This document shows, piece by piece, positions 1-35,957 of a stretch of DNA of 35,957 nt. Made by a program: the position numbers and the translations under genes. Numbering within the stretch: position 1 is the first letter of the stretch; every line of letters starts with the position of its first letter. The notes under the pieces were generated by a model. It was not told where the DNA came from. It saw nothing but the letters and a program-made list of their open reading frames with translations, and did not search any database. The stretch comes from Chloroflexota bacterium (GTDB taxonomy: Bacteria; Chloroflexota; UBA11872): positions 1 through 35,957 of the forward strand of contig JAPPLN010000047.1 in assembly GCA_028874175.1 (NCBI GenBank), written 5' to 3'.

Positions 1-2
1 AC

Positions 3-1313
3 CCCAGCCTCACCTGCCTCGCCCCCCAGTCCATCTGCATCGACTACCTCACCGGCCTCATCCGCCCCGGCGGCGCCTTCCAACTCGGCGTGCTTATCAA
101 CTGGGGCCTCCGCGTCGACGGCCGCACCGCTCAGAGCATCGACTTCGAAAACTGGACCGAAACCTGCCGCATCCTCCCGCTCCAGGACATCCCCGGCTTC
201 GCGGGTCGCGACCTCGACTTCTGGCAAGACTGGCTCCACATGCCGGCCACCGACCCCTACTGGGCCTCCATCGACACCCGCCCCCACTGGAACGACATCA
301 CCGCCCCCGCCTTCGTCATGGGCGGCTGGTACGACCTCTACGCCCCCCAGGCCTTCGACCAGTTCAACGGCCTCCGCCTCCACGGCGGTTCGGCTGCCGC
401 CCGCCAGTCCCGCCTCATCATGGGCCCCTGGCCCCACCACCTGGGCGCCGACCTCCCCACCGCCCCTCGAACCGGCGACATCGACTTCGGCGCCGGCTCC
501 GTCGTCAACATCAACGCCCTCGAACGCACCTGGTTCGACCGCTGGCTCAAGGGCAACGGCGAACCCCACGCCGATGAACCGCCCCTCCGCCTCTTCGTCA
601 TGGGCGTCAACCGCTGGCAGGACGAGCACGAATGGCCCCTCGCCCGCACCGACTGGCAACCCTGGCACCTCCACTCCGGCGGCGGTGCCAACTCCGTCCG
701 CGGCGACGGAACGCTGTCGCTCGAGTCACCCGGCGATGAGCCCGCCGACACCTTCGACTACGACCCCAACTTCCCCGTCCAGTCCCTCGGCGGCGCCAAC
801 TGCTGCACCCCCCACATCGAGCCCTGGGGCCCCTACGACCAGCGCCCCGTCGAAGCCCGCCACGACGTCCTCTGCTACACCTCCGCCCCGCTCCAGCAGG
901 ACCTCGAAGTCATCGGCCCCATCAAGCTCATCCTCCACGCCGCCACCGATGGCCTCGACACCGACTGGACCGCCAAACTCGTCGACGTCTCACCCACCGG
1001 CTACGCCATGAACCTCTGCGACGGCATCCTCCGCGCCCGCTACCGCCACGGGCAGGACCAACCCAGCCTGCTAACACCCGGCGCCGTCGAGGCCTACGAA
1101 ATCGAAGTCGGCGTCACCGCCAACGTCTTCAAGCGCGGCCACCGCATCCGCCTCGAAGTCTCCTCCTCCAACTTCCCCCGCTTCGACCGCAACCTCAACA
1201 CCGGCAACAACCTGGCCACCGACTCCCGAATCCGCGTCGCCCACCAAACCATCCACCACACCCCCACCCACCCATCGCACCTGCTGCTGCCGGTCATCCC
1301 GGCCGCTACGTGA
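3..1313 (+). CDS. CocE/NonD family hydrolase, C-terminal part (5' end outside window)
   Basis: The reading frame is open from the first bases, so the start and the nucleophile-serine region lie upstream of the window. About 436 codons are present. The segment reading GGWYDLYAPQAF (the Asp codon is at 333-335) matches the catalytic aspartate motif of the alpha/beta-hydrolase domain of CocE and X-Pro dipeptidyl-peptidases. MGPWPHH (His codons at 435-440) matches the catalytic histidine motif. The remainder, roughly from codon 230 on, is the jelly-roll C-terminal domain of the S15/CocE family, with a typical ending of IRLEVSSSNFPRFDRNLNTG. Such enzymes hydrolyse acyl, ester or amide bonds; the substrate here is unknown. 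A GTG at 90 lies inside the conserved fold and is not the true start. The gene converges on the threonine synthase-like gene, with only 30 bp between stops. Confidence 0.9.
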   Translation, partial: PSLTCLAPQSICIDYLTGLIRPGGAFQLGVLINWGLRVDGRTAQSIDFENWTETCRILPLQDIPGFAGRDLDFWQDWLHMPATDPYWASIDTRPHWNDITAPAFVMGGWYDLYAPQAFDQFNGLRLHGGSAAARQSRLIMGPWPHHLGADLPTAPRTGDIDFGAGSVVNINALERTWFDRWLKGNGEPHADEPPLRLFVMGVNRWQDEHEWPLARTDWQPWHLHSGGGANSVRGDGTLSLESPGDEPADTFDYDPNFPVQSLGGANCCTPHIEPWGPYDQRPVEARHDVLCYTSAPLQQDLEVIGPIKLILHAATDGLDTDWTAKLVDVSPTGYAMNLCDGILRARYRHGQDQPSLLTPGAVEAYEIEVGVTANVFKRGHRIRLEVSSSNFPRFDRNLNTGNNLATDSRIRVAHQTIHHTPTHPSHLLLPVIPAAT

Positions 1314-1343
1314 TGTCCGTTCGACAGGTAGGGAGCGCTGGTC

Positions 1344-2576
1344 CTAGGCGCCGCCGAACAATGCTCGAAGTGAGTCTTCCGACGCCTCAATCGTCGGCGG
1401 CCTGTGCGGCGGCTGCCCGCCCTTCAGCCCGGTCTCCGAAAGCACGACCACCACCGACGCATCACGCCCAATCGCCCCGCTGGCCGCCAAATGCTCCAAC
1501 GCCGGCAACACCACGCTCGCCGTCGGCCCTGCCCAAACTCCCTCGTTCCGCGCCAGCCACGTCTGCCACTCCGCAATTTCGTCATCGTCAACAGCCGCGC
1601 CAAGTCCGTCAACCTGCCGCAGCTTCTTCAGCGCCAGGTGCCCCTTCGCCCCCATGTCGCCCACCAGCACCCCGCCGGCGATCGAGTCCCCGGCCTCAAC
1701 AGCTTCGTACTCACCGCCGCCGTCAAGCGCCTGCACAACGCTCGCCGACGCACGGCTCTGCGCCACGACCGGCAGCGGCGCGAAGTCGGTGAATCCGGCG
1801 GAGGCGTATTGCTCGAACCCTCGCGTCGCCGCCAGGAACAGGTCCGCGGCGCCCAACGGATACACAACGACGTCCGGCGAACGCTCGCCCAGCTGCTCGA
1901 CGACTTCGAACGCCAGCGTCTTCTGCCCCTCGCTGTTGTAGGGGTTGGGGCTTGATCCGGCGTCGAACGCCAGTCCTTCGTCAAAGACGGGCTGAATAGC
2001 CGCCGCCATCGCGTCGTACGGCCCGTCGTAGACGAACAAATCGGCAGTCCCGGCCGCCATGTGATCGATCTGGTTCTCGCTCGCATACGCCGCGCTGAAC
2101 ACATGGGCCCGCAGCCCCGCCCGCGCCGCGTAGTTGGCGATCGACGACCCCATATTCCCGCTACTCACGCACCCCACGCGCCCGAAACCAAAGGTCAGCG
2201 CCGCCGCAATCGCCGTCACCGACGAGCGGTCCTTCATGCTGCCCGTCGGATTCACGCCTTCCAGCTTCAGCCGCACGTCACGCAGGCCAAGCCGGTCCGC
2301 CAGCCGCCCGGCAGGCAGGAGGGGCGACATGCCCTCGCCCAGCGTCACGCGGTGGTCGGGCGCCGTGGGCGGCAGCAGCCGGTCCCAGCGCCAGATTCCG
2401 CCGCCAGGTCCATTCCCAATGCCCAACTTCGCGGCCATGTCGAGGTCGTACTCAACGACAAGCAGCCCAGGGCACCGTGGGCACCCGCGCACGTAGTCCA
2501 GCGCAAACCCGAGCCCGCAGTCGATGCACCGCAGCCCAACCGCGGCCGAGCGCTCCGCGTCGTCAGTCCAGGTCAC
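1344..2576 (-). CDS. Threonine synthase-like PLP-dependent enzyme
   Basis: This 410-aa protein belongs to the fold-type II PLP enzymes (tryptophan synthase beta family). Residues 17-35 carry two CxxC-type pairs (C17/C20 and C32/C35), a rubredoxin-like N-terminal knuckle seen in many bacterial threonine synthases. NPTGSMKDR at 109-117 contains the PLP-binding lysine K115. SSGNMGSS (138-145) is the phosphate- and substrate-binding loop. Threonine synthase converts O-phosphohomoserine to threonine. Paralogs in this family can be cysteate synthase or other beta-replacement enzymes, so the exact reaction is not certain. The start is GTG, and no better ATG lies nearby. It is 56 bp downstream of the amine oxidase on the same strand and may be co-transcribed with it. 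Confidence 0.85.
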   Translation of the reverse strand: MTWTDDAERSAAVGLRCIDCGLGFALDYVRGCPRCPGLLVVEYDLDMAAKLGIGNGPGGGIWRWDRLLPPTAPDHRVTLGEGMSPLLPAGRLADRLGLRDVRLKLEGVNPTGSMKDRSSVTAIAAALTFGFGRVGCVSSGNMGSSIANYAARAGLRAHVFSAAYASENQIDHMAAGTADLFVYDGPYDAMAAAIQPVFDEGLAFDAGSSPNPYNSEGQKTLAFEVVEQLGERSPDVVVYPLGAADLFLAATRGFEQYASAGFTDFAPLPVVAQSRASASVVQALDGGGEYEAVEAGDSIAGGVLVGDMGAKGHLALKKLRQVDGLGAAVDDDEIAEWQTWLARNEGVWAGPTASVVLPALEHLAASGAIGRDASVVVVLSETGLKGGQPPHRPPTIEASEDSLRALFGGA

Positions 2577-2632
2577 GTACGCGCCTTCGAGTACCGCCAG
2601 ATTGGCTGCTGATGGACGCCGCTGTGTCCGGG

Positions 2633-4198
2633 CTAGCTCGCCGACACCCGCGCGTGAATCGCCTCCACCGCCGCGTGCGCCGCCAGCGCGGCTCCCTCCT
2701 GCCAGCCCGGCAGCGCCGTCGCCTGGTCCCCCGCGAAGTAGATCGCACCGTCAGGCTTCAACAGCTCGGGTGGCGCCTGATGGTTCCGCGGCCAGCCCCC
2801 CTTCTGGAACGGAACGTTCAGCCACGCGCGGCTCACGCCTGACTCGATCTCGTCCGTGTAGCCCGGGTGAATCTGTTCGCCCTCCGCCATCGCGGTTCGC
2901 AGCCGTTCCGGCGGGCTCATCTGGCCGTAGCGCAGCCCCTGACCTGGCCGGTCGTCCCAGATGTACGCGCCCATGATGACGCCCTTCCGCTGGTGGTAGC
3001 CGTTCGACGGATACCAGATCTGTGTGATGTCCTGGTCGGTCCACGAAATCCCGCCATAGATGGCGTGATCCTCTTCCCAGAAGCGCCGCCGAGCCTGGAA
3101 CCCGATCTTCACCGCATGCTCGAACTCGATGGACTCGATCGCTGCCTGCGTCTCGGGTGCGAAGTCGTTGGGAATGTCCTTCAGCACCGGCGCCGGAATC
3201 GTGCAAATCGCATAGTCCGCCTCGATTGTCTCCTGCAGGTTGCGGCGCTGGTTTTCGTAAACGATGCGAACGCCCTGGGATGTCTTGCGAATCTCCTCCA
3301 CAACGCTCTGGAATTGGATCAGATGTCCCACGCGCGCCCGAAAAGCCTTCGCGATCGCGTCCATCCCGCCAACCGGCTGAAAGAGCGTGGGGTTCTGGTT
3401 AAGGAACTGGCTGAAGTGCAGCTTGTACTGCCAGAAGTCGGATTTCAGCAGCTCGCTGAAGTCCAGCGGATCGTTCACATCGCCTGGCGCGATCCCGGCA
3501 TTGACCTGCTCGCCCTGGTAGCCGCTGCGGTTTGACCCGGCGTACAGGTAGTCGGGGTCCAGCCCGCCAAACGAGGTGAGCATCGACAACACCCGCTCCT
3601 TGTCGTCACCCGTCAAGTCTTCGTCAAGCGCATTTCGATTGACGGCCTTCGCGAGGAGTTCAGCGACGTATCCGCGCAGGTCCGTCATCACCTGCCGACC
3701 CGTGACCGGCTTCCCACCAAAGGCTTCCGCGTTGTGGAACAAGGCGCCGCGGTTGTCGTTGGTGAAGACCTCCAGCTCGACCCCAAACTCCTTGCAGTAG
3801 CCCAGGATGACCCGGTGGTGATAGGGAATCCGAGCCGGCCCCATGTTGGCGTAGAGATGATCCTCCTGGTCGAAGTCGACCCACTGCCGGTTGTCGGCTT
3901 CCCGAATCACGTCCCCGCCTCGCACCGTCAGGTTTCGTCCGCCGGCGCGGCCGGTCGCTTCCAGAATCGTGCAGTGATATCCGGCTTTCGAGAGCTCGTA
4001 CGCCGCAGTCATCCCGGAAATCCCGGCGCCCAGGATTACCACGCGCTTCCCATAGCCCGACCCAAGCGGAAGCTCGGGCGCCGCCGCCTGCGCCAAAACC
4101 GGCCCAAGCAGGCCCATCGCGCTCATCGTGTGGTACGCCGCGCCCACCCCGGCAACCGCGCCGATGGATCGCAGGAAATCTCGCTTGGTCATCCCCAT
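2633..4198 (-). CDS. FAD-dependent amine oxidase with twin-arginine-like leader
   Basis: A flavin monoamine or L-amino-acid oxidase family protein of 521 aa from the chosen start. RVVILGAGISGMTAAYEL near residues 52-69 is the Rossmann dinucleotide motif, followed by the ExxGRAGGR FAD-ribose and diphosphate motif. The C-terminus has AGDQATALPGWQEGA, the conserved FAD-binding end of this family. Such enzymes oxidise amines or amino acids to imines with release of H2O2. The N-terminus reads TKRDFLRS followed by a hydrophobic stretch ending near AQAA, resembling a Tat signal with Lys in place of the first Arg; export of the folded flavoprotein is therefore plausible but unproven. An upstream in-frame ATG exists at 4231. 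The start at 4198 is preferred because GAGAGAGGG lies 7 nt before it. Confidence 0.88.
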   Translation of the reverse strand: MGMTKRDFLRSIGAVAGVGAAYHTMSAMGLLGPVLAQAAAPELPLGSGYGKRVVILGAGISGMTAAYELSKAGYHCTILEATGRAGGRNLTVRGGDVIREADNRQWVDFDQEDHLYANMGPARIPYHHRVILGYCKEFGVELEVFTNDNRGALFHNAEAFGGKPVTGRQVMTDLRGYVAELLAKAVNRNALDEDLTGDDKERVLSMLTSFGGLDPDYLYAGSNRSGYQGEQVNAGIAPGDVNDPLDFSELLKSDFWQYKLHFSQFLNQNPTLFQPVGGMDAIAKAFRARVGHLIQFQSVVEEIRKTSQGVRIVYENQRRNLQETIEADYAICTIPAPVLKDIPNDFAPETQAAIESIEFEHAVKIGFQARRRFWEEDHAIYGGISWTDQDITQIWYPSNGYHQRKGVIMGAYIWDDRPGQGLRYGQMSPPERLRTAMAEGEQIHPGYTDEIESGVSRAWLNVPFQKGGWPRNHQAPPELLKPDGAIYFAGDQATALPGWQEGAALAAHAAVEAIHARVSAS

Positions 4199-4205
4199 TG
4201 ATGCG

Positions 4206-4214
4206 CCCTCTCTC
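4206..4214 (-). promoter_or_regulatory. Ribosome binding site deciding the amine oxidase start
   Basis: On the minus strand GAGAGAGGG precedes the ATG at 4198 by 7 nt, which is near-ideal spacing. The alternative upstream ATG at 4231 has no comparable purine-rich sequence, and starting there would add 11 residues in front of the export-like leader. Confidence 0.6.
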
Positions 4215-4290
4215 GTTTGTTCTCTTAACATAATTCCTTAAGTGCACGCGGTCAGTCGCAATGTTGGATCGCTTTGCCGATCTTCACCTG

Positions 4291-5082
4291 CTATCGCTCG
4301 TTCGGCCGCGTCCCAGCGATGCTCAACCCGCCGTCCACTACCAGTTGCTGTCCTGTCACATACGAAGACTCGTCGCTCGCCAGGAACAACACCGCGGTGG
4401 CGATGTCCTCCGCCTCACCGATTCGCTGCAGCGGAATCCGTGACGCTGACTCATCGATCAACGCCTGGATGTCCGGCACGGCCGCAACCTCCGCTCGCCA
4501 CATCGGCGTGTCGATCCCGCCCGGCAGCACCGCGTTCACCCGGATGCCGTGGCACCCGTAGTCAACCGCCATCTGCCGCGTCAGCCCCAGCATTCCTGCC
4601 TTGGCCGATGCATACGCTGAGTACGTGTCGAATCCCATGATCCCCTGCACCGACGACGTGTTGATGATCGACCCGCCCCCCTGCGCCTGCATGATCGGCG
4701 CGGCCACGTGGCATCCCCGGTAGACACTCAGCAGGTTGATGTTCAGGCACTCCAGGAAGTGCTCCTCGCTGGCCTCGCCGATCAGCGCGTGGAAGTTCAC
4801 GCCGACGTTGTTGTGCAGCACATCCAGCCGTCCCCAACGGTCCGTGGCGGTCTCGATGGCCCGCCGAACGTCGTCCATCTCCCGCACGTCGGCGGTCACG
4901 CCAACGGCCTGCCCTCCGGCTTCCTCGATGTCCGCAGCATGCGCCGCCACGGCCTCGCCCATGTAGTCCGCCAGCACTACCCGCGCGCCCTCGCACGCAA
5001 ACAGCCGCGCCGTCGCCTCGCCGATTCCCCCGGCGGCGCCCGTAACGACCGCGACCTTCCCGGCCAGCCGTCCGTCGCTCAT
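4291..5082 (-). CDS. SDR family oxidoreductase
   Basis: A classical short-chain dehydrogenase/reductase of 263 aa. TGAAGGIG (14-21) is the glycine-rich cofactor loop. D39 at the end of the second beta strand suggests preference for NAD(H) over NADP(H). NNVG (91-94) is the structural motif. Ser143, Tyr157 and Lys161 (YASAK) form the catalytic set, and LPGGIDTPM is the usual PG region. The open frame extends upstream to 5379, but that stretch is antisense-like low-complexity coding in another frame. The ATG at 5082 overlaps the stop of the upstream amidohydrolase (ATGA), indicating translational coupling. Together the pair resembles a sugar or lactone catabolic unit; the substrate is unknown. 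Confidence 0.92.
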   Translation of the reverse strand: MSDGRLAGKVAVVTGAAGGIGEATARLFACEGARVVLADYMGEAVAAHAADIEEAGGQAVGVTADVREMDDVRRAIETATDRWGRLDVLHNNVGVNFHALIGEASEEHFLECLNINLLSVYRGCHVAAPIMQAQGGGSIINTSSVQGIMGFDTYSAYASAKAGMLGLTRQMAVDYGCHGIRVNAVLPGGIDTPMWRAEVAAVPDIQALIDESASRIPLQRIGEAEDIATAVLFLASDESSYVTGQQLVVDGGLSIAGTRPNER

Positions 5083-5927
5083 GCCAGTCGGTAGAAGTCC
5101 CGGGCGTTTCCGCCCAGCACCGCCGAGCGTTCGCCCGCGCTTAGCCGGTCCAGTGCGCCGGTAACCTGCTCGAACGTCTCCTCGTACCCCGCCGCCAATA
5201 GCGCCACCGGCCAGTCGCTTCCCCAGATCAGCCGTTCGATCGGAAAGTTGTCCAGCACGGGATCCACCGCCGCTCGAATCGTGCGAGTCGTCGGCGACGT
5301 CGGGCATTCCACCAGCAACCCCGAGATCTTGATCCGCAGGTTTTCGTACGGCGCCAAGGCCAGGAAACGCTCCTGCCACACCGCCATTTCCGGCGTTTCG
5401 AACGGCGGCTTTGCCAGGTGATCAACGATCAGCCGTCCGCTCTCGTTTTCGCCCGCGATCTGCGGCACGTGCGGCAGATGCGGTGTCTTCACCAGCAACT
5501 CCACCACGTGTCCGCGCTTCAGCACGGTGCTGATGCCGCGCCGCACCTCGTCACGCGCCAGCCAGTCCGCATCCCCTTGGTCCTCGGCCCCGGCCCGGAT
5601 GCCCCGAAACCATGGACTGGTTGCCAACGCGTCGATCCGGTCGCCCACATCCGGCGCCTGCAGGTCTACCCACGCGATCACGCCGGCCACGTAGTCGTAC
5701 GTCTCCGCCATCTCCAGGTACGCCAGCTGGTCCTTCCACGCGTGCGACGCCTGCACGATCACCGACTGACTCACCCCCACCGCGTCCATGTGAGGCTTCA
5801 GGTCCGGCGGCAGATAGTCCTTCCCCAGCACCGGATGCGTCGGATCCTCCAGCCAATAGAGGTCGTCGACACCGACCTGCCAATAATGGTTGTGGGTGTC
5901 GATCACGGGAGCTTGTTCAGGCGCCAC
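5079..5927 (-). CDS. Amidohydrolase family protein (L-fuconolactonase-like, COG3618 type)
   Basis: A 282-aa TIM-barrel amidohydrolase of the Amidohydro_2 group. The metal-binding HxH is at H12 and H14 (DTHNHYW), a further histidine is at H170 (VDHLAKPP), and the C-terminal GSDWP contains D238, the conserved barrel aspartate. Family members hydrolyse sugar lactones such as fuconolactone or rhamnonolactone, or decarboxylate aromatic acids (ACMSD and LigW type). The length and the DxHxHxW opening fit the lactonase branch better. The start is GTG at 5927, with a weak GAG-type Shine-Dalgarno. The stop overlaps the SDR start, so the two are probably made together in one pathway. Confidence 0.87.
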   Translation of the reverse strand: MAPEQAPVIDTHNHYWQVGVDDLYWLEDPTHPVLGKDYLPPDLKPHMDAVGVSQSVIVQASHAWKDQLAYLEMAETYDYVAGVIAWVDLQAPDVGDRIDALATSPWFRGIRAGAEDQGDADWLARDEVRRGISTVLKRGHVVELLVKTPHLPHVPQIAGENESGRLIVDHLAKPPFETPEMAVWQERFLALAPYENLRIKISGLLVECPTSPTTRTIRAAVDPVLDNFPIERLIWGSDWPVALLAAGYEETFEQVTGALDRLSAGERSAVLGGNARDFYRLA

Positions 5928-5978
5928 TGGAAACTCGGTGCTCTCGCCAATCGCCTGAGGCTAGCAGTGCTCCGCCGG

Positions 5979-6788
5979 TCACGCGCCCGAGCCCTCGTCG
6001 TCGTGAATCTCCTCACCGCAATGCGGGCAAATCCGAGCCTCGGGCTCGCCGGCCCGCCGGCGGTCCAGTTCCTCCACGAAGGCCGATCCCAGAATGCCCG
6101 CCGGCAGCGCAAACAGACCGATTCCCAGAAGTGCCACCACCGCGCCGAATCCGCGCCCCAGCGGCGTGACGGGAAACAGGTCGCCGTAGCCCACCGTGGT
6201 TAGTGTCACCATCCCCCACCACATGGCCGCCGGGATGCTCGAGAATCCGTCCGGCTGCGCCTCCCGCTCCGCGAGGTACATGAGGGACGACGCGAACAGC
6301 AGGAGCACAAACCCCACGAACAATGTCGAAATCAGGGAATCGCGCCGGCTCCGCAGCACGTCGCCGATGATCGACATGGATTCCGAATACCGCGTCAGTT
6401 TCATCAACCGCAACAGTCGCAGCACACGCGCGAAGCGCAGGTCCTGGCCCACATAGAACGGCAGGATCGCCAGCAGGTCCACCAGGATGAGTGGCTGCAC
6501 GGCAAACCGCAGGCGGCCCATCAACGGGTGCGCGAAATCTGGATCCTCGGTACATGACCACACCCGCAGCACGTACTCGAGGGTAAAGACCGCCACCGTG
6601 ACGACTTCGATGACGGCGAACGCTCCGGCGGCGGCCTGGCGGATCGGCTCGATCGTTTCCAGCACGATCCCGAACGCCGTAAGACCGATCAGAACAAAGA
6701 TGGTCTGGTCAAACAGCCGGCTCGCGCGCCCGCCGTCCTCCGGGCTGTTCACGATCTGGTGCGCGCGGCGCTTGGCTCGGCTGTACAT
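5979..6788 (-). CDS. Voltage-gated-type potassium channel with C-terminal CxxC tail
   Basis: A 269-aa six-transmembrane cation channel of the VIC superfamily. Hydrophobic segments near 27-45, 55-75, 97-113 and 153-172 form S1-S3 and S5. RFARVLRLLRLMKLTRY (118-134), with basic residues about every third position, is the S4 voltage sensor. TTVGYGD (197-203) is the canonical K+ selectivity filter, between the pore helix and S6 (about 214-236). After S6 the cytoplasmic tail is short and ends in CPHCGEEI (254-261), a half zinc-ribbon or redox pair rather than an RCK domain. It probably acts as a plasma-membrane K+ channel. No functional link to the neighbours is obvious. Confidence 0.9.
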   Translation of the reverse strand: MYSRAKRRAHQIVNSPEDGGRASRLFDQTIFVLIGLTAFGIVLETIEPIRQAAAGAFAVIEVVTVAVFTLEYVLRVWSCTEDPDFAHPLMGRLRFAVQPLILVDLLAILPFYVGQDLRFARVLRLLRLMKLTRYSESMSIIGDVLRSRRDSLISTLFVGFVLLLFASSLMYLAEREAQPDGFSSIPAAMWWGMVTLTTVGYGDLFPVTPLGRGFGAVVALLGIGLFALPAGILGSAFVEELDRRRAGEPEARICPHCGEEIHDDEGSGA

Positions 6789-6799
6789 CGCTGCTTAGC

Positions 6800-7387
6800 T
6801 CAGTCCGTCCAGGCGTGAGCCTCGGCAACCCTCGGAGTCACGCCCACCGCGTACAGAATCCGCTCAGCCAGCGCGTCCACAATCGCCTCGACCGAATCCG
6901 GACGCAAGTAGAACGCCGGGTCCGGCGGCACGATTACAGCCCCCGCCTCGGCCAGCGACGTCAGGTTCCGCAGGTGAATCAGCGACAGTGGTGTCTCTCG
7001 CGGAACCACCACGAGTCGTCGCTTTTCCTTCAGCGTCACGTCCGCCGCCCGGTGCAGCAGGTTCTGGCCGGCCCCCGACGCAATCGCGCCCACCGTTGCC
7101 ATGCTGCACGGCACGATCGCCATCCCGCGCGTCGGGTACGACCCGCTGGAAATCGGCGCGGCCACGTCCTGTGGACGATGCACTGTCACCCGGCCCCGGG
7201 CTGACCAGCGCATTGCCGCATCCGAGAATCGCTCGTCGGTCTCCTGGTGCCACATCAGCGCCCCGTAGTCGCTGCACACGACCTCCAGCGGAACGTCCAG
7301 GTCTTGTAGTGCCCGCACGGTGGCCTCGGTCAGCACCGCGCCGCTGGCCCCCGATATGCCGAGCACCAGCCCCGGCGAATCAGCCAA
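6800..7387 (-). CDS. ubiX: Flavin prenyltransferase UbiX
   Basis: A 195-aa flavoprotein of the UbiX/Pad family, which joins dimethylallyl phosphate to FMN to make prenylated FMN, the cofactor of UbiD decarboxylases. GISGASGA (10-17) is the FMN phosphate-binding loop, PCSMATVGAIASG (93-105) binds the flavin, and PRETPLSLIHLRN (129-141) is the conserved prenyl-transfer segment. The called start is TTG at 7387, overlapping the last 8 nt of ubiA. A GTG at 7366 is an alternative that would still keep the flavin loop. The gene lies directly behind ubiA and in the same direction as ubiD, which needs its product. This fits prenyl-quinone (menaquinone or ubiquinone-type) biosynthesis. Confidence 0.94.
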   Translation of the reverse strand: MADSPGLVLGISGASGAVLTEATVRALQDLDVPLEVVCSDYGALMWHQETDERFSDAAMRWSARGRVTVHRPQDVAAPISSGSYPTRGMAIVPCSMATVGAIASGAGQNLLHRAADVTLKEKRRLVVVPRETPLSLIHLRNLTSLAEAGAVIVPPDPAFYLRPDSVEAIVDALAERILYAVGVTPRVAEAHAWTD

Positions 7388-8237
7388 GCCACACCCCCAG
7401 GATCGTGAACACCAGCGCCGCTACCGCCACGTAACCGTTGATGTTAAAGAACGCCAGGCTCAGGCGGCTCAGGTCGTCCGGCTTCAGTAAGCGGTTCTCG
7501 TAAACCAGAAGCGCCGCGATCACAGAAACGCCGACCCAATACGGCCAACCCAGGACCGCCACGAGTCCAAGCGCCAGCAACACCCCGACTGTCAACGCGT
7601 GCGAAGCCCGCGCCACCCACAGAGCTGCCGCCAGCCCGAATTGCGCCGGAATCGAGTGCAGCCCTTCGGCCCGGTCGAACTCCACGTCCTGCGTCGCATA
7701 CAGCACGTCGAACCCGCCGATCCAGAACGTCACGACCAGCGCCAGCAGCGCCGCCTCCGTCGAAAACTCGCCGGTGACCGCAATCCATCCGCCCACCGGC
7801 GCGATCCCGTCTGCCAGCCCCAGGATCCAGTGACTGCCCCACGTAAAGCGCTTCGTATACGAGTAAAACGTGACCGCAACCATCGCAACCGGCGCCAGCA
7901 CCAGTGCCAGGCTGTTCAGTTGCCACGCCGCCACGTGCAATAGCGCGAACCCCGCCAGCGCTAGGCCCAGCATCTCCAGTCTTGACATATTCCCCATCGG
8001 GATCGCCCTGGAAGCCGTCCGCGGATTCCGCGCGTCCATTTCGGCGTCGATCAGCCGATTCGCCGCCATTGCCCCGGTCCGAGCCCCCGCCATGGCCAGC
8101 GTGGTCCAGATAAACACCGGCCACCCCGGCCATCCCCGCGCCGCCAGCACCATCCCCAGGTACGCAAACGGCAACGCAAAAATCGTGTGTTCGAACCGAA
8201 TCGCGTCCAGGTAGACACGCACCCTCTTCAACGACAC
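7380..8237 (-). CDS. ubiA: UbiA family prenyltransferase (4-hydroxybenzoate polyprenyltransferase-like)
   Basis: A 285-aa integral membrane prenyltransferase with about eight hydrophobic helices. The first Asp-rich motif is NRLIDAEMD (N60, D64, D68), and the second is YATQDVEFD (D184 and D188). Both bind the Mg2+-diphosphate of the prenyl donor. The enzyme attaches a polyprenyl chain to an aromatic acid; with UbiX and UbiD nearby the product would then be decarboxylated. In bacteria using the futalosine route the equivalent protein is MqnP, so the label ubiA indicates family rather than proven ubiquinone synthesis. The start is GTG at 8237 with GAGAG upstream. Its 3' end overlaps ubiX. Confidence 0.92.
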   Translation of the reverse strand: MSLKRVRVYLDAIRFEHTIFALPFAYLGMVLAARGWPGWPVFIWTTLAMAGARTGAMAANRLIDAEMDARNPRTASRAIPMGNMSRLEMLGLALAGFALLHVAAWQLNSLALVLAPVAMVAVTFYSYTKRFTWGSHWILGLADGIAPVGGWIAVTGEFSTEAALLALVVTFWIGGFDVLYATQDVEFDRAEGLHSIPAQFGLAAALWVARASHALTVGVLLALGLVAVLGWPYWVGVSVIAALLVYENRLLKPDDLSRLSLAFFNINGYVAVAALVFTILGVWLG

Positions 8238-8280
8238 GCTTGCTCTCTCGTATCAGGCATGTCGAGTTCCCGTGACGGCA

Positions 8281-8293
8281 CACAAGCCTTGTG
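8281..8293. repeat. Short inverted repeat between ubiA and the Fic gene
   Basis: CACAAG-C-CTTGTG is a perfect 6-bp palindrome in the 140-bp region separating the divergent ubiA and Fic genes. It could be an operator for either gene. Nothing in the sequence decides this. The rest of the gap (8238-8377) contains a TATAGT -10-like sequence at 8335-8340 without a convincing -35. Confidence 0.35.
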
Positions 8294-8377
8294 CAATGGG
8301 ACCTCGTGGAGTCGGGTGGAGAGCAATGTCTGAGTATAGTAGATTGACACTTCGCCTTGAGTTGGGACAGATTCTTG

Positions 8378-9865
8378 ATGATTAGCCACAAGTGGCAGCC
8401 AATTGCGCCGCTTTCTGAGATTGATGACCACAGCCGACTTGCACTGACTCGCCTAGAGAATACAGCCAGAGTTTGGAACTATTCCAAACTTGAGCTGTCA
8501 GGCAGTGAGGCGTTTGATGGTTTCTTGGGTAAACTACATCGTTCAATAGCCATAGAAACTGGAATCATCGAGGGGTTATATGAAATAGATCGTGGACTTA
8601 CTGAGACTCTCGTTGTTCAGGGGTTTTCGAAGGACGCTGTTGAACGTTCAGGAGAATCAGTCCCCGAGAACACACTTCGAATGCTTAGTGATCAACTGGA
8701 TAGCCTCTCTTCGATCATGGACTTTATTGGTGGAACCAGGGAATTGAGTCCAGCATATATAAAGGAGCTCCATCACCTAATTACGAGATCACAGTCCCAC
8801 TATACAGCATACAATTTATTCGGTCAGGAAGAAGAGCGGCCACTGATGCATGGACTATATAAAACAATGCCGAACAATCCGACTCGCCAGAATGGGTCAG
8901 TTCATGAATACGCGCCCGTCGAACAGGTTGCCGTGGAGATGGATAACTTAGTTGAGATGTTCAATCAGAGCGTTTCTGACGAAGCTGCGGTAGTTGGTGC
9001 GGCTTGGCTACACCATCGATTCGTGCAGATTCACCCCTTTCAAGATGGCAACGGCAGGGTTGCGCGGGCTCTCGCGTCGATAGTCCTGCTTCGAGCCGAG
9101 CTATTTCCGCTGCATATTCGTCGAGAGGATCGTGATGTCTATATTGACGCTCTTGAGGAAGCCGACCGCGGATCCCTCGATGCGCTTGTTCAGCTTTTTG
9201 CTGCCCGAGAGCGAGATGACATGCTCTGGGCGGTCTCAGAGTTGGCTCGAGAGGCGGTTGCGCCGATTCAAGGCGGCCGTACTGCAGATGTCGCCGCAGC
9301 GGTTGCAGGTGAATATGCGCGTAAGCGACGAGACGTGCTTGATCAGCGTCGGCAGGTCAATTTCGTCGCTGAAGCCCTCGTCGAATATGGGGCGAAAATC
9401 CTCGATAGTAACCTGGAACAGGCAAGGGTTGCTTTTTCTGCCCAGGGTATTCAATTCTCTTCATACGTTGACTGCGGAGGCTCCAACGACGAACGCGGTC
9501 ACTGGTGGGGATATCAGATAGTCGAAGCTGCCAAGCGCCTGAAACACTGGGCGAATATTCCAGAAAACAAGTATTGGATTCGCTCGTTCATAATGCTCGC
9601 AGACGTTCGGATGCGATTTGTCGTATCTTTGCACCACGTTGGCTCTCCCGTGTCCGGCTTTATGGCGGCTGTAGCCTTTGCTGAGATTCAATATCCTGAA
9701 GCAGATCCAGATGACACACAAGAGAAGGAGCTTGTTCACTGCTCTCATCATGCATTCACTTTCACCGAACACGATGCTGGTGAAGAACTAAACTGCAGTT
9801 TCGAGAATTGGCTGGACGAGGCTCAGGCTGTAGCTCTGCGAATCTTGGGAACTGCCGCCATCTAA
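8378..9865 (+). CDS. Fic domain protein with N-terminal self-inhibitory motif
   Basis: A protein of about 495 aa. HPFQDGNGRVAR (residues 219-230 from this start) is a full Fic active-site motif with catalytic His, the Mg2+-binding acidic residue and the anion-binding GNGR. Fic enzymes usually transfer AMP from ATP to target proteins. Upstream, TGIIEG (61-66) fits the [S/T]xxxE[G/N] inhibitory helix, so this is a class II Fic protein that should regulate itself. Roughly 230 residues after the Fic core form a domain I do not recognise. A TTG at 8357 is also in frame, but the ATG at 8378 has GGGACAG 7 nt upstream. The gene faces against its neighbours and its G+C and codon use are clearly lower, suggesting acquisition by transfer. 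Confidence 0.9.
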   Translation: MISHKWQPIAPLSEIDDHSRLALTRLENTARVWNYSKLELSGSEAFDGFLGKLHRSIAIETGIIEGLYEIDRGLTETLVVQGFSKDAVERSGESVPENTLRMLSDQLDSLSSIMDFIGGTRELSPAYIKELHHLITRSQSHYTAYNLFGQEEERPLMHGLYKTMPNNPTRQNGSVHEYAPVEQVAVEMDNLVEMFNQSVSDEAAVVGAAWLHHRFVQIHPFQDGNGRVARALASIVLLRAELFPLHIRREDRDVYIDALEEADRGSLDALVQLFAARERDDMLWAVSELAREAVAPIQGGRTADVAAAVAGEYARKRRDVLDQRRQVNFVAEALVEYGAKILDSNLEQARVAFSAQGIQFSSYVDCGGSNDERGHWWGYQIVEAAKRLKHWANIPENKYWIRSFIMLADVRMRFVVSLHHVGSPVSGFMAAVAFAEIQYPEADPDDTQEKELVHCSHHAFTFTEHDAGEELNCSFENWLDEAQAVALRILGTAAI

Positions 9866-9892
9866 ATCACTTGCCTCGCTTGCGTCGCCTCA

Positions 9893-10375
9893 TCAGTCCA
9901 ACCCAAACCACGGCCCGCTGCTCAGCAGCCGCTCGAACACCGCCCGCTCTTCCGCGTCCTCGATCAGCTCCCCTGCCTGCCGCGCCGTTTCGCGCCGGTT
10001 CGCCGCGTCCGCCAGCTCTGCGCACGCGTGCGATCGCGCCAGGCACTCCAGAGCCGCTGCCCGATCGAACGCTGTCTGCGCGTCGCCGTTCGCATCGCTC
10101 AGCTTGATGCACGCATCCGCGTGATGGACTGACAGCGAGACAATGCCAAGAAATGACACCGCCGTCGCCACAAGGTGCTCGGCCCGCTGCTTCTCAAGCG
10201 GCCCGCCAACCTCAAACCAGTGCCGGTGCGACGCGTAAGCCTTCGAGAGCAACTCCCCGGCGTGCAGGTAGTCCGGGCTGCTCTCAATCAGGTCCCACGC
10301 CTGGTTGTTGTTCTCGGCTGCAAACCAGCGCACAGCGCGCTGAACGTCAAAACCCGCGTCCTCGTCAGATCCCAT
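9893..10375 (-). CDS. Helical protein of unknown function, coupled to ubiD
   Basis: I do not recognise this 160-aa protein. It looks almost entirely alpha-helical, rich in Ala, His and charged residues, with no signal peptide or transmembrane segment. A central conserved-looking stretch reads HHADACIKLSD. The segment with repeated AWDLIESSPDYLHAGELLSKAY character suggests a TPR- or HEPN-like helical bundle, but that is only a guess. The ATG at 10375 is preferred over the upstream GTG-type start at 10393. It overlaps the last 11 nt of ubiD in another frame, so translation is probably coupled to ubiD. Its 3' end faces the Fic gene with only 27 bp between the two stops. Confidence 0.7.
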   Translation of the reverse strand: MGSDEDAGFDVQRAVRWFAAENNNQAWDLIESSPDYLHAGELLSKAYASHRHWFEVGGPLEKQRAEHLVATAVSFLGIVSLSVHHADACIKLSDANGDAQTAFDRAAALECLARSHACAELADAANRRETARQAGELIEDAEERAVFERLLSSGPWFGLD

Positions 10376-11822
10376 AGCTCGACCACCTCTCATCCACCAG
10401 CTTCACGATCTCGTCGTCCATCTTGATCTCCGGCGGCCACTCCCGCGGGAACCCCTCTTGCGGCAGCTTGCGCGTCGCGTCAATGCCCAGTTTCCCGCCA
10501 AAGAACTCGGTGGTCGTCGCGAACTCCAAGTGATCCATCGGCCCGCTCGCCTGCTCCAGGTCCCGCGCCGGGTCCGTGTTCGCGCCCACCCGCCACATCA
10601 CTTCCTTCAGGTTCTGCACGTCCACGTCGTGGTCCACCACGATGATGTACTTCGTGAACATCAGCTGGCCGACGCCCCAAATGCCGTGCATCACCTTGCG
10701 CGCCTGACCGGGATACCGCTTGTTAATCGACACGATGCAGAAGTTGTGAAACACCCCGTGCACCGGCAGATTCATATCCACCAGTTCGGGCACGAACAGC
10801 CGCACCAGCGGCAGGAACAGCCGCTCCGTCGCCTTCCCGATCCAGGCGTCCTCCATCGGCGGCACACCCACGATCGTCGATACGAACACCGGATCCCGCC
10901 GCCGCGTCACCGCCGTCAGGTGAAACACCGGAAACGGCTCGGCCAGCGAGTAGTACCCGATGTGGTCGCCGAACGGCCCCTCAAGCCGCGACTCCGACGG
11001 ATCCACCCACCCCTCCAGCACGATCTCCGCGTGTGCTGGAACCTTGATGTCGACCGTCTTCGCCTGCACGGTCTCGACCGGAGCGCCGCGTAGAAAACCC
11101 GCGAACACCATTTCATCGATATCCGGCGGCAGCGGCGCGCTGGCCGCGTACATCAGGGTGGGATCCGCTCCAATCGCCACCGCCACTTCCATGCGCCGGC
11201 GTTCTTCCCGGCTTCGTCGCCAATGCTCCGCGCCGCCTTTGTGCAACTGCCAGTGCATCCCCAGCGTGCGGTCGTCGAATTTCTGCAGCCGGTAGAGCCC
11301 CACATTCCGCTTGCCCGTCAGCGGGTCGTGCGTCAGCACCAGTGGAAAGGTGATGTACGGCCCGCCGTCCAGCGGCCAGCAGGTCGGAATCGGCAGGTCG
11401 GCCAGCGAAGGATTCTCGGTGTCAAATACCTCGTGCACCGGCGCGCTGCTTACCTCGCGCGGCCCGATCCGCCCGACTTTGATGATCTCGTTCAACACCT
11501 GCAGCTTGCCCAGCAGGCTCTTCGGCGGCGGCCCCATCGCCATTGACAGCAGGTCATCCAGCCGCCGCTCCAGTTCCGTCCACTCCTCCATCCCCAGCGC
11601 CCAGGCCATGCGCTGCGGCGACCCCAGCATGTTGATGGCAAACGGGATGTCGCTGCCCTTCACGTTCTCGAACAACAGCGCCGGCCCACCGGCCTTCATC
11701 ACCCGGTCCGCGATCTCGGTGATTTCCAGGTGTGGGTCCACTTCGACCTGGATCCGCCGCAGCTCGTCCCGCTCCTCCAGCAGGTGCAGAAACTCGCGCA
11801 GGTTCTTGAAGGCCATGGCCAT
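10365..11822 (-). CDS. ubiD: UbiD family decarboxylase (prenylated-FMN dependent)
   Basis: A 485-aa protein of normal UbiD length. RNVGLYRLQ (172-180) is part of the prFMN and metal-binding region. EGPFGDHIGYY (281-291) is the family hallmark carrying the catalytic acidic residues. UbiD removes the carboxyl group of prenylated aromatic acids using prenylated FMN supplied by UbiX, which is encoded 3 kb away on the same strand. Other UbiD members act on cinnamate or aromatic substrates, so quinone synthesis is inferred from the ubiA-ubiX context. An ATG at 11816 has AGGCGGGG at better spacing than the ATG at 11822; the difference is two residues. The gene starts 6 nt after the HAD phosphatase and overlaps the helical protein at its 3' end. 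Confidence 0.93.
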   Translation of the reverse strand: MAMAFKNLREFLHLLEERDELRRIQVEVDPHLEITEIADRVMKAGGPALLFENVKGSDIPFAINMLGSPQRMAWALGMEEWTELERRLDDLLSMAMGPPPKSLLGKLQVLNEIIKVGRIGPREVSSAPVHEVFDTENPSLADLPIPTCWPLDGGPYITFPLVLTHDPLTGKRNVGLYRLQKFDDRTLGMHWQLHKGGAEHWRRSREERRRMEVAVAIGADPTLMYAASAPLPPDIDEMVFAGFLRGAPVETVQAKTVDIKVPAHAEIVLEGWVDPSESRLEGPFGDHIGYYSLAEPFPVFHLTAVTRRRDPVFVSTIVGVPPMEDAWIGKATERLFLPLVRLFVPELVDMNLPVHGVFHNFCIVSINKRYPGQARKVMHGIWGVGQLMFTKYIIVVDHDVDVQNLKEVMWRVGANTDPARDLEQASGPMDHLEFATTTEFFGGKLGIDATRKLPQEGFPREWPPEIKMDDEIVKLVDERWSSYGI

Positions 11823-11828
11823 CCCCGC

Positions 11829-12704
11829 CTACGGCGCTAGCAGAAGGTCGTACGGAAGCTGATTGAGATTATCGATCACCAGGTCCGGCCGTAACTCGCC
11901 TTCCGCCGCCTCCGCCGCCTTTCGCGTCGTACTCCCCGTAAGCACCAGCACGCCGGTCGCCCCGATGGCGTTGGCGCCGGCAATGTCGGCGTCCAGCAGG
12001 TCCCCCAGGATCACCAGGTCCTCGGGCGATACCCCGCTCCGCTCCGCCGCCAGGCTGAACAAGTGCGGCGACGGCTTCCCGACTACCAGCGGCTCGATCC
12101 CGGTAGCCGCCGTCAGCGCACCCACGATGGCTCCCGCGCCCGGCATCGGCCCGTTTGCCATTGGCAGCAACGAGTCCTTGTTTACGGCGATGAATGCCGC
12201 GTCGTGCATCACCAGACCCCGCGTCGCTCGCGACAGCCGGTCGTAGGTCAGCCCAAAGTCGCACCCGGCCACCACCACGTCCACCGCCTCGTCGTCATCG
12301 AAACTGCCAAGCTGATACCCCGCCGCCTCGATGTTCGCCGCCAACCCGGCGCCGCCCAGCACCAGCACCGAGTCGGGTCTCGGATCCAGCCGGTTCAGAT
12401 ACTCGACCGTCGCCACGACCGCCGAGATGATCTCCTCCGGACCCGCATCCACCCCCATCTGCTGCAGTTTCGCCGCTAGCTCCACCGGCGCTTCGCGCGA
12501 GTTGTTCGTGACAAAGAACAGTGGCAGCCCGAGGTTGCGCACCGTCGCCACCGCCTCGGCGGCGCCGTCGATCAGCTGCCCGCCCTGGTACATCACCCCG
12601 TCCATGTCGAACACGAACGCCCGTCGCCGCGCTGGAATCACGGCGGGCTCGCGGTCGGAGTGCTCGTGGTGGTGGTGCGCGGTACACGCACCGCTGACGG
12701 TCAC
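11829..12704 (-). CDS. HAD-IIA family phosphatase (NagD / phosphoglycolate phosphatase-like)
   Basis: A 291-aa haloacid dehalogenase superfamily hydrolase with the type IIA cap. VFDMDGVMY (31-39) has the nucleophile D33 and the acid/base D35. VTNNSR (65-70) is motif II, VGKPSPHLF contains the motif III lysine, and ILGDLLDADIAGA supplies the motif IV aspartates. Substrates of this subfamily are sugar phosphates, nucleotides, p-nitrophenyl phosphate or phosphoglycolate. The GTG start overlaps the dehydrogenase stop as GTGA, so the two are coupled. The first 28 residues precede the fold and include a natural His cluster (AHHHHEHSD), which may bind metal or may mean the true start is further downstream. 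No cap residue identifies the substrate. Confidence 0.88.
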   Translation of the reverse strand: MTVSGACTAHHHHEHSDREPAVIPARRRAFVFDMDGVMYQGGQLIDGAAEAVATVRNLGLPLFFVTNNSREAPVELAAKLQQMGVDAGPEEIISAVVATVEYLNRLDPRPDSVLVLGGAGLAANIEAAGYQLGSFDDDEAVDVVVAGCDFGLTYDRLSRATRGLVMHDAAFIAVNKDSLLPMANGPMPGAGAIVGALTAATGIEPLVVGKPSPHLFSLAAERSGVSPEDLVILGDLLDADIAGANAIGATGVLVLTGSTTRKAAEAAEGELRPDLVIDNLNQLPYDLLLAP

Positions 12705-13678
12705 GCGGGATAGACCCCGTTCACCACCATCTCGCGGTCCCAGTCGCCCGCCAGCACGCCCACCACATTCCTGGCGGCGCCCATGGCCATTCGCTCCACC
12801 GACTCGACCGCGACGCCCGCCATGTGTGGCGTGGGCAGCACCTTTGGATGCGCGGCCAGGTCGTCGCCTTCCGGTGGCGGCTCGCTGGTCCGCACGTCCA
12901 GCGCGGCACCGGCTAGCTGACCCGAGTCCAGCGCCGCCCGCAGCGCCGCCTCGTCCACCAGTCCGCCCCGGGCCGTATTGACCAGGAAGGACCCCGGCTG
13001 CATCAGCCCCAGCGTTCGTTCGTTCACGACCTCGCGCGTCTCCTCGTTCATCGGCGTGTGCAGCGACACGAATCTGGCGCGACGAAACACCTCGTCGACA
13101 TCCACCAGTTCCACCCCGTACTCCGCCACGAATTCCGCGTCGGGGTACGGCTCGGCCGCCACCACATCCACCTCGAACCCCTGCAGCCGCTGCACAACCG
13201 CGCGACCGATCCGGCCAAGGCCGATCAAGCCGATGGTCTTGTCCCGCAGCTCGGTGGTCGGTGGACGAACCCAGCCGCCCGCCGACGTCGTCTCGAAGTA
13301 CTGGCCCAGGTCGCGCGCCAGCGCCAGCATCAGCGCTACCGACGTCTCCGCCACCGTCGTGTCGTTCGTGCCCGCCGCGATCATTACCGGCACTTCGTGG
13401 TCTTGCGCTGCCCCCAGGTCGATAGCGTCGTAGCCCACGCCCATCCGTGCGACCACCTGCAGGTCCGGGAACATCCGGAATGTCTCGGCGGTGTACGGCT
13501 CGCTGCTGGCCATCGTTCCGGAAATCCCCTGCAGCTGCTCGTGCAATTGCTCGCCGTTCAGGTATGCGCCGGGCACGGAGGCGATCACCGGCTCGTGTCC
13601 GGCGTCTCGAAGGATGTCCAAGGCTGCTTCCGCCGGATTGGACGTAAAAATCCTGGTCGTAATCAGTACGCGCGCCAC
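12701..13678 (-). CDS. D-2-hydroxyacid dehydrogenase (phosphoglycerate dehydrogenase-like)
   Basis: A 325-aa NAD-dependent D-isomer-specific 2-hydroxyacid dehydrogenase. GLGRIG (153-158) is the Rossmann loop, with an acidic residue at E176 that favours NAD. The catalytic Arg is R237 (TARGG), the Glu is E266 (SEPPP) and the His is H285 (TPHMAG). Members reduce or oxidise 2-hydroxyacids such as 3-phosphoglycerate, glycerate or glyoxylate. There is no C-terminal ACT domain, so it is not a full-length regulated SerA, and the substrate stays open. The start is GTG at 13678 with GGAG 5 nt upstream. It overlaps the HAD phosphatase by 4 nt; a dehydrogenase and phosphatase pair would suit a phosphorylated hydroxyacid. 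Confidence 0.9.
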   Translation of the reverse strand: MARVLITTRIFTSNPAEAALDILRDAGHEPVIASVPGAYLNGEQLHEQLQGISGTMASSEPYTAETFRMFPDLQVVARMGVGYDAIDLGAAQDHEVPVMIAAGTNDTTVAETSVALMLALARDLGQYFETTSAGGWVRPPTTELRDKTIGLIGLGRIGRAVVQRLQGFEVDVVAAEPYPDAEFVAEYGVELVDVDEVFRRARFVSLHTPMNEETREVVNERTLGLMQPGSFLVNTARGGLVDEAALRAALDSGQLAGAALDVRTSEPPPEGDDLAAHPKVLPTPHMAGVAVESVERMAMGAARNVVGVLAGDWDREMVVNGVYPA

Positions 13679-13845
13679 GGAGGCTCCAGTCGGCAGGTGG
13701 GAAGTGCGGTCATTCTATCCCCGCACACCCAAAGCTCTTTCGGTCGCCCGACTACGTTCTGCGAAACACCCTGACCCTGTCAGACCCACGGTTACGGGCA
13801 GCCACCCCTACCTCCTGCCAATCCATGCAAGCAGGAATGTGCTAC

Positions 13846-14304
13846 CTACAGCCCCTCCGGCCGATCCACGATCGCAAAACTGATTTCCCCCGAGGCGCAC
13901 AGCTTTCCGTCGATACTCGCCCGACCCGCCGCCCGGCCAAACCCGCGCCGGTAGCGGATCACCTCGGCCTCCAGCCGCAACTCGTCCCCTGGGCGCGCCG
14001 GATGCCGGAACTTCCACTTGTCCAGGCCCGTCAACATCGCAATCTTGCCGCTGTTCTCCGGCATCCCCAGCGCCGCAACGCCGCCCACTTCCGCCACGGC
14101 CTCCACGATGATCGCGCCCGGCAGCACCGGAAATCCGGGAAAATGCCCGCTCAGCACGTGCTCGTGATGCGTCCCCACGTCGTCCATGATCCCCACCGCC
14201 CGCTGCCCGTATTCCAGCTCCACGATGCGGTCCACGAAGATGAACGGTTCCCGGTGCGGGATCAACGCTTCGATCCCTTCACGGTCAAGTAGCGCGTCAG
14301 ACAT
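13846..14304 (-). CDS. FabZ-like 3-hydroxyacyl-ACP dehydratase
   Basis: A 152-aa single hotdog-fold protein. IPHREPFIFVDRI (15-27) is the typical FabZ opening. SGHFPGFPVLPGAIIVEA (52-69) carries the catalytic H54 and E68 in the HxxxxGxxPxxPGxxxxE pattern. It would dehydrate 3-hydroxyacyl-ACP to trans-2-enoyl-ACP in fatty acid elongation, although stand-alone homologs in secondary pathways exist. The frame is open up to 14436, but the ATG at 14304 matches the family N-terminus. It is followed after 167 bp by the dehydrogenase gene and is divergent from the MarR gene across a 219-bp region, so the regulator may control it. No other fatty-acid genes are near. Confidence 0.88.
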   Translation of the reverse strand: MSDALLDREGIEALIPHREPFIFVDRIVELEYGQRAVGIMDDVGTHHEHVLSGHFPGFPVLPGAIIVEAVAEVGGVAALGMPENSGKIAMLTGLDKWKFRHPARPGDELRLEAEVIRYRRGFGRAAGRASIDGKLCASGEISFAIVDRPEGL

Positions 14305-14418
14305 GGGCGGCCTCGTGGGGCGAGCGGTGGCGGCCAGCATGGCACAGGCGTTTCGTCGTGCCGCGCCGTAGGGCGGCCGGCACTCGGATAAGTTCCTCAG
14401 GAAACTTGTTCCGGCGCA

Positions 14419-14442
14419 CACTTGCGCCGTTGCCACTTGCGC
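14419..14442 (+). repeat. Two direct copies of a 9-bp sequence overlapping the marR -35 box
   Basis: CACTTGCGC occurs at 14419-14427 and again at 14434-14442, giving a 15-bp period. The second copy contains the -35 hexamer of the promoter for the MarR-type gene. The arrangement could be a tandem activator or repressor half-site; chance cannot be excluded for a 9-mer. Confidence 0.4.
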
Positions 14443-14465
14443 AAAACGATTCCAGACCGTATAAA
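14437..14465 (+). promoter_or_regulatory. Sigma70-type promoter of the MarR-type gene
   Basis: TTGCGC at 14437-14442 and TATAAA at 14460-14465 are separated by exactly 17 nt, the optimal sigma70 spacing. They match the consensus hexamers at 4 of 6 and 5 of 6 positions. Transcription would begin near 14472, about 50 nt before the gene start, just ahead of the palindrome at 14477-14498. Confidence 0.65.
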
Positions 14466-14476
14466 TGGTGCACCGA

Positions 14477-14498
14477 GTTTGTGAATCTCTTCACAAAC
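14477..14498. promoter_or_regulatory. Perfect 22-bp palindromic operator, CRP/FNR-like in form
   Basis: GTTTGTGAA and TTCACAAAC form perfect 9-bp arms around TCTC. The core reads TGTGA-N6-TCACA, which is the E. coli CRP half-site pair with its exact spacing. The centre lies about 16 nt downstream of the predicted transcription start, a position that would block transcription rather than activate it. It could equally be the autorepression site of the MarR-type protein encoded just downstream, since MarR operators are also palindromes of about this size. Confidence 0.65.
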
Positions 14499-14523
14499 AC
14501 GCCAAATACCCAATCGGCCGAGC

Positions 14524-15039
14524 TTGGCAAAGGTGCCGCCGGCCCAATACCGGAAGAGAGGTATTCCGATAGCCGCGTATCGCAACGGGTCCACCAACGG
14601 ACACATCAGCCTGCAGGATTCCACCATTCACCGACTACTGGTCGGATCCCACCGCCTCGCTGGCCACCTCAATTCGGCCTGCGACGAGGCTGGTGTTTCA
14701 CTGCCGTTGGCTCGGGCCCTTCAATTCCTCGCCGGCGCTACCGAGCCTGTCACGCCCACCCAGCTGTCGCGTGAGCTCGGCCGTAGCCCGGCTGCAACGT
14801 CCGAACTCATCAAGCGTCTGGTGAAAACCGAGCAGATCACTGCCGATGTGGACCCGGACGACCGACGTTCGTTCAAACTCATGCTGACCGAGGCCGGTCG
14901 CGCCAAGTGGAATGAAGTCCGCGACGCGCTCCAGCACGCCGAAGCCGTGATCGAACGCGGCTACGGCGGCCACCGCCTCGAAGCCCTCGCGGGCGAACTC
15001 GACGAACTCGTCACCGCCCTCGACAAAGTTCCCGCATAA
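14524..15039 (+). CDS. MarR family transcriptional regulator
   Basis: A 171-aa winged-helix regulator from the called start. TPTQLSRELGRSPAATSELI (about 77-96) is the helix-turn-helix, and DVDPDDRRSFKLMLTEAGR forms the wing with the DDRR signature of MarR proteins. Flanking helices make the dimer interface. These proteins usually repress their own gene and a neighbour and release DNA on binding a small aromatic or oxidative signal. No in-frame ATG occurs before the DNA-binding domain. TTG (14524) and GTG (14533) are possible starts, and a strong GGAAGAGAGG (14552-14561) sits just before an ATT/ATA, so the true start is unsettled. The divergent FabZ-like gene is the likeliest target besides itself. 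Confidence 0.85.
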   Translation: MAKVPPAQYRKRGIPIAAYRNGSTNGHISLQDSTIHRLLVGSHRLAGHLNSACDEAGVSLPLARALQFLAGATEPVTPTQLSRELGRSPAATSELIKRLVKTEQITADVDPDDRRSFKLMLTEAGRAKWNEVRDALQHAEAVIERGYGGHRLEALAGELDELVTALDKVPA

Positions 15040-15046
15040 CCCAATC

Positions 15047-15069
15047 CGCCGCTGCCCCCAACAGCGGCG
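15047..15069 (+). terminator. Hairpin just after the MarR-type gene
   Basis: CGCCGCTG and CAGCGGCG form an 8-bp G+C-rich stem with a 7-nt loop, starting 7 nt after the stop codon. No run of T follows, so it would be a weak or factor-assisted terminator, or a transcript-stabilising structure. The rest of the gap to 15227 shows nothing I can name. Confidence 0.5.
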
Positions 15070-15227
15070 CCCCCGCCCTTCCCCCGGCGTAAGTCCGAAC
15101 AAAGCTTCGGCTTGCGCTGGGGGTTCTTTATCCCTTCCCTAGCGGGACCAATGGGATGCGACTGGCCAGGGTGACTGCCAGTCGCTCGACTCAAACTCGG
15201 GCGTCCCGGCTGGTTCTATCCCATGCC

Positions 15228-16184
15228 TCACCCAGAGGTCGCGCTCAGGATTCGCGCTCGACGTGCCGAGTCTCTCGCCTCATAGAACATCCGGCACCGC
15301 CCGTCCGGCAGCTCAATTACGCAGGGCTCCGAGACCATCCGGCAATCCAGCTCGACGTCCAGATCCAGCACAGGTTCCGGCGATTTCGTCCACTCGATCC
15401 CGTCGCCTGAAACCGCGGTGAAGATGCCCCCGTCGATCCCCACGGCCCACCCGGCATAGAACATCCTGAAGCTGCCGTCGCCCAGGCGAACCACTTCGGG
15501 GGCATATACGGCGTACGTCTCCCGCTCGGTTTCCTGGGCTACACGCACACCGGACTCGATCTCGAAGTTGAGCCCGTCCAGGGACACGGCGCTCACGATG
15601 TGGTTCTGGGCATCCAGCCCCGACGCCAACGGAAACGAGTAGTGGTGAAAGTAGAGCCGGTAAACCAGCCCCCGATCCGTCGGAAAGTACACGCAGCGCG
15701 GCGACCCGTACGACCACTCGCCGTCGCCGATCCTCACCCCGTCTTCCAGCTCCCAATCCAGCCCGTCTCCCGACGTCGCACTCAGAATCACCGTGGGAGC
15801 GTCCGGCGTACGCGCCTCGTAGTACATGCGATACCCGCCCCCGGGCATCGGCACCACATCCGGGCACAGCGTGCGCTGGCTCGCGTGCGGACCATGGACG
15901 TCAACCCTTACGCCCTCGTCGGGTGTCCACGCCGTCCCGTCGGCCGAATAGGCGCTGAGAATGTGGCCGAGGAGGTCGGCTCTCGTGGTCCCGGGCGTGA
16001 GGCCTGTGTAATACAACCGGTAGCCGTCCCCGGCCAGGGCCAACACATTCGGAGTCAGCACTCCGTTGCTGGGAACCAGCGGGTTGAACTCAATCGCGGG
16101 TGTCGCGTCCTTCGTCCACCGAACCCCGGGGTCGGTGTCGTGGTAGTGAACCGAAGTCAGTGGATCCAACCCGTCGTCAGTCAT
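15228..16184 (-). CDS. Five-bladed beta-propeller protein (glycosidase-like, GH32/43/130 fold)
   Basis: A 318-aa protein built of five similar units. Each unit has a G.YRMYY or SFRMFY strand, then an I.SA.S strand and a DG..W turn, as in CLOSRFs of the five-bladed propeller glycosidase clans GH43, GH32 and GH130. Examples are GGYRMYYEA, ILSATSGDGLDWE and GSFRMFYAG. No signal peptide is visible, so it is probably cytoplasmic. The catalytic acidic triad cannot be assigned safely. It may be a glycoside hydrolase, a phosphorylase or a non-catalytic relative. The protein stops right after ILSATSG, where the other units continue with DG..W, so the last blade must be closed by N-terminal strands or is clipped. 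It lies 100 bp downstream of pafA. Confidence 0.75.
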   Translation of the reverse strand: MTDDGLDPLTSVHYHDTDPGVRWTKDATPAIEFNPLVPSNGVLTPNVLALAGDGYRLYYTGLTPGTTRADLLGHILSAYSADGTAWTPDEGVRVDVHGPHASQRTLCPDVVPMPGGGYRMYYEARTPDAPTVILSATSGDGLDWELEDGVRIGDGEWSYGSPRCVYFPTDRGLVYRLYFHHYSFPLASGLDAQNHIVSAVSLDGLNFEIESGVRVAQETERETYAVYAPEVVRLGDGSFRMFYAGWAVGIDGGIFTAVSGDGIEWTKSPEPVLDLDVELDCRMVSEPCVIELPDGRCRMFYEARDSARRARILSATSG

Positions 16185-16284
16185 GGACTCGTCTCATGCG
16201 GCGTGCCTTACATCTGTGCTCAATTGACGCGTCCGTGACCACCGAAGTCAAGACCGCAGTCGAGGTGACGGATCGGTCGAAGTT

Positions 16285-17781
16285 CTAACCGTCCAGGTAC
16301 CTCTCCACCGCCCCCGCAAACTCCATTGCTTCGTCGTCATACGTCTCAAACGGATCCGGCATCTCGAAGATCCGCCCCCGCACCCCAATCCCGTCCCAGT
16401 CCACCAGGTACGGCACGAATGACCAGCCCCCAAACTCGTCCAGTTCCCGCCAGTGCTCGATGTACTGGTACACCAGGTACAGCTGGTTCTCCCAGCTCGC
16501 CAGGGCGCCCAGGTTGTGCTGGATGTCCTTCCAGTCGATGTGCGAGTCCGCGCGCGCCTCCGAAAGCGCCCGCACGATTCGCCCCCGTGCCCCGGCCCGA
16601 GTCCCCTCCGGAATGGCTAGCGGATTCACCGGCCCCGAAACCAGCCGGTTCATCAGCCCGCGCCGCTGCAACTCGCTGAATAGGCTAACTGTGGGATCAA
16701 CGTGGTGGTACGCCAGGTCCAGCTTCACCAGGTCCGGGTCCGCCCAGCCTTCCGGCGAATCGTCCGCGTAGTCCCGCAATTCCGACAGCTTCGTCACCCA
16801 GTCCACCCTGCCAATCAGGCATTCCGGGTCCGTCGCCAGCCCGTCCAGGCACTCATTCCACGCCGCCAGCGTCCAGTCGGTGTCCGCGTCGCGACCACCA
16901 AAGGCCGAAGCTGCGGCCTCCAGGTAAGTCCGCTGCACGTCGATCGCCGATATCGTCCGCCCGTCCACCAACTCCACCGGCCACGGCCCGCCCGGATTAC
17001 GCGATATCGACTTGATCGACCGCACCGCCTCGTCCAGGTACAGCTCCGGATTCCAGCCTGCCGCCAGCAACTGCGCCACCAGCGCCGTGCTCCCCACCTT
17101 CAGCGCCGTCGCGTACTGCGACTGGTTCGCGTCCCCCACCACCACGTGCAGCCGCCGCAGGCCGGTCCGTTCGCTCAGCGGTTCATCCCGCAGGTTGATG
17201 ATCGGCCGCCCCCCAAACCGCACCCGGTGGCTCACGTCCACCGACACGAACGCCGCCCGCTGCGACATGTGAAACGGCAGCCGCCCGCCCGCTTCCTCTG
17301 GATTCAGCGTCATGCCCGCCCCGGCGTATAGCTGCCGCGTCGTCAGAAAGGGCAACAAGCCCAGCACCAGCTCGCGACTCCGCGGACTCGTCACGATCGA
17401 GTAGTTCTCGTGATACCCGAACGTGTTGCCCAGGTGGTCCGTGTTGTTCTTGATGAAGAACAGCTTTCGGTTCATCTCCTGCCGTTCCACCGTGTCCAGC
17501 AGCACCGCCGAAGCCGCGTTTTCCTGCTCCACGATGTCTCGTAGCGTCCGGCACTCCGCGGAGGCGTACTCGATGTGCCCCGAATCCAGGTACAGCCGTG
17601 CCCCGTTGAACAGGTGCCCGCCGTTCCCCGGCTCCTCGTCCCACTCCCGCGGCGCCGGATCGATCAGCCCGAATCGGCGGTCCTGGAACAGGATCGACTT
17701 CACCAGCCGCGCCGCCTGCCCCGGCGGCAATGCCCCGGCCGAGGCGAACTCGATCTCCGTCCCAAAGACGATGTCGTCCAT
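16285..17781 (-). CDS. pafA: Pup ligase PafA (divergent)
   Basis: A 498-aa protein of the Dop/PafA family, which shares the glutamine synthetase fold. FGTEIEF (6-12) matches the N-terminal GxExEF motif whose glutamates bind Mg-ATP. NGARLYLD (59-66) ends in D66, the conserved catalytic Asp. KNNTD (111-115), GYHENY, INLRDEP and RLHVVVGDANQS are further family blocks. PafA phosphorylates the C-terminal Glu of Pup and ligates it to substrate lysines. It lacks the Dop-specific loop found in the neighbour, so ligase is the better call. It is longer than the roughly 450-aa mycobacterial protein, with an extended C-terminus, and has HIEY where HPEY is usual. It starts 9 nt after the pup stop. Confidence 0.85.
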   Translation of the reverse strand: MDDIVFGTEIEFASAGALPPGQAARLVKSILFQDRRFGLIDPAPREWDEEPGNGGHLFNGARLYLDSGHIEYASAECRTLRDIVEQENAASAVLLDTVERQEMNRKLFFIKNNTDHLGNTFGYHENYSIVTSPRSRELVLGLLPFLTTRQLYAGAGMTLNPEEAGGRLPFHMSQRAAFVSVDVSHRVRFGGRPIINLRDEPLSERTGLRRLHVVVGDANQSQYATALKVGSTALVAQLLAAGWNPELYLDEAVRSIKSISRNPGGPWPVELVDGRTISAIDVQRTYLEAAASAFGGRDADTDWTLAAWNECLDGLATDPECLIGRVDWVTKLSELRDYADDSPEGWADPDLVKLDLAYHHVDPTVSLFSELQRRGLMNRLVSGPVNPLAIPEGTRAGARGRIVRALSEARADSHIDWKDIQHNLGALASWENQLYLVYQYIEHWRELDEFGGWSFVPYLVDWDGIGVRGRIFEMPDPFETYDDEAMEFAGAVERYLDG

Positions 17782-17790
17782 GCGTTGCCG

Positions 17791-17967
17791 CTATTGGCCG
17801 CCCGGTTGCGGTGTCGGGTCTGGAATCTCCCGGATGATCCGCCGCCTGCGCTCCCGCAGGTCTTCTTCTTTCTCCGGCGCCGCCGGCTCCGTCGGCGCTT
17901 CCGCCGGTTTGGTCGGCGCCTCGGTCTCGCCTCGCCACGCCGGACCCATCTGAATCAACTGCCTCAT
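17791..17967 (-). CDS. pup: Prokaryotic ubiquitin-like modifier Pup (UBact-like), ends in GGQ
   Basis: A 58-aa protein from the ATG at 17967. It has no hydrophobic core. The middle is rich in Pro, Glu, Ala and Lys, followed by one charged helix (EEDLRERRRRIIREI) and a proline-rich tail ending PQPGGQ. The C-terminal Gly-Gly-Gln is the Pup signature: Dop deamidates Gln to Glu and PafA then joins that Glu to lysines. It lies exactly between dop and pafA, which settles its role better than similarity could. Compared with mycobacterial Pup it is shorter and has Pro in place of the usual helix running up to the GG. A GTG at 17976 is also in frame but lies inside the Shine-Dalgarno. Confidence 0.85.
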   Translation of the reverse strand: MRQLIQMGPAWRGETEAPTKPAEAPTEPAAPEKEEDLRERRRRIIREIPDPTPQPGGQ

Positions 17968-17972
17968 GTCAA

Positions 17973-17981
17973 TCACCTCCC
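17973..17981 (-). promoter_or_regulatory. Ribosome binding site of pup, overlapping the dop stop codon
   Basis: GGGAGGTGA, an almost full match to the anti-Shine-Dalgarno complement, ends 5 nt before the ATG at 17967. Its last three bases are the TGA stop of dop. Ribosomes finishing dop would therefore stop on the pup initiation site. This also argues against the GTG at 17976 as the pup start, because that codon is inside this site. Confidence 0.8.
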
Positions 17982-19475
17982 GTCCGCGTCCAGCGCGGTC
18001 AGCAATTCCTCCAGCGTCTTCGCTTCCGAAACCAGCCGCCCCAGCCGATCGACTTCTGGTCCTACGACGTCATCAAATCGCAGCGTCACGTCATATCCGT
18101 TTCGACGAAACACCACCCGGTCCCACTCCACCGCGCTGATGTCCTCGCCAAACCTGCGCAGCACGTCCCCGCGAACCGCCGCCCGCGTACCCGTCGGCGG
18201 CTCCGTCAGCGCCCGCTCGATGTCAGCATCGCCCACGATCCGCCGCATTCGCCCTTCCTCCACCAGCATGTCGTACACGCACCAGTCGGGATCCAATACG
18301 TGGTACCCCAGGTCGACCCGCCGCGCATCCTCGTCCTTCCACTCCGGCCCAAAGTCCTCGCGCATCTCCGCGATCAGGCACTCCTTTGCCACCCAATCCA
18401 CCCGATCCCCCGCCCGCGACCGGTCCTGCCGCAGGTCCTCCAGCACCGCCGCCCACTCATCCAGCACCCACGTCGTCTCCGCGTCCCGGCCGTGGTACCG
18501 CTGGGCCGCATCGCAATACCAGCGCTGCACGTCCAGCCCCGAAACCGCCGGCCCTCGCTCCAGGTCCACGACCCCGCCGAAATCCAGGTCGTGCGACACC
18601 TGCCGTACCGCCCGCACCGGATCCGTCAGCCGCTCCGAAGGGCGCCACCCCTCCATCGCCAGGTCCAGCGTCAGGGCCATGGTGCCCACCTTCATCGCCG
18701 TCGCCCATTCGCTTCGGTTCGCGTCCCCCGCGATCACGTGCAGCCGCCGGTACTTCCCGGCGTCCGCGTGCGGCTCGTCCCGCGTGTTGAAGATCGGGCG
18801 CCGCGCCGTCGTATTGATTCCCGTCACTTCCTCGAAGAAATCCGCCCGCTGCGACATCTGCAGTTGCAGCGCGTCACCTCCCTCGATTCCAACCCGCCCC
18901 GCCCCCGCAAACACCTGCCGTGTCGCCAGGAACGGCACCGTCACCCGGATCAGGTCGTCCGTCGGAATCCTCCGAGACGTCAGGTAATTCTCGTGGCATC
19001 CATAGCTGCGTCCGTGGTAATCCGTGTTGTTCTTCAACAGTCGAATCTGCCCGTAACCCAGCCTCGCGTTCCGCGCCGTCTCCGCCGCGAACATCACCCG
19101 CTCGCCCGCCTTGTCCTGCGCCACCAGGTCCTTCAGCGTCAGGCAGACATCCGTGCAGTACTCCGGGTGATTGTGGTCGTTGTACAGCCGCGCCCCGTTC
19201 TGCAGCACCGTGTTCGACAACAACTCGTCGCGTGACATCCGGCTGCTGCGGTCCGTCGAACCCGTCAGATCGCGCGGGTCCCGTTCCAGCCGGTCCGCCC
19301 GTCCGCCCCGCAAGTCGCGGTACGGGTCCTCGCCCACGTAATCCCAGCCGCGAAACGCGCCCTCAACCGGCGCCGCCTGGATCAGTCGGGCAGCTTCGTA
19401 GGCAAAGTCAGGTTCGCCCGCAAAGCCCTCGCAGTTGAGCCCGTATTCGGTCTCGATGCCTGCGGGACGGTTCAT
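17973..19475 (-). CDS. dop: Pup deamidase/depupylase Dop
   Basis: A 500-aa member of the Dop/PafA family. GIETEYG (6-12) supplies Mg-ATP-binding glutamates. NGARLYNDHNHPEY (93-106) contains D100, equivalent to the catalytic Asp of Dop. WDYVGEDPYRDLRG (44-57), followed by an inserted stretch to about residue 90, corresponds to the Dop-specific loop region (WDY-x-ExPxRDxRG in mycobacterial Dop). KNNTD, GCHENYL, NTRDEPHADA and RLHVIAGDANRSE are the other family blocks. Dop converts the C-terminal Gln of Pup to Glu and can also strip Pup from substrates. Its stop lies inside the pup ribosome binding site. The gene starts 46 bp after the ornithine cyclodeaminase-like gene. Confidence 0.92.
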   Translation of the reverse strand: MNRPAGIETEYGLNCEGFAGEPDFAYEAARLIQAAPVEGAFRGWDYVGEDPYRDLRGGRADRLERDPRDLTGSTDRSSRMSRDELLSNTVLQNGARLYNDHNHPEYCTDVCLTLKDLVAQDKAGERVMFAAETARNARLGYGQIRLLKNNTDYHGRSYGCHENYLTSRRIPTDDLIRVTVPFLATRQVFAGAGRVGIEGGDALQLQMSQRADFFEEVTGINTTARRPIFNTRDEPHADAGKYRRLHVIAGDANRSEWATAMKVGTMALTLDLAMEGWRPSERLTDPVRAVRQVSHDLDFGGVVDLERGPAVSGLDVQRWYCDAAQRYHGRDAETTWVLDEWAAVLEDLRQDRSRAGDRVDWVAKECLIAEMREDFGPEWKDEDARRVDLGYHVLDPDWCVYDMLVEEGRMRRIVGDADIERALTEPPTGTRAAVRGDVLRRFGEDISAVEWDRVVFRRNGYDVTLRFDDVVGPEVDRLGRLVSEAKTLEELLTALDADGR

Positions 19476-19521
19476 GCGCCGCTCGTACCGGGGAGTGACT
19501 CAATACTAGCGCCGGCGGCCG

Positions 19522-20472
19522 CTACGGAACCTGTGTGCCCCGCCCCGCCGCCTCCGCCCGTTCCACAACCGCCTGCGCCATCGCGATATCCCACAGCGCG
19601 ATCCCCTGCGAGGCAAACAGCGTGATCTCGTCGTCAGCCGTCCGACCCGCCACCTTCCCGGCCACCACCTGGCCAAGCTCGATCACCTGTCCCCACTGCA
19701 AAACGCCGGCCCGCTCCGCCGCCATCAAATCCCCGCCTTCCACGTGCGCCCCGTCCAGGTCGTCCACGAACACCCGGTCCGCCTGCGCCACCGCGGCCGC
19801 GTCCACTTCGCCGTGCACCGGGTTGTTGCTCCCCATCGCCACCACGTGCATTCCAGCCTCCAAGTCAACCGCTGTCAGCACTGGACTCGAAGCCGACGTC
19901 GCCGTCACCACGATATCCGCCCCCCGCACCGCCTCTGCCGCCGACGTACAGGCAATCAGTTCCGCATCAACCCGCTCGCCCATTGTCTTGACATAATTCT
20001 TGACGTTCGCCGGATTCCGCGAATACACACGGGCCTCCGCGAGATCATGCACCCCGCTCAGCGCCTCCAACTGCGTCCGAGCCTGCCGCCCGCTCCCAAT
20101 CAGCCCAACCACCCGGCTGTCCGATCGCGCCAGGTACTTGCTCGAAATCCCGCTCGCTGCCCCTGTTCGCAATTCACCCAGCCGCCCGGCCTCGATCACG
20201 GCCCGCAACAAACCCGTCGCCACGTCAAACAGCACCACCACAAACCGCGCGCCGCCGCCAAACGACCCATAGATCTTCGCGCCCGCCGCGCCCAACTCCT
20301 GGTCGGCGCCGCCCATAACATTCAGCGACCCGGCCGGAACCGTCGCCCGCCGTCGCCCAACATTCCCCGCCACACCCCGGCCCTGCCGGTCGAACGCCCC
20401 CTCAACCGCCGCCAGCGCCAGCTCCATATCCCCCAGCGCATTCACATCTGCTTCAGTCAAATAAAGGGGCAT
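19522..20472 (-). CDS. Ornithine cyclodeaminase / mu-crystallin family protein
   Basis: A 316-aa NAD(P)-binding protein. GLIGSGRQARTQLEA is the Rossmann motif of this family, GAKIYGSF carries the conserved active-site Lys, and RLGELRTGAASG carries the substrate-binding Arg. Members include ornithine cyclodeaminase, L-alanine dehydrogenase, ketimine reductase and Delta1-pyrroline-2-carboxylate reductase; the family alone does not tell which applies. GTG (20475) and ATG (20472) are adjacent. The ATG is preferred because GGAG lies 5 nt before it. It lies between the Rid gene and dop, all in one direction. A Rid protein and an imine-handling enzyme side by side suggests amino-acid or imine metabolism. 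Confidence 0.88.
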   Translation of the reverse strand: MPLYLTEADVNALGDMELALAAVEGAFDRQGRGVAGNVGRRRATVPAGSLNVMGGADQELGAAGAKIYGSFGGGARFVVVLFDVATGLLRAVIEAGRLGELRTGAASGISSKYLARSDSRVVGLIGSGRQARTQLEALSGVHDLAEARVYSRNPANVKNYVKTMGERVDAELIACTSAAEAVRGADIVVTATSASSPVLTAVDLEAGMHVVAMGSNNPVHGEVDAAAVAQADRVFVDDLDGAHVEGGDLMAAERAGVLQWGQVIELGQVVAGKVAGRTADDEITLFASQGIALWDIAMAQAVVERAEAAGRGTQVP

Positions 20473-20537
20473 CACATCTCCAAACGTCCGCTGGGCCGCA
20501 ACCTTGGCTTGATTCTAGGCACCTCAGCCCGCCAGCG

Positions 20538-20552
20538 TTCCCGCGCCGGGAA
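20538..20552. repeat. Inverted repeat upstream of the cyclodeaminase-like gene
   Basis: TTCCCG-CGC-CGGGAA is a perfect 6-bp-arm palindrome about 65 bp before the gene start, in the 236-bp gap 20473-20708. It may be an operator or a small hairpin. Nothing else in this gap could be named; a TAGAAT on the minus strand at about 20514-20519 lacks a good -35. Confidence 0.35.
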
Positions 20553-20708
20553 ACCTTTGCTTGGCTCCGGTCCGGGGCGCCCGACCGCCGCGGTGTGTGG
20601 CTCAGTTAGCTTCCGCGCCCGGGATCTCGTCCCCCGCTTACCAATCCCCGAAACCGAAGCGACCATGAGCGCGCTGTAGTCGTCAGTTCACCAAGTCGCT
20701 CTCGGACA

Positions 20709-21116
20709 TCAGAGTCGCTCACGCCCGTCGTCTACGTACGCATCTGCCTCGATTTCCAGCACCGACTCGCCGCCAACCAGGCTCGTGCAGCCAATGAAGG
20801 CGGAAGCCGGCATGGCATTGCCGAACGACTCGAGGTGGGCCCGCCCCACCGCGTCGGCGTCGCGCTCGATGTCGGTCAGGTACACCCGCGTCCGAACCAC
20901 GTCATCCAACGTCGCGCCGGCCTCCGCTAATCCCTTCTCGATAATCCCGATTGCGTGCTTGGCCTGCGCGTAGGCGTCCCCTGGCGAGTCCGGATGCTCG
21001 GGCGGCAGCGGGCCGGTGGTCCCGGCCACCCAGATATGCGGACCGACTCGTACCGCCCGCGAATATCCGATCACGGCCTCGGTTGGCTTGCCTGACGAAA
21101 TGCGCTGACGCTCCAT
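20709..21116 (-). CDS. Rid superfamily (YjgF/YER057c/UK114) protein lacking the RidA catalytic Arg
   Basis: A 135-aa single-domain protein. IGYSRAVRVGPHIWVAGTTG (16-35) and DDVVRTRVYLTDI (71-83) are clear Rid blocks, and EIEADAYV (121-128) is the C-terminal signature. RidA hydrolyses reactive enamines and imines from PLP enzymes, using an Arg in the PAR segment. Here that segment reads PASAF (103-107), so the Arg is missing. This places the protein among the Rid groups without demonstrated imine deaminase activity. The ATG at 21116 is chosen because AGGAG lies 7 nt upstream; an open frame to 21149 would add 11 residues. It follows the 475-aa propeller gene by 80 bp. Confidence 0.88.
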   Translation of the reverse strand: MERQRISSGKPTEAVIGYSRAVRVGPHIWVAGTTGPLPPEHPDSPGDAYAQAKHAIGIIEKGLAEAGATLDDVVRTRVYLTDIERDADAVGRAHLESFGNAMPASAFIGCTSLVGGESVLEIEADAYVDDGRERL

Positions 21117-21196
21117 GAACGTGCTCCTGAGGGTTCCAGGTGCGTGCATCGTCGCGGCAACGGCCGCGCGGGCGCAATTCGCTACGGGCGAACGCG

Positions 21197-22624
21197 CTAG
21201 GTCAGGCTGTAGGCATGCAGCCGCGCGGCGCCGTGAATGTGGAATCGCAGGCGAACCTGCCGCCGCTCGCAGGCGCCCAGTTCCGCGCCCTGCCAGCGAG
21301 CCGCCGCCCGCACGTTATCGACCGCCAGCGGCACGCACTCCTCGCGGCTGAATCCCGGAATCACCTCGCCGGTTTCCGCGTCCAGGACGTCCACGTCTAC
21401 CCAGCTCCGCCGCGCGATCACCTCGGCAACGTTCGCGTTCAACCGCGTGTCCGGCCCGATCTCCAGCGGCGTAGTCTCCAGCGACCCCGAGATCTCCCGG
21501 TCCACCGTCTGCATGCACGTGAACCCATCCAACCGCAGCGTCGCCAGGCCTAGCTGCGTCAGGCGAACCGACCCGCTCTTCCCGCCCCCGAACTCTTTGG
21601 GATAGTTCCCCGGCGGCCAGAGGCTCCAGTCCTCGCCCTGCCCGCTGTAGTAGATGTAGATGGTGTCGTCCTTGACGATGATGCGGTCGCCAATCACAAG
21701 GAATCCGGCGTCCCACGCGCCTCGCTCGCCCCGCGGGATCACCTTGTCGGTCAGGCAGATGCGCGAGAAATGCTCGCCGTCCTTGCTCACGGCCAGCCGC
21801 AAGTCCGCCGCGTACTGTCCGAACACCCCGAGCCCGTTAGGCACGTACCAGCCGAACTCGTAGACCGAAATCCAGCCCTTGCCGTACCGGTCCAACGTCA
21901 GGAAGTGGTTCTCCTGCTCCAGCCCGTCCTTGGGATCGAGGAACGGGTTGTCGGGACTGACCGTGAACTTCTCGACGCTTGGCCCGTAGGCGATGAACTT
22001 GCCGCGGACTGTTGCCGGCCCCGGCTTGGCCGCCGGCACGCGTTCCTGCCAGATCAGGATGTACCGGCGATCCGGGTCCGTGGCCTGCTCGTCCAGCGCC
22101 AGGACCACGATGTCCGGCCCGTGCGACAACGCCGGCAAGTCGACGACCGGGCCCACGGTCCAGTGGATTCCGTCGGGGGAGTACGCGGCGCGGGCCGGCC
22201 CACTCCCTACGAGATCTTTCGTGACCATCTTGAACCGGCGGGCCGGGTCGGGCTCCGTCGGATCGCGAATCACCGCCCCCAGCATGTCCAGGCAGATGTT
22301 GTTGTCCTTGGACCCGTTGAACTCGAAAAGCCCCAGCTTCGGCTTGATCCAGTGGACGCCGTCCTCGCTATAGGCGTAGCCCATGCGCCGCCAGCGCAGG
22401 CGCTCCTGGTCGGCGCCTGTGTACCAGCACTTGAACAGGCCGTCGTCCGGGTCGTACAACACCGTCCGCACCGACCACACACTGGCTCGCACCGCGTCCC
22501 ACTCGTCCAACCGCCCCACCGGCAACACCGGATTCGCCGGATGCTTCGTCGCCTCGCACACCCGCTGCTCCACGTTATGCGTGGCCGCAACTTCGTCCAG
22601 GTCAAGAAACAGGTGCTTGTCCAT
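21197..22624 (-). CDS. Beta-propeller glycosidase-like protein with C-terminal beta domain (paralog 1)
   Basis: A 475-aa protein. Its N-terminal part resembles the five-bladed propeller of GH32/43/130 enzymes: HPANPVLPVG (28-37), LFKCWYTGA (63-71), YAYSEDGVHWIKPKLGL, AAYSPDGIHWT and LRLAVSKDGEHFSRI show repeated strands ending in DG.HW. The last 120 residues appear to be a separate beta domain ending RLRFHIHGAARLHAYSLT. It is clearly paralogous to the protein at 34379-35830 and shares the C-terminal pattern with two others in this window. No signal peptide was seen. Function is unknown; sugar or glycoside handling is an inference from the fold. The ATG at 22624 has AGGAGGT 8 nt upstream. It follows the lipoprotein gene by 36 bp, so the two are probably co-transcribed. 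Confidence 0.78.
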   Translation of the reverse strand: MDKHLFLDLDEVAATHNVEQRVCEATKHPANPVLPVGRLDEWDAVRASVWSVRTVLYDPDDGLFKCWYTGADQERLRWRRMGYAYSEDGVHWIKPKLGLFEFNGSKDNNICLDMLGAVIRDPTEPDPARRFKMVTKDLVGSGPARAAYSPDGIHWTVGPVVDLPALSHGPDIVVLALDEQATDPDRRYILIWQERVPAAKPGPATVRGKFIAYGPSVEKFTVSPDNPFLDPKDGLEQENHFLTLDRYGKGWISVYEFGWYVPNGLGVFGQYAADLRLAVSKDGEHFSRICLTDKVIPRGERGAWDAGFLVIGDRIIVKDDTIYIYYSGQGEDWSLWPPGNYPKEFGGGKSGSVRLTQLGLATLRLDGFTCMQTVDREISGSLETTPLEIGPDTRLNANVAEVIARRSWVDVDVLDAETGEVIPGFSREECVPLAVDNVRAAARWQGAELGACERRQVRLRFHIHGAARLHAYSLT

Positions 22625-22660
22625 CCGACCCGACCTCCTAGAGGCGATCACGCCGTGCAC

Positions 22661-22870
22661 CTACGGAGTAGGCGTGGGCGTGGCCTGGTATCCGGCGCAG
22701 CTCACGGAACTCACCCCACCACACCGCTCCGGCGCAATGACGGAGTAATAGTCCTGGCGCACCAGCTTCTCGTCCCCGCCGCAGGCCGCGACGGTCAGGC
22801 CAATCAGCACCGCAGCAATCGCCAGTCCTACGTGCTGGCGGCTCCAGCCAGTCGACCGACTAGCAGTCAT
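22661..22870 (-). CDS. Small lipoprotein
   Basis: A 69-aa protein with a basic N-terminus, a hydrophobic segment (VGLAIAAVLIGLTVAA, about 14-29) and a lipobox ending in AAC at Cys30, so it should be lipid-anchored after signal peptidase II cleavage. The mature part is only about 40 residues, with two further Cys (ERCGGVSSVSC) and a Thr-Pro repeat tail (TPTPTP). I recognise no family. The hydrophobic and lipobox pattern is unlikely to arise by chance in an out-of-frame shadow. The ATG at 22870 is 32 bp from the alternative start of the divergent Mo enzyme and 149 bp from its preferred start. It is probably the first gene of the minus-strand run. Confidence 0.7.
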   Translation of the reverse strand: MTASRSTGWSRQHVGLAIAAVLIGLTVAACGGDEKLVRQDYYSVIAPERCGGVSSVSCAGYQATPTPTP

Positions 22871-23019
22871 ACATCATTCGTTCCGCGGCGTGCGCTGCTT
22901 GGGTGAACCTAGCACGGGCCACGTCGAGATTCGGCTCCGGGAACGTCGGACCCGACGCCGGCAAGCCCCGCTCTCGCATGCGAAGATCGTCAGCGAACCA
23001 GCGCCCGGACGAATTCCCA

Positions 23020-25281
23020 ATGGCCCTTACAGCACCTGAGCTCAACGTCGTTGGAACCAGCCCCATCCGCCACGACGGCGTCGATAAGGTCACCGGGCAC
23101 GCGGTCTTCGGCGTGGACGTCAGCATCCCCGGCATGCTCCATGCCCAGGTGCTCCGCAGCCCCCACGCCCACGCCCGCATCGCCCGCATCGACACCTCGC
23201 GGGCCGAGGCCCTCCCCGGCGTCCTGGCCACCATGACGTCGGCCGACATTCCATTGCCGCCGCTGGACGGCCCGCAGGCCTTCGGCAACGCCATCCACCT
23301 CAAGGCCATGAATGCCATGGCGCGCGACAAGGCCCTCTACCACGGCCACGCCGTGGCCGCCGTGGCCGCCACCTCGCCCCATATCGCCTCCGAGGCCCTC
23401 CGCCTGATCGACGTCGAATACGAGGTACTCGACCCCGTCCTCGACGCTAAATCCGCCAGTGCCCCCGGCGCGCCAATCCTGCACCCCCACCTGCGCATGG
23501 AAACCGCCGGCGCGTTCGCCGACGTCCCGGGGAACATCGCCAAGCACATCGTCCTCGAAGAGGGTGACATCCAGGCCGGCTTCGCCGCCGCCGACCTGGT
23601 CCTGGAACGCGACTTCAGCACCTCCACCATCCACCAGGGCTACATCGAGCCCCACAACGCCACCGCCTTCTGGCGTGCCGACGGCACCCTCGAAGTCCAC
23701 TGCAGCACCCAGGGCCACTTCGGCGTCCGCAACGAGATCAGCCAGATGCTCGGTATCCCGATCTCGAACATCCGCGTCGTCCCCGCCGAAATCGGCGGCG
23801 GCTTCGGCGGCAAGCTCACCAACTACGTCGCCCCGATCGCGGTAGTCCTCGCCCGCAAGTCCGGTCGACCGGTCAAGATCACGATGGACCGCACCGAGAC
23901 CCTCCTCGGCACCGGCCCCGCCCCCGCTGCCTTCATCCGCTGCAAGCTCGGCGCCACGTCGGAAGGCGACCTCACCGCCGCCCGGCTCACGATGTACTTC
24001 GAGGCCGGCGCCTTTCCCGGCTCCTCCGTCGGCGGCGCCGCCAACTGCGGCTTTGCCCCCTACCGGCTCGAGAATTTCCGCGTCGACGGCTACGACGTCG
24101 TCGTCAACAAGCCCAAGTCCCAGGCCTTCCGCGCTCCCGGCGCCCCCCAGGCGGCCTTCGCCGTCGAGGGCGTCATCGACGAATTGGCCGAGACCCTGGG
24201 CATGGATCCCCTCGAGTTCCGTCTCCGCAACGCTTCCGGCGAAGGCGACCTGCGCCCCAATGGCACCCGCTTCAACGACATCGGCAACAGCGAGCAACTC
24301 CGCGTCGCCCGGGAAACCGATCACTGGCAATCCCCGGTCGCGCAGCAGAACGGCCGCCTCTGCGGACGCGGCGTCGCCTCCGGCTTCTGGGGCAACGGCG
24401 GCGGAACCTCATCCGCCACCGCCCGCCTCAACGGCGACGGCTCCGTCACCCTCCTGGAGTCCTCTCCCGACATCGGCGGCACCCGCACGTCCATCGCCAT
24501 GCAACTGGCCGAGACCCTGGGCATCGGTTCGGACCGCGTCCATCCCCGCATCCCCGACACCGACGCCATCGCCGAAGGCGGCAACGCCGCCGGCAGCCGC
24601 ACCACCTTCGCCACCGGCTGGGCCGCCATCGAGGCTGCCCGCGATCTGCAGAGCAAGATGCGCGACGCCCTGGCCGACATCTGGGATGTGGCCGAGTCGT
24701 CGATCGACGTTTCGCTGAACGGCTTCGCCGCCAACGGCTACTCAGTCGACTTCGCCGAGGCCGCCCGCCTGATCGTCGGCGAAGGCGAGGCTCCCGTCGG
24801 CGTCGCCACCACCACGCCAACCCTCCCCGGCCCCTCCTTTGCCACCCACATCGTCGACGTCGCCGTCGATCCTGAAACCGGCAAGGTCGACGTCCTGCGC
24901 TACACCGCCATCCAGGACGTGGGCAAGGCCGTCTATCCGCCCTACGCCAGCGGCCAGATCGAGGGCGGCATCGCCCAGGGCATCGGCTGGGCCATCACCG
25001 AGGGCTACACCTACGACGACGCCGGCCGCATGACCAACACCTCGTTCCTCGACTACCGCATGCCCACCGCGTTGGACGTCCCGAACCTGGAAATCGTCAT
25101 GGTCGAGTACCCCAACCCCGGCCACCCTTACGGCGTGCGCGGCGTCGGCGAACTGCCGATCGTCCCGCCCCTGGCCGCCCTCGCCAACGCTATCCATGAC
25201 GCCACCCGCGGCCGCATCCGCCACCTCCCCGCCTCGCCGGTTCGGGTGCTGGAGGCCGTCAACGGATCCGAGAACGCCTAG
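23020..25281 (+). CDS. Xanthine dehydrogenase family, molybdopterin-binding large subunit
   Basis: A 753-aa protein of the Mo-hydroxylase large subunit family (XdhA/CoxL/aldehyde oxidoreductase type). GGGFGGK (259-265) is a molybdopterin-binding loop, AFRAPGAPQA (369-378) is the conserved segment near the Mo site, and GVGELP contains E711, the active-site base. CoxL CO dehydrogenases have an AYRCSFR loop instead, so this is not a CO dehydrogenase. The substrate may be an aldehyde, a purine or another heterocycle. The frame is open back to a GTG at 22903, but the family N-terminus fits the ATG at 23020. The partner [2Fe-2S] and FAD subunits are absent nearby, which is unusual. The aldo/keto reductase gene follows after 38 bp and is probably co-transcribed. 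Confidence 0.92.
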   Translation: MALTAPELNVVGTSPIRHDGVDKVTGHAVFGVDVSIPGMLHAQVLRSPHAHARIARIDTSRAEALPGVLATMTSADIPLPPLDGPQAFGNAIHLKAMNAMARDKALYHGHAVAAVAATSPHIASEALRLIDVEYEVLDPVLDAKSASAPGAPILHPHLRMETAGAFADVPGNIAKHIVLEEGDIQAGFAAADLVLERDFSTSTIHQGYIEPHNATAFWRADGTLEVHCSTQGHFGVRNEISQMLGIPISNIRVVPAEIGGGFGGKLTNYVAPIAVVLARKSGRPVKITMDRTETLLGTGPAPAAFIRCKLGATSEGDLTAARLTMYFEAGAFPGSSVGGAANCGFAPYRLENFRVDGYDVVVNKPKSQAFRAPGAPQAAFAVEGVIDELAETLGMDPLEFRLRNASGEGDLRPNGTRFNDIGNSEQLRVARETDHWQSPVAQQNGRLCGRGVASGFWGNGGGTSSATARLNGDGSVTLLESSPDIGGTRTSIAMQLAETLGIGSDRVHPRIPDTDAIAEGGNAAGSRTTFATGWAAIEAARDLQSKMRDALADIWDVAESSIDVSLNGFAANGYSVDFAEAARLIVGEGEAPVGVATTTPTLPGPSFATHIVDVAVDPETGKVDVLRYTAIQDVGKAVYPPYASGQIEGGIAQGIGWAITEGYTYDDAGRMTNTSFLDYRMPTALDVPNLEIVMVEYPNPGHPYGVRGVGELPIVPPLAALANAIHDATRGRIRHLPASPVRVLEAVNGSENA

Positions 25282-25319
25282 CGCGCAGCGCCCGTCCACC
25301 CGCCACGGAGAATCAGCCA

Positions 25320-26219
25320 ATGCTAACCGACCTCCCCACCGCCACCCTCGGCCGCACAGGACTTGACATAACCCGTCTCGGCCACGGCGCCATGGAAATC
25401 CGCGGCGCCCCCCGCGGCCGCGACATCAGCGACGACGACGCCCGCCGCATCCTGGCTGCCGTCCTCGACTCCGGCATCACCTACATCGACACCTCCAACG
25501 ACTACGGCCGCAGCGAAGAGCTGATGGGCCGCTACATCGGCTCCCGTCGCGACGAATACATCCTCGCCACCAAGTGCGGCTGCATCCCCGGCGGCGGCGA
25601 GCACGTCTGGACTCGAGAAAACATGTTTCGAGGCCTCGAGCAAAGCCTGCGACGCCTCAAGACCGACTACGTCGACGTCATGCAACTCCACAACGCAACC
25701 GTCGAGCAGTGCGAGGCCGAAGGCGTCGTCGACACGCTGCAGGACATGCGCGCCCAGGGCAAGGTCCGCTGGATCGGCGCCTCAACCACCCTCCCGCACC
25801 TGCCCACGTATATCGAGTGGGGCGTCTTCGACGTCTTCCAGATCCCCTACGCCGCCGTACTGCGCGAGCACGAGGAGTGGATCACAAAGGCCGCCCAGGC
25901 CGGCATCGGCACGGTCATCCGTGGAGGCGTCGGCAAGGGCGAGCCCGGTGTTGGCCTTGCGTCGGCCGATCGCTGGACCGCTTACGAAAAGGCGGGCCTC
26001 GACGACCTCCGCGAAGAAGGCGAAAGCCCCACCGCCTTCATGCTGCGTTACACCCTGTCCCACCCCGACGTCCACACCATCATCGCCGGCACCCTCAACC
26101 CGGACCACCTCGCCGAAAACGTCGCCACCGCCCAACGCGGCGCCCTCCCCCCGGACACCTACGCCGAAGCCAAGCGCCGCCTCGATCAGGCCGGCGAGTC
26201 ACCCGCCCCCGCGGACTGA
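25320..26219 (+). CDS. Aldo/keto reductase family oxidoreductase
   Basis: A 299-aa TIM-barrel aldo/keto reductase. The catalytic tetrad is visible as D57 and Y62 (IDTSNDYGRSE), K85 (ATKCG) and H124 (MQLHN). These enzymes reduce carbonyls or oxidise sugars with NADP(H). The start is ATG with GGAGA 8 nt upstream. It follows the Mo-hydroxylase gene by 38 bp in the same direction; an alcohol/aldehyde step next to an aldehyde or hydroxylation step is a plausible shared pathway. C-terminal NADP-binding residues sit near HTIIAGTLNPDHLAEN, as usual for the family. Confidence 0.9.
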   Translation: MLTDLPTATLGRTGLDITRLGHGAMEIRGAPRGRDISDDDARRILAAVLDSGITYIDTSNDYGRSEELMGRYIGSRRDEYILATKCGCIPGGGEHVWTRENMFRGLEQSLRRLKTDYVDVMQLHNATVEQCEAEGVVDTLQDMRAQGKVRWIGASTTLPHLPTYIEWGVFDVFQIPYAAVLREHEEWITKAAQAGIGTVIRGGVGKGEPGVGLASADRWTAYEKAGLDDLREEGESPTAFMLRYTLSHPDVHTIIAGTLNPDHLAENVATAQRGALPPDTYAEAKRRLDQAGESPAPAD

Positions 26220-26264
26220 GGGCTCGAGGCTCCGTCGTCCTGCGAGCTCCGTCTCTGACCGCGC

Positions 26265-26459
26265 CTAAGTCCAGAACCGGCTGATAACCGACACGATAGT
26301 CCCGGTGAGCGTCGCCGCGGCCAACGCGGACCCGACCATCCACCTGATCAGGCGTGTCTCCAGCGCGTGCAAGTCCGCCTTGGTCGCGACGGTGGCAACC
26401 ATCGCGTCAATCCTGGTCAGCCGACGCTCAATCTCAAGGGCGTTCAACTCGGCCGTCAT
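26265..26459 (-). CDS. Small coiled-coil membrane protein (DUF1640-like)
   Basis: A 64-aa protein with an amphipathic, charged N-terminal helix (NALEIERRLTRIDAMVATVA) and TKADLHALETRLIRW, a heptad-like segment. A single transmembrane helix follows (MVGSALAAATLTGTIVSVI, 41-59) and a short RFWT tail. This plan matches small DUF1640-type and phage-associated coiled-coil membrane proteins; the function is unknown. AGAGGAG lies 3 nt before the ATG at 26459. The frame stays open far upstream but there runs antisense to the creatininase gene, so only this 3' part is taken as real. It is convergent with the aldo/keto reductase gene. Confidence 0.65.
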   Translation of the reverse strand: MTAELNALEIERRLTRIDAMVATVATKADLHALETRLIRWMVGSALAAATLTGTIVSVISRFWT

Positions 26460-26624
26460 CGGCTCCTCTATGAACCGGGATTCCGGATTCCTGTCATCCG
26501 GACGATGCTGGCCCACCGCACCGCCCAGCAAGAGAGCCTGAAAGATCATAGCGGCGCTGCCTCGATGGAGTGCCCCACCACCGACAGTCCCACCCTTCGT
26601 GCTGGCTGATACGTTGGAGAGACT

Positions 26625-27374
26625 ATGCGCTTCGGCGACCTCACCTACCTCGAAATCCGCCAGCAGGCAAAGACCGGCTGCCTGGCGATCCTTCCCACCG
26701 GCTGCACCGAGCAACAGGGTCCGCACCTCCCCGTCGACTTCGACACCTGGTTCGCCGAGCGCCTCTGCCTGGCGGCGTCCCGACGGGCTGCGGGCAAGTA
26801 CCGCGTTCAATCGCTCGTGCTGCCCGCCATCCCCTACGGTCCAACGCCGGAGCATCGGAACTACGGGGCGGGCTACGTCGATATCCCTGGTGAGCTCCAC
26901 AGCGATCTGGTCTCCGCAACCTTGCTTTCCCTCGCCGAGCAGGGCTTCGAGCGCATCGTCGTCTGGCGCGGCTGCGGAGGCCATGACTTGCGTGGCACCG
27001 TTCGGCAGTTCAACCAGGTAAGCCCACTCAAAGCCCAGGCTTTTCTGCCTGAGCACCCCTTCCACGAAATCTGGTGCCGTCTCGGCGACCCGGATGTGCC
27101 AGGCGGCCACGCCGACAGCTTCTCAACCTCGATATCGCTCCATCTGCGCCCCGCAACCGTCCGGGTGAACGAGATCAGGGATCCCGCTCATCGACCCGTT
27201 GACTGGCAGGATCCGAATCTGGACTTCGCGCGCTACTCGTCCACCGGGGTCATTGGCAACCCCACCCACGTCAGCGCCCAGCTTGGCGCCAAACTCTGGG
27301 AGGCCTCCGTGGCGAGCGTCGCGAAGACCTTGCGCGCAATATCGCTGACCTCCGCATCTACCGACGGTCCCTAG
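26625..27374 (+). CDS. Creatininase family protein with altered metal site
   Basis: A 249-aa protein of the creatininase / mycofactocin MftE-like amidohydrolase family. PTGCTEQQGPHLPVDFD (24-40) corresponds to the hallmark PxGSxEQHGPHLPxxTD. E29 and D40 are kept, but the metal-binding His is Gln (Q31). GCGGHD (116-121) replaces the usual NGHGGN, so Cys117 stands where a ligand His is expected and His120 is three residues on. GHADSFSTS (161-169) replaces GHAGExETS. The family hydrolyses cyclic amides with two metal ions. These changes suggest a coherent subfamily with another metal arrangement or no catalysis. It starts 165 bp from the divergent membrane protein and converges on the selenoprotein gene. 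Confidence 0.82.
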   Translation: MRFGDLTYLEIRQQAKTGCLAILPTGCTEQQGPHLPVDFDTWFAERLCLAASRRAAGKYRVQSLVLPAIPYGPTPEHRNYGAGYVDIPGELHSDLVSATLLSLAEQGFERIVVWRGCGGHDLRGTVRQFNQVSPLKAQAFLPEHPFHEIWCRLGDPDVPGGHADSFSTSISLHLRPATVRVNEIRDPAHRPVDWQDPNLDFARYSSTGVIGNPTHVSAQLGAKLWEASVASVAKTLRAISLTSASTDGP

Positions 27375-27400
27375 CGGTGCGTCGATTGCCGCGCCGTCGA

Positions 27401-27438
27401 GATTCGGCGACAGCCTGAATCAGGCTCCCAGCCGAATC
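27401..27438. terminator. Two-level hairpin between convergent genes
   Basis: The outer arms GATTCGGC and GCCGAATC (8 bp) enclose an inner perfect palindrome, AGCCTGA-A-TCAGGCT. The element lies between the stops of the creatininase gene (27374) and the selenoprotein gene (27466), where a bidirectional terminator would be expected. No T-run follows on either side. Confidence 0.55.
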
Positions 27439-27465
27439 CGACTCTATTCGCGAGGCCCGCTCCGC

Positions 27466-27714
27466 TTACGCCAGTGCCGCGCTCACCAGCGGCAGCACCT
27501 CGCCGTCCTCCGCGTGACGCCCCAGCGCCTTCTTCGAGAACACCAGGTCGCCGTCGACGACCACCTCGAACACGCCCCCGCCCGACGGCATCAGCGTCAT
27601 TTCGCCCACGTCGGTGCCATGCTCTCCCAGGATCTCTTCCGTCGCACGGACGGCTTTAGGGAGATAGTTTCATTGGCTGCAGTATTCAATCGAGACTCGG
27701 GCGCCGCGTCCCAT
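27466..27714 (-). CDS. SelW-like (Rdx family) selenoprotein, UGA read as selenocysteine
   Basis: Reading through one in-frame TGA (27670-27672) gives an 82-aa protein that matches the Rdx (SelW/SelT/SelH) thioredoxin-like family from end to end. It has VSIEYC(12)SQ-U(15)-NYLPKA, then GGGVFEVVVDGDLVFSKK (45-62) and GRHAEDGEV. The TGA falls exactly at the second redox position of CxxC/CxxU, the place where SelW carries selenocysteine. Downstream coding is intact to a TAA. GAGGGAG lies 6 nt before the ATG at 27714. Such proteins are small thiol oxidoreductases. A nonsense mutation or sequencing error is the alternative, but the position and the following hairpin favour Sec. No sel genes are in the window. 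Standard ORF calling splits and misses this gene. Confidence 0.85.
27623..27664 (-). promoter_or_regulatory. Candidate bacterial SECIS hairpin downstream of the in-frame UGA
   Basis: Starting 6 nt after the UGA, the RNA can form a lower stem UCUCCC/GGGAGA (27659-27664 with 27623-27628). An internal loop follows, then an upper stem CCGUC/GACGG (27649-27653 with 27639-27643) capped by the 5-nt loop CGUGC. The loop begins 22 nt after the UGA and has G at its second position. Both agree with the bacterial SECIS consensus as I know it (a short loop at 16-37 nt with G in its first two bases). Confidence 0.65.
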
Positions 27715-27897
27715 GGTGCGCTCCCTCGTGCGGGTGGTGCATTAGGCGTACGCTGCAATTGTCGCATGCGCGCTGCCTCGGCTCACCTTTGCTAGGAGCA
27801 AGGCGCGTTAGATTTCCGGAAACTGAGTGCCAACTCGTGCCAGGGCAGCGTCGGGATTACAGGGCCGCACTGTCCGCACTCGACTGGAGGTGGCCAA

Positions 27898-29334
27898 ATG
27901 AAGACTGATGTAACTGACCTCGGCTCAAGCAAGCACCTCTTCATCGACCTCTCCCTGGCCGACCACACGTCCAACGTGGCATTGGGCGTCAATCCCCCGC
28001 GCCTGGGCGGCATCGCAATCGGACGCGACCGCGCCTGGGAGCACCACATCCACTTCCAGAACACGGTCCTCGACGACAACGGCCTGGGCCGCTGCTGGTA
28101 CCTCGCGTCGATCATCCGCGGAGGACTGGAATCCGCTCGGTTTGGCTACGCCGAGTCCGAGGACGGTCGTCATTGGCGCAAGCCCAACCTCGGCCTGCTC
28201 GAACTCAACGGCCGGCGCGACATGAACCTCATCCCGCCCAAGCCCAAGCGCTCCAACGTCTTTATCGACCCGACCGCCCCCCCTGCGGAGCGCTACAAGA
28301 CCTTCGGCCTCAGCCTCGAAGGCGATCCCGGAGGCGACGGCTACGGCGTCTTCGCTTCCCCCGACGGCTACGTCTTTCGCGAGCTTGGCTGCAACGGCCT
28401 CCGGCTTGCCGGCGATACCCAGAACATGGCCTTCTGGGACGACCGCATCGGACGCTACGTCGCCTACCTCCGGGGCTTCTCCCACCATCCCGACGGCCGC
28501 CGCCGGCGCGCGGTCGCGCGCTGGGAAACCGACGACCTCACCAGCCGCGACGGCTGGGACCTGTCGAACGAGGAAAGCGACCGTCACGTCATCAACCAGT
28601 TGCCCATCGTCATCGCCTGCGACGACGACGATCCCCCCGACATGGACATCTACACCCCATCCGTCGTCAAATACCCGGGGGCTGACGACGTCTACTTCGC
28701 CACCATGTCCATGTACCACCACTTCACCCCCGACGAGATGGACGACACAGACCCGCCCCGCAACGACGGCCTTATGGACATCCAGCTCGCCGTCAGCCGT
28801 GACGGCATCTCCTGGGACCGCCCCGACCGCCGCCCCTACGTCGGCATCGACGCCGAAGGCCCCGGCCAGCGCATGTGCTACGCCGTCCAGGGCATTCTGG
28901 TTCGCGGCGACACCGTCCTCCAGTACCACACCGCCTACGACCAGTCCCACGGCCACAAGCGCCAGAACAACCCCGGCGGCGTCATCCGCTGGACCGAGCA
29001 GCGCTTGGATGGCTTCGTCAGCGCCAACTTCGCCTACACCGGCGGCGAACTCGTCACCCGGCCAATCACCTTCGACGGGTCCAAACTGATCCTCAACGTC
29101 GACGCCTCAGCCTCCGGCGAAGGCCGGGTCGAAATCCAGGACGCCCACGGCCGCCCAATCCAGGGCCGCACCCTCGCCGACTGCGACCGCATCCTCGGCA
29201 ACTACCTCCGCCACCCCGTCACCTGGGGTGGCGATTCAAACCTCGGCGTACCCCCCAACACCCCAATCCGCCTCCGCTTCGCCCTCCGCAGCGCCCGCCT
29301 CTTCGCCCTGCAATTCACCGAAGCGAGCGTCTAG
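27898..29334 (+). CDS. Beta-propeller glycosidase-like protein (divergent paralog)
   Basis: A 478-aa protein with the same architecture as the propeller proteins at 21197 and 34379 but more diverged. KHLFIDLSLADHTSNV (12-27) aligns with their N-termini. GRCWYLAS and FGYAESEDGRHWRKPNLGL match the strand and DG.HW repeats. AVSRDGISWDRP is a later repeat. The C-terminus reads IRLRFALRSARLFALQF, matching the shared RLR...ARL pattern. It lacks the HP.NPVLP.G segment of the other two. No signal peptide is visible. The fold suggests glycosides as ligands; the function is unproven. The ATG at 27898 has GGAGGT 6 nt upstream. It is divergent from the selenoprotein gene across 183 bp. Confidence 0.75.
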   Translation: MKTDVTDLGSSKHLFIDLSLADHTSNVALGVNPPRLGGIAIGRDRAWEHHIHFQNTVLDDNGLGRCWYLASIIRGGLESARFGYAESEDGRHWRKPNLGLLELNGRRDMNLIPPKPKRSNVFIDPTAPPAERYKTFGLSLEGDPGGDGYGVFASPDGYVFRELGCNGLRLAGDTQNMAFWDDRIGRYVAYLRGFSHHPDGRRRRAVARWETDDLTSRDGWDLSNEESDRHVINQLPIVIACDDDDPPDMDIYTPSVVKYPGADDVYFATMSMYHHFTPDEMDDTDPPRNDGLMDIQLAVSRDGISWDRPDRRPYVGIDAEGPGQRMCYAVQGILVRGDTVLQYHTAYDQSHGHKRQNNPGGVIRWTEQRLDGFVSANFAYTGGELVTRPITFDGSKLILNVDASASGEGRVEIQDAHGRPIQGRTLADCDRILGNYLRHPVTWGGDSNLGVPPNTPIRLRFALRSARLFALQFTEASV

Positions 29335-29439
29335 CTCGGTGGTCGGTTGCTCGTTCAAATCGCTCGACCGATGGCGAGCCCGCGACCTTCGAGTTGAACT
29401 CGCTGCTTTCGCGCCAGCTGAACTACGAGCTTCCGCCGC

Positions 29440-30180
29440 CTAAGGGAGATCGTTTCTTCTGCAAGTCAGTCTGGGTCTCGCAAGATCGTCATTGATGATC
29501 ACGGCATCGGCGGACTGCTCGGGCATGGATTCGGCAAGGTAGAGACGTTGTCCGGGTTGGTAGCGGGTCAGGTAACGATCTCGAGCGGCATCCCTGGAAC
29601 CAAACATTGAGGCGTCGCGGATCATCACGCGCTCGAGCGCGCTGGCGAAGGAAGTCTTGACAAAGACTTTGAAATCCCAGAATTGTTCGAGTTCGGGCCG
29701 AAGTAGGAAGACCCCATCGAACAGCAGGACAGCGCGTCGGTCGGCGGTCCGTACGCATTGACTAACTGACCCATCAGAGCGGTAGTCGAAAATGGCCGAG
29801 CGGAATCGACGATCTCCATTCGGTCCTAGCGGCTTTAGGAGAGCCGAGGTCAACGCGGCATTGTCGAACGAGTCACGGTAGTAACCCTCGGGCGACGCCT
29901 CGCCACGGCGGTACCGTTCCGATCTGGGCCTGTGGAAGCCGTCGATGGACGCTCGAATCACAGGACGGCCGAGTGCCCTCAGCGGTTCCACTAATTCGTC
30001 TGCCAACCACGTCTTGCCGGCCCCATCGATACCGTCGATCGCGGCTCGGATTGGATGCTGGAATTCAAGCGCGTGAATCATGCAAGCCAGTTCTTGAATG
30101 ACAGCAGTTCGATCACTCAACAGATCTCGGACCTCGCCGCGGAATCGACGCACGCCATTAGTCCACTCGGTTCGGGACAT
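29440..30180 (-). CDS. Uridine kinase-like P-loop kinase
   Basis: A 246-aa P-loop NTPase. GIDGAGKT (50-57) is Walker A. SIDGFHRPRSERYRRGEASP (78-97) and EGYYRDSFD resemble the nucleoside-binding segment of uridine kinase and phosphoribulokinase-type enzymes. It probably phosphorylates a nucleoside or other small molecule; uridine is the family default, not shown here. The frame is open to 30483, but the first 100 codons lie over the TPR gene in another frame. The ATG at 30180 fits the family start, although its Shine-Dalgarno is weak. It follows the TPR gene by 37 bp and is convergent with the propeller gene, with a 105-bp gap holding no clear terminator. Confidence 0.82.
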   Translation of the reverse strand: MSRTEWTNGVRRFRGEVRDLLSDRTAVIQELACMIHALEFQHPIRAAIDGIDGAGKTWLADELVEPLRALGRPVIRASIDGFHRPRSERYRRGEASPEGYYRDSFDNAALTSALLKPLGPNGDRRFRSAIFDYRSDGSVSQCVRTADRRAVLLFDGVFLLRPELEQFWDFKVFVKTSFASALERVMIRDASMFGSRDAARDRYLTRYQPGQRLYLAESMPEQSADAVIINDDLARPRLTCRRNDLP

Positions 30181-30217
30181 CTTGCAGCGTCGCGGACTAC
30201 TCGCAGTCTGCCTGGCG

Positions 30218-30583
30218 CTATTGCGATTCGTCGACGGCTCGGTCGATACGTCGTAGAAGCCGACGTAGGAATCCCTCGAGTGACGGGTCCGTGGTGAGGC
30301 GGAGAGCTTGGCCGGCTCTTCGCGCGGCTTCCTCTGGATGCCCGGTCTTAGACAGGCTGCTGGCCAGCCAGGCCAGCGCTTCGGGAACGACCTCGGACTC
30401 GATGCCGAGCGCCAATGCTTCCCGATAGTGCGGAATCGCTTGCGCTTCCCGCCCGTTGTTGTCGTGGAAGAGTCCGAGCTCATAGTGCGCTCGAGCCTGC
30501 CCGCCTCGCGTCGTCGCCCGCTCCAGGGCAGCTGTCAGCCCGGCCAGGCTGCGACGCTTCTTGCGCGGCTTAGCCTCTGTCAC
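30218..30583 (-). CDS. Tetratricopeptide repeat protein
   Basis: A 121-aa soluble helical protein. ARAHYELGLFHDNNGREAQA and IPHYREALALG (about 30-60) form one clear TPR, and EALAWLASSLSKTGHPEEAARRAGQAL (about 68-94) forms a second, with the usual A/G and large-hydrophobic spacing. The N-terminus is basic (KPRKKRR). It probably serves as a protein-binding adaptor; the partner is unknown. The start is GTG at 30583 with AGGGAAA upstream. It lies 23 bp after the MFS transporter gene and 37 bp before the kinase, so these three are likely one transcription unit. Confidence 0.85.
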   Translation of the reverse strand: MTEAKPRKKRRSLAGLTAALERATTRGGQARAHYELGLFHDNNGREAQAIPHYREALALGIESEVVPEALAWLASSLSKTGHPEEAARRAGQALRLTTDPSLEGFLRRLLRRIDRAVDESQ

Positions 30584-30606
30584 GCGCTTTCCCTAATCAA
30601 CCGGTA

Positions 30607-32235
30607 TCAGGACTCTGCGGGCTTTTCCCTACCACCCATCGGCCCCGGCCCCCGCCCCCGCAACGGCACCTCCCGCAGAAAAATCGTCACCACAAAGGCA
30701 ATCGCCAGCGCCACCGCCACCACCACAAACACCGCACTGATCGCTGAGGCCAGCGTCTCCCGCAGCGCCGCCAGCAACTGGTCCAGCACCGCCGCCCCCT
30801 CCGGCCCACGTTCGGCGAAGCCTGCTCGCAGCGCCTCCAGCGCCTGTGGATTCACCAGCGCCTGCGGGTTCTCCTCCATCCGCGCCAGCTGATCCGCCGG
30901 CACCGCCTGCCGGATCGCCGGGGGCAGCGAGTCCTGCAGGCCCGCGGCAAACCGGTTCGCCATGAACGACCCCAGCACCGCCAGTCCCAGGGCGCCCCCG
31001 ATCGACCGGTAGAACTGCGTCGCCGACGTCACCGCCCCCAGCTGGCCCATTGGCGCGGCGTTCTGCACGGCGATCGTGAAGCTCGGAAACGTCATGCCCA
31101 GCCCCAGCCCCGTCAACATGATGCTGGCCACCGCCTGTCCAAAGGACGTGTCGGCCATCATTCGCGAGGTCATCACCACGCCGCCGGTCATGATCCCGAT
31201 CCCGATCAGTCCCTGCAGCCGGTAATGCCCGCCCAGCCGCGACAGCGCCTGTCCCGACAGCGCCGCCGCCACCACCATGCTCATCATCATTGGCGTCATG
31301 AACGATCCGCTGCTCGTGGCGGAAGCCCCCAGCACCCCCTGGAAAAACAACGGGATAAAGATGATGGAGCCGAACATCGCGAATCCCGTGATGAACACCG
31401 CGACCAGCGAGATGCTGACGACCGGGTTCGAGTAGATCCCCAGCGGCATGATCGGATCCGCCGCCCGCCGCTCCACCAGCACGAATATCACCGTCATCAC
31501 GGCCGCGAAAACCAGGATCCCCACGATCTGCAGCGACAGCCATTCGAATTGCACCCCGGCCAACGACAGCCCGATTAGCAATGGCACAACCACCAGCACC
31601 AGCAGCCCCATCCCCGCGTAGTCCAGCTGGAACGTTCGCTTCTCCGGCCGCGTGTTTGGGAAGAACCTGATGAACAGCGCGATCACCGGCAGCCCCAGCG
31701 GCACGTTCACGTAGAACACCCAGTTCCACGAGAGCGAGTCGGTAATGAAACCGCCCAGCGTCGGACCAATCACCGACGACAGGCCGAACACGGCGGCGAC
31801 AATGCCCTGGTACTTCCCGCGCTCCGCCGGCGGAAACAGGTCGCCCACCGTCGTAAACGACAGCGCCATCATGCTCCCGCCGCCGATGCCCTGGATGGCC
31901 CTGAAGGCGATCAACTGATCCATCGACTGGCTCACCCCCGCCAGCACCGAGCCCACCAGGAACACCACGATCCCGCCCAGGAAAAACGCCTTCCGCCCAT
32001 ACAGGTCCGACAACCGCCCCACGATTGGCACCGTCGTCGTCGACGCCACCAGGTACGCCGTCGTCACCCACGTGAACCGGTCGAACCCGCCCAAATCCGC
32101 AATGATCCGCGGCATCGCCGTGCTCACCACCGTCTGATCCAGCGACGCCAGAAACAACGCCAGCATCAACCCACCCATCGTCAACACCACCTGCCGCCGC
32201 GGCAGCGCGGCCTGCACCGCTGGGTTGCTGTCCAT
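30607..32235 (-). CDS. MFS transporter, DHA2 (EmrB/QacA, 14-TM) family
   Basis: A 542-aa drug:H+ antiporter-2 family exporter. LASLDQTVVSTAMPRIIADL (29-48) is the typical TM1 motif D1 with its Asp, VGRLSDLYGRK is motif A between TM2 and TM3, and GPTLGGFI is motif C in TM5 that marks antiporters. About 14 hydrophobic helices are spread over the length, with a large periplasmic loop near residues 435-500 before the last helix. It probably exports hydrophobic or cationic compounds across the inner membrane; no EmrA-type partner is encoded nearby. It starts after the 442-bp repeat-rich gap. No regulator gene is adjacent. Confidence 0.92.
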   Translation of the reverse strand: MDSNPAVQAALPRRQVVLTMGGLMLALFLASLDQTVVSTAMPRIIADLGGFDRFTWVTTAYLVASTTTVPIVGRLSDLYGRKAFFLGGIVVFLVGSVLAGVSQSMDQLIAFRAIQGIGGGSMMALSFTTVGDLFPPAERGKYQGIVAAVFGLSSVIGPTLGGFITDSLSWNWVFYVNVPLGLPVIALFIRFFPNTRPEKRTFQLDYAGMGLLVLVVVPLLIGLSLAGVQFEWLSLQIVGILVFAAVMTVIFVLVERRAADPIMPLGIYSNPVVSISLVAVFITGFAMFGSIIFIPLFFQGVLGASATSSGSFMTPMMMSMVVAAALSGQALSRLGGHYRLQGLIGIGIMTGGVVMTSRMMADTSFGQAVASIMLTGLGLGMTFPSFTIAVQNAAPMGQLGAVTSATQFYRSIGGALGLAVLGSFMANRFAAGLQDSLPPAIRQAVPADQLARMEENPQALVNPQALEALRAGFAERGPEGAAVLDQLLAALRETLASAISAVFVVVAVALAIAFVVTIFLREVPLRGRGPGPMGGREKPAES

Positions 32236-32677
32236 CAGTAGGTCTGCCCCATGGGACTCATCGGCATCGATTCACCACCGGCCGGCAATCTCCATTCGTG
32301 TGCACGAAAGGCGAGCGGCCCGGCCCTCGCGTGATTCCCCAGCCGGGCGGAGTTTGGAAAGCGATGCTACCGGCCCCACGGCCGAGAGACCGCTACAAAT
32401 CCCCGTGGTCCTCGAACTCGCGGACGCTTCTTCTGACTACTTTCGGGGGAAAGCAACGGTGCTGGGTGTCAATCTAATCGAGTGGACGCGAGTCTTTCCC
32501 CTCTCCTGGGGGAGAGGCAGACTCGGCCGTCTTCGGCCGAATTCGGTGAGGGGTCTTCAGGGCAACCAGCTTCGGGTTTCGCAAAAGCCTAGGCTCGGAG
32601 CGGGCTGGGGTGAGGGGCTTCCCGGCAGCCGCCCCCGGGCTGCGCCTAGGTCTCGCCGAGGGAATGTCCTGCTGCGC
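32236..32677. other. 442-bp intergenic region between the MFS exporter and ThDP enzyme genes
   Basis: I see no coding sequence here in either direction. The region must hold the exporter promoter and the 3' end of the ThDP enzyme transcript. It has several hairpins (32500-32517, 32523-32540, 32625-32643) and a 12-bp direct repeat, listed separately. The composition resembles dispersed palindromic intergenic repeats of the CCCTCTCC...GGTGAGGGG kind. Confidence 0.6.
32500..32540. repeat. Pair of adjacent hairpins, REP-like
   Basis: CCTCTCC-TGGG-GGAGAGG (32500-32517) is followed 5 nt later by TCGGCCG-TCTT-CGGCCGA (32523-32540) and then TTCGGTGAGGGG. Two tight stems with 4-nt loops in a row are typical of bacterial dispersed palindromic elements. 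A further GGGGTGAGGGGCTTCC nearby (about 32607-32622) echoes the same consensus. Either hairpin could also end transcription. Confidence 0.55.
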
Positions 32678-32682
32678 CTAGG
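32639..32682. repeat. 12-bp direct repeat spanning the ThDP gene stop codon
   Basis: GCTGCGCCTAGG occurs at 32639-32650 and 32671-32682, 32 bp apart. The second copy includes the stop codon of the ThDP enzyme gene (32678-32680). The first is preceded by a hairpin, GCAGCC-N7-GGCTGC (32625-32643). The copies may be a duplication left by insertion or slippage at the gene end. Confidence 0.5.
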
Positions 32683-34366
32683 AGCCGATGAGCCCTTCCT
32701 GCGGACGCACCCACGGCAGCTTCGGCAGGACGGCCATAAACTCGGCGCGCGGAAGCTGCAGATCGCCGACAGGCACGTCGATCACGACCGGCGCCTCACT
32801 CTCGAGCGCGCGCGGAAGCAGGTCCTTCAGGTCCTGCGGATCGTCCGCCCGCATGCCGACCGCCCCGAACGACTCGGTAAATGCCACGAAGTCGGGGTTA
32901 TGCAGGCCGGTCTCGTAGTCGCCGTCAAAAAACTCTTCCAGGTCGCGCGCCACATTCCCATAGGCGTCGTCCCGAAAAACGATGCTGGTGACGTTGATGC
33001 CGTACCGCACCGCCGTGGCCAGTTCCACGGCATTGAACAGGAATCCGCCGTCGCCGTTGACCGATATCACCGGGCGATCGGGATGGGCCACCTTGGCCCC
33101 CAGCGCCGTGGGGAATCCGAAACCGAGGTTGAACGAGTAGCCGGAGTCGATAAACGTCTTCGGCTCGTGCACCTGGTAGTGCGTGCGGGCGTAGTAGCCG
33201 AACTGCGTGACGTCCCAGACGATGTGGGTGTCCTCCGGAACGCTGCGTTGCATGGTCTCCAGGATCGGGTAGTGCGGTTCCTTCAGGTGGATATCCCGGT
33301 AGGCGATCAGCCGTCGCGCGGCCACGACGGCCTCGACGGGTGATGGGCGGTTCCCGGCGCCGGCTGCCTCGAGCAGCGGAAGCAGGGCCTCGATCGTGGC
33401 TTTGGCGTCGCCGTGCAGCGGGTGGGTGTTGGCCTGAACGCGCGTGAGTTCCGATTCCTCGATGTTGATATTGATCAGCGTGGCGGCCTCCCCCGCCGGA
33501 TTGCCCAGGGAAAAGCGCGTCCCGATGCCGATAACCAGGTCAGCCGCCTCCATCACCTCGAAGAGTTGGTTCATCTGGTCGAACTCGCCGTGGTGCGCGA
33601 AGCACGAGCCGTACGCCAGCGGGTGCCGATCCGGAATGGTTCCCTTGCCGCCGCAGGAGGTAACGACCGGAATCTTTGTGGCCTCGGCCAGGCGCACCAG
33701 CGCCGCCTCGGCGTCTGAACGAGCCACGCCGCCGCCCGCGTAAATGACCGGCAGCCGCGACTCCGCGATCAGCCGTGCCGCTTCACGCAGTTGTTCGTGG
33801 CTCGGGACGATCCGCGGCACCGGTGCCGGATCTAGCAACGTCACCTCGTCGCGCTCCACCCCCGCCTCGGGCGGAATCTCGATCAGCACCGGATACGGGC
33901 GGCCGCTCCGCATCTGGCGAAAGGCCTCCGTCACGGCCGGTGGAATCTCCTGCGGCGTGTTGGCCGAGTCCCGCCACTTGGTCACCGCCCCCACGATGTC
34001 TGCCTGCCCCAGGACCTCGTGGTATGTGCCCAGGCCGCTGCCGATCTGCCCCCGCGGAATCTGTCCCGCAATCGCCAGCACCGGCGACGAACGGGCGTAC
34101 GCGGTGGACAGGCCGCTGGCCGCGTTGTACACCCCCGCGCCCGGGACCACCAGCACCACCCCCGGCTTGCCGCTCACCCGGGCATAGCCGTCGGCCATGT
34201 GCGCCGCCGCCTGCTCGTGCCGCGTCGTGATCATCCGGATGCCGGGATGGTCCCGCAGCGCCGCAATGATCCCGGACATGTGGATGCCCGGAATCCCGAA
34301 GACCACGTCCACCCCCTCCCGCACGAGGGATTGAACGAGGGCCTCCCCGCCGCTCATCATGGTCAT
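32678..34366 (-). CDS. Thiamine diphosphate-dependent enzyme (acetolactate synthase-like)
   Basis: A 562-aa three-domain ThDP enzyme. RHEQAAAHMADGYAR (49-63) carries E51, which activates the cofactor. The central domain follows. GDGGFLFN (438-445) begins the C-terminal ThDP/Mg-binding motif. It resembles the catalytic subunits of acetolactate synthase, benzoylformate decarboxylase and sulfoacetaldehyde or oxalyl-CoA enzymes. No regulatory subunit gene is adjacent, so biosynthetic acetolactate synthase is not assured. Three Met codons cluster at the start; the first, with GGCGGGG 4 nt upstream, is used. It starts 12 nt after the propeller gene at 34379, so it is probably in the same operon as the two propeller paralogs. 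Confidence 0.88.
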   Translation of the reverse strand: MTMMSGGEALVQSLVREGVDVVFGIPGIHMSGIIAALRDHPGIRMITTRHEQAAAHMADGYARVSGKPGVVLVVPGAGVYNAASGLSTAYARSSPVLAIAGQIPRGQIGSGLGTYHEVLGQADIVGAVTKWRDSANTPQEIPPAVTEAFRQMRSGRPYPVLIEIPPEAGVERDEVTLLDPAPVPRIVPSHEQLREAARLIAESRLPVIYAGGGVARSDAEAALVRLAEATKIPVVTSCGGKGTIPDRHPLAYGSCFAHHGEFDQMNQLFEVMEAADLVIGIGTRFSLGNPAGEAATLININIEESELTRVQANTHPLHGDAKATIEALLPLLEAAGAGNRPSPVEAVVAARRLIAYRDIHLKEPHYPILETMQRSVPEDTHIVWDVTQFGYYARTHYQVHEPKTFIDSGYSFNLGFGFPTALGAKVAHPDRPVISVNGDGGFLFNAVELATAVRYGINVTSIVFRDDAYGNVARDLEEFFDGDYETGLHNPDFVAFTESFGAVGMRADDPQDLKDLLPRALESEAPVVIDVPVGDLQLPRAEFMAVLPKLPWVRPQEGLIGS

Positions 34367-34378
34367 CGGACCCCGCCC

Positions 34379-35830
34379 TCAGCTGCTGAAATTCAACGCG
34401 TGCAATCGCGCCGCCCCGCAGAAGTGAATCCGCAGCCGGACCGCATCCGGGCCTAGGTCATCCCAACGCCGCTCCCGCCACGTCACCGCTTCCCGCAGCC
34501 CATCACGGCTCACCGGCCGGCAATCGTCGCGGCTGAATCCCGCCAGCGGCTCGTCGCCCTCCGCCGGCAGCACCTCTACCTCCACCCAGCTCCGCAGCGG
34601 CTGCCCGTCGCTGACGTTCAGCGAGAGCCGCGCCCCCCGCTCCTCGGCCGTAAACGCCCGCGTCACCGCGTATCCCGGCGTCTCCCGGTCCACCGTCTCC
34701 AGGCACGTAAACCGGTCCCGCCCCAGCGTCGCCAACCCCATCTGCGACAGCCGCAGCGCCCCGGTGTTCCGCCAGTGCGAGTCATCCGGAATATTCCCGC
34801 CCGGCCAGCTGGTCCAGTCCTCGCCATTGCCGCAGTAGTACAGGTACATCCGGTCGTTGTGCTCCACCAGCTTGTCCGCGATCACCAGCGACCCGCTGTC
34901 CCAGTCCCCGCGCACGCCCCGCCGAATCAGCGGCTGGTGCGTCTGCACCCGGCTGAAATGCTCCCCGTCCCGGCTCACCGCCAGCCGGATGTCCGCGCAG
35001 TACATGCCGAACCGTCCGGTGCCGTTGGGTACGTACCAGCCGTATTCGTAGGGCATCACGTACTGCCCCGCGTAGGGCGCCAGCATCAGGTAGTGGTTCT
35101 CCTGCTCCGTGCTGTCGTTCGGATGCAGCACCGGGTTGTCCGCGCTCGCCGTCAGGTGCTCCAAATCCGGCCCAAAAGCAATGTGCTTCACCCGCACTCG
35201 CTCCGGCCCGTGCTTGTTGTTCGGCAACACCGCCTGCCAGATCATCTTCCAGCGCCGGCTGGCATCGGCCTCTTGCTCGTCCTTGATCAGCGCCACAATG
35301 TCCGGCGCGCCCCCGTCCCATTCCGGCAGGTCGATCTGCGCTTCTTCGGTCCAGTGAATCCCATCCGGCGAGTACCCGGCCCGGATCATCCGCTCCCTCG
35401 GCGGCCCCTTCACGATCATCTTGTAGCGCCGCGCCGGGTCGTCCTCCTCCAGGTCCTTCACCACCGGACCCCAGCCCCGCAGGCAGATGTTGTTGTCGCT
35501 GCGCCCCCGGTACTCGTGCAGGCCCAGCTTCGGCTTCTCCCAGTGGACGCCGTCATCGCTGACCGCATACCCCGTGTTCCACCAGCGCTCCACGCCCACG
35601 TCCTTGCCCGCGTACCAGCACTTGAACAGGCGCTCCTCCTCGTCATAGAGCACCGTCCGCCCCTCCCACGGCCGCGCTTGCAGCGAGTCCCACTCGTGGT
35701 GATCCCCCAGCGGCAACACCGGGTTGTTCGGATGCTTCTCCGCCTCGCACACCGTCTGCACCACGTTGTGCCGCGCCTGCACGTCCGCCAGGTCCAGGAA
35801 CACCACGCGCCGCTCACGCATCGTCGTCAT
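34379..35830 (-). CDS. Beta-propeller glycosidase-like protein with C-terminal beta domain (paralog 2)
   Basis: A 483-aa protein strongly similar to the one at 21197-22624 throughout. HPNNPVLPLG (33-42), LFKCWYAGK (68-76), YAVSDDGVHWEKPKLGL and AGYSPDGIHWTEE repeat the same segments, and the C-terminus RLRIHFCGAARLHALNF matches. It has the five-bladed propeller plan of GH32/43/130-like proteins followed by a beta domain; activity is not established. The longer frame to 35926 is not used, because the ATG at 35830 overlaps the stop of another paralog upstream (ATGA) and has no Shine-Dalgarno of its own. That implies translation by coupling. The ThDP enzyme gene follows after 12 nt. Confidence 0.8.
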   Translation of the reverse strand: MTTMRERRVVFLDLADVQARHNVVQTVCEAEKHPNNPVLPLGDHHEWDSLQARPWEGRTVLYDEEERLFKCWYAGKDVGVERWWNTGYAVSDDGVHWEKPKLGLHEYRGRSDNNICLRGWGPVVKDLEEDDPARRYKMIVKGPPRERMIRAGYSPDGIHWTEEAQIDLPEWDGGAPDIVALIKDEQEADASRRWKMIWQAVLPNNKHGPERVRVKHIAFGPDLEHLTASADNPVLHPNDSTEQENHYLMLAPYAGQYVMPYEYGWYVPNGTGRFGMYCADIRLAVSRDGEHFSRVQTHQPLIRRGVRGDWDSGSLVIADKLVEHNDRMYLYYCGNGEDWTSWPGGNIPDDSHWRNTGALRLSQMGLATLGRDRFTCLETVDRETPGYAVTRAFTAEERGARLSLNVSDGQPLRSWVEVEVLPAEGDEPLAGFSRDDCRPVSRDGLREAVTWRERRWDDLGPDAVRLRIHFCGAARLHALNFSS

Positions 35831-35957
35831 AGCAAGCTGATCCCATGCAATCGCGCCGACCCATACAGGTTCACCCGCAGCCGCACGGCCTCTTGAGGTA
35901 AGTCGGCCAGCCCCCGCTCCCGCCACTTCACCGGTTCCCGCAGCCCGTCGCGATGCA
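35827..35957 (-). CDS. C-terminal end of a further propeller-family paralog (partial)
   Basis: Forty-two in-frame codons from the window edge to a TGA encode a segment aligning with the last residues of the neighbouring protein: GLREPVKWRERGLADLP against GLREAVTWRERRWDDLG, then EAVRLRVNLYGSARLHGI against DAVRLRIHFCGAARLHAL. It is therefore the 3' end of a tandem paralog whose body lies beyond the window. Its stop overlaps the next start as ATGA. It is too short for ordinary ORF lists. Confidence 0.85.
   Translation of the reverse strand, partial: HRDGLREPVKWRERGLADLPQEAVRLRVNLYGSARLHGISLL

What the first reader, a model, noticed from the sequence alone, without database searches (positions are those of the whole stretch)
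27466..27714. Hidden selenoprotein: SelW-like CxxU protein interrupted by in-frame UGA
On the minus strand an ATG with a good Shine-Dalgarno opens a frame with one TGA at codon 15 and then continues intact to a TAA at codon 83. The readthrough product matches the Rdx family over its whole length: EYC-SQ-U-NYLPKA, GGVFEVVVDGDLVFSKK and GRHAEDGEV. The TGA stands exactly where Rdx proteins carry the second redox Cys or Sec. Conventional gene callers would miss it or report a fragment. It implies that the host decodes UGA as selenocysteine.
Basis: partly seen in the sequence, partly recalled or inferred. Interest (0 to 1): 0.9.

Follow-up and report, generated by a model that had tools for sequence, protein, structure and literature searches.

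The report
SelW-like selenoprotein in a Chloroflexota
A small redox protein gene in an uncultured Chloroflexota bacterium is very probably read through a stop-like UGA codon to insert selenium-containing selenocysteine; the reading is well supported, but the protein belongs to a well-known marine selenoprotein family.

Summary
The finding holds. On the minus strand at 27714-27466 an ATG frame preceded by GAGGGAG has TGA at codon 15 and TAA at codon 83. The read-through product matches Rdx (PF10262) over its length and models as a SelW-like fold. The same genome, inferred to be a Chloroflexota MAG, holds selA, selB, selD and a tRNA-Sec with anticodon TCA; its selD also carries an in-frame TGA. 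In the host's class 38 of 41 genomes have the gene; all 39 copies carry exactly one in-frame TGA, and at the 36 copies read it stands at the Sec position. The part after the UGA is under purifying selection. A hairpin 21 nt after the UGA keeps its pairing, has suppressed synonymous change and fits the published bacterial SECIS model, except that alone it is slightly weaker than the energy limit. SelW-like CxxU proteins are an established bacterial selenoprotein family, with SelD the most widespread in marine samples (PMC2398784, passages). So: a real selenoprotein gene, a new member of a known kind. Substrate and reductant remain unknown.

The parts
27466..27714 (-). SelW-like selenoprotein gene, 82 residues with Sec at residue 15 (CxxU motif: Cys12-Ser-Gln-Sec15), stop TAA
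   Evidence: Pfam Rdx 70.6 bits; NCBIfam NF041051 90.9 bits
27670..27672 (-). in-frame TGA codon read as selenocysteine (inferred)
   Evidence: exactly one in-frame TGA in 39 of 39 Rdx matches in the class, at this position in the 36 read
27639..27653 (-). candidate bacterial SECIS hairpin: CCGUC-CGUGC-GACGG, 5 bp, loop 21 nt after the UGA, G-U at loop positions 2-3; exact register not settled
   Evidence: another register in the 56-nt fold; model constraints from PMC13188914
27721..27727 (-). GAGGGAG, Shine-Dalgarno-like, 6 nt before the ATG
   Evidence: GGAG shortly before the start in 9 of the 10 loci printed, this one included

Best explanation
The gene encodes a SelW-like (Rdx family) thioredoxin-fold selenoprotein. 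Ribosomes start at the ATG, reach UGA at codon 15, and SelB bound to a small hairpin just downstream delivers Sec-tRNA-Sec, so that translation goes on to the TAA. The product has a Cys12-x-x-Sec15 redox motif between the first strand (5-12) and the first helix (18-32) of the model. It most likely works as a selenol/thiol oxidoreductase that forms and resolves an intramolecular selenenylsulfide, using cellular thiols or thioredoxin as reductant. Shown by sequence: gene, machinery, conservation, hairpin. Inferred: actual Sec insertion and the chemistry. Unknown: substrate and partner.
For: Rdx match across the TGA. Model with mean pLDDT 90.4, Cys in place of Sec; best Foldseek hit 2fa8, a SelW-related protein, E 8.3e-10, TM 0.87. 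selB 343 bits with SelB winged-helix and beta-barrel domains; tRNA-Sec 71.2 bits, anticodon tca; selA 514 bits; selD 376 bits with its own in-frame TGA. Class survey: 39 matches in 38 of 41 genomes, each with exactly one TGA; SelA over its cut-off in 39 of 41, SelD in 38 of 41. Genome G023 (96% complete) has none over cut-off of Rdx, SelA, SelD or tRNA-Sec. dN/dS 0.277 after the UGA over 20 distinct genes of the host's family. Hairpin: 92.2% of cells paired, 0 of 500 shuffles as high; synonymous divergence 0.156 in codons 16-26 against 0.409 in codons 27-80. TGA is also an ordinary stop here: 2 of 4 Pfam-supported window genes checked end in TGA.
Against: No protein or selenium data. The isolated hairpin folds at -7.0 kcal/mol, just short of the -7.5 limit of the published model, and the 56-nt fold prefers another register (5' arm shifted by 3 nt, 3' arm by 1) and is no more stable than shuffles (z -1.01, 35 of 200 as good). 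8 of 26 distinct sequences do not beat their synonymous-codon null at 0.05. The main both-sided change (U-A to C-G, 7 of 23 rows) also changes two amino acids, so protein-level coupling is possible; two of the five measures do not exceed the shuffles (80 and 461 of 500). G029 has the TGA gene but no SelA over cut-off (77% complete); G021 and G032 have it without SelD over cut-off (84% and 81%).
Confidence: 0.96

Rival explanations
1. Pseudogene: a Cys-type Rdx gene inactivated by a nonsense mutation.
For: A stop-like codon interrupts the frame.
Against: All 39 class matches, in five families, carry exactly one in-frame TGA and no other stop inside the match; dN/dS 0.277 downstream of it; Sec machinery present.
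Confidence: 0.01
2. Sequencing or assembly error at the TGA.
For: The window is one of 121 contigs of a draft genome.
Against: 61 of 62 homologous loci read show TGA; they come from many assemblies, one of them a single-contig genome (G018), though many loci are duplicates between collections.
Confidence: 0.005
3. UGA is read as an ordinary amino acid (a variant genetic code such as Trp or Gly) or by stop-codon suppression, not as Sec.
For: A frame open across TGA alone does not tell which residue goes in.
Against: TGA ends 2 of 4 Pfam-supported window genes checked and all four use TGG; selA, selB, selD and tRNA-Sec present; the TGA sits on a redox Cys position; hairpin with SECIS features.
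Confidence: 0.02

Closest known systems
Bacterial SelW-like (SELENOW-like) selenoproteins, CxxU, PF10262 (PMC1794560, PMC2398784, PMC9312934; passages read)
   Same: Same Pfam family, same CxxU motif with Sec in second position, in-frame UGA, bacterial-type SECIS candidate just downstream, Sec machinery in host.
   Different: No difference of kind found. The host is an uncultured Chloroflexota lineage; the passages read do not name it for SelW-like, and the listings showed no paper on it (most listed papers were not opened).
Cys-type Rdx proteins with solved structures (2fa8, 3dex, 2ojl, 2obk, 2oka, 2p0g)
   Same: Sequence match and fold; CxxC in the same place in the two alignments printed, 2fa8 and 3dex.
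   Different: The query has Sec where 2fa8 and 3dex have the second Cys; the other four were not compared at that residue.
Selenoprotein W of mouse (2npb)
   Same: Rdx fold: weak sequence match E 0.0064, structural match E 1.9e-4.
   Different: Distant; eukaryotic SECIS elements lie in the 3' UTR and are of another type (PMC1088965, passages).

Membership tests
SelW-like selenoprotein (Rdx, PF10262) | Sequence match to the Rdx family over the whole domain | tested here: met
   70.6 bits against cut-off 22.6, profile 1-72 of 74
SelW-like selenoprotein (Rdx, PF10262) | CxxU motif at the redox site | tested here: met
   Cys12-Ser-Gln-TGA15, aligned with CxxC of 2fa8 and 3dex
SelW-like selenoprotein (Rdx, PF10262) | Thioredoxin-like SelW fold | tested here: met
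   predicted model pLDDT 90.4; 2fa8 TM 0.87; model computed with Cys for Sec
SelW-like selenoprotein (Rdx, PF10262) | Host decodes Sec (selA, selB, selC, selD) | tested here: met
Bacterial SECIS (model as stated in PMC13188914) | Apical loop 3-9 nt with G in first two positions, stem 4-16 bp, loop 16-37 nt after UGA | tested here: met
   5 bp, loop CGUGC, 21 nt
Bacterial SECIS (model as stated in PMC13188914) | Minimum free energy of -7.5 kcal/mol or lower | tested here: inconclusive
   isolated hairpin -7.0; 56-nt stretch -15.4 but in another register
SelW-like selenoprotein (Rdx, PF10262) | Selenium actually present in the protein | not testable with these tools
   needs 75Se labelling or mass spectrometry

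The most novel reading that the evidence does not exclude
Within this Chloroflexota class SelW is fixed as a selenoprotein: no Cys version was found, and where the gene is missing it seems lost rather than converted, so that the enzyme may depend strictly on selenium; the SECIS hairpin shifts by two to four bases in some lineages while keeping a G-U loop.
Probability: 0.5. Interest if true: 0.35.

Novelty: new member of a known kind. Interest (0 to 1): 0.25.

Why it matters
It indicates that an uncultured Chloroflexota lineage makes selenoproteins, at least SelW-like and SelD, and that a reading under the ordinary code breaks this gene in two (one search does not list it). [quoted passage not shown] It does not open a new mechanism.

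Tried and rejected
Rejected: pseudogene, assembly error and variant genetic code (see rivals). An Rfam scan of 27400-27900 gave one match far below its gathering score, judged chance. No match in plasmids (E limit 1e-5) or phages (E limit 1e-3). No sigma-70-like promoter or terminator-like site in 27370-27960. The family PF02627 (AhpD-like), which holds known selenoproteins (recalled), had no match in the genome; other selenoprotein families were not sought. The gene shows no operon: its neighbours are a creatininase-like gene facing it (26625-27374 +) and a divergent gene without a Pfam or NCBIfam match (27898-29334 +). In 48 relatives' loci, whose flanks are at most 3 kb, these were found in 8 and 17 loci, those close to the window's genus. 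A first motif scan missed two loci (L067, L068); they were read directly and with a wider motif.

Full report
Observation. GAGGGAG ends 6 nt before the ATG. With TGA read as Sec the 82-residue product matches Pfam Rdx at 70.6 bits (cut-off 22.6) over residues 6-77, NCBIfam NF041051 at 90.9 bits (cut-off 88) and TIGR02174 at 51.6 (34.2). Eight distinct PDB sequences match it at E up to 0.1, six of them bacterial Rdx proteins, 2fa8 first at E 2.2e-14; the two alignments printed put the TGA on the second Cys of their CxxC. A model from a 6-row alignment, Cys in place of Sec, has mean pLDDT 90.4. Foldseek's first 21 PDB rows are chains of these same six proteins (2fa8, 2obk, 2oka, 2p0g, 2ojl, 3dex), followed by MIEN1, mouse SelW and thioredoxins.

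Host. That it is a Chloroflexota is inferred: of 26 named loci with a related gene, 22 are titled Chloroflexi or Chloroflexota and one Ardenticatenaceae, up to 99% identical in this protein, and L053, titled uncultured Chloroflexota, matches the single-contig genome G018 of the host's genus in protein and position. The other three titles are Rhodothermales, Gammaproteobacteria and Acidimicrobiia. The window's genome has selB (343 bits, cut-off 242) with GTPase, SelB beta-barrel and SelB winged-helix domains, selA (514 bits, cut-off 268), selD (376 bits, cut-off 125) and one tRNA-Sec with anticodon tca (71.2 bits). A second tRNA-Sec hit over the cut-off (50 bits) is a tRNA-Ser. The selD gene has one in-frame TGA, in the stretch GAGUACK. 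TGA is also a normal stop: of four window genes with Pfam support that I checked, two end in TGA and two in TAG, and all use TGG. SelB was searched in the own genome only.

Distribution. In the host's order 22 of 24 genomes have an Rdx match, 23 places, all with one TGA. In the class 38 of 41 genomes have one, 39 places, each with exactly one TGA inside. I read the codon itself at 36 of these 39 places (loci L001, L021-L042, L070-L082); all 36 are TGA in the CxxU position; those of G031, G032 and G033 were not read. Of the 26 named loci 25 read TGA and one, from a gammaproteobacterium (L067), reads TGC; many of these are the same genomes as the unnamed ones. The patterns of that scan came from this subfamily, so 25 of 26 says nothing about Rdx at large. 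SelA passes its cut-off in 39 of 41 class genomes and SelD in 38 of 41. Of the 39 SelD places over the cut-off, 38 hold one TGA (its position was read in the own genome only) and one, a partial match from model position 54, holds none. tRNA-Sec was sought in eight other genomes and passes the cut-off in six; the best hit in each of those six is called tRNA-Sec with anticodon tca. Three genomes lack Rdx: G023 (96% complete) also lacks SelA, SelD and tRNA-Sec over cut-off; G019 (93%) keeps all three; G035 (69%) keeps SelA and SelD but has no tRNA-Sec over cut-off. Against a perfect pattern, G029 (77% complete) has the TGA gene, SelD and tRNA-Sec but no SelA over cut-off, and G021 and G032 (84% and 81%) have no SelD over cut-off; these may be gaps in the assemblies.

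Selection and hairpin. Over 20 distinct genes of the host's family (Nei-Gojobori type counts) dN/dS is 0.117 before the UGA and 0.277 after it: the part after the UGA is a maintained protein. Synonymous divergence is 0.156 in codons 16-26, against 0.375 before the UGA and 0.409 in codons 27-80, as expected of an RNA element there. In 23 of the 26 distinct 48-nt stretches, the pairing CCGUC/GACGG holds in 92.2% of cells, with changes on both sides in 8 cells at two of the five pairs; 0 of 500 shuffles reach the cell percentage, the both-sided cells or the covariation score, and the slid versions are lower on these three. The other two measures are unremarkable (80 and 461 of 500 shuffles). The commonest paired change, U-A to C-G (7 rows), also changes Val22 and Thr25 to Ala, so protein-level coupling is possible. 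The rows that break at least one pair (L024, L029, L068, L070) form another hairpin two to four bases nearer the UGA whose loop again holds G-U. A hairpin at least as good arose in under 5% of synonymous recodings in 18 of 26 sequences (3% for the window's) and in 6-35% in the other 8. [quoted passage not shown] The window's hairpin has a 5-nt loop CGUGC, 5 bp and 21 nt; its own energy is -7.0, and a fold of 56 nt prefers another register and does not stand out from shuffles, so the exact pairing is not settled.

Mechanism. Inferred from the above and from the established bacterial pathway (details recalled; outlined in passages of PMC1088965): SelA and SelD serve to make Sec-tRNA-Sec, SelB binds the hairpin and delivers it at UGA15. 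The product would be a CxxU selenol/thiol oxidoreductase. Its reductant and substrate cannot be told from the sequence, and the gene stands alone, between a creatininase-like gene and a gene without a Pfam match, so the neighbourhood gives no hint.

Known or new. SelW-like proteins are listed as a bacterial selenoprotein family, with very few or no Cys homologs in Sec-decoding organisms and Sec suggested as the original form; the same paper counts three selenoproteins in Chloroflexi (PMC1794560, passages). [quoted passage not shown] PF10262 with CxxU is in current tables (PMC9312934; PMC13188914; passages). The listings of four literature searches showed no paper on SelW-like selenoproteins in this lineage; of the papers listed I opened only those named here, by passages. 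The result is a new member of a known kind.

Noticed in passing
L018:1441-2445 (own genome, contig C13): SelD is itself a likely selenoprotein: one in-frame TGA in GAGUACK; 38 of 39 class SelD places over cut-off carry one TGA.
   Followed up: partly
genome G023: A 96% complete order relative has no Rdx, SelA, SelD or tRNA-Sec over cut-off: a likely complete loss of Sec decoding; its selB was not searched.
   Followed up: partly
window 16285-19475: Two adjacent Pup-ligase family genes (342 and 482 bits), which suggests a pupylation/proteasome system in this genome.
   Followed up: no
window 22903-25281: Molybdenum hydroxylase large subunit (xanthine dehydrogenase / 4-hydroxybenzoyl-CoA reductase type), below the curated cut-off of all 13 NCBIfam models listed, the selenium-dependent one included.
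   Followed up: no
window 8357-9865: Fic/DOC family gene.
   Followed up: no
L065: A short contig labelled Rhodothermales carries a gene almost identical to the copy in L022 from the host's order; probably a binning error, possibly transfer.
   Followed up: no
genome G016 (L034, L042): Two copies of the SelW-like gene on different contigs; recent duplication or two strains in one bin.
   Followed up: no
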